DNA of 64,000 nt from a bacterium. Its GTDB lineage: Bacteria; Pseudomonadota; Alphaproteobacteria; Rhizobiales; JAKIUO01. A program made the translations under genes and the position numbers. Each line of letters starts with the position of its first letter. Positions within the stretch are counted from its first letter, which is position 1. Shown in pieces: positions 1 to 64,000 of the stretch. The stretch lies in assembly GCA_024228495.1 (NCBI GenBank), contig JAAETJ010000282.1, positions 1-64,000 on the forward strand, given 5' to 3'. A model generated the notes under the pieces. That model worked only from the letters and a program-made list of their open reading frames with translations. It was not told where the DNA came from and did no database searches.

Positions 1-60
1 ACTTGCATAACGATCAGATTTGCGTTCATACTGCGGTCGAGTGGTATCATTCCAGGTCAT
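1..60 (-). pseudogene. IS5-family transposase, N-terminal fragment truncated by the window edge (may be intact outside)
   Basis: Reverse complement of 1-60 reads ATG... MTWNDTTRPQYERKSDRYAS, resembling the N-terminus of IS5-family transposases (M-W-T-D-T-T-R-x-Q-Y-x-R-x-x-x-R-Y-A-S). Confidence 0.6.
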
Positions 61-385
61 TGTGTCCTCCATCGAATCATTCAACTCAATGGAAGCACAT
101 CCTCTTGATATCACTCAACTTAGTTTTGAATTAGCCTCTTAGAGGCCGGGCTGGCTGCTTGGAGATACACTTCATTGTCTGATCAATATTTATTATTTTC
201 CATTAGCCGATCATAAAATAACCGTTGAGGCAACTGGTTGATAAGTTTTCTAACAGTGTCGTGAGTGCATTATACACCAGCCAAGCTGGTATCCGTTCAC
301 TCTTGGTTACGGAGATTTGATCCTTTGCAATACAGGGCAACGGCAATGACCATAATTTAAAACACTCGAAAAAGGCGGTTCTCCC

Positions 386-1174
386 TCAAAACATAAATTG
401 TTCTGACAAGATACGCTCATCAAGTGCGTGGCCTTTGTCGAACATCAGTTTGAGGATGATGTCTGAGCGTTGCTCGATGCGCACTTCGCGCACATTGCGA
501 ATTTCTACATGGTCGGCCACAACGCTGACCGGACGTTTTTCAGGTTCCAGCACTTCTATGTGCATGCAGGCTGTATTGGGCAGTAGGGCACCGCGCCAGC
601 GTCTGGGGCGAAACGGGCTGATCGGAGTAAGGGCAAGCAGTGGTGCGTTGATCGGTAAGATGGGACCGTGAGCAGACAGGTTGTAAGCTGTGCTTCCTGC
701 TGGTGTCGCGACCAGTACACCATCGCAAATCAGCATTTCAAGGCGTATTTTATTATCAATAGAGAGGCGCAGCTTGGCGGCCTGATAGCGTTGGCGCAAC
801 AAGGAGACTTCGTTGATGGCCAGTGCCTTGCTCTCATTACTATCGCAATCAAATACGTGCATTTGCAGAGGGTGAATGACATTGGTCTCGGCGCTTTCAA
901 GGCGCTCAAGCAGACCCTCGGCACGATAATCATTCATCAAGAACCCGAGTGATCCTTGATGCATGCCATATATTGAGGAACCAGCTTTCATGGTCTCGTG
1001 CAGGGTTTGCAGCATCAGGCCATCACCGCCAAGGGCCACGACTACATCGGCCTCGTCAATATTCACCGACCCATAGTGCCGCTCAAGTTCGGCTTTCGCG
1101 GCAATGGCCGTATCGACGGTACTGGCGACAAAAGCCAGTTTTTTTTGTCCTGATTTATTGTGTGTCGTGTCCAT
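386..1174 (-). CDS. nadK: NAD kinase
   Basis: 262 aa; [11 protein letters not shown] motif, [24 protein letters not shown]. Confidence 0.93.
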
Positions 1175-1289
1175 CGGTTCGCTTTTTTTCTTGGCTGTTT
1201 CGCGGATATTGCCCGATAATAGCAGTTAATCGCCAAACGCATGAGTGTTATATTGTTGAAAGCGTAAATATGGTGAAGGAGTTTTTATT

Positions 1290-1622
1290 ATGCCCGAGCA
1301 AGATGTTTTGATGGTCTATACGACATTTCCGAATGAGCAGAGTGCAAGGCTGATTGCCAGAGAACTGGTGAATCGCAAACTGGCGGCGTGCGCGAATATA
1401 TTTGGCAGCATGACGTCGATCTTTGAATGGAAGGGAGAGTTGATGGAGGAGAGGGAAGTTGGCGTGCTGTTCAAGACTGTACGTCCCCGCTTTGCGGAGT
1501 TTTCAAGCAAGTTATGCAAGTACCACCCCTATGAGACACCCGCCGTGGTCGGCTTGGACGCCGCGTATGTCGAAAAAAACTATCTGACGTGGCTAGGGAC
1601 CCAGACACGCCAAGTTGACTAA
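1290..1622 (+). CDS. cutA: Divalent-cation tolerance protein CutA
   Basis: 110 aa; VYTTFPNEQSARLIARELVNRKLAACANIFG...YEWKGE-like, HPYETPAVVGL. Confidence 0.92.
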   Translation: MPEQDVLMVYTTFPNEQSARLIARELVNRKLAACANIFGSMTSIFEWKGELMEEREVGVLFKTVRPRFAEFSSKLCKYHPYETPAVVGLDAAYVEKNYLTWLGTQTRQVD

Positions 1623-1748
1623 GGGAGGCGTTGGCAAAGCAATCAATAGCAATAATGGCTGAAAATAAATAGTAGGCAAGTTCACTTAAGAGCAGGCAAG
1701 TTCACTCATATGTCCGCTTATGCTGGTTTGCTAAAGAAAAGCTGGAAA

Positions 1749-1892
1749 TTAGCGAGAGGCAAGGACAATCAATGTCAGTACTGGTATCAGCCACAGTGCG
1801 CCAAAAAGAATAAAGCCCGATAAAAAGCCCGAAGGCAGTATATGAACGCCGAGAGACTTCGGCAAATAAGGATATTGTGCAGTATTCATCAT
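1749..1892 (-). CDS. Small single-TM hypothetical protein (47 aa)
   Basis: Internal start of the 1749..2012 ORF: MMNTAQYPYLPKSLGVHILPSGFLSGFILFGALWLIPVLTLIVLASR; AGGAGGT Shine-Dalgarno just upstream on the minus strand. Confidence 0.5.
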   Translation of the reverse strand: MMNTAQYPYLPKSLGVHILPSGFLSGFILFGALWLIPVLTLIVLASR

Positions 1893-2227
1893 CGTGACCT
1901 CCTGTCTGCAAACAAACAGGGCTTTGGCGGCTGACCTCATTAGATGAGTTTTGCTCGTTTGAAATTGCCCTGTTCCTTTTAGTACTACATATGGTGGTCT
2001 GCAGGGAGTCAATTATAGCTTGTTCACGCAATCTTGTGAACGAGTGAATACGGTGTGTACCGTTTCGACTATTTGCTCTTGCCCATGCGAAGAATGGAAG
2101 GGCTCGCGGGCGCTAAAAATCCAATCATCGCGATATTGCTTGAATAGTCGGAGTAAACCAGCAGGGAAATTGTGGAGTCAGCGATGAAGTTACATTCGCG
2201 CTGTGACCCACCCGAAAGATCGATCCC

Positions 2228-3292
2228 CTAGTTATTGAGTGTGAAGTTTCCGCCATTATTACTGAAACCAAATCTCTTGCGCCGGTAGCGTTTTCTCCAG
2301 GAACGTACAGCTGTTCTGCGACGCGCTTTTCTCTTGGCGATACGTTTTTTTTTCAAGTACCTGGCGCGGCGCATACGTTTGATCTTGCGTCGTTTCATAG
2401 AAGGAGGCGCAATATAATTTTCAACGAGCCGCGGACGCTTAATTTCATATTGAGGCGTTCGGGTGGTCGAAGTTGGCCGGAAAGCGGCTTTGCGGCTCCG
2501 CGCTTTAGTCCGCCATTTACTGACCCGTTTGAAGGCCCTTGTTCTGGTATTAGCTTTGCGCTTGCCAGCACTCGCGAGGCTGGTTTCATTGATCGTCGGC
2601 GTCTCAACACAAACTGTTTTGGTGACTTGTTGCAGGTGTTCAAGTGAGCTGACAAGAGGCGTCTTGGTTGTCAGGCTGGAACCAGTACTGGTATTGTAAA
2701 AAGTGATGGCAGCACGGGCGTTATCATCCCAATTACTTGTGACATTGCCGGAATAGCAACCGATCCGTCTAAGCTCTCGCTTCACGAGCACCGCTGTCAG
2801 GCGCGGGCCAAGAACAGGCTTTTGGGATTTGACATATCTTTGCTGATAGCTCTGTCCCAAAGGCTTGGTTGTCCCGCGTGTAAATTTATTGCGGCCTTCA
2901 CTAAAGGTCTGGCTGGTTTCCGTTTTTGCAAGCTGGACCAGTTTTATCGGTGTTTCTATAGGTAAGGCAGGAGGCAATTTAGCATATTTGAAAGAGCTGT
3001 TGGCAACGCGGCGCGGGTTGCGTGACGGTAATGCTGGGTCGCGGATGCTGGCGTATTCGTTCCGTGTCGCAGCCTTATCTTGCCGGTCGGAGCGTAAATA
3101 TAGAGATGAGTATTTGTCTCGTGATGTCAGCTTCTTAGGACTGGTTCTGTCCAAGGCATGTGCCGCAATGAACTTATGTTTTCCAAAATCAGCAAACCTG
3201 TTGACCTGTTGACCGTTTTCATCGACAGGTTTTCCTGTAACATAGAAAAAGCCGCTTAGCAGAGCAAAAGCAATTAACGTGACGCGAGTCAT
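2228..3292 (-). CDS. Secreted protein with PG_binding_1-like domain and a long Arg/Lys-rich C-terminal tail
   Basis: 354 aa; N-terminal signal-like segment; LVKRELRRIGCYSGNVTSNWDDNARAAITFYN matches peptidoglycan-binding-domain pattern; C-terminus MKRRKIKRMRRARYLKKKRIAKRKARRRTAVRSWRKRYRRKRFG. Confidence 0.7.
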   Translation of the reverse strand: MTRVTLIAFALLSGFFYVTGKPVDENGQQVNRFADFGKHKFIAAHALDRTSPKKLTSRDKYSSLYLRSDRQDKAATRNEYASIRDPALPSRNPRRVANSSFKYAKLPPALPIETPIKLVQLAKTETSQTFSEGRNKFTRGTTKPLGQSYQQRYVKSQKPVLGPRLTAVLVKRELRRIGCYSGNVTSNWDDNARAAITFYNTSTGSSLTTKTPLVSSLEHLQQVTKTVCVETPTINETSLASAGKRKANTRTRAFKRVSKWRTKARSRKAAFRPTSTTRTPQYEIKRPRLVENYIAPPSMKRRKIKRMRRARYLKKKRIAKRKARRRTAVRSWRKRYRRKRFGFSNNGGNFTLNN

Positions 3293-3679
3293 AATACACC
3301 TCTATATTTTTACTGATGCTAACGTATACTTGACCCTTTCGCAATAGGGCATTTACCACATGTTGATCAATAGGGAGGCGGTCGCGTCACGGTTGATGTA
3401 CCACTATGCCGTGATCCTGGAAACAGCAAATAACGGCGTATTTAAGCGATATTTTACCGAAATTAGAGTGTAGCTTATTGATAAAGATTCGTATACGTAT
3501 AATAAGCCTGTGGAGTTAAGCTCAGCTCTGCAACAGGCAATTAATCGCGCATACGTCCTAATAACTTTTATTCCCTCTGGCGCTGTGATCTGTGTTGCCG
3601 AGGGAGGATTAGATTAGAGAAAGGCATGCCATCCCCCTACCAATCTTGTTATAATCTGATTACCATGCCGGAGGGATAT

Positions 3680-3766
3680 ATGGTAAATCGAGATCGTTTT
3701 CGCGAAGCTTGCGGATATTGGCGGGTGCTCTTGAAGACGTTTTTGAACCTTCTAACAGGAGCCTGA
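3680..3766 (+). CDS. Possible 28-aa leader ORF ending 1 nt before the FecR-like gene
   Basis: GGAGGG a few nt upstream of ATG; MVNRDRFREACGYWRVLLKTFLNLLTGA*; TGA at 3764-3766, next ATG at 3768. Confidence 0.3.
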   Translation: MVNRDRFREACGYWRVLLKTFLNLLTGA

Positions 3767-3767
3767 T

Positions 3768-4634
3768 ATGAGATTTTCGACGTTAACCGCACTAACACTA
3801 TTTTTATCGATTTTCTTTTTATTGCAAGCCAATGAGCGGGTGTCTGCGACGATTTGGGTCGAACAGATTATTGGCCAATCAAAAGCCATTGTCATCGCCC
3901 GCAAGGGTAATTTTCTTGAAACGAGCGAGATGATGCGGTTGATACCAGGAGATGTTGTCAAGGTGACGGATGACAAGTCCTCGGTGCGCATATTGTTTGG
4001 GTCTGGCGCAATCAAAAATATAACCAAGGCAGCGTCCCCCTTTATGATTGACGGCAAGCAGGAGGGCAGCTCGTTTTTGACCAACCTGTTTGGGGAAGTA
4101 AAAAAAATGCTGGTGGCAAGCTCTGATGAAACCGAAGCCGTGGGAATGATGACGCGTGGACGCTCCAAGCAGCTTGCAATTCTGGGCACCGGGGCGGAAG
4201 AGAATATGGTGCTTGCCGGAGCGCAGCCTTTAGCGGTCGCATGGTCCGGGGGGGCAGCGCCCTTCAAGCTTTCATTGATCAATCCCGACAGTGACAAACC
4301 GGTGTTTTCCAAAGCTGGTCTTACTGAACAAAAATTGACGATTGATGCCGCTGAAATGGGAGCGAGTGGTCTGGAAGCTGGCGAGTATCAGGTGCTCATA
4401 GAGGATGGCGGGAAGACGTCCTCCAGTATAGAGATCGAACTTTTGACTGTTGAACTATCGGAGTTGCCGGCCCAGGCTCAAAAACTGTTGGCGTTGAAGC
4501 TCGACGAGCGTGTCGAAGCCCGTTTGTTGATCAATTTGTTGCACAAGCAGCCTGAATGGCGCTTTTTTGCCTATAGCCTTGCTCTGCGGTACGGACTTGA
4601 AAAAGAACGAGTCGCTCTGCTGGTGATGAAATAG
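3768..4634 (+). CDS. Secreted FecR-like / SH3-like domain protein
   Basis: 288 aa; signal peptide; LIPGDVVKVTDDKSSVRILFGSGAIKNI resembles FecR domain core; first of three collinear genes. Confidence 0.6.
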   Translation: MRFSTLTALTLFLSIFFLLQANERVSATIWVEQIIGQSKAIVIARKGNFLETSEMMRLIPGDVVKVTDDKSSVRILFGSGAIKNITKAASPFMIDGKQEGSSFLTNLFGEVKKMLVASSDETEAVGMMTRGRSKQLAILGTGAEENMVLAGAQPLAVAWSGGAAPFKLSLINPDSDKPVFSKAGLTEQKLTIDAAEMGASGLEAGEYQVLIEDGGKTSSSIEIELLTVELSELPAQAQKLLALKLDERVEARLLINLLHKQPEWRFFAYSLALRYGLEKERVALLVMK

Positions 4635-4685
4635 CATGCGAGCTTAACCCTTGCATTATATATTCAAATTGAGAAAGCCAAGAAG

Positions 4686-6944
4686 ATGTTTCATCGCCTG
4701 AGTGTCCACTGGCGCCCCTATCTTTTCCTGCTGACCTTGTTGGTTGGATTTGGCCAATCGGCTAACGCCCGTAAATATGGGTTTCTTGTCGGGGTTTCCA
4801 ACTACCCCAATCTGGAAAAAAAGTTTCAGCTGTCGGGGCCTGACAATGATGTCGAGCTGATGAAGAACGTGTTGCTTCAGATGCAGGTTGAAGAGCGGGA
4901 CATCAAGCTTCTTTACAGCTCTCATACACAGCGACCGACCCGGGAAAATATTATTGAGGGGTTGCGTGAGCTTGCGACAAAAACCACGGCGAACGATTTT
5001 GTCTATCTGTTTTTTGCAGGGCATGGTTCTCGTCAACCGGCAAGGGCAGGGGATACCGAGGAAGAAGATCAGCTTGATGAAATTTTCCTGCCTGAAGATG
5101 TTGGTACCTGGAGTGATGAAATCGGTGCTGTTGAGCGCGCGATTACCGATAATGAGATTAATGCCCTGATTACAGCTATTCGGGCCAATGGAACCTTTGT
5201 CTGGGCGATCTTTGATAGTTGTCATTCTGGCACCATGTTGCGCTCGGTCGATCGGATCAAGTGGCGCAAGGTCGATCCCAATGCGCTGGGCATACCATCG
5301 GTTGCAGCAGCACGCGCGGGGGATCGTCAGGGCAATAATGAGAAATCCCCTTCGAACGTTGCGAGCAACGTATCCGTGGAGCGCTCCAAGCCTGGTGGCT
5401 TCGTGGCCTTTTATGCAGCTCAAAGTCATGAGTTGGCGCCGGAGCTGAAACTGCCGCCACATGGCGCCAAACCAAAATCACACGGCCTGTTCACCTATCA
5501 GCTTGCCCATGCCATGATGTCGGGTGCTGGTTTAAGCTATCGTCAGCTTGGACAAACGATCTTGCAAAATTATGTCGCGCAGGGTATGCGGGCGACTACC
5601 CCCTTGTTTGAGGGTACCCACCTTGATGCACTGATGTTTGGGCGCATCAATCAAGGCGACAATAATCAATGGCCGGTGCGAAAACGGGGTGGTTCCAAAC
5701 CATCGCTGTTTGTTCCCGCTGGCCAATTGCAGCAAATCGGTAAGGGGGCTATTTTTGCGTTGCTTGCCAAAGTCTCGGATGCAAATGACCAGGCTCTTGG
5801 CTTTGCACGGGCTGATCTCGTGGAGATTTTTGGTACGAAATTGGTCCCTATTGCCTATAATGACAAGCCTGCTGCTGATATCCAAGCATTACCGCGTTCG
5901 ACTTACGCAAGAATGATCAAGCCATCGTTTCAGTTTGGTCTAAGCGTGGCCATGGCGCGTCTTGGCTATGCTGTGAGTGATCGTGAGCGCCGCGTCGTAA
6001 GGGTCATCGAGGCAATGGCGCAAAAGCAGCAAGCAGATAAAAATCTGAACGGGTTGCGCATCAAGTGGCAACAGCCAGGGGAGCCCGCTGATATCCATCT
6101 GGTCTTTTCTCCAGCTCAGAAAAGCCAGGCAGCAACACAGGGTTGCGCTCGCAACCATTTATGGTTTCTTGATCGCACTGGCGCGCTTATCTGCTCGGGC
6201 AACAAGGCTAATCTGTCATTTCGTTTGCAAAACCCTTCCATTGATTTTGATCGCAATGTCGAAAAGGCGCTTGGTGAATGGCTGAACGCCATTGGCAAGG
6301 TAAGAAATCTTGAGCAGATGGTCGAGCGCTTTAAGGGGGGGCGTTTTGCTCGCAAAATAAAAATAAGATTATGGGTGAAACCGGCAAAAGGCGGCAAGGA
6401 GGTGATCGTTGATCAAGCTTCGCGTCGCCCGTTGCTGGCAGGGGACAGAATTCGCCTCGAACTCAACAACACCTCTGGGACGCCCGTTGATCTGACGGTC
6501 TTGTTTATCGATAGCCATTTCGGCATCACACCCATTTTCCCGATCCGCGGGGGAACCAACCGCATTGCGGCCAAGTCGCAGTTGAATAGTGTCGGTGGCA
6601 AAATTACCAGCGATACGCTGGGGTTGGAGGGTATGGTGGTTATCGTGACGAAGGCATTGGCGGGAACTCCGGTTGCTGATTTTCGTTCATTGGGACAAAA
6701 GAAACTCTCGCTGACAAAAAACGTGCGCTCCATGGGGGACGCGCAAGCATCCTTGTCCAATCCACAGCTATCGGCCGTGGAGGATCTGTTTAACAGCGCC
6801 ATTTTCGGCAAGCTGGCCGCCTCCCAAAGTCGGGCCCGGAAACGAGCAATGTCGACCCGCTCCGGCAGTAAGCGAAAACGATCTTCGCGCACCCCGTTCA
6901 AGCATGTCGCCATCAAATCATTGCGTTGGATGGTGGGAAATTAG
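4686..6944 (+). CDS. Secreted caspase-family (C14/metacaspase-like) protease with DUF4384-like C-terminal domain
   Basis: 752 aa; signal peptide ending SANA; GFLVGVSNYPN; catalytic His in YLFFAGHGSR (codon 113, nt 5022-5024) and Cys in FDSCHSGT (codon 179, nt 5220-5222); C-terminal LLAGDRIRLELNNTSGTPVDLTVLFIDSHFGITPIFP. Confidence 0.88.
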   Translation: MFHRLSVHWRPYLFLLTLLVGFGQSANARKYGFLVGVSNYPNLEKKFQLSGPDNDVELMKNVLLQMQVEERDIKLLYSSHTQRPTRENIIEGLRELATKTTANDFVYLFFAGHGSRQPARAGDTEEEDQLDEIFLPEDVGTWSDEIGAVERAITDNEINALITAIRANGTFVWAIFDSCHSGTMLRSVDRIKWRKVDPNALGIPSVAAARAGDRQGNNEKSPSNVASNVSVERSKPGGFVAFYAAQSHELAPELKLPPHGAKPKSHGLFTYQLAHAMMSGAGLSYRQLGQTILQNYVAQGMRATTPLFEGTHLDALMFGRINQGDNNQWPVRKRGGSKPSLFVPAGQLQQIGKGAIFALLAKVSDANDQALGFARADLVEIFGTKLVPIAYNDKPAADIQALPRSTYARMIKPSFQFGLSVAMARLGYAVSDRERRVVRVIEAMAQKQQADKNLNGLRIKWQQPGEPADIHLVFSPAQKSQAATQGCARNHLWFLDRTGALICSGNKANLSFRLQNPSIDFDRNVEKALGEWLNAIGKVRNLEQMVERFKGGRFARKIKIRLWVKPAKGGKEVIVDQASRRPLLAGDRIRLELNNTSGTPVDLTVLFIDSHFGITPIFPIRGGTNRIAAKSQLNSVGGKITSDTLGLEGMVVIVTKALAGTPVADFRSLGQKKLSLTKNVRSMGDAQASLSNPQLSAVEDLFNSAIFGKLAASQSRARKRAMSTRSGSKRKRSSRTPFKHVAIKSLRWMVGN

Positions 6945-7135
6945 GAGCATTTAAGTGATGTCCGAATGGGCGTGCTCTGTGATTTTTTATAAAGGGTCCA
7001 GTTGTTTTCGCTTGGTGCACTGTTCGATTTATCACGAAATTTTCCTTGTAATTTTAACCGGAATTTCGCAAACTTGCTAGCGGGGACAGAGTATATCAGG
7101 TGGATGGTGATCAACTAATCTGCTAGGCGTATTGT

Positions 7136-8725
7136 TTGGAAGGGCTGGGCATGGCTGCATTCTGGCGTAGGGTTCCCGGATTCTGGCAAAATTTCATTGC
7201 CGGATTATTGATCATCGGGGCACTTTTGAGTCTGGATCGAACCGCCGTTGTCAAACATTGGGAAGACTGGGCCGTCGATATCATGATCCGGCTGAACAGC
7301 TCACTGGATCGTATGACGGGAGAGCGTCGCGGACGCACCGATCTACAATTTACCTTTTTGGACATGGACGAACATTCATTTCGCGACAAGAGCTGGAACG
7401 AACCCTTCCATGTGCCTCGCGACAAGGTGTTGAAACTGATAGAGTTTGCGGTCGAGGGCAAGGCCTCGATTATTGTCGTTGATGTAAATTTTAGCAAGAA
7501 GGGCACTGATCCTGATGCTGACAGAGCCCTTGTCGATTATGTTGCCAATTATCCCAGCAGTGCCCCGCCGCTTATTTTGATGCGCGCCAAGCGTAATCAG
7601 GAGGGGAGCGGTTCAGCCGATCTTGGGGAATTTCGGAAAACTATTTTTGCGGGTATAAAGCACTCTAACGTGCATTTTGCGCAGCCATTATTCCGGCGCG
7701 ACAGGCACGATGGCGTGGTGCGAAGCTGGATTTTGTTTGATCAAGGATGTTTTGGTGGACAAGGCCTGTCAGTTCCTTCAGTGCAATTGCTGTCTTATGC
7801 CTTATTGAAAGACCGGCATGGCGGGGGACGACAAAACCTGTTGGATCTTGATGCATCAATGAGTGCCAATGCACCAACCACCTGTAATTCCAGCAAGAAA
7901 TTGAATTATAATTTGCGTCCTGTTATTCTGGGCAAAACGGTTTTCCGTCAGCAAAGGCTTGGCGAGAGGTTGATCTACTCAATCCCGTGGCCAAAATCTA
8001 GTCACGTCTCTTCAGATCTTGCGACCATCCCCGCTGTATTTGTCACTGACCGCGGTTTTAAAAACTATGAAGAGGTCACGGACCGTATCACCTTGATCGG
8101 AGCAAGCTATGGAGCTTCTCACGATTTACATCTGACCCCACTTGGGTTAATGCCCGGAACACTGATCATTCTCAATGCCATCAAATCATTGTCTTTGTTT
8201 GATCAGATACAACCGCCACCGCTATATATTCGTCTGGCTTTTTTGATTACTTTCATCACTGTTCTTAGCTATGTATTCTCGAAATATAGCAATGTTATCA
8301 AACTATTGGTCATCTCGACCATGGTGTTTGTTTTCTTTGTGCCGATCAGTTTCTGGTTTTTCAAATATGGTGTGTGGTTTGATTTCGGCATCTTGTTGCT
8401 AGGCATCAAACTACAGCATACGGCCTCTGAATTTCTCGAGGTGAGGGAGCTTAAGCGCCTGCGCAGTGAATTGCTGGCATTTAAATCAAACAAATCTGTG
8501 TCAGGTGATTCGCAATCAGTCAGTGTGCCTGCCGAATTCAATTATTCAGATCCAGATGAAATGGAAGTGCAAGTGCGTTTAAAGCGTAACAAGGATGGCA
8601 GTTTCAGGGTGAAAGCCTTCCCGGCCGGGCTATCCAGCGCGGAATTCGAGATTGCTCCCCAAGGACTGAAAAAGAAACAGAGTGGCTATGTCCTTGATTT
8701 GAAACGCCACGGCTCCTCGTCTTGA
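7136..8725 (+). CDS. CHASE2-domain membrane protein without recognisable output domain
   Basis: 529 aa (TTG 7136; ATG at 7151 plausible); DRTAVVKHWEDWAVDIMIR, FLDMDEHSF, VPRDKVLKLIEFAVEGKASIIVVDVNFS, ITLIGASYGASHDLHLTPLG-LMPGTLIILNAIKSL, then 3 TM helices. Confidence 0.8.
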   Translation: MEGLGMAAFWRRVPGFWQNFIAGLLIIGALLSLDRTAVVKHWEDWAVDIMIRLNSSLDRMTGERRGRTDLQFTFLDMDEHSFRDKSWNEPFHVPRDKVLKLIEFAVEGKASIIVVDVNFSKKGTDPDADRALVDYVANYPSSAPPLILMRAKRNQEGSGSADLGEFRKTIFAGIKHSNVHFAQPLFRRDRHDGVVRSWILFDQGCFGGQGLSVPSVQLLSYALLKDRHGGGRQNLLDLDASMSANAPTTCNSSKKLNYNLRPVILGKTVFRQQRLGERLIYSIPWPKSSHVSSDLATIPAVFVTDRGFKNYEEVTDRITLIGASYGASHDLHLTPLGLMPGTLIILNAIKSLSLFDQIQPPPLYIRLAFLITFITVLSYVFSKYSNVIKLLVISTMVFVFFVPISFWFFKYGVWFDFGILLLGIKLQHTASEFLEVRELKRLRSELLAFKSNKSVSGDSQSVSVPAEFNYSDPDEMEVQVRLKRNKDGSFRVKAFPAGLSSAEFEIAPQGLKKKQSGYVLDLKRHGSSS

Positions 8726-9198
8726 AAATATATTTTTCATCGAAGAAGTACCGCAATATGGGCGCAACGAGAGTGATCGGGTTCCTTCGTGACCGGAATG
8801 GTCCGAATGTTTACAGAGTTTTTACCTCAATTCATCATATTTGGTAGTTGAGGATGGTCAGTGTTTCCTCTGTATTGCGTTTTTTCTGGTTGTAGATGCT
8901 AGTTTTTTGTAACTTGTCCGTAATGCCAATTGTGTGTTGCATCAGGTTGAATTTTTAAACAGTATCGTGAGATATGCGAATAATCACCCACCCGGTACGG
9001 GTAACAGGCATTCTTAGAGAATAGCCATATCAAGGTGGATTTAGCAGCATGACGCTCATCTCTGGAAAAACATAGTTTTTTGATCGCACGGTTATGACCA
9101 ATCAATGATTGATCGTGACACCCTCATATAAGTAAGTAAGAACTTGTGGTCTGTTAGGTACCAAGTTGTACCAGCAACAGTAAAACGGAGGGAGCATC

Positions 9199-10467
9199 AT
9201 GAGATATGCTCTAGGTACAGTAGGAGTCATTGCAGCGGGTGTTTTGTTATTCGTCTCCGCGGCGATGAACTGGAGTTTCGGGTTTGGTCTCGGTAAGACA
9301 CCACTCGAATCCCAAATCCTTGGCGCAGGTAGCGTCGGGGCCGATGTTTTAAAAGCCTTGATACCATTCCTGGTATTATATGCGATGAAACATCGTTCAT
9401 GGATGCAGGCGATGGCCGGTATCCTTGTGTGGACAATCTGCACAACTTATTCACTCACTTCATCCCTTGGCTTCGCAGCGCATAACCGCTCTGATACCGT
9501 GGGTGAACGCACGCTTGCTGCTACGCAGTACGGCGATCTGCGTGAACAGTTGAAGAGTGTGAACGCGAAGCTCGGGTGGATCCCGCAGCATCGTTCAGTT
9601 GCAGAAGTCGATGCAGACATTAATGCGATTTTAGATAAACGCGTTAAAAAGGGTCGTAATCGTGGAAAAACTATCGGACAGGTGACTAAAAACTTCACCA
9701 ACAAGTCTTGGTATTCACGTCATTACGGCGACAAGGTGCTCAATCTTCGCAAAGAACTAGCTATCGCGAAGAATGCTGAAACACTCTATGCCGAAAAAGC
9801 AACGCTTACCGGCAAACTTGAGTATACTAGCACAAAGTCTGTAACGACAGCTGATCCACAAGCTGCCATTCTCACCCAGATTACCGGGTTGAGCATCGAA
9901 AAAGTCCAGCTTGGACTTATCGTATTGCTCTCCTTGTTGGTTGAGATTGGTTCGGGTCTTGGTTTCTTCGTCGTCCTTGGTGGTGACAAAGCCAAAGCAA
10001 TCCAGATCATGGCAAAGGCTGAAGCTAGAGCGCGAGCTAAAGTTGAAGCAGCTGCTGTGAAAACGGTTGAAAAGGTTGAAGCCAAAACTGAACAGAGTGT
10101 TGTCGCTCCCGTCGTCGAGGCCAAATCGGCCCCGGTTGCAAATGACAACATTCCAACTAGAAGGCCAACGGTGCCTCTCATCTCATCAAACGAGTTAAAG
10201 GACTATTATGGTGATCGTATTGAAATGCAGGACGGAACAAGTATTACAGCATCCGCTTTGTATGAAGACTATTGTTCTTGGGCTGAATCCCGTAAAAAAG
10301 AACCAATGACTCTGCCGGCCTTTGGTCGTCAGTTCGGCGAAATCGGTATTCAAAAAGCCAAAATCGCTGGTCGTATAAGGTACATAAATGTCAAACTAAA
10401 ATCGAATGATGTGTCTTTGGAGGTCAACAATTCTTCTAATGGAAGATTGATGGCGGCCTCAGCCTAG
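9199..10467 (+). CDS. Multi-TM membrane protein with coiled coil and primase-like winged-helix C-terminal domain
   Basis: 422 aa; about 4 hydrophobic segments; Ala/Lys/Glu-rich coil; C-term SALYEDYCSWAESRKKEPMTLPAFGRQFGEIGIQKAKIAGRIRYINVKL resembles the C-terminal wHTH of phage D5-like primases. Strong RBS GGAGGGA at 9187. Confidence 0.55.
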   Translation: MRYALGTVGVIAAGVLLFVSAAMNWSFGFGLGKTPLESQILGAGSVGADVLKALIPFLVLYAMKHRSWMQAMAGILVWTICTTYSLTSSLGFAAHNRSDTVGERTLAATQYGDLREQLKSVNAKLGWIPQHRSVAEVDADINAILDKRVKKGRNRGKTIGQVTKNFTNKSWYSRHYGDKVLNLRKELAIAKNAETLYAEKATLTGKLEYTSTKSVTTADPQAAILTQITGLSIEKVQLGLIVLLSLLVEIGSGLGFFVVLGGDKAKAIQIMAKAEARARAKVEAAAVKTVEKVEAKTEQSVVAPVVEAKSAPVANDNIPTRRPTVPLISSNELKDYYGDRIEMQDGTSITASALYEDYCSWAESRKKEPMTLPAFGRQFGEIGIQKAKIAGRIRYINVKLKSNDVSLEVNNSSNGRLMAASA

Positions 10468-10513
10468 CCCGAGCTTGCTCGAATAGGCTGCATTGAGCAA
10501 TCGATGTAGACAA

Positions 10514-10547
10514 GACCGGCGGTTCCCTTGGGAGCCGCCGGTTTTTT
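10514..10547 (+). terminator. Rho-independent terminator
   Basis: ACCGGCGGTTCCC-TT-GGGAGCCGCCGGT followed by TTTTTT; lies just 3' of the 9199..10467 gene. Confidence 0.9.
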
Positions 10548-10828
10548 GCGTTTGCAGCTGATTGTGGATAATTGAAGTTGAATAACCGGTAGACCGGGGA
10601 ATTCGAGGTCCGCGATCGTGCTTGCAGGCATGGGGAACAAAATTTTTGCGATTCCGGTTAAAAATAATGTTGCTGATATGCCTCACATGTTTGGTCTAAG
10701 TTTAAAAAGCATCTTTCTTCAGGCGTTTAGTGCTGATTTAAAGTCTATTGCAAATGCCTATAAATAGGCACAATGTAACGATACTGGTAATACAAAGCGT
10801 GGCAGAATGTATTCTAACGAGCGGCTCT

Positions 10829-11224
10829 ATGTTCAGAACTATAAATTTGTTGTTTGTTACATTTCTAATGTTTGCTGTATGGGCTGGACCCGGCGCAGCA
10901 TTTCAGCTGTTTGGTGATAATTCTATCGCCCAGGGCACAGGTGATATCAGCGTTCCCTATAAGGTTGAAGATGGATCGAAGAGCGCAGGACAATCCTCGT
11001 TGTCTCTTGGTGATGGTGGCGATCTTAAATCATCGGAACAAGCAGGCTTGAAAATCTGGGTCCCCGGTCTTGGAGTGGTGGGGAAAATGCCCAAGCTCGA
11101 TTTTGGGCTGGAAATGCTCTATGGCGCAGCACAAACCCCAATTGATGCCCCGAGAACGGCTCAGGAATTGGATGAGTTTGAATCCGATTTTGCCATCAAG
11201 GGTACGATCAAACGCAAGTTTTGA
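10829..11224 (+). CDS. Small secreted hypothetical protein
   Basis: Internal start of the 10748..11224 ORF: MFRTINLLFVTFLMFAVWAGPGAAFQLFG, clear signal peptide. Confidence 0.6.
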   Translation: MFRTINLLFVTFLMFAVWAGPGAAFQLFGDNSIAQGTGDISVPYKVEDGSKSAGQSSLSLGDGGDLKSSEQAGLKIWVPGLGVVGKMPKLDFGLEMLYGAAQTPIDAPRTAQELDEFESDFAIKGTIKRKF

Positions 11225-11916
11225 TACGGGCTCGTAAAGTTGGCGCGATACTCGTGCATCTTTTTACCGCCAGCGGGGTAGTGTGCACTTTGTTCGCTTT
11301 CCTGGCGAGCACCAATCAGTCTGTTGGAGCTTTCTTTTTCTGGCTTGGTTTGGCGCTGTTCATTGATGCGGCCGATGGTCCGTTGGCGCGGCTCGTTGAT
11401 ACCAAAGCGCATTTGCCTCGTTTTTCTGGTGAACATCTCGACCTCATCATTGACTATTTGAACTATGTGGCGCTGCCAGCATTTTTCATTGTGTCCTTAC
11501 CCATCATTGATGGTTCGAGCGGGGTTTTGGCCGCCGCTCTTATACTGCTGACCTCTTTGTTTCATTTCAGTGATACGTCTAGCAAGACGTCTGACGGCTA
11601 TTTTATTGGGTTTCCTGCTATATGGAATATCGTGGTGTTCTATCTTTTCGTGTTCAAATTCGGTGAAACGATAGATCTGATCGTTATATTAGCTTTGTGT
11701 TTGCTGACCTTCTTGCCAATCCGCTGGGTTCATCCATTCCGGGTCAAAAAACTTCGAGTTTTAACAGTGCTGGTGGTTATTTTGGCGTCACTGGCGGCCG
11801 TTGCAACCGTTCTTGGCGAGTTTGATCCCAGCTTGATTGAAACTGCCTTGCTGATTGGTGCGCCTGTGTATCTCGTTGCGGTTAGCCTAAAGCGTAGTCT
11901 GGGTGAGGTGACTTGA
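11221..11916 (+). CDS. pcs: CDP-alcohol phosphatidyltransferase, probable phosphatidylcholine synthase
   Basis: 231 aa; D-(A)-A-D-G-P-x-A-R...HLDLIIDYLNYV CDP-OH-P motif variant; polytopic; TTG start overlapping the upstream stop (TTGA). Confidence 0.85.
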   Translation: MIRARKVGAILVHLFTASGVVCTLFAFLASTNQSVGAFFFWLGLALFIDAADGPLARLVDTKAHLPRFSGEHLDLIIDYLNYVALPAFFIVSLPIIDGSSGVLAAALILLTSLFHFSDTSSKTSDGYFIGFPAIWNIVVFYLFVFKFGETIDLIVILALCLLTFLPIRWVHPFRVKKLRVLTVLVVILASLAAVATVLGEFDPSLIETALLIGAPVYLVAVSLKRSLGEVT

Positions 11917-12105
11917 GCGGATGTCCTATTGGCTGGGGATAGTCTCTTTGCATTTTGCCTGACGAATCAGATAGTTTTTTTAAAAGTACTCGTTCAAAAA
12001 GATGAAACAATGAAGCGCTGTACGGCCAGCTAGGTATCGCACGGGTGATGGCAAGTCAAGGTTGGCCGATGCTGAGCCCCGAAAACAAAGGAGTGTAACG
12101 AGCGC

Positions 12106-12366
12106 ATGACCGGGCCACAAGTCCTTGATTTGGCGCGTGAAGCTATTTATGTCCTGCTGCTGGTCTCAGGGCCGATGATGGTGGTTGGACTGGGAGTTGG
12201 TCTGCTTGTTTCCTTATTTCAAGCGCTGACACAGATCCAGGAAATGACTTTGGCGTTCGTGCCTAAAATTGTTGCGATCTTTGTTACACTGTTGGTGAGT
12301 TTGCCGTTTGCCGGTCAAAAACTGTCCAGTTTGATGCAGTCGATCTCCGAACAAATTATCCAGTGA
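12106..12366 (+). CDS. fliQ: Flagellar export protein FliQ
   Basis: 86 aa; LVSGPMMVVGLGVGLLVSLFQALTQIQEMTLAFVPKI. Confidence 0.95.
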   Translation: MTGPQVLDLAREAIYVLLLVSGPMMVVGLGVGLLVSLFQALTQIQEMTLAFVPKIVAIFVTLLVSLPFAGQKLSSLMQSISEQIIQ

Positions 12367-12385
12367 ATGATATCAACGTAATTAT

Positions 12386-13174
12386 TTGCTAGACGGGAAA
12401 CCTGTTTTGACTCTGAATCTTGATTTTTTGCCCCAGACAGCTTTTGTCTTTTTGCTCGTCTTCGCGCGGATTGGCACGATGGTCATGGCGATGCCAGGAA
12501 TCGGTGATCGAAGCGTGCCGCCAAATATCCGTCTGGTCTTCGCGTTGGCTCTGGGACTGGTATTTTATCCATTGGTGCAAGAGCGCTTTCCCACTATGCC
12601 AACCACACCTGGACCAATGCTTTCTCTTTTTGCGCATGAGCTGATCATCGGATTGGTGCTAGGAATTTTGATCCGTTTGATCTCTGCTGGTGTTCAGGTT
12701 GCAGGGACGATTGTCGGCTTTCAAATTGGTCTCTCGTTTGCAACGAGTTTCGATCCAAACTTTGGTGGCCAGACGAATCTGATCAGTACCTTTTTTGGTA
12801 TTTTGGCCCTGACCTTGATCTTCGTCGGTGATCTGCATCATTTGTTGCTATCCGGTATATTCAATAGCTATACCTTGTTCACGCCGACAATGGCCTTGCC
12901 GGTTGGCGATTTTTCGGAACTGGCGCTTAACCTTGTAGCAGGCTCCTTCAGGATCGCCCTGCAGATGGCGGCGCCATTTATTATATTTGGACTGATTTTT
13001 TATCTGGGGATTGGTCTGTTGGCGCGATTGATCCCGCAAATCCAGATTTTCTTTATCGCCATGCCTGCTAATATTTTTCTTAGCCTCATCTTGTTCTTGC
13101 TTTTGATCTCTTCGATCATGATGGCTTACATGACCTATTTTACAAATAGTCTCGATCATTTCTTGGCCAATTGA
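12386..13174 (+). CDS. fliR: Flagellar export protein FliR
   Basis: 262 aa; FLLVFARIGTMVMAMPGIGDRSVPPNIRLVFALALG; follows fliQ. Confidence 0.93.
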   Translation: MLDGKPVLTLNLDFLPQTAFVFLLVFARIGTMVMAMPGIGDRSVPPNIRLVFALALGLVFYPLVQERFPTMPTTPGPMLSLFAHELIIGLVLGILIRLISAGVQVAGTIVGFQIGLSFATSFDPNFGGQTNLISTFFGILALTLIFVGDLHHLLLSGIFNSYTLFTPTMALPVGDFSELALNLVAGSFRIALQMAAPFIIFGLIFYLGIGLLARLIPQIQIFFIAMPANIFLSLILFLLLISSIMMAYMTYFTNSLDHFLAN

Positions 13175-13186
13175 TGCAGGAGGCCT

Positions 13187-14260
13187 TTGACCATGTCAGA
13201 CAAACCTGACGAAAGTGAAAAAACAGAAGAGCCGACCCAGAAGAAACTGGATGATGCCAAGAAAAAGGGCGATCTCCCCAAAAGCCAGGAGGTCACCTCC
13301 TGGTTCATGATCTTGGCTGCAACATTGTTTATTATGATATTTTCGGAGGATATGGCCATTTCGCTTGCTGGTCTATTGAAGAATTTTCTTGGTAATATGC
13401 ACGAAATGCCAATGGACCAAACCGGCCTGATCGATATAATCTGGCAGTTGCTGATTGCGGTGGTGGCGATTGTTGCTATGCCTTTCATGTTTTTCTGGTT
13501 TGCAGGCGTTGCCGGTAACCTCGTCCAGTTCCCGCCCATTTTCACGACAGAGCCGATCAAGCCGAAATTATCAAAAATCTCGCTCATGGCGGGCGTCAAG
13601 CGAATGTTTTCGGCCACCAGTCTCGTGAATTTTATCAAGAGTCTGATCAAGCTTGTTCTGGTCACGATAGTACTCGCCGTCATCATGGTGCCAAAGCGTG
13701 ATATACTGGATAACACGATCCAGCTTGATCATGCTGATTTGGTACCTTTGCTGCGCGTCTTGTCTTTACAGGTGCTTGGCGGGGTATTGGCAATGCTGAC
13801 GGTGATTGCGGGCCTTGACTATATGTGGCAGCGCCATACTTGGCACAAGAAGCTGAAAATGACACTCAAGGAAGTGAGCGATGAGCATAAGATGCAAGAA
13901 GGCGATCCGCATATCAAAGCAAAGATCAGCGCTATCCGCCGTGAAAAATCTCAAAAACGCATGATGTCGAATATTCCAGACGCTACCGTGATTGTCACTA
14001 ACCCGACTCATTATGCGATTGCTCTGAAATATGAAGAGGGTATGACAGCGCCGATTTGCCTGGCCAAGGGACAGGATCTGGTTGCGCTCAAGATCAGGGA
14101 AGTCGGTAAAGAGCATGATGTGCCGATTGTCGAGAATAAACCATTGGCGCGCGCTTTGTATGCGACCACTGAAATAGATGAAGAAATCCCGGTTGAACAC
14201 TTTAAGGCTGTCGCAGAAGTGATCGGTTATGTACTGCGCTTGCGTGGCAAAAAAGGATAA
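13187..14260 (+). CDS. flhB: Flagellar export protein FlhB
   Basis: 357 aa; EKTEEPTQKKLDDAKKKGDLPKSQEV N-terminus and NPTH autocleavage motif (VTNPTHYAIALKY). Confidence 0.96.
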   Translation: MTMSDKPDESEKTEEPTQKKLDDAKKKGDLPKSQEVTSWFMILAATLFIMIFSEDMAISLAGLLKNFLGNMHEMPMDQTGLIDIIWQLLIAVVAIVAMPFMFFWFAGVAGNLVQFPPIFTTEPIKPKLSKISLMAGVKRMFSATSLVNFIKSLIKLVLVTIVLAVIMVPKRDILDNTIQLDHADLVPLLRVLSLQVLGGVLAMLTVIAGLDYMWQRHTWHKKLKMTLKEVSDEHKMQEGDPHIKAKISAIRREKSQKRMMSNIPDATVIVTNPTHYAIALKYEEGMTAPICLAKGQDLVALKIREVGKEHDVPIVENKPLARALYATTEIDEEIPVEHFKAVAEVIGYVLRLRGKKG

Positions 14261-14434
14261 AAAATATCTTGTGCGTACTGCGAAAAAGGGTGGGCCCTTT
14301 CCATCCCTAAAATATATACCGGGGTCTAGGGGCTAGTCCCCAGCGCCGTCAATGCAGGACATTTCATTTGCCCTTTGCAGTGAATCAATTCTAAAACACA
14401 GGCTGACCGAATAACAAAACGAGCAGGATACCTA

Positions 14435-15787
14435 ATGAGCGGTGACAACAAGAAGGTGCGGGTGCGGTTTGCGCCAAGCCCAACTGGACGAATTCATGTG
14501 GGTAATATCCGTACGGCTTTGTTTAACTGGCTATTTGCACGGCACAATGATGGTGAGTTCATGCTGCGGCTTGATGACACCGATGCTGAACGCTCTACTG
14601 AGGCATTCGTGCATGGGATCAAGGATGATCTGAGTTGGCTGGGTCTCTCATGGGATCTGGAGGCAAAGCAGTCGGAACGCTATTTCGATTATGAAAAAGC
14701 TGTGCGCAAACTCACGGAAGCTGGGCGCCTCTATCCGTGCTACGAAACACCAGAAGAGCTTGACCTCAAGCGCCGGCGTCAACTGGCTCGCGGGCGTCCG
14801 CCTGTCTATGATCGTTCGGCGCTCCATATGAGTGATGAAGAGCGCACGAAATATGAGGAAGAGGGGCGGCGACCGCATTGGCGCTTCAAGCTCAATCATG
14901 AATTGGTGACCTGGAACGATCTGGTGCGCGGCGAAACTAAGATCGATGCGGCCTCATTTTCGGATCCCGTGATGATCCGTCAGGGCGGCGGTTATCTCTA
15001 TACGTTGCCCAGCGTCGTTGATGATATTGATTTTGAGATCACTCATGTCATTCGCGGTGAGGACCATGTGGCCAACACGGCAGCACAGATCCAGCTGTTT
15101 GAAGCGCTGGATGCCAGTGCTCCAATGTTTGGCCATCACAACCTACTGGTTGGTGTAGATGGCGAGGCTTTGTCAAAGCGCAAAGGATCTCTGTCAGTTG
15201 CTACGCTGCGTGAGGAAGGGTTGGAGCCGCTGGCTATCAATGCTCATGCCGCAACGATTGGTAGCTCGCATCCTGTTGCACCGTACCAGGCCATGAAAGA
15301 GATCGCAGGGCTGTTTGATTTTACCAAGCTTTCGCGCGCCCCTGCACGTTTTGATGAAAGCGAATTGCGTCACCTCAATGCCAAATATTTGCATGAAGCA
15401 GATTTTGCAACTGTTCGTGAGCGTCTTGAAAAAAACGGGATCACTGGTGGGGAGCCATTTTGGCAGGCGGTGCGCGGCAATATTGATGTTCTGAGTGATG
15501 TCGAGCAATGGTGGCGCGTCGTTGACGGTAAAATAAAGCCCGTGATTGAAGATCAGGACTTTTGTACAAAAGCGCAGAGCTTGCTGCCAGATGGCCCATT
15601 CGATGAACAAAGCTGGTCGCTCTGGACCAGCGCGGTGAAAGAGCAGACGGGTGCCAAGGGCAGGGCCCTGTTCATGCCTTTGCGCAAAGCATTGACGGCT
15701 AAAGAACATGGACCGGAATTAAAAATGCTGTTGCCTATGATGTCCCGTGGAAAGGTCTCGAATCGATTGCTCGGTAGGGCGGCTTAA
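14435..15787 (+). CDS. gltX: Glutamyl-tRNA synthetase
   Basis: 450 aa; RFAPSPTGRIHVGNIRTALFNWLFAR and LSKRKGS motifs. Confidence 0.95.
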   Translation: MSGDNKKVRVRFAPSPTGRIHVGNIRTALFNWLFARHNDGEFMLRLDDTDAERSTEAFVHGIKDDLSWLGLSWDLEAKQSERYFDYEKAVRKLTEAGRLYPCYETPEELDLKRRRQLARGRPPVYDRSALHMSDEERTKYEEEGRRPHWRFKLNHELVTWNDLVRGETKIDAASFSDPVMIRQGGGYLYTLPSVVDDIDFEITHVIRGEDHVANTAAQIQLFEALDASAPMFGHHNLLVGVDGEALSKRKGSLSVATLREEGLEPLAINAHAATIGSSHPVAPYQAMKEIAGLFDFTKLSRAPARFDESELRHLNAKYLHEADFATVRERLEKNGITGGEPFWQAVRGNIDVLSDVEQWWRVVDGKIKPVIEDQDFCTKAQSLLPDGPFDEQSWSLWTSAVKEQTGAKGRALFMPLRKALTAKEHGPELKMLLPMMSRGKVSNRLLGRAA

Positions 15788-15936
15788 TCAGCTGGCAACT
15801 TCGTGAGTGAGTTTTTGAGCGACAAAGCTACCGACTTTGAAAGCTGGACCTCGGATATTTTGTAGGTTGGTATTTTAAAATAACTTAACCATCCGGGTCA
15901 CCGAAATTCTGGGATAACGAAGGAGTGAGATATTTC

Positions 15937-16260
15937 GTAACTCCCAAGCTACCCGGCAGTTCTCAGTTCCTGAATACCGTTGCGGCGCTTTTTATCGCGT
16001 GGCTTTTTCTTCAGGCCATCGCTTGATGGCGGCTTCGAGCTGGTGTCACTGTCCAGATCGAGCCGACGATGAAGCTCGGCTTTTCTTGTTCAAGCCGGGC
16101 GATCTTACCTTCCAGGCGCTTAATCAGCGCCCTTATATCGGGATGAATATCCATCCTTCAAGCGATTCAGAACCAAGCGTATATTGCAACAAAAATAAAC
16201 AAAACCTTGAAAAAATGCTCAGCACAATGGCAAACCAGACTCAGATAGCTTGGGAGTTAC
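15937..16260. mobile_element. IS66-derived mini-element (internal deletion derivative)
   Basis: Perfect 15-bp terminal inverted repeats GTAACTCCCAAGCTA (15937-15951) / TAGCTTGGGAGTTAC (16246-16260), beginning GTAA as in IS66-family ends; encloses an IS66 TnpC N-terminal remnant. Confidence 0.65.
15949..16154 (-). pseudogene. IS66-family transposase N-terminal remnant, frameshifted
   Basis: Minus strand: MDIHPDIRALIKRLEGKIARLEQEKPSFIVGS, then in another frame LDSDTSSKPPSSDGLKKKPRDKKRRNGIQELRTAG*; (N/D)SSKPPSSDGL-KKP is the IS66 TnpC signature. Confidence 0.75.
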
Positions 16261-16313
16261 CTTTTTTCTATTAAACTCTGATTGTTCAAACAGTGCTGTT
16301 GCGTATTGTTTTT

Positions 16314-17276
16314 TTAGTTTTCCTTGTTTTCACGTCGCGCCTTGTCGGCTTTGGCCGATGCAAAATGGTGAGACTTGTCTTGCGCTTCAATGAACAGGCG
16401 TTGAATTTCGGGATATTGTGCCTTGATCTGGATTTCGAGCTCATAAATGATGGCTTCAACACGCTCAGATGACAGTTGATCGACAAAATCAACGCTGAGA
16501 GCCAGCAAGATGTCATCCGGCCCCAGATGCATGGTGCGTACCTCATTGATATTAGTAATTTCGCTCTGCCCTTCGATGATCTTGTAGACCCCTTTTACAA
16601 TAACAGGGCTGGCAGCTTCGCCAATCAGCAGGCCCTTTGTTTCATAGGCCAGCAGTGTGGCGGTACCAGCCAATATCAAGGCAATGACAATCGAAGTTGC
16701 TCCATCGACCCACGGAATATTGTAGGTATGGGCAATAAAAATGCCGACAAATGCGACAATAAGCCCGAGCATCGCGGCGGTATCTTCGAACAAAACGGTG
16801 AACAAGGTAGGGTCCTTGGAGCGTTGAATCGCATCAAGCAACCCGAGCTTTCCCCGTACTTTCCCGAATTCCTTGTAGGCAACATAGAGGGCAGCCCCCT
16901 CAAAAATCATGGCAAAGCCAAGCACGGCATAGTTGAGCGTCGCGTTGGTCATGACCTCTGGATGCAGGACTTTATGGACGCCTTCATAAAAAGAAATACC
17001 TGCGCCAACGGCAAACACCATGATAGCAACGACAAAGCTCCAGAAATAGATTTCCATGCCATAGCCAAAGGGATGCTTGTTATCTGCTGGGCGTTTTGAG
17101 CGCTTCATGCCATAGAGCAACAGGCCCTGATTACCCGTATCAACAACGGAGTGAATGGCTTCCGACAGCATCGCGGAAGATCCCGAATAGGAGGCTGCCA
17201 TGAATTTCGTTATGGCAATCAGTGAATTACCGGCAAGGGCTGCTAAAATCACCTTGCGAGAGCTGTGTGCGGCCAT
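16314..17276 (-). CDS. Cation diffusion facilitator (CDF) transporter
   Basis: 320 aa; SLIAITKFMAASYSGSSAMLSEAIHSVVDTGNQ, TM pattern and cytoplasmic C-terminal domain. Confidence 0.9.
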   Translation of the reverse strand: MAAHSSRKVILAALAGNSLIAITKFMAASYSGSSAMLSEAIHSVVDTGNQGLLLYGMKRSKRPADNKHPFGYGMEIYFWSFVVAIMVFAVGAGISFYEGVHKVLHPEVMTNATLNYAVLGFAMIFEGAALYVAYKEFGKVRGKLGLLDAIQRSKDPTLFTVLFEDTAAMLGLIVAFVGIFIAHTYNIPWVDGATSIVIALILAGTATLLAYETKGLLIGEAASPVIVKGVYKIIEGQSEITNINEVRTMHLGPDDILLALSVDFVDQLSSERVEAIIYELEIQIKAQYPEIQRLFIEAQDKSHHFASAKADKARRENKEN

Positions 17277-17421
17277 ATGGTCTCTTTTTGTATATTGTCA
17301 CGTTCGGCTATCAAGTATCTTTTGAAAGCGAATCATCTTACCGATTTTTAAAGAACTATTACCAAAGATTGTTAGTCTATATGTCCATCCGCGTACACCC
17401 ATCGCTTTTACTGGGCACATC

Positions 17422-17479
17422 TTGACATTTGAAGATTTAATGATTATGTTGAATTCAAATATTCGCATGTGCGAATATT
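17422..17479 (+). promoter_or_regulatory. Promoter plus 22-bp dyad operator of RND efflux operon
   Basis: TTGACA (17422-17427) N17 TATGTT (17445-17450); palindrome AATATTCGCA-TG-TGCGAATATT (17458-17479), i.e. ATTC-N8-GAAT, over the predicted start site. Confidence 0.7.
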
Positions 17480-17613
17480 ATAAGCAAGGCAGAGCTTTTG
17501 ATCTGACGCTTATTATATTGAGATAATACCGAATAAAAGCGATAGCGATCTCGATTCTTGTTCATCGGGTGAATGATCAGAACAATGCGTGCGGTAAAGG
17601 AGAAAAGTAAGGT

Positions 17614-18669
17614 ATGAAAAAGATTGTAAAAATATCGATGCTGACCGCCTTGACGCTTATGGGTGCCTCCATTGTGATGGTCTCTTCCGGGCAACTTAAA
17701 GCCAAGCAAAAAGAAATGATTGCGCAGAGCCTCTTATCGAGTGTTCCTGTCCAGGTGCAAACAATTATCGACGACAAGGCTGTTTTCGCAACGGTGCGCA
17801 GCTCTGACACTGCTGTTGCTCGGGCCCGCCTGTCTGGTACAGTTGTCTCATTGAAGGTGGACGAGGGATCGCAGGTCAAACGTGGCCAGGTAATCGGCAA
17901 TATTGTCGACAAGAAACTCAAATTGTCAATGGCGTCATTGGATGCTCGTTTGAAAGCCGCAAAAGCGCGCCAAAACAAAGCCCGGAAAGATTTGGAACGG
18001 GGTCAACGCCTCAAGCGCAAGGGTGTTATAGCTGTTGCCAAGGTTGACGCGTTGCGTGCCGCATTTGAAATCACCGCCAATGATGAAAAAGCTGCGATTG
18101 CCGAGCGCTCGGTTTTGAGTGAGCAGATGAAGCAAGGCGTTGTGCTGGCCCCTGCTGATGGTCGGGTGCTGAAAGTTTCGACCACCAAAGGCAGTGTTGT
18201 GCTGGTCGGTGAAAGCCTTGCTGTGATCGCCGCTAATCGCTATATCCTGCGCCTTGAATTGCCCGAACGGCACGCTCGTTTTATCAAAAAGAGTGACACC
18301 GTGATGGTTGGTGCCAGAGGCCTTGATCCACTTGAAAAGACCATAGGTCGTGGTGTGATCTCCCAAGTCTATCCCGAATTGGAAAATGGCCGTGTCATCG
18401 CCGATGTGGAGATCGCCAGTCTGGGTAATTATTTCGTTGGGGAGCGCGCTCTGGTTCGTATCGCCGCTGATAAAAGACAGGCGATTGTCATTCCCGGCGG
18501 TTATAGCTTCAAACGCTATGGACTTGATTATGTGAAGCTAGCACAAGCAGAAAATAAAACCATTGAGATTGTGGTTCAGCTTGGTGGCAAGGTTGTGCTT
18601 GGCAAGGGCAATGGCGGCGTTGAAGTGCTTGCCGGACTGAAGGCGGGCGACCGTCTGGTCAGGCCCTAG
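17614..18669 (+). CDS. RND efflux periplasmic adaptor (membrane fusion protein)
   Basis: 351 aa; ARLSGTVVSLKVDEGSQVKRGQVIGNI lipoyl-like half, coiled coil, APADGRVLKVSTTKGSVV second half. Confidence 0.9.
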   Translation: MKKIVKISMLTALTLMGASIVMVSSGQLKAKQKEMIAQSLLSSVPVQVQTIIDDKAVFATVRSSDTAVARARLSGTVVSLKVDEGSQVKRGQVIGNIVDKKLKLSMASLDARLKAAKARQNKARKDLERGQRLKRKGVIAVAKVDALRAAFEITANDEKAAIAERSVLSEQMKQGVVLAPADGRVLKVSTTKGSVVLVGESLAVIAANRYILRLELPERHARFIKKSDTVMVGARGLDPLEKTIGRGVISQVYPELENGRVIADVEIASLGNYFVGERALVRIAADKRQAIVIPGGYSFKRYGLDYVKLAQAENKTIEIVVQLGGKVVLGKGNGGVEVLAGLKAGDRLVRP

Positions 18670-18863
18670 TTTTTAGAAGTACAGACCGTTATTCACATCA
18701 ATTATATACGGTAACTATAACTTTTGTATGTATAACTGCTTGAAACCTGCCGTTCTCGCCTAAGCGGGGGGCATTGTTCTTGGTTATTGCTAATACCATT
18801 GCATAAGATGAGTGCATGTGCGGCTTTTGCACGTCAAGCGGGATCGGTGACGTGGGAAGAGGG

Positions 18864-21800
18864 ATGGGGAAAATGAAACAGGATGTTAAGCTCGGCCTGT
18901 CCGGGAATCTAACGCGGATTTTTATCGACAGCCCGTTGACACCTTTGTTGCTGTTCGCCTCATTGATTATCGGTCTTATTGCCCTGCAATCCCTGCCGCG
19001 CGAAGAAGAGCCGCAGATTTCCGTTCCACTCGTCGATATTCATGTCATGACGGATGGCCTCAAAGCCATTGATGGCGTCAAGCTGGTAACCGAACCGCTG
19101 GAGACCATCGTCAAGGCGATTGCCGGCGTTGAGCATGTTTACAGCAACACGGTTGATGATCGCGTCACTGTGACAGCCCGTTTTTATGTGGGCACCAATG
19201 CGGACGATGCGATTCTGCGGGTGCATGATAAAATTCGCGCCAATGTCAGCCGTATCCCGTTTGGTATTCCAGAACCCCTGATCATCGGGCGGGGCATTGA
19301 TGATGTGGCGATTGTCACACTGACACTGACGCCCAAGCAATCAGCTGTCGAGCGTTGGTCGGACAATCAACTCAACTATATCGCCGAGGATTTGCTTGTG
19401 GAGATCGCCAAGCTTCCTGATGTGGGGCTTTCTTATGTGGTTGGGGGACGCCGTGACCAGATCCGCGTTGAGCCTGATCCCGAACGCCTGTCGCTCTATG
19501 GTATTACCCTTGATCAGCTGATCGGCAAAATAAAGGCAGCCAATCGCTCGTTTCTGGCTGGCAATATTTTCGACAATAACAAGAACCTGCCAGTGGTTGC
19601 AGGGCAGACCCTGAGCGGCGTTCCTGATATCGGCCTGTTGCTGATGTCAACACGCAATGGCCGCCCGGTCTATGTGCGCGATATCGCCAAGGTGGTTATC
19701 GGCAGTGCTCCTGCCAAAAAATATGTCTGGCATTATGGTTTTGGCGGGCATGACGACAAAGGTGCCGATAAAGACCATGCCAGCGATGGCAAGGAGCATG
19801 GCAACGAAATGGTCAAGCGACCGGCCGTATCTATCGCCATCGCCAAACGGGCCGGGGCCAATGCTGTGCAAATTGGCCAAGACATACTGGCCCGCGTCGA
19901 TCTGATGCGCGGGCGTTTGATTTCTCCAGAAGTCGAAGTGGTGGTGACCCGCAACTATGGTGAAACGGCCGATGAAAAAGCAGATGAGCTGTTGTTTCAT
20001 TTGGGACTAGCGACCATTTCCATCGTACTGCTGGTTGGCTTTGTGATTGGTTGGCGTGAGGGCGGGGTGGTGATGGTGGTTATCCCAACAACCATTCTCT
20101 TGACGATGTTCGCCTCCTATATCATGGGCTACACTATCAACCGCGTGTCTTTGTTTGCGCTCATTTTCTCCATTGGTATTCTGGTGGATGACGCGATTGT
20201 GGTGATCGAGAATATTGCTCGTCATTGGGCGATGTCGGATGAGCGAGGGCGTCGAGAGGCGGCGATTGAAGCGGTGGCCGAGGTTGGTAATCCGACTATC
20301 ATTGCCACCTTGACCGTTGTGGCAGCTTTGATGCCCATGTTGTTCGTGTCTGGTTTGATGGGTCCTTATATGAGCCCTATTCCAGCCAACGCCTCTTCCG
20401 CGATGATTTTCTCGTTCTTTGTAGCGATGATCCTGACGCCTTGGCTGATGATCAGATTTGCAGGCAAGGGAGACGAGTCTGCGCATGTCGAAGAGGCTGA
20501 TGGCGGTGTTCTGGGGCGTATGTACGCGAAAGTCGCCAAACCTCTTCTGGTGACCCGTAGCGCTAGCTTGACCTTTATGATATTGGTGGCGACCGCGACC
20601 GTTCTTTCTGTGACGTTGTTTTACTTCAATGCGGTGACCGTCAAGCTGCTGCCGTTTGATAACAAGTCGGAGTTTCAGATTATTGCTGATCTGCCCGAGG
20701 GATCAACAGTTGAAGAAACAGACCGCGTATTGTCACTGGCGGCACAAAAGCTCAAAAATATCCCTGAGCTATCCTCCATTCAGTCTTATGCCGGAACCGC
20801 TGCACCTTTCAACTTCAACGGCCTGGTGCGTCATTACTATTTGCGCAAGGCCGCCCATATGGGTGATTTGCAAATCAATCTGACCGCCAAGCATCACCGC
20901 GATCGCACCAGCCATGAAATAGCGTTGCAAGCACGTGAATTGTTGAAAGATCTACCGGTTTCCAAAGGCACATCGATCAAGCTGGTGGAGGTGCCCCCTG
21001 GGCCTCCGGTCATGGCGACATTGTTGGCGGAAGTTTATGGTCCCGACCCCAAAACCCGCCGAGTCGTCTCTCGTGAGCTACGCGGTATTTTTGACAAGAT
21101 CCCGTTTATTGTCGACGCCGATGACAGCTTTGGTATTCAAGCCGAGCGCGTGCGACTTGAAATCGATCAGAACAATCTTGAATTTCATCATGTCAATGAG
21201 ACTGATGTCTATAACACTATTCAGTTTTACCTGCATGGCGTAACGGTGGGCTATTCTCACAAGGGTGAGGGGCGCCATCCCGTCGAAATTCTCGTGAAAG
21301 TTCCCAATAAGGACTTGTCGCTTTCATTGCGCACTTTGTCGACACCGGTGCCAGCCAATGCGCTGCCGGGCGCGCGTTCCGTCGTTGAACTTGGAGATGT
21401 CGTGAAACTGCACCGTGAAAAGGGGTCGTTTCCCATTTTCCGCCACAATAGTCGCAACGCTGAAATGGTGCTGGCCGAGCTGGCCGGTGAATATGAAGCA
21501 CCGGTTTATGCTATGCTGGAAGTTGCCAAAGCCATCGATGCCCACGATTGGAAAGATTTGCCCAAACCGACCATCAGCTATTATGGGCAGCCAACAGATG
21601 AGAGCAAATCAACCTTGTTGTGGGATGGCGAGTGGGAAGTCACTTATGTGACTTTTCGTGATATGGGCGCCGCGTTCATAGTGGCGTTGATTGGCATTTA
21701 TTTCCTTGTGGTCATTCAGTTCGGCTCGTTCAAACTGCCAATCGTCATTTTGCTGCCAGTGCCTTTGACCCTGATCGGTATTATGCTTGGCCACTGGATG

Positions 21801-22178
21801 TTCAGCGCACCGTTTACCGCCACTTCAATGATTGGCTTTATTGCACTGGCCGGGATTATCGTGCGTAACTCGATTTTGTTAGTGGACTTTATCCGTAACT
21901 CGGATTGTACGGATTGCGCCATGCGTGATGTGCTGGTGCAGGCGGGCGCTATTCGTTTCAAGCCAATTTTGTTGACCGCCGTTGCCGCGATGATTGGCGC
22001 CGCGGTTATCCTGTTCGATCCTATTTTCCAAGGTCTTGCTATCTCGCTCCTGTTTGGCCTCATCTCATCAACTCTGCTTACCGTGTTGGTTATTCCAGCC
22101 GTCTATGTGATCATGCGAGACGATGGCCGTGCATTCGGTTATATGGGTGAAAAAGAGCGGGCCGATGTCGAGGGCTAA
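18864..22178 (+). CDS. RND efflux permease
   Basis: ORF 18816..22178; likely start ATG 18864 (MGKMKQDV). LPREEEPQISVPLVDIHV, VDDAIVVIENIARHW, GFIALAGIIVRNSILLVDFI. Confidence 0.92.
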   Translation: MGKMKQDVKLGLSGNLTRIFIDSPLTPLLLFASLIIGLIALQSLPREEEPQISVPLVDIHVMTDGLKAIDGVKLVTEPLETIVKAIAGVEHVYSNTVDDRVTVTARFYVGTNADDAILRVHDKIRANVSRIPFGIPEPLIIGRGIDDVAIVTLTLTPKQSAVERWSDNQLNYIAEDLLVEIAKLPDVGLSYVVGGRRDQIRVEPDPERLSLYGITLDQLIGKIKAANRSFLAGNIFDNNKNLPVVAGQTLSGVPDIGLLLMSTRNGRPVYVRDIAKVVIGSAPAKKYVWHYGFGGHDDKGADKDHASDGKEHGNEMVKRPAVSIAIAKRAGANAVQIGQDILARVDLMRGRLISPEVEVVVTRNYGETADEKADELLFHLGLATISIVLLVGFVIGWREGGVVMVVIPTTILLTMFASYIMGYTINRVSLFALIFSIGILVDDAIVVIENIARHWAMSDERGRREAAIEAVAEVGNPTIIATLTVVAALMPMLFVSGLMGPYMSPIPANASSAMIFSFFVAMILTPWLMIRFAGKGDESAHVEEADGGVLGRMYAKVAKPLLVTRSASLTFMILVATATVLSVTLFYFNAVTVKLLPFDNKSEFQIIADLPEGSTVEETDRVLSLAAQKLKNIPELSSIQSYAGTAAPFNFNGLVRHYYLRKAAHMGDLQINLTAKHHRDRTSHEIALQARELLKDLPVSKGTSIKLVEVPPGPPVMATLLAEVYGPDPKTRRVVSRELRGIFDKIPFIVDADDSFGIQAERVRLEIDQNNLEFHHVNETDVYNTIQFYLHGVTVGYSHKGEGRHPVEILVKVPNKDLSLSLRTLSTPVPANALPGARSVVELGDVVKLHREKGSFPIFRHNSRNAEMVLAELAGEYEAPVYAMLEVAKAIDAHDWKDLPKPTISYYGQPTDESKSTLLWDGEWEVTYVTFRDMGAAFIVALIGIYFLVVIQFGSFKLPIVILLPVPLTLIGIMLGHWMFSAPFTATSMIGFIALAGIIVRNSILLVDFIRNSDCTDCAMRDVLVQAGAIRFKPILLTAVAAMIGAAVILFDPIFQGLAISLLFGLISSTLLTVLVIPAVYVIMRDDGRAFGYMGEKERADVEG

Positions 22179-22379
22179 AGCAATAGCTCTTGTGGATTGC
22201 GTTGGCGCGTCAAGCCTCAAGCGATCAAGGAAAACCTGTAAGACAATAAAGCCACCAGCCAGTAGAACGGGCGCAGGTCCTGCGCTACTCCATGCTGGCG
22301 CTTAACCCTGAGAACGACGGTGGCAGATCAAAATCGCAGCAGTGGCTGTATGGAAAGCTAAACTTTCTGTTTCGCCCCT

Positions 22380-22589
22380 TCAACATTGAAACGCAACATC
22401 CGTACACGTCTTTGAAAATACCTCATATGGGGTTTTGTAGTCGAGACATTTTCTGGGTCGTCTGTTCAGTCTGTCTTCAATCGTCTGAATTTCGACCTGG
22501 GTCAGCTTAGCAAAATCAGTTCCTTTTGGAAAATAATGTCGAACGAGCCCGTTGGTATGCTCATTGAAGTAATTGTTCAAGCTCTTCAA
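22380..22589 (-). pseudogene. IS30-family transposase C-terminal remnant
   Basis: NEHTNGLVRHYFPKGTDFAKLTQVEIQTIEDRLNRRPRKCLDYKTPYEVF is the IS30 DDE C-terminal signature; rest of the transposase is missing. Confidence 0.85.
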
Positions 22590-22826
22590 TGGTCTGGTTC
22601 AATTCATTCTCAAATGAACGTTTTGTTCCTATTTTTTGTGATGCGCCCTGCCCAAGCTTTGTTTCCTTCAATAATGTTTTGGTTATAAAATAGTTGGTTT
22701 TTTTTATACTATGCCAATAGACAGAAATTGACTATTGGCGAACTGTACTAATAAAAAAAAATTAGCCCGAGTGTGCGTCAATTGTCTACTGTCAGAACTG
22801 ATAGTTGACGCTATGCGCGAAAAATG

Positions 22827-23172
22827 CTAGCTAGCGTTCCGGGCGAAATATTTTATGAGATATTGATTAGTCTTAGCACCACGGCTTTTGCGCCTTGCCG
22901 CCCGCTTTCTTGCCTTGTGAGACAGCCAGCGTTCATCTTTGTGGCTTTCCAGAATAAAGGTCTTGTCAACTTCCGCAATTTCCACAAGATATTGATCTTT
23001 CGAATATTCTCTCGCCTGTAAAAGCCGATGTCGCCAGCGAAAAGAGGTGCTTTTATCAATATCCGTTTCCTTCACTCCATGCCTTGAGAGCTTCGATCAG
23101 TTTTTGAGCCTGTGCCGACGTCAATTCATCAACCAGCTCTCTCACACGCATCTTGAGTTTTCGATGATCCAT
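22827..23172 (-). pseudogene. IS1595-family transposase remnant, frameshifted
   Basis: Minus strand: MDHRKLKMRVRELVDELTSAQAQKLIEALKAWSEGN, then in another frame TDIDKSTSFRWRHRLLQ...LVEIAEVDKTFILESHKDERWLSHKARKRAARRKSRG (E-x-D-x-T-F motif of ISXO2/IS1595). Confidence 0.75.
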
Positions 23173-23341
23173 GACGCATCCTCCTTGCTCAGATCAAGGA
23201 TAACTCTCCTTCGTGGTCAAATCCTACACCTAACGCTACAGAGCCATGATATTTGTGTGCTTTGCGAATCCCTCTCATTGACATTTGTAACCCTGCGGGC
23301 AATCCTTTGCTGGATTAACTTTACCTGCGGGGATCTCAAAA

Positions 23342-24079
23342 ATGGAATTCTGGACACAGTTGGATGATCCCGCGATATGGGCGTCGCTTTTAACATTGAC
23401 GGCGCTGGAAATCGTCCTTGGTATCGATAATGTAGTGTTTGTCTCGCTGGTTGTTTCACGCCTAAAAAAGGGCGTGCAAAAGGGGGCGCGTCAGTTTGGT
23501 TTGATGCTGGCATTCGTCATGCGTATTGCCATGCTGTTTGGTATTACCTGGGTTATCGGGCTGAAAGAAAATGTATTCACTGTTCTGGGGCATGGCTTCT
23601 CATGGAAGGATATTATCCTTATCGTTGGAGGTCTGTTTTTGATCGTCAAGGCGACACAGGAAATTCATACCGATATAGAAGGCACCCCAGAGCAGCAAGC
23701 GGGCCCCAAGGCCTCAGATGTATTTGTCATGGTCATCGTGCAAATCGCCGTCATTGATCTTATTTTTTCCATCGATAGTATTGTCACAGCAGTTGGTATG
23801 GCTGAACATGTCGAGGTGATGGTGGCCGCTGTGTTGATCTCCATGATCGTCATGTATATCGCCTCTGGCACCATTGCCCATTTCATTCAGGAACATCCAA
23901 CCACCAAAATGCTGGCCTTGTCGTTCCTGTTCATGATTGGCACGGCGCTGATCGCGGATGGTTTGGGGTTTCATATCCCACGCGGTTATATTTACTTCGC
24001 CATGGCCTTCTCCGCACTTGTGGAGATGTTCAACGTGTTTGCCAAGAACCGGCGCAAAAAGAACGAGCCGGCTGCTTAG
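23342..24079 (+). CDS. TerC-family integral membrane protein
   Basis: 245 aa; ALEIVLGIDNVVFVSLV, DLIFSIDSIVTAVGM. Confidence 0.92.
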   Translation: MEFWTQLDDPAIWASLLTLTALEIVLGIDNVVFVSLVVSRLKKGVQKGARQFGLMLAFVMRIAMLFGITWVIGLKENVFTVLGHGFSWKDIILIVGGLFLIVKATQEIHTDIEGTPEQQAGPKASDVFVMVIVQIAVIDLIFSIDSIVTAVGMAEHVEVMVAAVLISMIVMYIASGTIAHFIQEHPTTKMLALSFLFMIGTALIADGLGFHIPRGYIYFAMAFSALVEMFNVFAKNRRKKNEPAA

Positions 24080-24106
24080 GTCATAAACTCATCAAGGACA
24101 TTATTG

Positions 24107-25813
24107 ATGGCGCAAAAGGAAGATAATCCCATTGGGGATGGCGCGGCGGCGCGCCATGCATCCGATGATGAGGACCAGCCTGAATTGGCAATTACGCCAT
24201 TACTGCAAGCGCGTCCAAGACGCGTGTTGTTGATGTTCAGCCTGTTTCTTGCTGCATTCTTGGTGTTGGCAGGGCGGCTCGTGTACTTTGGTCTGCAGCA
24301 TCATGAAGACCTGCGCCTAAAAGCCAGTGCGCAGACCAGGCAGGCGCAAGATCGCCCCGAAATTCATGACCGGCGCGGGCAGGTTCTGGCGTTGGACGTG
24401 CCCACCAGTTCGCTGTATGCCGACCCGCAAATACTCCTCGATATTGATGAAACAGCGGAAAAACTTGGCACGGTTTTGTCTGACCTTGATCAAGAACAGG
24501 TACGCAAAAACCTTGATACCAAGCGCCGTTTTGTTTGGTTGCAGCGCTATTTGACACCCGATCAGCGCAAGGCGGTGTTTGATCTGGGGTTGCCGGGGTT
24601 GTATTTTTTACGCGAGCCAAAGCGCTTTTATCCGCTTGGGAGTCAAATCGCTCATGTCATTGGTACGGTTGATAACGACAATAAGGGCTTGTCGGGCATT
24701 GAGCGCTTTATCGACAAGCGCAGGGCGGAAAAACCCGGTGGCAATGAGCAGCTTTCTCCTGTGCAATTATCAATCGATTTACGGGTGCAGCATGTGGTGG
24801 TGAACGAGCTGCAAAAGGCCCTTAGTCTCTACAAGGCAAAGGCTGGGGCGGTGCTTGTTCTTGATATACGTTCGGGCGAAGTCATGGCGCTTGCGTCCTT
24901 GCCATCGTTTGATCCTCAAAAACGCCTGCAAGCTCAAAAATCAGATCGGCTCAATCGGGCCATGCGCGGCGTCTATGAGCTGGGCTCGGTCTTGAAGGCC
25001 TTTACGGTTGCCATGGGGCTCGATGAAGGTGCGGTGCAAGAAGAGGAACGAATTGACGTGGCGACACCCCTCAAGCTTGGGCGCTTTGTCATCAAGGATC
25101 ATCACAAGACAAAGGATGGCACCATGTCGGTGCGCGAGATTTTCACCAATTCCTCAAATGTGGGAGCCGCAAGGATCGCCCGTAAAACCGGTGTCGATCA
25201 GCACCGGGCCTTTTTGTCTCGTCTGCAATTGCTTAACCGCTTGCGGACGCAGGCGGGAAGCGCTGGACTGCCCTTGCAACCGGCGACATGGCATCTGGCC
25301 GACAGCCTGTCGGTTGCCTATGGCTATGGTCTGTCGGTGTCGCCTTTGCAATTGGCCGCTTCGGCCACGGCATTGTTTAATGGGGGTAATCTGGTGCGGC
25401 CAAGTTTTTTACGTGCGGATGAAAGCCAACCCGTGCCATCGGGTATCCCGGTTTTGAAATCTTCAACAAGCCGTTTTATGCGCGAGGTCATGCGCGCCAA
25501 TGTACAAAAAGGCACGGGGCGGGCTGCCGACATCGTTGGCTATCGGGTCGGCGGTAAAACGGGAACCGCACGCAAAGCAAAAAAGGGCGGCTACGGCAAA
25601 GAGCTTTTGACAAGTTTTATGGGCATCTTTCCAATCGAATCACCGCGCTTTTTGACCTATGTAATGCTAGACGAACCGCAAAAAGTGCAAGCGACAAGGG
25701 AGCAGAACTCGGCGTCCAGCAATGCAGCTCCGGTCACAGGACGCATTATTTTGCGCATTGCACCGCTTTTGGGGGTAAATCCCATCCTTCCCACAAAAAA
25801 GGACGATAACTGA
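24107..25813 (+). CDS. ftsI: Penicillin-binding protein / peptidoglycan D,D-transpeptidase FtsI
   Basis: ORF 24104..25813; ...ELGSVLKAFTVAMGLDEG (SxxK region), SSN, KTGTARK. Confidence 0.92.
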   Translation: MAQKEDNPIGDGAAARHASDDEDQPELAITPLLQARPRRVLLMFSLFLAAFLVLAGRLVYFGLQHHEDLRLKASAQTRQAQDRPEIHDRRGQVLALDVPTSSLYADPQILLDIDETAEKLGTVLSDLDQEQVRKNLDTKRRFVWLQRYLTPDQRKAVFDLGLPGLYFLREPKRFYPLGSQIAHVIGTVDNDNKGLSGIERFIDKRRAEKPGGNEQLSPVQLSIDLRVQHVVVNELQKALSLYKAKAGAVLVLDIRSGEVMALASLPSFDPQKRLQAQKSDRLNRAMRGVYELGSVLKAFTVAMGLDEGAVQEEERIDVATPLKLGRFVIKDHHKTKDGTMSVREIFTNSSNVGAARIARKTGVDQHRAFLSRLQLLNRLRTQAGSAGLPLQPATWHLADSLSVAYGYGLSVSPLQLAASATALFNGGNLVRPSFLRADESQPVPSGIPVLKSSTSRFMREVMRANVQKGTGRAADIVGYRVGGKTGTARKAKKGGYGKELLTSFMGIFPIESPRFLTYVMLDEPQKVQATREQNSASSNAAPVTGRIILRIAPLLGVNPILPTKKDDN

Positions 25814-25894
25814 TTTGACGGCGGTTGGTAGAGCAGCCTAAGAACAATTCAAACCTTCGATGAACAAAGAGCCAATCGGCCTGCTGGATGTTTG

Positions 25895-27376
25895 ATGAAA
25901 ACCATAACAAAAACATTAGGACAACTTGCTGGCACTGTGCTCATTTCTGGTGATGAAAAAACCATGATTACCGGTCTTTCATGCAATAGCCGAACGGTCG
26001 AAACTGGCTATTTGTTCGCAGCATTGCCCGGCACGACGGTGGATGGAGCAAAATTCATCGATAATGCGCTGGAAAATGGAGCAGCTGCGATCCTGCTGCA
26101 TGAGGATGTAGCGCGAGATCATATCAATGTACCCTGCATTGTGTCTGCCGATCCTCGCAAGGATACTGCCTTTGTCGCAGCGCAATTTTTTGAACAACAA
26201 CCCGCCCATATCGTTGCCGTCACGGGCACCAATGGCAAGACATCGGTGGTCTCATTTGTGCAGCAGGTCTGGCAGGCCATGGGGATCAAAGGTGCTTCGC
26301 TTGGCACGGTAGGTATTCAGGCTGGAGATCAGTACTGGCCTTTGTCTCACACAACGCCGGACCCCATTGAACTACACGAAAAACTCGCCATTCTGGTGGA
26401 TGAGGGGATTACCCATCTGGCTATTGAAGCTTCCAGTCATGGCCTGGAGCAGCGCCGCCTTGAGGCAGTGAATATTGACGTTGCCGCTTTTACAAATATC
26501 ACCCAGGACCATCTGGATTATCATGGCTCGATGGAAGAATATTTTGCACAAAAGCTGCGTCTGTTTAGTGAGCTGTTACCTGATGGTGCCAGCGTTGTGG
26601 TTGATGCTGATATAGCTGGATCAAGTGACGTCATCGATATTGCAAAACAGCGTGGTTTTAAGGTGTTGAGCGTTGGTCACAAGGGTGAGACTCTAAAGCT
26701 CATCAAACTCGGTCTTACAGGCTATGGGCAAGAATTGCTTATTAAAGCGGGCGACGAAAATGAAACGAAAATCAATTCCGATCTGATCGGTGATTTTCAG
26801 GCTTCAAATCTGCTGGTTGCCGCAGGACTTTGCATAGCAGTTGGTGCTAATTGGCGCGAGATAAGCAGGGCTCTTGGCGGGCTGCAAGGCGCCAAGGGGC
26901 GCATGGAAATCGTTGGAGAGACAGCTTTGGGCGTGCCTGTGATTGTCGATTATGCGCATACGCCTGATGCGCTGAAAAACGCCATGCTGGCTCTCAAACC
27001 CATCAGCAAAGGCGGGCGCATTCATGTGGTATTTGGCTGCGGTGGTGATCGTGACAAGGGCAAGCGTCCCTTGATGGGCGCAATTGCGCAAAAACATGCC
27101 GATATAGTCTATGTCACAGATGATAATCCGCGCTCGGAAGACCCAGCTAGTATCCGCACTGAAATTTTGGCAGCGGCACCAGACGCTATCGAGATTGGCG
27201 ACCGCCAAAGCGCCATTAATGAAGCGGTTAGACATTTGCAGGCGGGCGATATTTTGCTTGTCGCTGGCAAGGGGCATGAAGAAGGGCAAAAAGTCGGTCA
27301 TGAGGTGTTGCCGTTTCTTGATCACACCGCTGTTGCCAAAGCTCTTGCGTTGCTGGATGGGGAGAATATCACATGA
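25895..27376 (+). CDS. murE: UDP-MurNAc-tripeptide synthetase MurE
   Basis: ORF 25892..27376; VTGTNGKTSVVSF, DYAHTPDALKNAM, DDNPRSEDP. Confidence 0.95.
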   Translation: MKTITKTLGQLAGTVLISGDEKTMITGLSCNSRTVETGYLFAALPGTTVDGAKFIDNALENGAAAILLHEDVARDHINVPCIVSADPRKDTAFVAAQFFEQQPAHIVAVTGTNGKTSVVSFVQQVWQAMGIKGASLGTVGIQAGDQYWPLSHTTPDPIELHEKLAILVDEGITHLAIEASSHGLEQRRLEAVNIDVAAFTNITQDHLDYHGSMEEYFAQKLRLFSELLPDGASVVVDADIAGSSDVIDIAKQRGFKVLSVGHKGETLKLIKLGLTGYGQELLIKAGDENETKINSDLIGDFQASNLLVAAGLCIAVGANWREISRALGGLQGAKGRMEIVGETALGVPVIVDYAHTPDALKNAMLALKPISKGGRIHVVFGCGGDRDKGKRPLMGAIAQKHADIVYVTDDNPRSEDPASIRTEILAAAPDAIEIGDRQSAINEAVRHLQAGDILLVAGKGHEEGQKVGHEVLPFLDHTAVAKALALLDGENIT

Positions 27377-28821
27377 GTCAGCCCCCTTTATGGAGCGTAC
27401 AAGAACTCTTATCGGCAACAGGCGGTATGCTCGATCAGGATGGGTCTGTTGGACCGGTTACAGGTATTTCTATTGATACCCGGACCATTGAAGCAGGCGA
27501 TTTGTTCGTGGCGCTTGTGGATGTGCGTGATGGCCATGATTTCGTGACAGTAGCTTTTGCAAACGGCGCCGCGATGGCGCTTGTCTCAAGCACCTATCAA
27601 GAGAATAGCGAAGATGGTCCTTTGTTGCGGGTCAATGATCCCCTTGTAGCGCTGGAGAAAATGGCCAGCGCAGCACGCGCACGCCTCGCTGAAACCGCAA
27701 AGGTGATCGCCGTGACAGGCAGTGCGGGCAAGACCACAACCAAAGAAATGCTGCGTATCAGCTTGGCTCATATAGGTAAGGTACATGCCGCTGAAAAATC
27801 ATATAATAATCATTGGGGAGTGCCGCTGACTTTGGCACGTATGCCCTGCGACACCAATTTTGCTGTCATTGAAATCGGTATGAATCACGCTGGAGAAATC
27901 GGCCCTTTGAGTAAAATGACCAGCCCTCATATTGCGGTCATCACCAGTGTGTTGCCGGTGCATCTGGGTCATTTTTCGGGCATTGAAGCGATAGCGAAAG
28001 CCAAGGCAGAAATCTTTGAGGGGCTGGATTGCAGCGGTTGTGCGGTTATTCCGCGGGACGCTTCGCAATTTGAGATTCTGGCGAGCAGCGCAAACGGCAA
28101 GGTCGCTGATCGGGTTGCAAGCTTTGGCGAACATCCGGGCGCGCAAATCAGGATTGAGCAAATCACACTTCGCGCTACAGGTTCCACCGTTGTATTATGT
28201 GTGAACGGTCAGGACATGTTGAGCTATGAAGTCGGATTGCGTGGTCGTCACAATGTTCAAAATAGCGCGGCTTGTCTGACTGCTTGGCATTGGGCGGTGA
28301 CGGGGGTAGCCGCGCCAGATGCGCAAACAAATGGTTTGTCGGACGCCTTGCTGGCACTGGCGACCATGGAAATGGATCCAGGCGGGCGTGGACAGGTATT
28401 TGAGCTTGGCAATGAACGCCTTGACTGTTTGACGCTGATTGATGAAAGTTACAACGCTAATCCGGCTTCAATGCGTGCGGCATTGGAAAATTTATCACTT
28501 TATCCGCCTGATCGACGCAAAGTCGCCGTGATCGGTGATATGTTGGAGCTTGGGGACGGCGCCGATGATCTGCATGCAGCCCTTATTGATCCTTTGCAAA
28601 AAGCGGGGATTGATGTGGTGTTTGCCTGTGGCTCGCATATGAAAGTGCTATATGACAAATTACCGGAGCGAATGCGCGGGGGGTTTGCGCAAAATTCTGA
28701 AGACTTGAAACCGGTATTGCTGGGCGCGCTGCAAACGCTCGACATCGTCATGATAAAAGGTTCGAATGGCAGCAAGCTGGCCTTGCTGGTTCGGGCTGTG
28801 AAAATCGATCTATCCCCCTAA
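27373..28821 (+). CDS. murF: UDP-MurNAc-pentapeptide synthetase MurF
   Basis: 482 aa; VTGSAGKTTTKEML, SYNNHWGVPLTL, DESYNANPASM. Confidence 0.95.
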   Translation: MSQPPLWSVQELLSATGGMLDQDGSVGPVTGISIDTRTIEAGDLFVALVDVRDGHDFVTVAFANGAAMALVSSTYQENSEDGPLLRVNDPLVALEKMASAARARLAETAKVIAVTGSAGKTTTKEMLRISLAHIGKVHAAEKSYNNHWGVPLTLARMPCDTNFAVIEIGMNHAGEIGPLSKMTSPHIAVITSVLPVHLGHFSGIEAIAKAKAEIFEGLDCSGCAVIPRDASQFEILASSANGKVADRVASFGEHPGAQIRIEQITLRATGSTVVLCVNGQDMLSYEVGLRGRHNVQNSAACLTAWHWAVTGVAAPDAQTNGLSDALLALATMEMDPGGRGQVFELGNERLDCLTLIDESYNANPASMRAALENLSLYPPDRRKVAVIGDMLELGDGADDLHAALIDPLQKAGIDVVFACGSHMKVLYDKLPERMRGGFAQNSEDLKPVLLGALQTLDIVMIKGSNGSKLALLVRAVKIDLSP

Positions 28822-28886
28822 GGGATGTTGAATAGCTAAATAGTGAGGGCAGTGCTCTCAACCATACAGGCAACAGGACGTGAAAC

Positions 28887-29972
28887 ATGCTCTATTATTT
28901 GATCCAGTTCAGTGACCAGTTCGGTGCTTTGAATGTTTTTCGTTACATCACTTTTCGTACCGGTGGCGCGATCATGACGGCAATGGTGTTCATGTTTATT
29001 TTTGGCCCCGGGCTCATCACCGCTCTGCGGGTGCGCCAGGGCAAGGGCCAGCCGATCCGTGAAGATGGCCCGGCCTCGCATCTGCTGGAGAAGCAGGGCA
29101 CGCCCACCATGGGCGGGGTGATGATTTTGATGGCCTGGTCAACGGCAACGCTGCTTTGGGCCAATCTGACCAATCACTATGTGTGGATTGTTTTCTGGGT
29201 GACCATGCTGTTTGGCATGGTTGGATTTTATGATGATTTTCTGAAAGTTTCTCGTCAGGATCATCTCGGGTTTCCCGGTAGAATTCGTCTGTTGTTGGAA
29301 GTTGTGATCGCGGGGATCGCGACTTATTTGGTGATGGCGCTAGGCAAAGAGCCGTTTGCCTCTTCTTTGACTATACCTTTTTTTAAAGATACGCTGATTT
29401 ATCTAGGACCGTTCTTTATAGTCGTCGGGATATTGGTGATTATCGGATCAGGCAATGCTGTTAATCTCACCGATGGGTTGGATGGGCTGGCGATTGTACC
29501 GGTGATGATCGCGACATGCACATTCGGGCTTATCGCCTACCTCGTGGGCAATGTGAACTTTTCGGAATATTTGCAGATCCATTATGTGCCGGGAACCGGT
29601 GAACTGGCCGTCATATGTGGGGCTTTGCTTGGCGCGGGGTTGGGCTTTTTGTGGTTTAATGCGCCCCCTGCGATGATTTTCATGGGAGACACTGGCTCAT
29701 TGGCGCTGGGTGGAATGCTGGGGTCGATCGCGCTTATTACCAAGCACGAGTTGGTGCTGGCGATTGTCGGCGGCCTGTTTGTGCTGGAGGCTGTGTCGGT
29801 GATTGTGCAGGTTGCCTCTTACAAGATGACCGGCAAACGAGTGTTCCGCATGGCGCCCCTGCATCATCATTTTGAGCAAAAGGGCTGGAAAGAGCCAACC
29901 ATCGTCATTCGCTTTTGGATTATATCTGTGGTGCTGGCTCTTATTGGTCTAGCCACACTGAAATTGCGGTAA
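28887..29972 (+). CDS. mraY: Phospho-MurNAc-pentapeptide-transferase MraY
   Basis: 361 aa; [46 protein letters not shown]. Confidence 0.97.
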
Positions 29973-29977
29973 TTTTT

Positions 29978-31417
29978 ATGATCCCTGTGACACAATATAA
30001 CGGTCATGCTGTCGCGGTTCTTGGTCTTGGCCGCTCTGGCCTGAGCGCGGCGCGAGCGCTAAAGGCTGGCGGTGCGACACCTGTGTGCTGGGACGATAAT
30101 GAAGACAGCCTGAGCGCTGCCGAAGCCGAAGGTTTTTTGATCGCCAATCTTCATTCAAAGACGACATGGCGTGAGCATGAATTTGCGGCTCTCATTCTAT
30201 CTCCCGGTATTCCTCATCTTTATCCCGAGCCCAATCCAATCGTAAAACTGGCCTGGGGTCATGGGGTGCCAGTCGACAATGATGTGGGTCTATTTTTCTC
30301 TCTTTTTACCGGTCACTGGAATAGTCTTGAGACTGAGGATGAGCCCTGGCCGGAATGTGTTGCCGTTACCGGCTCCAACGGTAAATCGACCACCACGGCG
30401 CTCGTCGCTCATATTTTGCAAGCGGCAGGAAAAAACGTCGAGATGGGGGGCAATATCGGGCGCGGCGTCCTCGATCTGGAGCCGCCCTCAAAAGGCGTGA
30501 TATATGTGCTTGAGCTGTCATCCTATCAGACTGAACTGGCCCGCACCCTGTCTCCCTCTATTGCTGTTTTTCTCAACTTTTCACCAGACCATTTCGATCG
30601 TCACGGCGGGCGTGGAGGGTATTTCGCTGCCAAGAAACGCCTGTTCGAGAAGAGCGGTATCGACCGGATGATTATCGGAATTGATGAACCAGAAGGGTGC
30701 TTTCTGGCCAATCAGTTGCGTCAGGATGCTGATGAAGGACATCCGGTCACGGCTATGTCGGTGACAAAGTCTTTGCGAGGACGGGGATGGTCATTTTTTG
30801 CGCAAGAAGATCAAATCATTGAATGGGCTGGAGGGAAAGAACTGGCCCGCATCAAATTCGCAGATATGCCCGCCCTCAAGGGCTTGCATAATCAGCAAAA
30901 TGCCTGCGCGGCCTTTGCTGTGTGCAAATCTCTTGGGTTGACCACTGACGAAATCAGCACTGGATTAAAAACATTCTCTGGTCTGAAACATCGTATGGAG
31001 TACGTGGGACGACTTGGCACCATCAGTTTTGTCAATGATAGCAAAGCAACCAATGTCGAAAGTGCAGCCAAGGCTCTTGGAGCTTATCAAAATATCTATT
31101 GGATTGCCGGTGGGCAAGGCAAGGAAGGGGGGCTTGATGGGCTCAAGGGCGATATTTCCAATGTCAAAAAAGCCTATCTGATTGGCCAATCCGCATTCGA
31201 ATTTTCTCGCTTGCTTGGGGATACCCCCCATGAAATTGCGCAGACTCTTGAGTGCGCCATAACACTAGCACTACAAGACGCCGATGCGGACGAGCAGGCG
31301 TCCGTTATCCTGCTTGCACCAGCTTGCGCCAGTTTTGATCAGTTTCCAAGTTTTGAACATCGGGGTGACACGTTTTGCGATCAGGTACTGGCATTGATTA
31401 ACAAGGATATGAGATGA
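29978..31417 (+). CDS. murD: UDP-MurNAc-L-Ala:D-Glu ligase MurD
   Basis: ORF 29915..31417, likely start ATG 29978 (MIPVTQYNGHAVAVLGLGRSG); VTGSNGKSTTTAL. Confidence 0.95.
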   Translation: MIPVTQYNGHAVAVLGLGRSGLSAARALKAGGATPVCWDDNEDSLSAAEAEGFLIANLHSKTTWREHEFAALILSPGIPHLYPEPNPIVKLAWGHGVPVDNDVGLFFSLFTGHWNSLETEDEPWPECVAVTGSNGKSTTTALVAHILQAAGKNVEMGGNIGRGVLDLEPPSKGVIYVLELSSYQTELARTLSPSIAVFLNFSPDHFDRHGGRGGYFAAKKRLFEKSGIDRMIIGIDEPEGCFLANQLRQDADEGHPVTAMSVTKSLRGRGWSFFAQEDQIIEWAGGKELARIKFADMPALKGLHNQQNACAAFAVCKSLGLTTDEISTGLKTFSGLKHRMEYVGRLGTISFVNDSKATNVESAAKALGAYQNIYWIAGGQGKEGGLDGLKGDISNVKKAYLIGQSAFEFSRLLGDTPHEIAQTLECAITLALQDADADEQASVILLAPACASFDQFPSFEHRGDTFCDQVLALINKDMR

Positions 31418-32574
31418 GGATCAGCCGGGCAGAGCGGTCAGTCATTGGAGACTGGTGGTACAGTCTTGATACAAGCTTGCTTCTGGCTCTTGCTCTGCTG
31501 CTGGCGGCGGGTCTTTTGGCATCTCTTGCTGCCAGTCCACCGGTTGCCTTGCGCCTTGAACTTGAACCATTCTTTTTTGTTAAACGCCACGCCACAATGT
31601 TGGTGCTGGCATTTTTTGTGCTGATCATCACTTCAATGCTGACAGTACGCACTATGATGGCTCTGGTCATATTGCTGTTTGCTGGCACATTTATCCTTCT
31701 TGTCTTGATCCCCTTTATTGGAGCCAGCGCCAAGGGGGCGCGTCGCTGGATCGAGGTCGGCGGACTTTCCCTGCAACCCTCTGAATTCATCAAGCCAGCA
31801 TTTGTGCTGGTCACAGCATATTTATTCACCATGGCCCAGCAAAGTGCCGACAAACGCTGGTTGCTGACCTCGCTTGGCCTGTTCGCATTGGTGCTTGCGA
31901 CCCTTGTGGCTCAGCCCGACTATGGGCAAAGCATACTGCTCGCATTGATCTGGGCGGGATTATTTTTTCTGGCGGGGATGCCGTGGCTCTGGATGTGGTT
32001 GTTTGGGGGACTGGGTGTCGGTGGTCTTGGTGCCGCTTATTTTTTTGTGCCTCATGTGGGAAAGCGTATTGACCGGTTCCTTGATCCTGCTGGCGGTGAT
32101 AATTATCAGGTGGGATACGCCTTACGCTCTTTCATTGAAGGGGGGTGGTTGGGGCGCGGACCGGGCGAGGGGGTGATCAAGCATGTTTTACCTGACGCTC
32201 ATTCAGATTATATTTTCGCGGTCCTGGCCGAAGAGTTCGGATTATTGGCCTGCGCTGGCCTCTTATGTGTTTTTGCATTTGTGGTGATGCGGGGCCTGGC
32301 TCATGCGCATCAAGACCAAGATCCGTTTCGCAAGCTTGCGCTGGCGGGATTGATGCTGGCATTTGGCTTACAAGTGGTGCTTAATCTTGGCATCAATATG
32401 GGGTTATTACCGGCCAAAGGCATGACATTGCCGCTTATTTCTTATGGTGGATCGTCACTTTTGGCAGTGGCGATGGCGATGGGGCTTGCTCTGGGGCTGT
32501 CGCGGCGTCATCGTGGGGAAGCACGATTCGAACGTACCCTGGTGGGGATGCGCAATGAAGGAGGGGATGTGTGA
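31414..32574 (+). CDS. ftsW: SEDS glycosyltransferase FtsW
   Basis: 386 aa; GARRWIEVGGLSLQPSEFIKPAFV, AHSDYIFAVLAEEFG, LPLISYGGSSLL. Confidence 0.95.
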   Translation: MRISRAERSVIGDWWYSLDTSLLLALALLLAAGLLASLAASPPVALRLELEPFFFVKRHATMLVLAFFVLIITSMLTVRTMMALVILLFAGTFILLVLIPFIGASAKGARRWIEVGGLSLQPSEFIKPAFVLVTAYLFTMAQQSADKRWLLTSLGLFALVLATLVAQPDYGQSILLALIWAGLFFLAGMPWLWMWLFGGLGVGGLGAAYFFVPHVGKRIDRFLDPAGGDNYQVGYALRSFIEGGWLGRGPGEGVIKHVLPDAHSDYIFAVLAEEFGLLACAGLLCVFAFVVMRGLAHAHQDQDPFRKLALAGLMLAFGLQVVLNLGINMGLLPAKGMTLPLISYGGSSLLAVAMAMGLALGLSRRHRGEARFERTLVGMRNEGGDV

Positions 32575-33668
32575 CAAAATCGATCATGGTCACTGCTGGC
32601 GGTACCGGTGGGCATTTGTTCCCGGCTTTTTCGTTGGCGCAAGAGCTAAGACTGCGGGGTTATGAGATCGACCTCATCACCGATATGCGTGGTGACCGCT
32701 ATGGCTCTGATTTTCCGGCCCGCGAAATCTATCAGGTGCCAGCGGGCACCATCACCGCTAAAAATCCTTTGTCCATTGCCAAAGCGGTTATGAAGCTGGT
32801 CAAGGGCACCATGATGGCGCGTTCCATTCTCAAAAAGATCAAGCCCGCTTGTATCGTTGGTTTTGGTGGCTATCCAACCGTTCCTCCGGTCTTTGCTGCC
32901 AAATCTCTTGGTATCCCGGCCATCTTGCATGAGCAAAATGCCGTCATGGGGCGGGCTAATCGCATGTTGGCGGGCAAGAGCAAAGCGATTGCCCTGTCGT
33001 TTGAGCAAACCATTTATGTTGAGGGAGAGCTTGCAAACAAGGCGCGACATACGGGCAATCCAGTTCGCGATGTGGTGATCGAGAATGCCATTATTCCTTA
33101 TCCTGCTTTGAGCTCGGGTGGGCCGTTCAATCTGCTGGTGTTTGGAGGCTCGCAAGGGGCGCGCTATTTTTCAGATCTCGTGCCACCAGCGATTGCCATG
33201 CTGCCTGATGAGATCAAGGCGCGGCTGAATATTGTGCAGCAATGCCGCGAAGAAGATATAGCGCGGGTCAATGAGGCCTATCGCCAGGCTGGTATCAGCT
33301 TTGAAATATCGCCTTTTTTCGGTAATCTGCCCGAAATTATGGCTCATTCTCATTTGGTGCTGGCGCGCTCGGGAGCCTCCAGCGTCACGGAGCTGGCGGT
33401 GATTGGCCGCCCCTCCATTCTCGTGCCATTGCCTCACGCGCTTGACAATGACCAGTTGCGCAACGCGGCCTTTTTGCAAGATGCGGGCGGCGCTATATGT
33501 GTTGAACAAAAGGATCTGGATGCGGAGCGTCTGGCAACGGATCTGGCGAAAATGGCTGCAGACCCTGAAATGTTGCAAAATGCGGCAATGGCAGCTAAGG
33601 GAGTTGGAAAGCCTGATGCCGTACAACGGCTTGGCGATCTGGTGGAAGAAGTGGCGGGTGGTGCTTAG
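32571..33668 (+). CDS. murG: UDP-GlcNAc transferase MurG
   Basis: 365 aa; GTG start; TAGGTGGHLFPAFSLAQEL, HEQNAVMGRANR, GGSQGAR. Confidence 0.96.
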   Translation: MTKSIMVTAGGTGGHLFPAFSLAQELRLRGYEIDLITDMRGDRYGSDFPAREIYQVPAGTITAKNPLSIAKAVMKLVKGTMMARSILKKIKPACIVGFGGYPTVPPVFAAKSLGIPAILHEQNAVMGRANRMLAGKSKAIALSFEQTIYVEGELANKARHTGNPVRDVVIENAIIPYPALSSGGPFNLLVFGGSQGARYFSDLVPPAIAMLPDEIKARLNIVQQCREEDIARVNEAYRQAGISFEISPFFGNLPEIMAHSHLVLARSGASSVTELAVIGRPSILVPLPHALDNDQLRNAAFLQDAGGAICVEQKDLDAERLATDLAKMAADPEMLQNAAMAAKGVGKPDAVQRLGDLVEEVAGGA

Positions 33669-33734
33669 GTTTGTCTCAAGGGACACAGCGCTTGCGAAGC
33701 TGCTGACTCGCTCGACTTTGAGGAATAAAAACAA

Positions 33735-35201
33735 ATGAGAATGCCTACGGAACTTGGTCCCTTTCATATCGTCGGCATTGGCGGCATTGGCATGAGCGCT
33801 ATTGCCCATATCATGTTGCAGCTGGGCTATGAGGTTCAAGGGTCGGACTTGAGTGACAGCATGAACCTGAAGCGCCTCAATGAGATGGGGGCCAGGACAT
33901 TTGTCGGCCATGCACCGGAAAATATCGATAATGCAGGATGCGTGGTGATTTCCTCTGCGGTGAAGCCAGGTAACCCTGAACGCGACGAAGCTTTAAAGCG
34001 CGGTGTGCCCGTCATTCGCCGCGTTGAAGTGCTCACCGAGCTGATGCGCCATTATGCGACCATTTCAGTGACAGGCACCCACGGTAAAACCACCATTACC
34101 TCATTGACCGCTCATGTGTTGGTTGAAGGCGGTATTGATCCAACAGTGATCACCGGCGGTATCGTCAATGATTGGGGTTCCAATGCTCGCTACGGCAAGG
34201 GTAACTGGATGGTGGTGGAAGCTGACGAGTCGGATGGTACCTTCCTCAAGCTGCCCACGCAGGTTGGCATTATCAGCAATATCGATCCCGAACATCTCGA
34301 TCACTATGGTGATTTTGATACTTTGAAAGGGGCCTTTGCGACCTTTGTTGGCAATATCCCTTTTTATGGGCTGGTGGTGGCAGGTATCGACAATGAGCAT
34401 GTTTACGAAATTGCCGAGAGTTATCGTGGTTCAATGAATCGGCGTCATCTATTAACCTATGGCGAGCATGAGGACGCAGATTTGCGGCTGGAAAACCTGC
34501 ATGGTGCGGATGGTTTTGCCGTGTTTGATGTGGCGCTTGGCAAGCGGATCAAGGGTGGTGAGCGACGCATTGAAGGGCTGAAACTGCCTCTCCCTGGAGT
34601 TCACAATGCCAGCAATGCACTGGCCAGTATGGCGGTAGCGCTCGAACTTGGCATGTCAGATGAAAAAATCGCCGCCGCATTTGAAAATTTTGGCGGTATC
34701 TTTCGGCGTTTCACCCGCGCAGGCGTTTGGAACAAGGTGGCGATTTTTGATGATTATGCCCATCATCCCGTTGAAATAAGCAATGTTCTGAAGGCGGCCA
34801 AAAGCATCACGAAGGGGCGCGTCATTGCGGTCAAGCAACCTCATCGTTATACCCGTGTTGCGGATCTGTTTGACGAATTTGCCGATTGTTTTGCGGAAGC
34901 GGACGAAGTCATTATGGCACCGATATATGAAGCTGGAGAAAGCCCCGTAGAGGGTGTTACTCACAAGATGTTGGCGCAGGCCATCGTTAAAACCGGGCAT
35001 CGAAACGTATCTACGATCGAGGGTCAGGAAGAATTAACCGCAAAGATTGGGCAAATGGTTGAGCCCGGTGATCTGGTGATTTGCCTTGGAGCTGGAGATA
35101 TCAGCCAATGGGCGCATGCACTGCCGGCCAATCTTACCAAGGCCTTTTCCGACCAAGCTGAACCATCAGGGACCGGATCTTCAGTGGTGGAGAGCACCTG
35201 A
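33735..35201 (+). CDS. murC: UDP-MurNAc:L-alanine ligase MurC
   Basis: 488 aa; GIGGIGMSAIAHIM, VTGTHGKTTITSL, DDYAHHPVEI. Confidence 0.96.
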   Translation: MRMPTELGPFHIVGIGGIGMSAIAHIMLQLGYEVQGSDLSDSMNLKRLNEMGARTFVGHAPENIDNAGCVVISSAVKPGNPERDEALKRGVPVIRRVEVLTELMRHYATISVTGTHGKTTITSLTAHVLVEGGIDPTVITGGIVNDWGSNARYGKGNWMVVEADESDGTFLKLPTQVGIISNIDPEHLDHYGDFDTLKGAFATFVGNIPFYGLVVAGIDNEHVYEIAESYRGSMNRRHLLTYGEHEDADLRLENLHGADGFAVFDVALGKRIKGGERRIEGLKLPLPGVHNASNALASMAVALELGMSDEKIAAAFENFGGIFRRFTRAGVWNKVAIFDDYAHHPVEISNVLKAAKSITKGRVIAVKQPHRYTRVADLFDEFADCFAEADEVIMAPIYEAGESPVEGVTHKMLAQAIVKTGHRNVSTIEGQEELTAKIGQMVEPGDLVICLGAGDISQWAHALPANLTKAFSDQAEPSGTGSSVVEST

Positions 35202-35203
35202 TC

Positions 35204-36154
35204 ATGAGCTTTGAAAATATTCTTGATGAGATCGCCGCACTGGTTCCCGATTTGCGTGGACGTTTGCGCGCCAATGAGAGCCTTGCTCCCATTACCTGGT
35301 TTCGGGTCGGTGGGCCAGCACAACTGTTTTTTAGCCCAATGGATGAGGAGGACCTGGCTTATTTTCTGGTGAATATCCCCTCTGAATTACCAGTCACAGT
35401 GATCGGCCTTGGGTCCAATTTGATTATCCGCGATGGTGGTGTCAAGGGCGTGGTTATTCGGCTGGGACGGGGCTTTGGCGATATGTCGGTGCCTGAAGAC
35501 CAGCATTTGCGGGTCGGAACCATTGTGCCTGATATTCGCCTTGCTATGCGGGCCGCTGATGAGGGCATTGCCGGGCTGGAATTTTATCGTGGCATCCCGG
35601 GCAGTGTTGGTGGTGCCTTGCGTATGAATGCCGGTGCACACGGTGGCGAAACCAAGGATTTTCTGGTCGAAGCGCGAGCCGTTGACCGTAATGGCACGCT
35701 GCATGTTCTCAAAAACAAGGATATGGGTTATAGCTATCGTCATTGTAGTGTGCCAGATGACTATATATTTACGAGTGTCCTTTATGCTGGCGAGCATGGT
35801 GAACCAGATGCATTACGCGCCTTGATGAAGGGTGTGGTGGACTATCGGGAAGAAAAGCAGCCTGTTAAAGCCCGTACCGGGGGGTCGACCTTCAAGAACC
35901 CCGATGGTCATAGTGCCTGGAAGCTGGTCGATGAAGCGGGTTGCCGTGGATTGCGCGTCAATGGCGTGCATGTATCGCAAAAGCACTGCAATTTTCTCAT
36001 CAATGATGAGGAGGCAACAGCGGCAGATATAGAATTGCTTGGCGAAACTGTGCGCCAGAGAGTATTTGAAAATAGTGGCATAAAGCTGCATTGGGAGATT
36101 AGGCGGCTTGGTATGACGCTTGATGGGGATGAGGTCATACCAACGTTAAGTTAA
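35204..36154 (+). CDS. murB: UDP-N-acetylenolpyruvoylglucosamine reductase MurB
   Basis: 316 aa; TWFRVGGPAQLFF, GLGSNLIIRDGGVKGVV, GIPGSVGGALRMNAGAHGGE, GSTFKNP. Confidence 0.96.
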   Translation: MSFENILDEIAALVPDLRGRLRANESLAPITWFRVGGPAQLFFSPMDEEDLAYFLVNIPSELPVTVIGLGSNLIIRDGGVKGVVIRLGRGFGDMSVPEDQHLRVGTIVPDIRLAMRAADEGIAGLEFYRGIPGSVGGALRMNAGAHGGETKDFLVEARAVDRNGTLHVLKNKDMGYSYRHCSVPDDYIFTSVLYAGEHGEPDALRALMKGVVDYREEKQPVKARTGGSTFKNPDGHSAWKLVDEAGCRGLRVNGVHVSQKHCNFLINDEEATAADIELLGETVRQRVFENSGIKLHWEIRRLGMTLDGDEVIPTLS

Positions 36155-36188
36155 ACAATAAAGCGCCATACAATAAGGAACTGAACCA

Positions 36189-36566
36189 ATGATGAACGCC
36201 CTTCTTATCTTGCTCCCCGTTTTAATCGGCCTTGCGCTCATTGCCGCCGCCGCCTGGGAATTCATGACATGGCGTTCGCGTTTCGCGAACTGGTCCAGCG
36301 GCATGGCGACCTCACTTGGCGCTGTAAAAGTGCGCGGTGATGTGGGGCCACATCTGGCCTATGAATATAATATTGATGGCACCCAATATGAGGGGCGCTC
36401 AAGTTATATGAAGGATAATGTTCCTGATAAAGGTGAAAGCGTTCGCATTTATTATGATCCCTCCGATCCAAATAATTCCGAGTGGTATGATGGCGGCATG
36501 CATAATTTCTTTATGGTCGGGGCTGGCGTGATCGGTATTTTGATTCTCTGGCTGGCTCTTGGATAG
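36189..36566 (+). CDS. DUF3592-like small membrane protein
   Basis: 125 aa; two TM segments flanking YEYNIDGTQYEGRSSYMKDNVPDKGESVRIYYDPSDPNNSEW. Confidence 0.7.
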   Translation: MMNALLILLPVLIGLALIAAAAWEFMTWRSRFANWSSGMATSLGAVKVRGDVGPHLAYEYNIDGTQYEGRSSYMKDNVPDKGESVRIYYDPSDPNNSEWYDGGMHNFFMVGAGVIGILILWLALG

Positions 36567-36615
36567 ATATTTGGGATCTTGATCCTGAAAATTTTGCGCA
36601 AATAAAACTGGTGGG

Positions 36616-37566
36616 ATGATGCCTGAACAAGCTGGGCCGGAGAAATACAGCCATGTTGCTGTGCTGATGGGGGGGCTCTCTTCAGAGCGAGAGGTCTCTT
36701 TATCATCAGGGAAAGCTGTTGCCGTAGCACTTGAGGGCGAGGGCTACAAGGTTTCAAAGATTGATGTTGGACCTGATCTGGCCGAGCAGCTCACACAAAT
36801 TGCCCCAGATGTATGTTTTAATGCCCTGCATGGAAAATGGGGGGAGGATGGCTGCGTGCAAGGGGTGCTGGAACTTCTCAAAATTCCCTATACCCATTCA
36901 GGCGTGATGGCCTCGTCGGTTGCAATGAACAAGGATTTGACCAAGACCATTCTGGCCAATGCCGGTATTCCTGTCGCTGATAGCAAGACCGTCAGCCGCA
37001 AGGAAGCGGCTCGCGGTCATGTGATAAAACCTCCCTATGTTCTGAAACCAGTTTGCGATGGTTCATCGGTAGGTATATTTATGGTGCTGGGCGAACTGGC
37101 TCTTCCTGGTGCGCGTATCCTCGAAACTGGCCATGAAGACGATAAACTGATGGCAGAGCGCTATATTGAAGGGCGTGAGTTGACCTGCGCGGTGCGCGAC
37201 GACGAGGCATTTTGTGTCACGGAAATTCTACCTGCTGATGGTTTCGAGTTTTATGACTATGATTCCAAATATGTCGAGGGCGGCTCAAAACATGTTCTGC
37301 CTGCGCAAATTTCACCAGATATTAACCTGCTCGTAGAATCATACTCGCGACTGGCTCATAAAGTGCTGGGTTGTCGCGGCATCAGCCGCACGGATTTTAT
37401 TTATGATGAGCGGCTTGGCAAAGACAAAGGATTGTTTTGTCTGGAAATTAATACTCAGCCCGGCATGACCTCAACATCTTTGGCCCCTGAACAGGCGGTT
37501 CATAGCGGACTAACATTTGGAGAGCTGGTTCATTGGCTCGTGGAGGATGCTTCTTGCGATCGTTGA
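36616..37566 (+). CDS. ddl: D-alanine--D-alanine ligase
   Basis: 316 aa; VLMGGLSSEREVSLSSG, ALHGKWGEDGCVQG, EINTQPGMTSTSL. Confidence 0.95.
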   Translation: MMPEQAGPEKYSHVAVLMGGLSSEREVSLSSGKAVAVALEGEGYKVSKIDVGPDLAEQLTQIAPDVCFNALHGKWGEDGCVQGVLELLKIPYTHSGVMASSVAMNKDLTKTILANAGIPVADSKTVSRKEAARGHVIKPPYVLKPVCDGSSVGIFMVLGELALPGARILETGHEDDKLMAERYIEGRELTCAVRDDEAFCVTEILPADGFEFYDYDSKYVEGGSKHVLPAQISPDINLLVESYSRLAHKVLGCRGISRTDFIYDERLGKDKGLFCLEINTQPGMTSTSLAPEQAVHSGLTFGELVHWLVEDASCDR

Positions 37567-38426
37567 CGATCTTGTCTGACACCGTCAACTCCTCGAAGGG
37601 GGAGGGTAAGAAAACATGTCAAGACGACGACCTGGCAAACGTTAACCTCATTTCCCCAAAACTCCCACAATCGCGAGGCTTTGGCCTGCTTGTCGCCAGT
37701 ATGCTGGCTATGTTTTTGGTCGGATTATCTTATGGCGGCTATTTCGAGCGGGTGCGCCTGTTGGCGTCCGACCTGGTTGAGACCTATTTTCTTAGCGCTG
37801 GCATTGTCTTACAGGAAATCCATATCAAGGGGCAGGTCAATCTGCGCGACGAGCAGATCGTCGCAGCGCTTGGTATCCGCTCCGGGCAGTCGCTATTTGG
37901 ATTTGATGCCACGAAAGCTCAAAAACAACTTTCCATACTCGGGCAGGTCAAGTCTGCCCGTGTCATGCGGATGCTTCCTTCAAAACTGCTTGTCGAGATC
38001 AAGGAGCGCATGCCGCTCGCAAGATGGATGCATGACGGGCGTATTGACCTGATCGACAAGGATGGGGTTGTCTTGCGCACCCTGTCGAGCCTCGAACAAT
38101 CAGATCATCCGCTGGTCGCTGGTGCAGGCGCTGACAAGAAAGCCTCGGCGCTGATCCGCATATTGTCAACGCATCGTGGCCTTGCGCAACATATGAAACT
38201 GGCCGAACGGGTCGGGCAGTACCGCTGGAACCTGCATGCCAAAAGTGGTGCGCTCATTAAACTGCCCCCTGTAGATTTGGCTCTTGGGGTGGCACGATTC
38301 GTATCGCTGCCTGATTGGCAAGCCTTATTGGCCCGTAAAAATCTGGTGGTTGATCTGCGCCAGACATCACAAGCTTTTATCAATGCGCAAGCTGCTACAA
38401 AAACACCTGTTTTATCCAGGTTTTAA
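37533..38426 (+). CDS. ftsQ: Cell division protein FtsQ
   Basis: 297 aa; single TM then POTRA-like IHIKGQVNLRDEQIVAALGIRSGQSLFGFD; between ddl and ftsA. Start may be downstream of 37533. Confidence 0.9.
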   Translation: MARGGCFLRSLTILSDTVNSSKGEGKKTCQDDDLANVNLISPKLPQSRGFGLLVASMLAMFLVGLSYGGYFERVRLLASDLVETYFLSAGIVLQEIHIKGQVNLRDEQIVAALGIRSGQSLFGFDATKAQKQLSILGQVKSARVMRMLPSKLLVEIKERMPLARWMHDGRIDLIDKDGVVLRTLSSLEQSDHPLVAGAGADKKASALIRILSTHRGLAQHMKLAERVGQYRWNLHAKSGALIKLPPVDLALGVARFVSLPDWQALLARKNLVVDLRQTSQAFINAQAATKTPVLSRF

Positions 38427-38432
38427 GGGGGT

Positions 38433-39659
38433 ATGATAATGAACACAGTTTCTCGTCCCCTTCGAGCCGGAACCATCCTGGCGGCCCTTGATATTGGTAA
38501 TAGCAAGATTGGCTGCCTGATTGTTGAGCTTAGTGCGTCTTCCAATTCCCCTTATTGTCTTGCTAATGCGCGCGTGCTGGGGGTTGGTCACCAACGCTCT
38601 CAAGGTCTTAAGGGTGGTATTGTGCTGGACCCACGAGCTGTGGAGCACTCGATTCGCGGTGCCGTTGACAAGGCCGAGCGCCAGGCGGGTCGTTCGATTG
38701 ATCAGCTCTATGTCTCCATGAACACGGGCCGTATCCGCTCGCAAAACTATGGCGTCATGCTGGAATTGGCCGGTTCAAAGGTCAAGACAACCCACGTCAA
38801 CAAGCTTTTGCGCAAGGGTTGGGATCACGTTGCTCATTCTCCCCAAGCCATTTTGCATGCCAGAGCGACAGGTTTCGCCATTGATGGGGATATTGGCATT
38901 AAAAAACCCGAAGGATTTTCGGGGCGGAACCTGTTTGCCGACTTTCATGTCGTGAGCGCTGATCTGCGACCAGTGCGTGAGCTTTTATCCTGTGTCGAAG
39001 ATTGCTATTTGTCGCCAATTTCCGTTGTTGCGGCTCCTTATGCCAGTGCTCTTGTGACCATGCGTGCTCGCGAGGCCAATGAGGGAGTTGCGGTTATTGA
39101 CCTGGGAGGTGGTACCAGCTCGCTGGCTGTATTTACAGGCGGCGAGTTTATCTTTGTCAACTCCATCGCCAAGGGAGGCATTGCCATCAGCGCGGCGCTA
39201 GCTCGTCGTTTTGGCATGTCGTGGCGAGACGCCGAGCGGTTAAAACTTCATATCAGCAAGAAGTCTGAACACAGGCAGGACTATCCAAAAGGCGCAGAGC
39301 TGATCAAGCGCCAGCTTATAGGTATCTTCCTGCATCAAAAGAAAAAGATGATGCAGGCTGGCTTTGCGTTTGATGCGGCCAGAGTGATCGTGTTGACGGG
39401 CGGCGGTGCCTTGTACCATGACGCGCCGCGTCTTGCAGCAGAGGTGTTTGGTAAGCCGGTGCGGGTTGGGGTACCAGAAGCGGTGTCGGGTATGCCGCCC
39501 CAGCTTGTAAACCCGGCTTTTTCTGCTTTGTGGGGCATCATCTCGTCGCAAAACATCGCGCATGAGGAGTTGGCCACGCGCTTTGCATGGCCACTTGGTC
39601 AGCGCTCAGCTGGATCGCTGGCGCGTTTTGGCAATTGGTTGAGTCATCTGGCCGACTGA
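38433..39659 (+). CDS. ftsA: Cell division protein FtsA
   Basis: 408 aa; AALDIGNSKIGCLIVE, VIDLGGGTSSLAVFTGG, VLTGGGALY. Confidence 0.96.
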   Translation: MIMNTVSRPLRAGTILAALDIGNSKIGCLIVELSASSNSPYCLANARVLGVGHQRSQGLKGGIVLDPRAVEHSIRGAVDKAERQAGRSIDQLYVSMNTGRIRSQNYGVMLELAGSKVKTTHVNKLLRKGWDHVAHSPQAILHARATGFAIDGDIGIKKPEGFSGRNLFADFHVVSADLRPVRELLSCVEDCYLSPISVVAAPYASALVTMRAREANEGVAVIDLGGGTSSLAVFTGGEFIFVNSIAKGGIAISAALARRFGMSWRDAERLKLHISKKSEHRQDYPKGAELIKRQLIGIFLHQKKKMMQAGFAFDAARVIVLTGGGALYHDAPRLAAEVFGKPVRVGVPEAVSGMPPQLVNPAFSALWGIISSQNIAHEELATRFAWPLGQRSAGSLARFGNWLSHLAD

Positions 39660-39828
39660 TCTTATCAAGAATGCGGGGCAGAGCGATCTGCTACTATCAT
39701 AAAAAAGCCAGAAAACAGCTTTTTGTTCATCAACCAGTAACCGTGATGTGGGCATAGTGGCGGATAGATAGTTACACTTTATCGTTAAAATAAAGAGATT
39801 TGTAAGCGTAATAGGAGTATGGACCGCG

Positions 39829-41352
39829 ATGACGATCCATTTAAAAACCCCAGATCTTGAAGGTCTCACCCCCAAAATCGCTGTGATTGGTGTCGGGGGA
39901 GCTGGTGGCAACGCGGTTAACAATATGATCGCTGCAAAATTGCATGGCGTTAGCTTTATTGTTGCCAATACCGATGCTCAGGCCCTTGTTCATTCCAATG
40001 CCGAAACAAAAATCCAGCTTGGCGCATCTATCACCGAGGGACTTGGAGCTGGTTCCAAACCAGAAATTGGTGCGGCTGCTGCCGAAGAGAGCATCGAAGA
40101 AATACGTTCCCATCTTAAAGACCTGCACATGGTGTTCATCACCGCTGGCATGGGTGGTGGTACCGGTACTGGTGCGGCACCCGTTATTGCGGCTGCCGCG
40201 CGTGCCGAGGGGGTTTTGACTGTTGGCGTTGTTACCAAGCCGTTTCACTTTGAAGGTCAAAGGCGCATGCGCTCGGCTGAATTTGGCGTTGAGCTGCTTT
40301 TTGAACAGGTTGATACGCTGATCGTTATTCCCAATCAGAACTTGTTCCGGGTTGCCGTCATGAAGACGACCTTTTCCGAAGCGTTCGCAATGGCCGATCA
40401 AGTGTTGCATGATGGCATATCGTGCATCACCGATGTCATGGTCAAGGAAGGTATCATCAATCTTGATTTCGCCGATGTGAACCTTGTTATGCGTGATAGT
40501 GGCAAAGCTATGATGGGCACCGGTGATGCCGATGGCGAAAATCGAGGTCGTGAAGCAGCCGATGCGGCGATCAGCAATCCATTGCTTGATGATGTTTCCC
40601 TGCAAGGAGCTCATGGTTTGTTGGTATCGATCATTGGTGGCCATGATGACCTCACCCTTTATGAGGTCGATGAAGCAGCCAACCGCGTGCGCGAAGAAGT
40701 GGCGTCCAATGCCAATATTATTATCGGGACCGCTTTTGATGAGACCCTCGATGGTTCCATTAAGGTCTCGGTAGTGGCAACGGGGCTCGATGAAGCAGCG
40801 CAGAGGATGGCGTCAGCTAAACCACAACCCGAAACTGCTGGAGCCGCCGAGCCAGTCGCCAATGAGGGTAGCCTTCAGGACCGTCTTGGTTCGATCAATA
40901 CCGCTCATGTCGCAAGCCCACCAGCGCCTCACCACCCTGGAGCGCTGGCAGATCCCCCCGTGTCCCCGATGTGCTATGAAGACCAAACGGCCCGTATGCC
41001 AACTATGGAAGACTTCCCACCAGTCGGGCAGGCTTTGTTGCGTGAGCGCGAGGAGGGTCATGTCAACCAGAATGTGACCCTGGGCCTAGCTGCCTACAAA
41101 GAGGGCGTTGGATTCCTTGATCGTCTCGCTGGCTTGCTCTCAGGGCGACGCGCGCAAGACATAGCAGATCAAACTGTTGCGCAACAGCCACAACCAAAAG
41201 TTCAATCTGCGCGTGGTTTGTTGAGCGGCTCAGCGGGTTCTATCGACCCTCATAGCAAGGGAGGGGCTCTTTCTTCTCAATCAATGAGTGCTAATCTAAC
41301 TACTGAAGAAGATGAGGAAGTCACTGAATTTCCATCGTTTTTACGTAAATAA
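39829..41352 (+). CDS. ftsZ: Cell division GTPase FtsZ
   Basis: 507 aa; [28 protein letters not shown]-terminal FPSFLRK. Confidence 0.97.
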
Positions 41353-41677
41353 TCCTGATTGTCGAAGGCGAAAACTGTTCGTCTGAAGTAAATTGCAAGA
41401 GTTATAATGCCACTGTTTCCCCGTGCCAAGGAGAAGCAGTGGCTTTGTTTGTTACACATTGCGTAACACAGCGTAAGAAAGCGTGATTTGGCCTTTATCA
41501 ATGTCGTGCGTACTCTGCAAATCAAGGTTGGATCAAAAAGTGATTCGGTGTTGGATGAAAAAGCTAAGCGTGGGACCTCTGCAGTTTCTAGTCTAACATT
41601 CCAAATAATAGGAAACCTTTGCGTCGGGGAGTAGGAAAGAAAATTCCTGCCCAGGTTCAAAAAGGAAACGGGAAAAA

Positions 41678-42631
41678 ATGACTCATAATATAATGAGCGT
41701 CCGGCAGACTACAATCAGGCATAATACGGTTTTAAAAGGCATTGGTGTTCATAGTGGATCGCCAGTCACGTTGCTTTTATCTCCGTCGGATACAGATACT
41801 GGTATCCAATTTGTCATTACCAAAAACGGTCAGACCATAGCCGAGATCAAGGCTGTGAGCGATGCCGTCAAGAATGTTACTCTTTGCACAATTATCGGAG
41901 ATGAATATGGCGCGATTGTCGCGACAGTTGAACATCTCGTATCCGCCATTCGCGGACTGGGTATTGATAATATTGTTATAGAAATGGAAAGCGGCGAAGT
42001 GCCGATCATGGACGGTAGCGCTGGCCCGTTTGTTGATGTTCTGCTGGAAAGCGGCATTAAAGAGCAATTGGCACCTCGTCGTTATCTCAAAGTGTTGAAA
42101 ACCGTTCAGGTCGAAGAAGATGGTGCTTACGCCGAACTGCGTCCTCATGATGGTTTCCATATCGATGTTACCATCGATTTTGAATCAGAAATGATCGGCA
42201 AACAGCAAATCGCTCTGGAAGTGACACCAGAAACTTATTCTGTGGATTTGGCAAGGGCCAGAACCTTTGGTTTCATGAAAGATGTTGAGCAGTTATGGGC
42301 GGCAGGTCGGGCACTTGGTGCCTCACTGGAAAACACTATTGCACTTGGTGATGACGAAATACTCAACCCTGAAGGGTTGCGTTATGCAAACGAATTTGTG
42401 CGCCATAAAGCCATGGATGCTGTTGGTGATCTGGCTTTGGCTGGTGCGCCATTGCTGGCATCGTATAAATCAGTATGCGGCGGTCACAGCCTGAACTTTA
42501 AGGCCGTTGAAACACTGCTGGCTGATACCAGCGCCTGGACCTATGTCGAAGCTCCGCGTTCTCGTCAATATGCTCATGCCGAAATGGGCCAGGGACTTGC
42601 TGCTGCAAATTTTGCCGCCATAAAGAATTGA
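41678..42631 (+). CDS. lpxC: UDP-3-O-acyl-N-acetylglucosamine deacetylase LpxC
   Basis: 317 aa; ATVEHLVSAIRGLGIDN, MDGSAGPFVD, HKAMDAVGDLALAG. Confidence 0.96.
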   Translation: MTHNIMSVRQTTIRHNTVLKGIGVHSGSPVTLLLSPSDTDTGIQFVITKNGQTIAEIKAVSDAVKNVTLCTIIGDEYGAIVATVEHLVSAIRGLGIDNIVIEMESGEVPIMDGSAGPFVDVLLESGIKEQLAPRRYLKVLKTVQVEEDGAYAELRPHDGFHIDVTIDFESEMIGKQQIALEVTPETYSVDLARARTFGFMKDVEQLWAAGRALGASLENTIALGDDEILNPEGLRYANEFVRHKAMDAVGDLALAGAPLLASYKSVCGGHSLNFKAVETLLADTSAWTYVEAPRSRQYAHAEMGQGLAAANFAAIKN

Positions 42632-42656
42632 TTGTCCCCAATCAAGCAACTAAAGG

Positions 42657-42692
42657 CCCGTCTGTCATTATTTTGGCAGGCGGGTATTTTTT
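42657..42692 (+). terminator. Rho-independent terminator after lpxC
   Basis: CCCGTCTGTCA-TTATTT-TGGCAGGCGGG (11-bp stem with two G-U pairs) followed by TATTTTTT. Confidence 0.85.
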
Positions 42693-42904
42693 GCACCAGT
42701 TGGAAATTGTTTCGCAATAGACGAGAAAACGGGCATAAAAACAACATAATCCCTCGCACAATAACTCAGATATGGTAATTTTGTCGATGTCGACTGCTTC
42801 AGAAGCCCCAACTCAAGGGGGTTTCTTTCCGGGAGTTGTCGAAAAACTTGTGCCATGACGGTTTAAGTGTTTTCCATGAATAATTTTCGGGGCCTTTAAA
42901 AGAC

Positions 42905-43822
42905 TTGAGGCAAAACAAAAATATGCTTAGCCTGCTTATTATGAAAATATTGAAGTTCAAAAAGCACCAACTACTCGTCTCTGGAATACTCCTTGGTATG
43001 AGTATTGCCTTGGCGGGCTGTGGTTCGTCATTGCCATCAATTGGCAACCTGTTGGAAGACAAGTCAGTGCCAGAGAACGTCACAGGTACACCTGAGGAAC
43101 TTTATCGTCTTGGCGATGCTCGTTTGACGTCTGGCAATTATCCAGTGGCCGTGAAATATTTCGAGGAAGTTGATCGCCAGCATCCCTATTCGCCATTGGC
43201 AAGGCGTGCCATTGTGATGGCCTCTTTTGCCTATTATAAAGATGGTAAATATCCAGAAGCCATTGCTGGTGCCAAGCGCTATGTCACACTGCATCCCGGC
43301 ACCAAAGAAGCGGCATTGGCGCAATATATCGTCTCCAGCTCATATTTTGACCGCATAAAAAATCCCAGCAATGACCAGACAGCAACCAAAAAGGCACTGC
43401 TTGAGCTCAAGGTTCTGGTCCGGCGCTATCCAAATAGTCGCTATGTGAAAAAAGTTAAAAATCGTATAAAAATTGCCGTGGATGTACTGGCTGCGCATGA
43501 AATGGAAGTCGGGCGTTATTACCTCAAAAATAGTAACTATCTGGCGGCCATTAATCGCTTTAAAACCGTTGTGCGCTCCTATCAGACCACCAAGCATGTG
43601 GAAGAGGGCTTGGCGCGCCTGACCGAGGCATATATGGCGATGGGCGTTACCACTGAAGCGCAAAGTGCTGCCGCGATACTTGGTCATAACTTTCCCAGCT
43701 CAAAATGGTATCATGACAGCTATGCGCTTCTGAAGTCAGGAGGGCTGGCTCCACGCGAGCATAAGGGGTCGTGGATCTCGCGAACATGGAAAACGGTCAC
43801 CAAGACCGTTTTACCTGGCTAA
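42905..43822 (+). CDS. bamD: Outer-membrane assembly lipoprotein BamD
   Basis: 305 aa; lipobox LAGC; TPEELYRLGDARLTSGNYPVAVKYFEEVDRQHPYSPLARRA TPR. Confidence 0.92.
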   Translation: MRQNKNMLSLLIMKILKFKKHQLLVSGILLGMSIALAGCGSSLPSIGNLLEDKSVPENVTGTPEELYRLGDARLTSGNYPVAVKYFEEVDRQHPYSPLARRAIVMASFAYYKDGKYPEAIAGAKRYVTLHPGTKEAALAQYIVSSSYFDRIKNPSNDQTATKKALLELKVLVRRYPNSRYVKKVKNRIKIAVDVLAAHEMEVGRYYLKNSNYLAAINRFKTVVRSYQTTKHVEEGLARLTEAYMAMGVTTEAQSAAAILGHNFPSSKWYHDSYALLKSGGLAPREHKGSWISRTWKTVTKTVLPG

Positions 43823-43945
43823 ATCACTTTTTGATCTGCGCGGTTTTCTCGTTTTTTCAATTCACAGTCTTGTTTGAAAATGCTTGTATCGCAGCGGGAT
43901 TGCAGCCCATATGGGGGTGACGGTTTTAGCTAAGCGAGGGCGGGA

Positions 43946-48261
<4,316 letters not shown>

Positions 48262-48440
48262 GTTGGCTAAAAATGTGGCAGGAACGGTACGCTATCGAGG
48301 GTGATGTCGGGTGATACATAGGCCCAATGGGCGACTGTAAACAGCACGCAGGAAATAGCTGCTGTAATCTGTGTTTCTTAGCTGTAGTAGCTCAGACTTT
48401 ATCCGACATCGGTGCAATAAGCGGAAATTATTCTAGCTGA

Positions 48441-51400
48441 TCATCCCAGTTCGACTAACAGGTCCTTTGCGTCGATATGGTCGCCGGGAAAAACATGAAC
48501 AGCCTTGACAACGGCATCGTGTTCAGCGTGAATGCCGAGTTCCATTTTCATGGCCTCCAAGGTCAGCAGCAGATCGCCGGTGGAGATTTTTTGACCAGCT
48601 GTCACGGTCACGGCGGCAACCGATCCCATCATCGGCGCACCAATGTGATCTGTGTTCCCGGCCTCGGCTTTGGGACGACTGGGAACAGCACTTTTGTTGT
48701 TGCGATCCAAAACGCGGATAACGCGCGGCTGCCCATTGAGTTCGAAGAAGACTTTGATTTCTCCCTCCTTGTTCGTTTCGCTTACCGCCTGCAACCGGAT
48801 CTCCAGCGTCTTGCCTGGATCGATCTCCGCCGAGATCTGCTCTCCTGGTTGCATGCCATAGAAAAAGGTGTTGGTTGGCAGGGTGCGCACAGGGCCATAG
48901 ATCCGGTGACGGCCTAGATAGTCGAGGAAGACTTTCGGGTACATGAGATATCCTGCAAGATCCTCATCATCGACGTTAAAGCCTTCCAGTTCTTCGGAGA
49001 GCTCCGCCCGCTTACCCTCGATTTCTATTGGTGGTAGATGCTTGCCCGGACGCTCTAGGTTTGGTTTCTCGCCCTTGAGGACCTTCTTGACAATCTTGTC
49101 GGGGAAACCACCCGGCGGCTGACCAAGATTACCACGCATCATATCAACCACCGATTCAGGAAAAGCGACTTCGTATTTTGGATCTTCAACTTCCTCTCGG
49201 GTGAGCCCCTGACTGACCATCATCAGTGCCATGTCACCAACCACCTTGGAGCTTGGCGTCACTTTGATGATATCGCCAAACATCTGGTTGACATCTGCAT
49301 AGGTCTGAGCGACCTTTGACCACTTTTCCTCCAGTCCAATGGAACGCGCCTGAGCCTTCAGGTTCGTGAACTGGCCACCCGGCATTTCGTGTAGGTAAAC
49401 CTCAGAAGCAGGCGCTACTGCACCAGTCTCGAATGCAACATATTGTCCACGCACGGCTTCCCAGTAATTGCTTATCTCCCGTACTGCTTCAATTTCTATA
49501 CCGGTGTCCCGCTCTGTATGCCGTAGCGCCTCGACGATTGAGCCAAAGCAAGGTTGGGAAGTATTGCCGGACATGCTGTCCATCGCTGCATCGACAGCAT
49601 CCACGCCTGCGTCGCAGGCCGCAAGAACCGTAGAAGCTGCAATACCGCTAGTGTCATGAGTATGGAAGTGAATAGGCATGCCGATTTCTTCCTTCAGCGC
49701 CTTGAACAGCACCCGCGCTGCTGCGGGCTTCAATAAACCCGCCATATCCTTGACACCCAGAATATGTGCTCCGGTCCCCTTGAGCTTTTTGCCCATCTCA
49801 ACATAATATTCGAGATCGTATTTCGACCGGTCGGGATTGAGTATGTCGCCTGTATAACAGATGGTAGCCTCGCAAATCTTGCCGGTTTCCAATACTGCAT
49901 CAATCGAAACGTGCATGTTCTCAACCCAGTTCAAAGAGTCGAATACGCGGAACACATCCACTCCAGTCTCTGCAGACTGTTTGACAAAGAACTGAACGAC
50001 ATTGTCGGGGTAATTTGTATAGCCGACACCATTCGAAGCACGCAGAAGCATCTGCGTCATGATATTTGGCATATGTTTTCGTAGATCGCGCAGCCGTTGC
50101 CAGGGACACTCTTGCAAAAAGCGATAGGCCACGTCGAATGTTGCTCCGCCCCAGCATTCGACACTGAACAACTTCGGCAGATTGTGAGCATATGTTTCTG
50201 CTACATTGACCATATCAATGGAACGCATCCGCGTGGCAAACAGCGACTGATGCGCATCGCGCATTGTGGTGTCCGTCATCAACACCTGCTTTTGCGCGGT
50301 TAACCAGTCGGCGACTGCCTGCGGCCCCTTTTCCTCGAGCAGATTGCGCGTGCCGTACGCAAGATGTTTCACGCGCTTTTCGGGAACTCGAGGTTGTTTC
50401 ATATCGTCCGCCGGCCTGTCTCTCACTTCCGTATCTGGATGACCATTGGTGGTAATATCAGCAATATATGTCAGGATCTTTGAGGCCCGATCCTGACGTT
50501 TCTTGAATTTGAACAATGCGGGAGTTTCATCGATGAATCTTGTTGTGTATTCACTGCGGAGAAAGACTGGATGCTTCAACAGGTTCTCGACAAAGGCAAT
50601 ATTGGTCGAAACTCCGCGCACCCTAAATTCTCTGAGCGCTCGGTCCATACGGTTGATCGCCGCTTCAGGAGTTTGCGCGTGAGCCGTAACCTTCACGAGC
50701 AGCGAATCATAGAAGGGGGTAATCACACTACCATTATAGGCGGAGCCACCATCAAGCCGGATACCCATACCGTTTGCCGAGCGATAGGCTGTTATGCGGC
50801 CGTAATCCGGGATAAAATTGTTCTGCGGATCTTCGGTGGTGATACGCGTCTGCAGTGCGTGGCCAATTAGCTGGACCTCACTCTGCGAAACATGACCCGT
50901 TGCCTCGGCAATACTCTTGCCCTCGGCAATCTTGATCTGGGCCTGAACAATGTCGATGCCGGTAACTTCTTCAGTTACCGTATGCTCCACCTGTACGCGT
51001 GGATTGACCTCAATGAAATAGAATTTCCCCGTATCCATATCCATCAAAAATTCGACCGTACCTGCGCTCTCATAGTTTACGTGCTGACAGATTTTCAGGC
51101 CGAGATCGCACAATTCTTCTCGCTGTTCTTGCGACAAATACGGAGCTGGAGCACGTTCAATCACCTTCTGGTTTCGCCGCTGAACAGAACAGTCGCGCTC
51201 CCACAGATGATAGATATTGCCATGCTGATCTCCGAGAATCTGCACTTCAACATGACGAGCACGAATGATCATCTTTTCGAGATAACCTTCGCCATTTCCA
51301 AAAGCAGCTTCAGCTTCCCGCCTACCGGCAAGAATTTTTTCTTCAAGATCGTCTTCGCTGTTGATCGCCCGCATCCCTCGACCGCCGCCACCCCAACTGG

Positions 51401-51884
51401 CCTTCAGCATCAAAGGGTAGCCGACCTCCATGGCTTCAGCGCGTATGGCCACTATGTCATCACCTAATACATCCGTTGCGGGAATAACGGGAACTCCGGC
51501 AACAATTGCCACTTTGCGGGCACTTGCCTTGTCGCCAAGTGCTCGCATGGTTTCCGCCTTCGGACCAATAAAGGTGATTCCATTGGCGTGACAAGCATCA
51601 ACAAAATCGGGATTTTCGCTCAACAAACCGTAGCCGGGGTGAATGGCGTCTGCCCCCGAGGTTTTTGCCACCCGTATCATTTCATCAATGGACAGATAAG
51701 CCGCCACGGGGCCCAGGCCTTCTCCAATAAGATAGGCCTCATCTGACTTGAACCGATGCAAGGACAGATGGTCTTCTGCGGCGTAGATTGCGACGGTTTT
51801 GATACAAAGTTCATTGGCTGCACGTAAAACGCGGATCGCAATTTCACTTCTATTGGCAACCAATAGTTTTTTAATTTTCATCAT
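48441..51884 (-). CDS. pyc: Pyruvate carboxylase
   Basis: 1147 aa; biotin carboxylase (VANRSEIAIRVLRAANEL), carboxyltransferase (TDTTMRDAHQSLFATRMR), biotinyl motif LLLTLEAMKMELG. Confidence 0.97.
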   Translation of the reverse strand: MMKIKKLLVANRSEIAIRVLRAANELCIKTVAIYAAEDHLSLHRFKSDEAYLIGEGLGPVAAYLSIDEMIRVAKTSGADAIHPGYGLLSENPDFVDACHANGITFIGPKAETMRALGDKASARKVAIVAGVPVIPATDVLGDDIVAIRAEAMEVGYPLMLKASWGGGGRGMRAINSEDDLEEKILAGRREAEAAFGNGEGYLEKMIIRARHVEVQILGDQHGNIYHLWERDCSVQRRNQKVIERAPAPYLSQEQREELCDLGLKICQHVNYESAGTVEFLMDMDTGKFYFIEVNPRVQVEHTVTEEVTGIDIVQAQIKIAEGKSIAEATGHVSQSEVQLIGHALQTRITTEDPQNNFIPDYGRITAYRSANGMGIRLDGGSAYNGSVITPFYDSLLVKVTAHAQTPEAAINRMDRALREFRVRGVSTNIAFVENLLKHPVFLRSEYTTRFIDETPALFKFKKRQDRASKILTYIADITTNGHPDTEVRDRPADDMKQPRVPEKRVKHLAYGTRNLLEEKGPQAVADWLTAQKQVLMTDTTMRDAHQSLFATRMRSIDMVNVAETYAHNLPKLFSVECWGGATFDVAYRFLQECPWQRLRDLRKHMPNIMTQMLLRASNGVGYTNYPDNVVQFFVKQSAETGVDVFRVFDSLNWVENMHVSIDAVLETGKICEATICYTGDILNPDRSKYDLEYYVEMGKKLKGTGAHILGVKDMAGLLKPAAARVLFKALKEEIGMPIHFHTHDTSGIAASTVLAACDAGVDAVDAAMDSMSGNTSQPCFGSIVEALRHTERDTGIEIEAVREISNYWEAVRGQYVAFETGAVAPASEVYLHEMPGGQFTNLKAQARSIGLEEKWSKVAQTYADVNQMFGDIIKVTPSSKVVGDMALMMVSQGLTREEVEDPKYEVAFPESVVDMMRGNLGQPPGGFPDKIVKKVLKGEKPNLERPGKHLPPIEIEGKRAELSEELEGFNVDDEDLAGYLMYPKVFLDYLGRHRIYGPVRTLPTNTFFYGMQPGEQISAEIDPGKTLEIRLQAVSETNKEGEIKVFFELNGQPRVIRVLDRNNKSAVPSRPKAEAGNTDHIGAPMMGSVAAVTVTAGQKISTGDLLLTLEAMKMELGIHAEHDAVVKAVHVFPGDHIDAKDLLVELG

Positions 51885-52563
51885 ATGTCCCCACTATCTG
51901 GTTTGTATCGTCAATCAGAATAATATGCAGTTCGCGAGGACCATGAGCGCCAGTGACCAGGACACCTTCAATATCAGTCGTACCACTTGCACCAGTGACC
52001 AGACAGACGTTTCGAGGGGTTGGATCACCCGCAATATTTGCGGCATTTGCATAGGACTCAAGGTAGGGTACGATTGTTGAGGCCCGTACCGCAACGATGT
52101 GAAAGCTTGGCAGAAAGTTGAAAAGAACCGGCATATCGCTCGCAGAATGGAAAACCAGTGATCCTGTTTCAGCGATACCCCATCTCGCAATACCAACTAC
52201 GACGCCGTCATCAACCTCTTTGCCAAGCTGAAAACCGGATTGCCCCCAATCCAGATCCACCAAAGCCCTGTCAGGCTGTAGTGCAATTTTATTAACCAGA
52301 CCTTTTTCACTCAAGACGCCGGCGACTGTATCAATCAATTCCTCCATCGAAGAGATCCTTGTTATGCTGGCACCGACCTTCGGACCTGAAGTCCTGGTAT
52401 AAAATGCTTCCACAACATCAGCTATGGAAAGGCCCGGCAATTCTGGTTCAAATGACGTTAAAAGCTTGACAGCTTCCTGATCAATCGAATGCTCATCAGC
52501 CTTTTCGCGATGGGCGAGTGCTACGGATATATTTCCCATGATTTGTTTGCGCGCCAAACTCAT
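51871..52563 (-). CDS. lutC: LutC/LUD-domain lactate utilization protein
   Basis: Internal start of ORF 51871..52764 (MSLARKQIMGNISVALAHR); ends VTGASGTTDIEGVLVTGAHGPRELHIILID; follows lutB and overlaps pyc by 14 nt. Confidence 0.88.
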   Translation of the reverse strand: MSLARKQIMGNISVALAHREKADEHSIDQEAVKLLTSFEPELPGLSIADVVEAFYTRTSGPKVGASITRISSMEELIDTVAGVLSEKGLVNKIALQPDRALVDLDWGQSGFQLGKEVDDGVVVGIARWGIAETGSLVFHSASDMPVLFNFLPSFHIVAVRASTIVPYLESYANAANIAGDPTPRNVCLVTGASGTTDIEGVLVTGAHGPRELHIILIDDTNQIVGTYDEN

Positions 52564-53993
52564 GATCCGTTCTCCTTGTGACGGGATCTCTGTAATTGCA
52601 TGAATGATCTTGAAGCAGGAGCTGGAAGATCGCGATGCCTGGTCCAATTGCCTGCCAACGGCATCCAACGGATCCGGCCATTTTTCTGGAACAACCGAAT
52701 GACCTTGGAAGCAATTTTTGAAACTGCGTGATAGAGCTTGGGTCGTTTGGCGAATTGGGCCCAAACAGAAACATTCGCTTTTGTCAGCCAGGGTTCATAG
52801 CCACTTCGCCAGCTACGGCTTCGCAATTGCCTTAACAGGGTTGGCAAAGGAATCCCCACCGGGCATACTTCGGCACAACGACCATTTAGCGTGCATGCAT
52901 GTGGTAAGTCTCGCGACTGCTTCAGCCCATCGAAAACGGGCGTCAAAACGGCTCCCATCGGCCCCGGATAGGTTCCGCCATAAGCATGTCCACCGACCTG
53001 ACGATAGACGACACAGTGGTTCATGCAAGCGCCACAACGGATACAACGGAGCATTTCCTCCATACCATCTGCCAGCATTTGCGTTCTGCCATTATCGACT
53101 AGAATGATATGAAACTCTTCGGGTCCATCAGCGTCATTCGGTCGTTTGGGACCGCAATGAAAGGTGGTGTATTGAGTTATGTCCGCTCCAGTTGCCGAAC
53201 GCACCAGCAAGCGCAACAGAACAAAAGCATGTTCAATAGAAGGAACGAGTTTCTCTATGCCGGCAGTGACGATGTGCACTTTTGGAGGTGTCGTCGTCAA
53301 CTCGGCGTTGCCCTCATTTGTAACGACGCACACTGCGCCGGTATCCGCTATCAAAAAATTTGCACCCGAGATCCCAACATCGGCGGTTAAAAATTTCTGC
53401 CGCAGATCACGCCGTGCACTTAATACAAGATCTGCGATCTCCTCACTTACTGGTGGTTTTTCATGCTTGCTTTTAAACAACGAGAAAATTTCTTCGCGAC
53501 TTTTATGCATTGCCGGCCAGACGATATGTGAGGGTCTTTCGCCCGCCAGCTGAACGATATGTTCTGCCAGGTCGGTTTCGACACACTCAATCCCAGCAAG
53601 TTCAAGCGCATGTGGAAGACCGATTTCTTCACCCAGCATGGATTTTGAACGCGTAACACGCTTTGCCTTTGCCATTTTGCAGATATCCACGGCAATATGA
53701 CTGGCTTCTTCAGCGGTACGTGCCCAATGCACCTTTGCACCGGAGGCAACAGCATTGCGTTCAAATGTTTCGAGATAATGATCAAGGTTCGCGATAACGT
53801 GATCCTTGATACGTTTTGCACACGATCGCATATTAGAAAAATCCGGCAACTCGGCTATTGCGATAGCACGTTTCTTTTCAGCGGTGCTTGCTGTTCGTTC
53901 GATCGCTGCTTTCAGCGTTTTGTTTGCAACGGCAGCTTGCGCCCTTTTCTTGAAAGTGGATTCGATTGCCGTCATGGGATTAATCCTCTTCAC
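52560..53993 (-). CDS. lutB: LutB iron-sulfur lactate utilization protein
   Basis: 477 aa; LUD domain plus CIRCGACMNHCVVYRQVGGHAYGGTYPGPMGAVLTP and CTLNGRCAEVCPVGIPL. Confidence 0.93.
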   Translation of the reverse strand: MKRINPMTAIESTFKKRAQAAVANKTLKAAIERTASTAEKKRAIAIAELPDFSNMRSCAKRIKDHVIANLDHYLETFERNAVASGAKVHWARTAEEASHIAVDICKMAKAKRVTRSKSMLGEEIGLPHALELAGIECVETDLAEHIVQLAGERPSHIVWPAMHKSREEIFSLFKSKHEKPPVSEEIADLVLSARRDLRQKFLTADVGISGANFLIADTGAVCVVTNEGNAELTTTPPKVHIVTAGIEKLVPSIEHAFVLLRLLVRSATGADITQYTTFHCGPKRPNDADGPEEFHIILVDNGRTQMLADGMEEMLRCIRCGACMNHCVVYRQVGGHAYGGTYPGPMGAVLTPVFDGLKQSRDLPHACTLNGRCAEVCPVGIPLPTLLRQLRSRSWRSGYEPWLTKANVSVWAQFAKRPKLYHAVSKIASKVIRLFQKNGRIRWMPLAGNWTRHRDLPAPASRSFMQLQRSRHKENGS

Positions 53994-54786
53994 CTATGGC
54001 TAGTCCATCACTCATATTGGCGAGTATTTCCGCAACGTGCATTGCGCGAACTTTCTGACCCTGCCGGGACTGCTTGCCTGCAATATTCATGAGGCACCCC
54101 AAATCACCCCCCAGCAACAGGTCAGCACCAGATTCTTTTATTGCTTCTGTTTTTTCACTTACGATGGCGTTGGAGATGTCTGGGTATTTAATGCTGAATG
54201 TTCCGCCAAATCCGCAACAATTCTCCGCTTTGTCCATCTCGCGTAGTGTCAGTCCTTCAACGGAGAACAGCAAGCGCCGCGGTTGTTGTTTTATGCCTAG
54301 CTCGCGCAAACCCGAGCATGAATCATGATAGGTTGCTGTCGCTTCACAGCGAGCCTGCACAGTGCTGATCCCCCGTATGTCTGTCAGAAAGGAAATCAGC
54401 TCGAATACCTTTGAGGAGAAAACGGCTGCACGTTCTGTCCATTCGGGATCATCAGCCAGAATTTCGGGATAATGCGTACGTATAGTGCCACCGCACGAAC
54501 CGGACGGCACGATGACATAATCATAAGATTCGAAATGCTCGATGACCTGTCGGGCAATCGTCTTTGTATTTTCAACGTCCCCACTATTTAAAGCCGGCTG
54601 TCCACAGCATGTCTGGGATTTTGGTATGAAGACTTCACAGCCCGCATCCTCTAGCAGTTTAATCGCTGCAAAACCGACATTAGGCCGAAACAGATCGACA
54701 AGGCAGGTTACAAACAGGCCAATTCGTGGGGATGAGGGACTGTTCTTTGCCTTGGAGAACTGTTCCGGTTTTTGATCTGGCATCAT
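53980..54786 (-). CDS. lutA: LutA (Fe-S)-binding lactate utilization protein
   Basis: 268 aa; CCG-type domains: SQTCCGQPALNSGD, PSGSCGGTIRTHYPE, DSCSGLRELGIK, CCGFGGTFSIKYPDIS. Confidence 0.92.
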   Translation of the reverse strand: MMPDQKPEQFSKAKNSPSSPRIGLFVTCLVDLFRPNVGFAAIKLLEDAGCEVFIPKSQTCCGQPALNSGDVENTKTIARQVIEHFESYDYVIVPSGSCGGTIRTHYPEILADDPEWTERAAVFSSKVFELISFLTDIRGISTVQARCEATATYHDSCSGLRELGIKQQPRRLLFSVEGLTLREMDKAENCCGFGGTFSIKYPDISNAIVSEKTEAIKESGADLLLGGDLGCLMNIAGKQSRQGQKVRAMHVAEILANMSDGLAIGEED

Positions 54787-55020
54787 TCAGTTCCTTCTAA
54801 TCGACTAGTTGACTTTATCTGAGCCGGAAACCTGGCAGTCCGATTTGTTCAACGGCTTGTGCTTCTCCTTCGCCCGACCGAAGTCCCTTCCGGTAACGCT
54901 CGGAACGACGAGGATGGGTTTAGACGTTGCTGCGACAGACGATCCCGGCAAGCCCAGCAATGAATTCTTTGTCAGGCATTTTACTCACTTCTGTATGGTT
55001 CGCTGCGGTTCGGCCACGTG

Positions 55021-56778
55021 CTATTTCTTCTTCCGCTGCGGTGGCAGGTCGGTACAAACGCCTTCAAATACTTCAGCGGCCATGCCGATGGATTCACCCA
55101 GCGTCGGATGGGGATGGATGGTCTTGCCGATGTCAGCGGGGTCCGCGCCCATTTCAACCGCAAGGCAAACTTCGCCAATAAGATCACCGGCATGGGTGCC
55201 TACGATGCCGCCGCCGATGCAGCGGTGGGTTTCTTCATCGAACAACAGCTTGGTGAAGCCTTCGTCGCGCCCATTGGCGATGGCGCGACCGGAAGCCGCC
55301 CAGGGGAACATAGACTTGCCGTATTTGATGCCCTTCGCCTTGCACTCACCTTCGGTGAGGCCAGCCCATGCGATCTCGGGATCGGTGTAAGCGACCGAAG
55401 GTATCTGACGTGCATCAAAGTAGCTGTTCTTGCCGCTTGCGGCTTCTGCGGCGACATGAGCTTCATGCACCGCCTTATGTGCCAGCATCGGCTGTCCGAC
55501 GATGTCGCCAATGGCAAAGATATGTGGCACGTTGGTGCGCATTTGCTTGTCGACCTTGATGAAGCCGCGCTCGCCAACTGCGACGCCGGCCTTGTCGGCA
55601 CCTATGAGTTTGCCATTGGGTGAGCGTCCGACGGCGACCAGCACCAAGTCGTAGACTTGTGGCCCGGAGGGTGCCTTGTTTCCCTCAAACGCCACATGGA
55701 TGCCGTCTGCCTTCGCCTCGACGCCAACCGTTTTCGTTTTGAGCATGATATTGTCGAAACGCGCGGCGTTCTTTTTTTGCCAGACCTTGACCAGATCGCG
55801 ATCCGCGCCCGGCATTAGGCCATCGAGCATTTCGACGACATCGAGCCGCGCACCGAGTGTTGAATAAACCGTCGCCATTTCAAGCCCGATGATGCCACCG
55901 CCGATGACCAGCATTTTTTTCGGGATCTGTCGAAGTTCAAGCGCGCCGGTGGAATCGACAATGCGCGGGTCTGAGGGAATGAACGGCAGGTTCACCGCTT
56001 CGGAACCCGCCGCGATGATCGCGTTTGCAAACTTGACCGTTTTACTGCCGGAGCCGTCGCTCAAGGTCGTTTCCAGATGATGGGGATCGAGGAACTTGCC
56101 GACACCTTGGACGATTTCGACCTTGCGTGCCTTGGCCATGCCTGCGAGTCCGCCCGTCAATTTGCCGATCACCTTGTCCTTGTGGGAGCGAAGCGCATCA
56201 AGGTTGATTTCAGGCTTGCCGTAGCTGATGCCATGGGCTGCCATGGCGGTGACTTCCTCCATGATTGCGGCGGTATGTAAAAGCGCCTTGGAGGGAATGC
56301 AGCCAACGTTGAGGCATACGCCGCCAAGCGTGGGGTTCCGCTCGACAAGCATAGTCTTGTGTCCGAGATCGGCGGCTCGGAAGGCGGCTGAGTAACCGCC
56401 AGGGCCGGCACCCAGAACCAGCACGTCGCATTCGATATCTGCGCCACCCGTATGAGTCGCAGCAAGGGGTGCCGGTGTTGCCGCCCCCGCCCCCGTTGCC
56501 GTGGACGCCTCGGTGCCGCTTTGAGCGTCAGCCACCGCGCTGACCGTTTCGAGGACGAGAATTACTGTGCCCTCGGCAACTTTCTCGTCGAGCTTGACAC
56601 ATATCTCTTTGACCGTGCCAGCTACTGGCGCTGGCACTTCCATGGCGGCCTTGTCGCTTTCGAGCGTGATCAACGGATCTTCAATTGCGATCGTCGATCC
56701 CGGCTCGACATGGATCTCAATGACGGGAACATCAGTAAATTCGCCAATATCCGGAATCTTGATTTCAATGGTGCCCAT
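55021..56778 (-). CDS. lpdA: Dihydrolipoyl dehydrogenase with N-terminal lipoyl domain
   Basis: 585 aa; lipoyl ESDKAAMEVPAP; GGVCLNVGCIPSKALLH; HPHPTLGESIGMA. Confidence 0.95.
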   Translation of the reverse strand: MGTIEIKIPDIGEFTDVPVIEIHVEPGSTIAIEDPLITLESDKAAMEVPAPVAGTVKEICVKLDEKVAEGTVILVLETVSAVADAQSGTEASTATGAGAATPAPLAATHTGGADIECDVLVLGAGPGGYSAAFRAADLGHKTMLVERNPTLGGVCLNVGCIPSKALLHTAAIMEEVTAMAAHGISYGKPEINLDALRSHKDKVIGKLTGGLAGMAKARKVEIVQGVGKFLDPHHLETTLSDGSGSKTVKFANAIIAAGSEAVNLPFIPSDPRIVDSTGALELRQIPKKMLVIGGGIIGLEMATVYSTLGARLDVVEMLDGLMPGADRDLVKVWQKKNAARFDNIMLKTKTVGVEAKADGIHVAFEGNKAPSGPQVYDLVLVAVGRSPNGKLIGADKAGVAVGERGFIKVDKQMRTNVPHIFAIGDIVGQPMLAHKAVHEAHVAAEAASGKNSYFDARQIPSVAYTDPEIAWAGLTEGECKAKGIKYGKSMFPWAASGRAIANGRDEGFTKLLFDEETHRCIGGGIVGTHAGDLIGEVCLAVEMGADPADIGKTIHPHPTLGESIGMAAEVFEGVCTDLPPQRKKK

Positions 56779-56814
56779 TATGGCGGTTCTCCTTAATTCT
56801 TTTGAGGCGCTCGC

Positions 56815-58104
56815 TTAGAGCACGAGTAGGCGGACATCTTCAAGGATCTGGCACATGCGGCGGGTAAAGCGAGCGGCCAAAGCCCCATCAATGACGCGGT
56901 GATCATATGACACGCAAAGCGGTAGCATGTTGCGAGGCTTGAACTCACTTCCATCCCAGACCGGTCTGATCGAGGAGCGCACAACGCCGAGGATAGCCAC
57001 TTCTGGCGCTGAAACAATCGGCGTGAAATGCGTGCCGCCAATGCCACCGAGGCTGGAGATGGAGAAGGTTGCACCCTGGATGTCGGCCGGTGTAATCTTG
57101 CCATCACGCATTCTTGCGGACACATCGCCCAGTTCCCTGGACATTTCGATGATGCCCTTGCGGTCGACGTCCTTGATCACTGGCACGACAAGGCCATCAG
57201 GTGTATCGACCGCGACGCCGATGTTGTAATATTTTTTCAAGATCAGCGCGTCTTTCTCGGGCGATAGCGACGAGTTGAAGACCGGATATTCCTTCAAGCA
57301 GGCGCAGGCGGCCTTCAACAGGAAAGCCAGCATGGTGACGCGATAGCCGTCTGATTTGGCCTTTGCGTCAAGCTCCTTGCGGTATTGGTCAAGCTCGGTG
57401 ATGTCGGCTTCGTCCGCGTGAGTGACATGCGGCACATTGAGCCAGGCGCGATGTAGATGCGGCCCCGAGAGTTTCTTGAGCCGCGACAGCGGCAGCGTTT
57501 CAATCGTGCCGAACTTGCCGAAGTCTTGCGCCGGGATTTCTGGAATGCCGGAACCGCTGGCAGGCGCCGTGGCAGCAGCAGCGCCGGTCAATGCCCGTTT
57601 GACGTCGCCCTTGGTGATTCGGCCTTTGTCACCGGTGCCCTTGAGCTTTGTGAGGTCGACCCCCAATTCGCGGGCTATCATGCGCACCGATGGTCCGGCA
57701 TGGGCGTTGCCGAAATCGATGGGCGGTGGCAGACTGGTGCTTGAACTAGCAGCTGCTGCCAGAGTAGATACTGCAGGGGTTGCAGTAGCGGATGCCGCGG
57801 GAGTTGCGGCCGCTTGGGACTCGACAGACGCTGCACTATCGGCCGCCGCTTCGCTACCGCCTTCAAGCTTCGCGATGACACTGCCTTTCGACACTTTGTC
57901 GCCAAGCTTGATCAGCACTTCGGCGATTTTACCGGCAAAGGGAGCAGGCACCTCCATGCTTGCCTTATCGCTTTCCAGCGTCACCAGTGGGTCTTCGGCT
58001 TCGATCGTATCTCCGGGAGCTATGTGAATTTCAATGACGGGGACGTCTTCGAAATCGCCGATGTCAGGAACCTTGATGTCTGTTGTGCTCATGGTGTGTC
58101 TCAC
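56815..58104 (-). CDS. aceF: Pyruvate dehydrogenase E2 (dihydrolipoamide acetyltransferase)
   Basis: 429 aa; lipoyl ESDKASMEVPAPF; peripheral-subunit-binding domain SVRMIARELGVDLTKLKGTGDKGRITKGDV; SYDHRVIDGALAARF. Confidence 0.95.
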   Translation of the reverse strand: MRHTMSTTDIKVPDIGDFEDVPVIEIHIAPGDTIEAEDPLVTLESDKASMEVPAPFAGKIAEVLIKLGDKVSKGSVIAKLEGGSEAAADSAASVESQAAATPAASATATPAVSTLAAAASSSTSLPPPIDFGNAHAGPSVRMIARELGVDLTKLKGTGDKGRITKGDVKRALTGAAAATAPASGSGIPEIPAQDFGKFGTIETLPLSRLKKLSGPHLHRAWLNVPHVTHADEADITELDQYRKELDAKAKSDGYRVTMLAFLLKAACACLKEYPVFNSSLSPEKDALILKKYYNIGVAVDTPDGLVVPVIKDVDRKGIIEMSRELGDVSARMRDGKITPADIQGATFSISSLGGIGGTHFTPIVSAPEVAILGVVRSSIRPVWDGSEFKPRNMLPLCVSYDHRVIDGALAARFTRRMCQILEDVRLLVL

Positions 58105-58162
58105 TTCGAGAAATTGAAATTAATTTTACGGGCGGCTGGCTTCGGGCCAGGGCTATGCCGGT

Positions 58163-60823
58163 TCAGGCAGTCGCTGGATCGGGTTTGTTCTTGTCGATGC
58201 CGTATTTTTTGATTGCATCGGCCACGGTTTTTAACGGTAGCTTGTTTTCATCGGCAAGCGCCTTCAAAGCGGCAACGGCGACGAAATGACGGTCGACTTC
58301 AAAATGTGAACGAAGGGCGGCGCGGAAGTCGGAGCGTCCAAAGCCGTCAGTGCCGAGTACATGATATTTATCGCGCACATAGGGGCGGATTTGCTCGGAG
58401 AATAACTTCATGTAATCGGTCGATGAAACCACCGGGCCATCGCAACCCTCTGCCAAAACCCGCGTCACAAAAGGAACTTTCGGCGACTCTTCTGGATTAA
58501 GCAGGTTCCAGCGTTCAACGGCAGCAGCTTCGCGGGCAAGCTCGGTAAAGCTTGTCACCGAATAAATATCGCTTGTTACGCCGAAGTCCTTGGCAAGCAA
58601 TTCAGCGCCGGCAATCACTTCGTTGAGGATTGCACCGGAACCCATTAGCTTAACTGTATGCCCCTCGGCTTTTCGGTCGGCGGCTTTCAATCGATAAATG
58701 CCCTTGACGATGCCCTCTGCCGCACCTTCAGGCATTGCAGGCTGCTGATAGTTCTCGTTCAGCGTCGTAATGTAGTAGAATACATCTTCTTGTTCACCGA
58801 CCATGCGGCGCAACCCGTCCTGGATGATGACCGCCAATTCATAGGCATAGGTTGGGTCATAGGAGACGCAATTGGGGATCGTCGCAGACAATAGATGGCT
58901 ATGGCCATCTTCATGCTGCAAGCCTTCGCCGTTCAATGTCGTCCGACCTGATGTCGCGCCAATTAAGAACCCGCGCGCTCTGGAGTCGCCGGCAGCCCAG
59001 GCAAGATCATGCACCCGCTGAAACCCAAACATTGAATAGTACACGTAGAAAGGAATCATCTGCACGTTTGACGTTGAGTAACTGGTTGCGCAGGCGATCC
59101 AGGAGGCCATGGCGCCCGCTTCGTTGATGCCTTCTTGCAGAACCTGGCCTTTGGGGTCCTCCTTGTAGAACATTAACTGATCGGCATCTTGCGGCTGGTA
59201 CAGCTGACCAACCTGAGAAAAGATGCCGTATTGGCGGAACATGCCTTCCATGCCGAAGGTGCGGCTTTCATCGGGCACAATCGGTACGACGCGCTTGCCA
59301 ACGCTGTTGTCACGCATCAGCGTATTCAAGATGCGCACCAATGACATCGTTGTCGAAACTTCACGTTCGCCAGACGATTCAAGCTGGCTCTTGAGCGTCT
59401 CCAGCGCCGGGACGGCAAGACACTCGTCCGACTTTTGCCGCCGCGACGGCAGATAGCCACCAAGCGCCTCGCGGCATGAGCGCAGATATTTCATCTCGGC
59501 ACTGTCTTCGTCAAAACGCAGGAATGGCAGGTTCGGCAGGTCCTCGTCGGAAATATCGACCTTCAGCCGGTCGCGGAACTGCTTTAAGGGCTCCAGCCCC
59601 ATCTTTTTGGCGCTATGGGTAATCATCTGCCCTTCGCCGGCCGAGCCCATGCCATAGCCCTTGACAGTCTTGGGTAGGATCAGCGTCGGCTGGCCCTTAT
59701 GTTCGACGGCGGCCTTATACGCGGTATAGATCTTGCGCGAGTCATGCCCGCCGCGGGTCAATGTCCATATTTTTTTGTCGGACCAGTCCGCCACCATGGC
59801 AGCGGTTTCGGGATAACGGCCAAAGAATTTTTCGCGCACATAGGCGCCATCCTTCGATTTGAAATCCTGGTATTCGCCATCAAGGCATTCTTCCATCAGC
59901 TGACGCAGCTTGCCGTCAGTATCGCGCGCCAACAGTTCGTCCCATTGTGAGCCCCACAGCACTTTGATGACATTCCAACCAGCGCCACGGAAGTTGCCTT
60001 CCAGCTCCTGCACAATCTTGCCGTTGCCGCGTACCGGACCATCGAGTCGCTGCAGATTACAATTGACAACAAAAATAAGGTTGTCGAGCTTTTCACGGCC
60101 GGCTAGAGAAATCGCACCGAGGCTCTCCGGTTCATCCATTTCACCATCGCCGCAAAAGACCCAGACCTTGCGCCCGTCCGTATCGGCAAAGCCGCGATGA
60201 TGCAGATATTTTAAAAACCGCGCCTGATAGATTGCCATCAAGGGGCCAAGGCCCATGGACACTGTCGGGAACTGCCAGAAGTCAGGCATCAACCAGGGAT
60301 GGGGATAGGACGACAATCCGTTACCATTGACTTCCTGGCGATAATTAAGGAGCTGTTCTTCGGTAAGGCGACCCTCGATGAAAGCACGGGCGTATATGCC
60401 GGGGGAGGAATGGCCCTGGTATAGAATGAGGTCGCCGCCATGATTTTCACTCGGTGCATGCCAGAAATGAGTAAAGCCGGTGGCATACAATGTCGCCGCC
60501 GATTGGAATGATGCGATGTGACCACCCAGATCTGAGTTGACCTTGTTGGCTTTCATCACGATTGCCGCCGCGTTCCAGCGAATGGCGGCGCGGATTTTTT
60601 CTTCCAATTCGCGGTTGCCGGGGTGTTCGGGCTGCGCCTCAGGCGGAATAGTGTTGATATAGGCACTGTTCGCAGCAAAGGGAACTTTGGCGCCAGATCG
60701 GCGAGCAGTCGCGACGACTTCGCTCAAGATATCGTCCGCCGCCCCTGTACCTTCAAATGTGATCACCGAGTTGATTGCATCGTTCCATTCCTTGCGGACG
60801 GCAATATCGTCTATTCCAGCCAT
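58163..60823 (-). CDS. aceE: Pyruvate dehydrogenase E1, homodimeric AceE type
   Basis: 886 aa; NGLSSYPHPWLMPDFWQFPTVSMGLGPL, FCGDGEMDEPESLGAI, VPDESRTFGMEGMFRQYGIFSQVGQLYQP. Confidence 0.97.
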   Translation of the reverse strand: MAGIDDIAVRKEWNDAINSVITFEGTGAADDILSEVVATARRSGAKVPFAANSAYINTIPPEAQPEHPGNRELEEKIRAAIRWNAAAIVMKANKVNSDLGGHIASFQSAATLYATGFTHFWHAPSENHGGDLILYQGHSSPGIYARAFIEGRLTEEQLLNYRQEVNGNGLSSYPHPWLMPDFWQFPTVSMGLGPLMAIYQARFLKYLHHRGFADTDGRKVWVFCGDGEMDEPESLGAISLAGREKLDNLIFVVNCNLQRLDGPVRGNGKIVQELEGNFRGAGWNVIKVLWGSQWDELLARDTDGKLRQLMEECLDGEYQDFKSKDGAYVREKFFGRYPETAAMVADWSDKKIWTLTRGGHDSRKIYTAYKAAVEHKGQPTLILPKTVKGYGMGSAGEGQMITHSAKKMGLEPLKQFRDRLKVDISDEDLPNLPFLRFDEDSAEMKYLRSCREALGGYLPSRRQKSDECLAVPALETLKSQLESSGEREVSTTMSLVRILNTLMRDNSVGKRVVPIVPDESRTFGMEGMFRQYGIFSQVGQLYQPQDADQLMFYKEDPKGQVLQEGINEAGAMASWIACATSYSTSNVQMIPFYVYYSMFGFQRVHDLAWAAGDSRARGFLIGATSGRTTLNGEGLQHEDGHSHLLSATIPNCVSYDPTYAYELAVIIQDGLRRMVGEQEDVFYYITTLNENYQQPAMPEGAAEGIVKGIYRLKAADRKAEGHTVKLMGSGAILNEVIAGAELLAKDFGVTSDIYSVTSFTELAREAAAVERWNLLNPEESPKVPFVTRVLAEGCDGPVVSSTDYMKLFSEQIRPYVRDKYHVLGTDGFGRSDFRAALRSHFEVDRHFVAVAALKALADENKLPLKTVADAIKKYGIDKNKPDPATA

Positions 60824-60858
60824 ACTAGTATTTCTCCAATTATTGTTGCCTTGGCGAC

Positions 60859-62250
60859 TTATTTATACGCGACCGCAGGTAGCCATGTTGCCAGCCACGG
60901 GAAAGAGACGACGAGTGCCAATGCCAGCAGTTGCAAGCCGATGAAGGGAATGACTCCTTTGTAGATGTCTGTCAGCTTGATGTCCGGTGGGCAGACGCCT
61001 TTCAAATAGAATAATGCAAACCCCACAGGTGGCGTCAAGAACGAAGTTTGAAGGGTCACCGCAACCAGGATGAGGAACCAAATGAGATCGGGATTGTCGA
61101 CGACGCCGAAGCCCTCAATGCCGAGGCCGAGCGTTTTGATTACAGGAGCCATCAGCGGCAGAACAATCAACGTGATCTCGATCCAGTCAAGAATGAAGCC
61201 GAGAAGGAAGACGATGAACAAGATCGCCATGACGATGCCCAAAGGCCCAAAAGGCAGCGCCGTAAGACTGCGCTCAATGAGACTGTCGCCTCCCAGTTCG
61301 CGCAGCACGAGAGAGAAGCAGGTGGCGCCGATAAAAATCGCAAAAATATAGGCTGTTGTATTGAACGTGGACTTGCAGACTTCGAACAAGACGCCGAAGC
61401 GTAGCTTACCGTTGAATGCTGCGAGGACGGTCGCCCCAAGCGCGCCAACACCAGACGCCTCGGTTGCCGTAGTGATGCCAGCAAAAATGGACCCCAGTAC
61501 CGCCATGATCAACAGCACCGGCGGCAGGATCGCCTTGATCACATCCCAGATGATTCCGAAGTTAAGCGGCTCACGTCCCACGGGCAATGGTGCTGCAGAT
61601 GGCCGCACCAGGCCAACCAACACTAGATAGCCGACATAGAGTGCGCCCAGGATAAGTCCGGGGATGACTGCGCCCATGAACAGATCGCCGACGGATACAC
61701 CTGCTTGATCCGCCATGATGACGAGCATTATTGACGGAGGGATCAGAATTCCGAGCGTGCCTGAAGCGGCAACTGTTCCGGCGGCCAGCGACTTGGAGTA
61801 TTTCTGATCCATCATCGGTTTCAAAGACAACAAGCCGAGCAGCACCACCGAGGCGCCGATGATCCCCGTGGAGGCGGCAAGGATGACGCCCATCAGCGTT
61901 ACGGTAATCGCCAGTCCTCCGCGCAAGCCGCCGAACAGCTTTTGCATCGACGACATCATGCGGACGGCAACTCCGGACTGGTCGAGCATCAACCCCATAT
62001 ATATGAACATGGGCAAGGCGACCAGGATCCAGTTGTCCATGATCTTGTATATTCGATTGACGACCAGCCCGAGCGTTAGAAAGTCGAGGCCGGTTAACGT
62101 ATCGAGATAGATGTCCGCGAAATAGCCGATAGCACAAAATATGACACCAACACCCGCCAAAACCCAGGCGACGGGAAAGCCTGTGAATAGCAACATGATG
62201 AAGGTGAGGAACATCGCGATGACAAGATAGTCGTTGATCTCCAGAACCAT
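60859..62250 (-). CDS. TRAP transporter large permease (DctM)
   Basis: 463 aa; polytopic; GGLRGGLAITVTLMGVILAASTGIIGASVVLLGLL, GTLGILIPPSIMLVIMADQAGVSVGDLFMGAVIPGL. Confidence 0.94.
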   Translation of the reverse strand: MVLEINDYLVIAMFLTFIMLLFTGFPVAWVLAGVGVIFCAIGYFADIYLDTLTGLDFLTLGLVVNRIYKIMDNWILVALPMFIYMGLMLDQSGVAVRMMSSMQKLFGGLRGGLAITVTLMGVILAASTGIIGASVVLLGLLSLKPMMDQKYSKSLAAGTVAASGTLGILIPPSIMLVIMADQAGVSVGDLFMGAVIPGLILGALYVGYLVLVGLVRPSAAPLPVGREPLNFGIIWDVIKAILPPVLLIMAVLGSIFAGITTATEASGVGALGATVLAAFNGKLRFGVLFEVCKSTFNTTAYIFAIFIGATCFSLVLRELGGDSLIERSLTALPFGPLGIVMAILFIVFLLGFILDWIEITLIVLPLMAPVIKTLGLGIEGFGVVDNPDLIWFLILVAVTLQTSFLTPPVGFALFYLKGVCPPDIKLTDIYKGVIPFIGLQLLALALVVSFPWLATWLPAVAYK

Positions 62251-62253
62251 GAC

Positions 62254-62850
62254 TTATTTCTCCCTGCCCTTGACCAAAAAAGTTACGTCGTGGACCAGCC
62301 GGGACAGGGCCGCGAGAATGAGTAAGCCGAAACTTATAGGAATGACGGATTTGATGGCCCAGCGGGCGGGCAGCCCCAATGGGGCATCGGAGCGCTCATT
62401 GACGCGCCAGCTGTCGGCCAGAAAATCGAGACTGTTGTAGAAAACGACCCAAACGAAAGGGAGCAGTAGAAACAAAATGCCGAGGATTTCGATCCAGCGT
62501 TGTTTGCGCTCCGACAAATTCATGTGGACGAGGTCAACGCGGACGTGAGAGTCAGTAACCATCGCATATGACAGCCCCATCATCACGCCAAGGGCATAGA
62601 GATGCCACTGCAGTTCTTCTAAAACGACAAGGCCGTGGCGGAAACCGTAGCGCATCACCACCTGCAGGATGATCGTCGCGATGAGAACGAGTGCCAGAGT
62701 AGATATGACGGCTCCAATGCCCAAGATCATGCGGTCGATAATATTTTTGTGTTCATGCTTCGTCAGCGTATCCGTATCGTGCTCAAGCAATTCTTCGTAC
62801 TTGCGGACGACATCCTCGCCTCCGGGCGTCGGCTGATTGGGATTTGACAT
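62254..62850 (-). CDS. TRAP transporter small permease (DctQ)
   Basis: 198 aa; four TM; EELQWHLYALGVMMGLSYAMVTDSHVRVDLVH. Confidence 0.92.
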   Translation of the reverse strand: MSNPNQPTPGGEDVVRKYEELLEHDTDTLTKHEHKNIIDRMILGIGAVISTLALVLIATIILQVVMRYGFRHGLVVLEELQWHLYALGVMMGLSYAMVTDSHVRVDLVHMNLSERKQRWIEILGILFLLLPFVWVVFYNSLDFLADSWRVNERSDAPLGLPARWAIKSVIPISFGLLILAALSRLVHDVTFLVKGREK

Positions 62851-62942
62851 TTTTCCTCCGTCCAGGCACTCCCTTCGAAATTGGGCTTAACCCGTTTTAT
62901 CCGATGCTTTTTTTGTGCAATTGGTTACTCGAAACGATGGCT

Positions 62943-62967
62943 TGCCATGGCCATGAAGGCCATGGCA
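62943..62967 (-). promoter_or_regulatory. Intergenic stem-loop between dctP and dctQ
   Basis: TGCCATGGCC-ATGAA-GGCCATGGCA, perfect 10-bp stem, 5-nt loop; no adjacent T-tract on the transcribed strand. Confidence 0.6.
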
Positions 62968-62985
62968 GTTGTTCTCGCCGTTCGA

Positions 62986-64000
62986 TTATTTGCGGGGCAG
63001 GAAGGCGTTCTTTTTCCAAATCGCATAGCCTTTGCGGAACTTGGACAGGTCGTCCCAGACCTTCTTGAAGAAGGGATCCTTGGACTCCTCGGCGACAACT
63101 TCCAGCCAGGCCTTGCGGAATGTGTCCAGGTCGGACTTCTTCCACTGCATGATCTTGACGCCGTTCTTTTCGACGTTGGTGATCAGTGCTTCATGCTGAA
63201 CTGCTTCGCCTTCTGCGAGGCTGTCAGCCATTGATGCTTTGCATACGTTCTCGACGACGGCTTGCTGCTGCTCGGCCATACCATCCCAAACACCCTTGTT
63301 GATCATTAGCTCAAACACGGTCGCCTGTTGATGCCAGCCGGGGAAGTAGTTGTATTTCAGGATCTTGTGGAATCCGAGAAGCTTGTCGATCGCCGGCATG
63401 GAGAACTCAGTGGCGTCGATCGCCTTTTTCTCCAGGTTGTCGAAGATCTCACCGCCCGGCAGCAGAGCAACTGACGCGCCAAGCTTGCCTACGACCTTAC
63501 CGCCCAGACCGAAGAAGCGGATGCGCAGGCCCTTGAAGTCGTCCGCCGTCATTTCTTTTGAGTACCAGCCAGAGGTTTCAGGCGCGATGATCGCGCAAGG
63601 TAAAACCTTCACCTTATAGCCTGCCTGGTCGTACATTTCCTGGTACAGTTTCCAGCCATTGCCATAGTAGAGCCAAGCCATATATTCGCCAGCTTCCGGG
63701 CCAAAGGGTACAGCCGAGAACAAAGGCGCTGCCTTGATCTTGCCGGCCCAGTAGCCTGCCGTTGCATAACCGGCGTTAATCTTGCCGGTGGACACCGCAT
63801 CCAGGATCTCGAACGGAGCAACAAGTTTCTTGGGCTCATAGACCTTCATGACAATTGAGCCGCCGGAGGCCCGCTTCAATTCCTTGGCAACCCGCTTGAT
63901 CGGCGTGCCCAGTCCGGGCAGATGCGTCCCGAAGGCCACCGGCGTCTTGAGCAGAACCTTCTTTTGCGCGATGGCCGGAGACGCCAGCAGGGCAGTTACT
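62986..64000 (-). CDS. TRAP transporter solute-binding protein (DctP), 5' end beyond window
   Basis: ORF in frame to the window end (VTALLASPAIAQKKVLLKTPVAFGTHLPGLGTPIKRVAKELKRASGG...); KGLRIRFFGLGGKVVGKLGASVALLPGGEIFDNLEKKAIDATEFSMP. Confidence 0.94.
   Translation of the reverse strand, partial: VTALLASPAIAQKKVLLKTPVAFGTHLPGLGTPIKRVAKELKRASGGSIVMKVYEPKKLVAPFEILDAVSTGKINAGYATAGYWAGKIKAAPLFSAVPFGPEAGEYMAWLYYGNGWKLYQEMYDQAGYKVKVLPCAIIAPETSGWYSKEMTADDFKGLRIRFFGLGGKVVGKLGASVALLPGGEIFDNLEKKAIDATEFSMPAIDKLLGFHKILKYNYFPGWHQQATVFELMINKGVWDGMAEQQQAVVENVCKASMADSLAEGEAVQHEALITNVEKNGVKIMQWKKSDLDTFRKAWLEVVAEESKDPFFKKVWDDLSKFRKGYAIWKKNAFLPRK

Follow-up and report, generated by a model that had tools for sequence, protein, structure and literature searches.

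CHASE2 is classed as a sensory domain, and CHAT-TPR proteins belong to a caspase-fold peptidase family. To our knowledge, little has been established about what exported bacterial caspases do, work having centred on cytoplasmic roles in cell death and defence. A CHASE2-metacaspase fusion protein is encoded by Trichodesmium erythraeum IMS101 (PMC2853523, PMC3501461). Orthocaspases are stated to cleave after Arg/Lys, and a C-terminal DUF4384 has been reported for a clade of pseudo-variant orthocaspases (PMC6426788). A literature search returned no separate-gene CHASE2-caspase or CHASE2-CHAT module, and no text in which CHASE2 appears together with both FecR and caspase, or together with ‘CHAT domain’; such absence is not proof of novelty.

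We analysed a window of 64,000 nucleotides from an alphaproteobacterial contig, in which four open reading frames lie where the earlier note had placed them, at 2228-3292 on the minus strand and at 3768-4634, 4686-6944 and 7136-8725 on the plus strand. We hypothesize that the three plus-strand genes (FL, CASP and CHASE2-CC) constitute one envelope module, in which FL-CHASE2-CC, lacking a cytoplasmic output domain, governs a caspase-fold protease outside the cytoplasm, a reading to which we give an even chance. The features are as follows.

2228-3292, minus strand: PGB, rich in Arg/Lys, secreted or signal-anchored, with a single weak PG-binding-like domain; gene divergent from FL in G051 and 5/5 genus genomes
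2594-2821, minus strand: PG-binding-like domain of PGB with two conserved Cys, limits approximate, from alignment with the G051 relative
3633-3655, plus strand: upstream element CCCCCTACCAAT, then a -10-like TATAAT (sigma-70-like match), before FL; the best-conserved PGB-FL intergenic block among the five genus genomes
3768-4634, plus strand: FL, unnamed secreted family, 288 aa; homologues adjoin CHASE2 in other families
4686-6944, plus strand: CASP, secreted caspase-family protease, 752 aa (Pfam Peptidase_C14, E=1.5e-19)
4782-5558, plus strand: C14 (p20) domain of CASP; His113 codon 5022-5024, Cys179 codon 5220-5222
6426-6668, plus strand: DUF4384-like domain of CASP, residues 581-661
7151-8725, plus strand: CHASE2-CC, membrane protein with periplasmic CHASE2 and C-terminal TM helices (Pfam and TM scan), without output domain
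7748-7885, plus strand: Cys205-to-Cys250 codon span of CHASE2-CC (numbering from 7136), which marks the output-less type

The start of CHASE2-CC is probably the ATG at 7151 rather than the TTG at 7136, because the corresponding Met is invariant in the genus copies. Pfam matches were obtained in the caspase and CHASE2 proteins only, with none in FL or PGB. The CCCCCTACCAAT block upstream of FL is possibly a regulator site.

The genus set comprises five genomes, the window genome and G001-G004. PGB, FL and CASP are kept in all five, arranged in G001-G004 as in the window. CHASE2 is found in all four genomes whose contigs reach that point (the G002 contig stops before it), and follows CASP in G001, G003 and G004. 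The gap between FL and the C14 gene is 45-51 bp throughout, in G003 with unrelated flanks. Identities of the G001-G004 proteins to those of the window are 79-82% and 54% for FL, and 81-88% and 62% for CASP. All four genes are under purifying selection within the genus, with dN/dS of about 0.08-0.16 for FL, CASP and CHASE2 and 0.24-0.37 for PGB. A strict operon is not required, since a DUF4336 gene directly follows CASP in G001 and G002. Further along the window (9199-10467) lies the gene of a 422-aa membrane protein from a family without a name, 93-94% identical in G001 and G004, where it is also downstream of CHASE2; its relative in G003 is on another contig.

FL had been labelled ‘FecR-like’, a name that we abandon. 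The Pfam FecR model (PF04773) matches nothing in the five genus genomes, and when FL was compared by hhalign with 20 FecR proteins taken from related genomes, the probabilities were 1.5-10%. Kinship with DUF928 (PF06051) was rejected likewise, with no Pfam match and an hhalign probability below 1% against a small DUF928 alignment. Searches of FL against Pfam, NCBIfam and PADLOC gave no match. Its N-terminus has a hydrophobic stretch with an AxA-type site, as seen in sequence and hydropathy. The AlphaFold model is poor (pLDDT 48), with moderate confidence only in a C-terminal beta-sandwich and a helical tail, and a fold search with this model gave beta-sandwiches of the GOLD and carbohydrate-binding types, with no match at E<=0.001. 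FL stands where cyclase-type CHASE2 genes have FecR or DUF928 as neighbour, but shows no detectable sequence kinship to either. FecR itself is found within 5 kb of 25 of the 44 CHASE2 genes, against 0.3 expected.

CASP carries the p20 domain of Peptidase C14 and orthocaspases. The catalytic His113 and Cys179, described earlier as intact, are so in the window and, together with Asp177, are invariant in all 23 relatives. The signal peptide ascribed to this protein is borne out by an N-terminal hydrophobic stretch with an AxA-type site, although the window copy falls just under the threshold of the hydropathy scan; three of the four genus orthologues pass, clearly or marginally. For DUF4384 Pfam makes no call, whereas hhalign matches residues 581-661 (95.7%, E=8.6e-9). 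The AlphaFold model of CASP is uninformative (pLDDT 32). By analogy with its family, CASP may cleave after Arg/Lys.

The generic ‘caspase’ model of PADLOC also matches CASP (1.9e-17), as would be expected if the protein were an anti-phage or abortive-infection effector. We consider this role very improbable. A cytoplasmic caspase defence system consists of a cytoplasmic effector and a defence sensing partner, and the CASP cluster does not have this composition, because the sequence of CASP predicts export and PADLOC finds no partner of the caspase among the four cluster proteins. The neighbours of the cluster are housekeeping and flagellar genes.

Other C14 genes occur in varied surroundings. 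The window genome holds eight (L001-L008), including fusions to YARHG, NADase_transloc, FGE-sulfatase and WD40 domains. A CASP paralogue with 37% identity (L047, G002:C277) is preceded by the genes for an ECF sigma factor and a 202-aa protein and followed by that for a TPR protein. On Pseudosulfitobacter plasmids (L252, L253), CASP relatives are clustered with a second caspase, a patatin, a trypsin-like protease and a histidine kinase/response regulator pair; clusters of this type are found in many isolates from diatom cultures or seawater.

The membrane protein is a CHASE2 protein, as the earlier note had it (Pfam E=1.3e-19), with the domain placed between an N-terminal TM helix and the C-terminal TM helices. 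No cytoplasmic output domain such as a cyclase or kinase follows CHASE2 in Pfam scans of the window protein or of the relatives scanned. Because it is without a recognisable output domain, CHASE2-CC is not an ordinary inward-signalling sensor. The output-less type is further marked by Cys205 and Cys250 (ORF numbering from 7136), present in 15/15 output-less CHASE2 proteins; among 30 cyclase-type proteins none has Cys at either column, in an alignment whose second Cys column captures 11 of the 15 output-less proteins. The CHASE2 protein of Rhizobium sp. BG4, outside the 15-protein set, has two cysteines in the same region. A disulphide between Cys205 and Cys250 would fit a periplasmic location. 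The BG4 CHASE2-CC frame (L254, 6842-8175) is interrupted in the deposited sequence, while the downstream FL and CHAT frames are open.

The C-terminal tail of CHASE2-CC bears on a different reading, in which the protein still signals inward by way of its tail or TM helices, with the caspase no more than a co-regulated part of that response. The tail that follows the C-terminal TM helices is about 100 residues long in the genus and includes a conserved DPDE-EVQVRLKRN segment, which speaks for this reading. In f22, f61 and f172, however, it is just about 20-40 residues, and no tail contains a Pfam domain. We regard inward signalling as unlikely, also because a protease gene stays adjacent whichever of two protease families it belongs to, as described below.

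Beyond the genus, a profile search with FL identified a family member in G051 (family f48), where FL is divergent from a PGB-type protein and has a TPR gene downstream, on a short contig without CHASE2-CC or caspase. Searching for relatives of CASP and CHASE2 led to G246 (family f22), in which an FL relative (hhalign 95.7%) adjoins an output-less CHASE2. With G051 and G246 added, the FL profile retrieved seven f22 genomes, plus five f61/f172 genomes elsewhere in the class; a weak match in G449 (4e-4) looks like a housekeeping enzyme and was ignored. A single-sequence tblastn with FL found no copies on plasmids, and the Rhizobium copy surfaced via a CHASE2 search. Two separate class-wide searches, one with FL (385 genomes sampled) and one with CHASE2-CC (332 genomes sampled), agreed on six genomes as those with strong matches.

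Each of the seven f22 genomes has FL at a spacing of -4 to +16 bp from the gene of an output-less CHASE2 (455-477 aa), and a secreted C14 gene of the CASP subfamily faces the pair at a distance of 3-2731 bp. FL, C14 and CHASE2 thus co-occur both in the genus and, in another gene order, in these genomes of another family, so that the central prediction of the earlier note, of genes that form a set acting outside the cytoplasm, stands up to the refuting condition set there; a secreted C14 adjoins the FL-CHASE2 pair in 12 genomes of two families. The f1 and f22 C14 proteins are not united in a single clade (two label changes, supported), and the association has therefore probably originated, or been retained, more than one time.

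The gene-neighbourhood check that had been suggested also turned up FL and CHASE2 together with CHAT, in two additional families and Rhizobium. In f61/f172 the FL and CHASE2 genes share 23-26 bp of overlap (four loci measured), and the pair adjoins a CHAT-TPR protein of about 1000 aa (E=1e-35 to 1e-40) with a His/Cys dyad. On plasmid pRPC1 of Rhizobium sp. BG4, the genes for CHASE2, FL and CHAT (E=4.5e-51, dyad present) are consecutive on one strand. The protease slot is exchangeable, with CHAT replacing C14 in other lineages.

C14 or CHAT is close by in 17 of the 17 FL loci scanned, which are not independent of each other; counted by lineage (f1, f22, f61/f172 and BG4) the result is 4/4, about four independent cases. 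G051 was excluded from the 17, its contig being too short to judge. The FL of BG4 scored 4.9e-8 in one scan and below the cut-off in the neighbourhood count, so that its FL call rests on the former scan. Around cyclase-type CHASE2 genes, C14 or CHAT was present within 8 kb in 0 of 40 loci, and FL never, in a control made up of the best-scoring CHASE2 genes; three lower-scoring loci of families f36-f38 do have a nearby C14. Numerous secreted C14 relatives lack an accompanying FL or CHASE2-CC, which might be taken to mean that unrelated envelope genes have met by chance. That the linkage recurs in about four independent lineages, whose gene orders differ, already disfavours this explanation when set against the control, and we give it hardly any credence.

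The three f36-f38 loci place C14 near a CHASE2 of cyclase length, and CHASE2-caspase linkage is therefore not confined to FL modules. In L241, L242 and L243 (families f38, f36 and f37), a CHASE2 gene and a DUF928 gene are accompanied by one or two genes for secreted C14 proteins, of which some carry DUF4384; the cyclase was confirmed in L241, and DUF928 by Pfam in L241 and L242. L241 also holds FecR, a Crp-type regulator and a Sel1/PG_binding protein. These loci represent a parallel arrangement with a cytoplasmic output. Since their CHASE2 and DUF928 genes adjoin secreted C14 genes, inward-signalling CHASE2 can also accompany caspases, and they and the Crp-type regulator of L241 speak for the inward-signalling reading of CHASE2-CC.

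The divergent gene PGB fares differently. The earlier note had ascribed a PG-binding domain to its product and proposed a wall-anchored factor as the gate of protease activation, and neither idea is borne out. PG_binding_1 is unmatched in the window protein and stays below threshold in its relatives (E=0.0017 and 0.033; 19.0 and 14.8 bits against a cut-off of 23). PGB is found in the genus and one other genome only, and its gene is peripheral to the module. The strongly basic C-terminal tail is a genus trait, missing in the one distant relative. Fusions of the PGB domain to C14, considered as a link, were limited to weak sub-threshold cases. Being Arg/Lys-rich and adjacent, PGB is a possible substrate of the protease, in this genus only.

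Gingipain-like clan CD enzymes mature or trim exported surface proteins, and the module could have a similar processing task, with FL-CHASE2-CC serving as a docking membrane scaffold and not as a sensor. The large-protein gene beside CHAT in f61/f172 is in keeping with this, since the one scanned, in G616, encodes a TPS-secreted hemagglutinin-like exoprotein. CASP-subfamily members without FL adjoin trypsin, patatin or phospholipase D genes, as well as CHAT-TPR or ECF sigma-factor genes, and the basic protein PGB, encoded next to the cluster, might be a target of such processing. However, a TPS exoprotein was not seen beside the f1 or f22 modules, and the classification of CHASE2 as sensory does not suit a mere scaffold. 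We consider processing a possibility to be taken seriously, if a rather improbable one.

We return to control of the protease by FL-CHASE2-CC. The functional link of FL, CHASE2-CC and the protease is well supported, gene neighbourhood being evidence of linkage and not of the direction of control; the strongest argument for function is the recurrent pairing of FL-CHASE2-CC with exported caspase-fold proteases. In our model, CASP would be exported and act as a His/Cys caspase-fold protease. CHASE2-CC would be an inner-membrane protein whose sensory domain faces the periplasm and which lacks a cytoplasmic output domain, and FL would be its exported partner, the two forming a physical complex as a membrane-bound receptor or regulator. 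On a trigger, this complex may restrain (or activate) the protease, and thereby cleavage of its substrate, directly in the periplasm, so that the signal would run sideways in the envelope and not into the cytoplasm. In other families, this pair would instead be coupled to a secreted CHAT protease. Envelope stress and self-digestion, the functions suggested in the earlier note, and defence all found no positive support in the analysis. The arrangement suggests that protease control takes place wholly outside the cytoplasm, and that a classic sensor domain can work without cytoplasmic output. We speculate, with more doubt than conviction, that FL-CHASE2-CC represents a class of sideways-signalling receptors that switch exported, interchangeable C14 or CHAT proteases directly in the periplasm, as a bacterial counterpart of caspase control by membrane receptors. 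The compact three-gene unit, which in its CHAT form is also present in a cultured Rhizobium, offers a defined set of partners, and the diagnostic cysteine pair and the new family FL provide handles for testing how an exported caspase-fold protease is controlled.

CHASE2-adenylate/guanylate cyclase loci resemble the module in that a CHASE2 membrane receptor is genetically coupled to a small exported protein (FecR or DUF928), and there the DUF928 gene overlaps the CHASE2 gene; they differ in having a cyclase output and in missing the cysteine pair and FL. CHAT-TPR proteins replace C14 as the neighbour of FL-CHASE2-CC in Rhizobium sp. BG4 and in families f61 and f172, but are another protease family and are missing from the window cluster. 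With bacterial orthocaspases, some of which have a C-terminal DUF4384 (PMC6426788), CASP shares the p20 domain with its His-Cys dyad. Unlike the pseudo-variants for which DUF4384 is reported, it retains the catalytic dyad, and it is further set apart by its predicted export and its tie to FL-CHASE2. The Trichodesmium fusion likewise joins a CHASE2 receptor domain and a caspase domain, but does so in one polypeptide with a metacaspase predicted to be cytoplasmic (PMC3501461), whereas the window module has separate genes, a protease that is probably exported, the partner FL and a CHASE2 protein without output domain.
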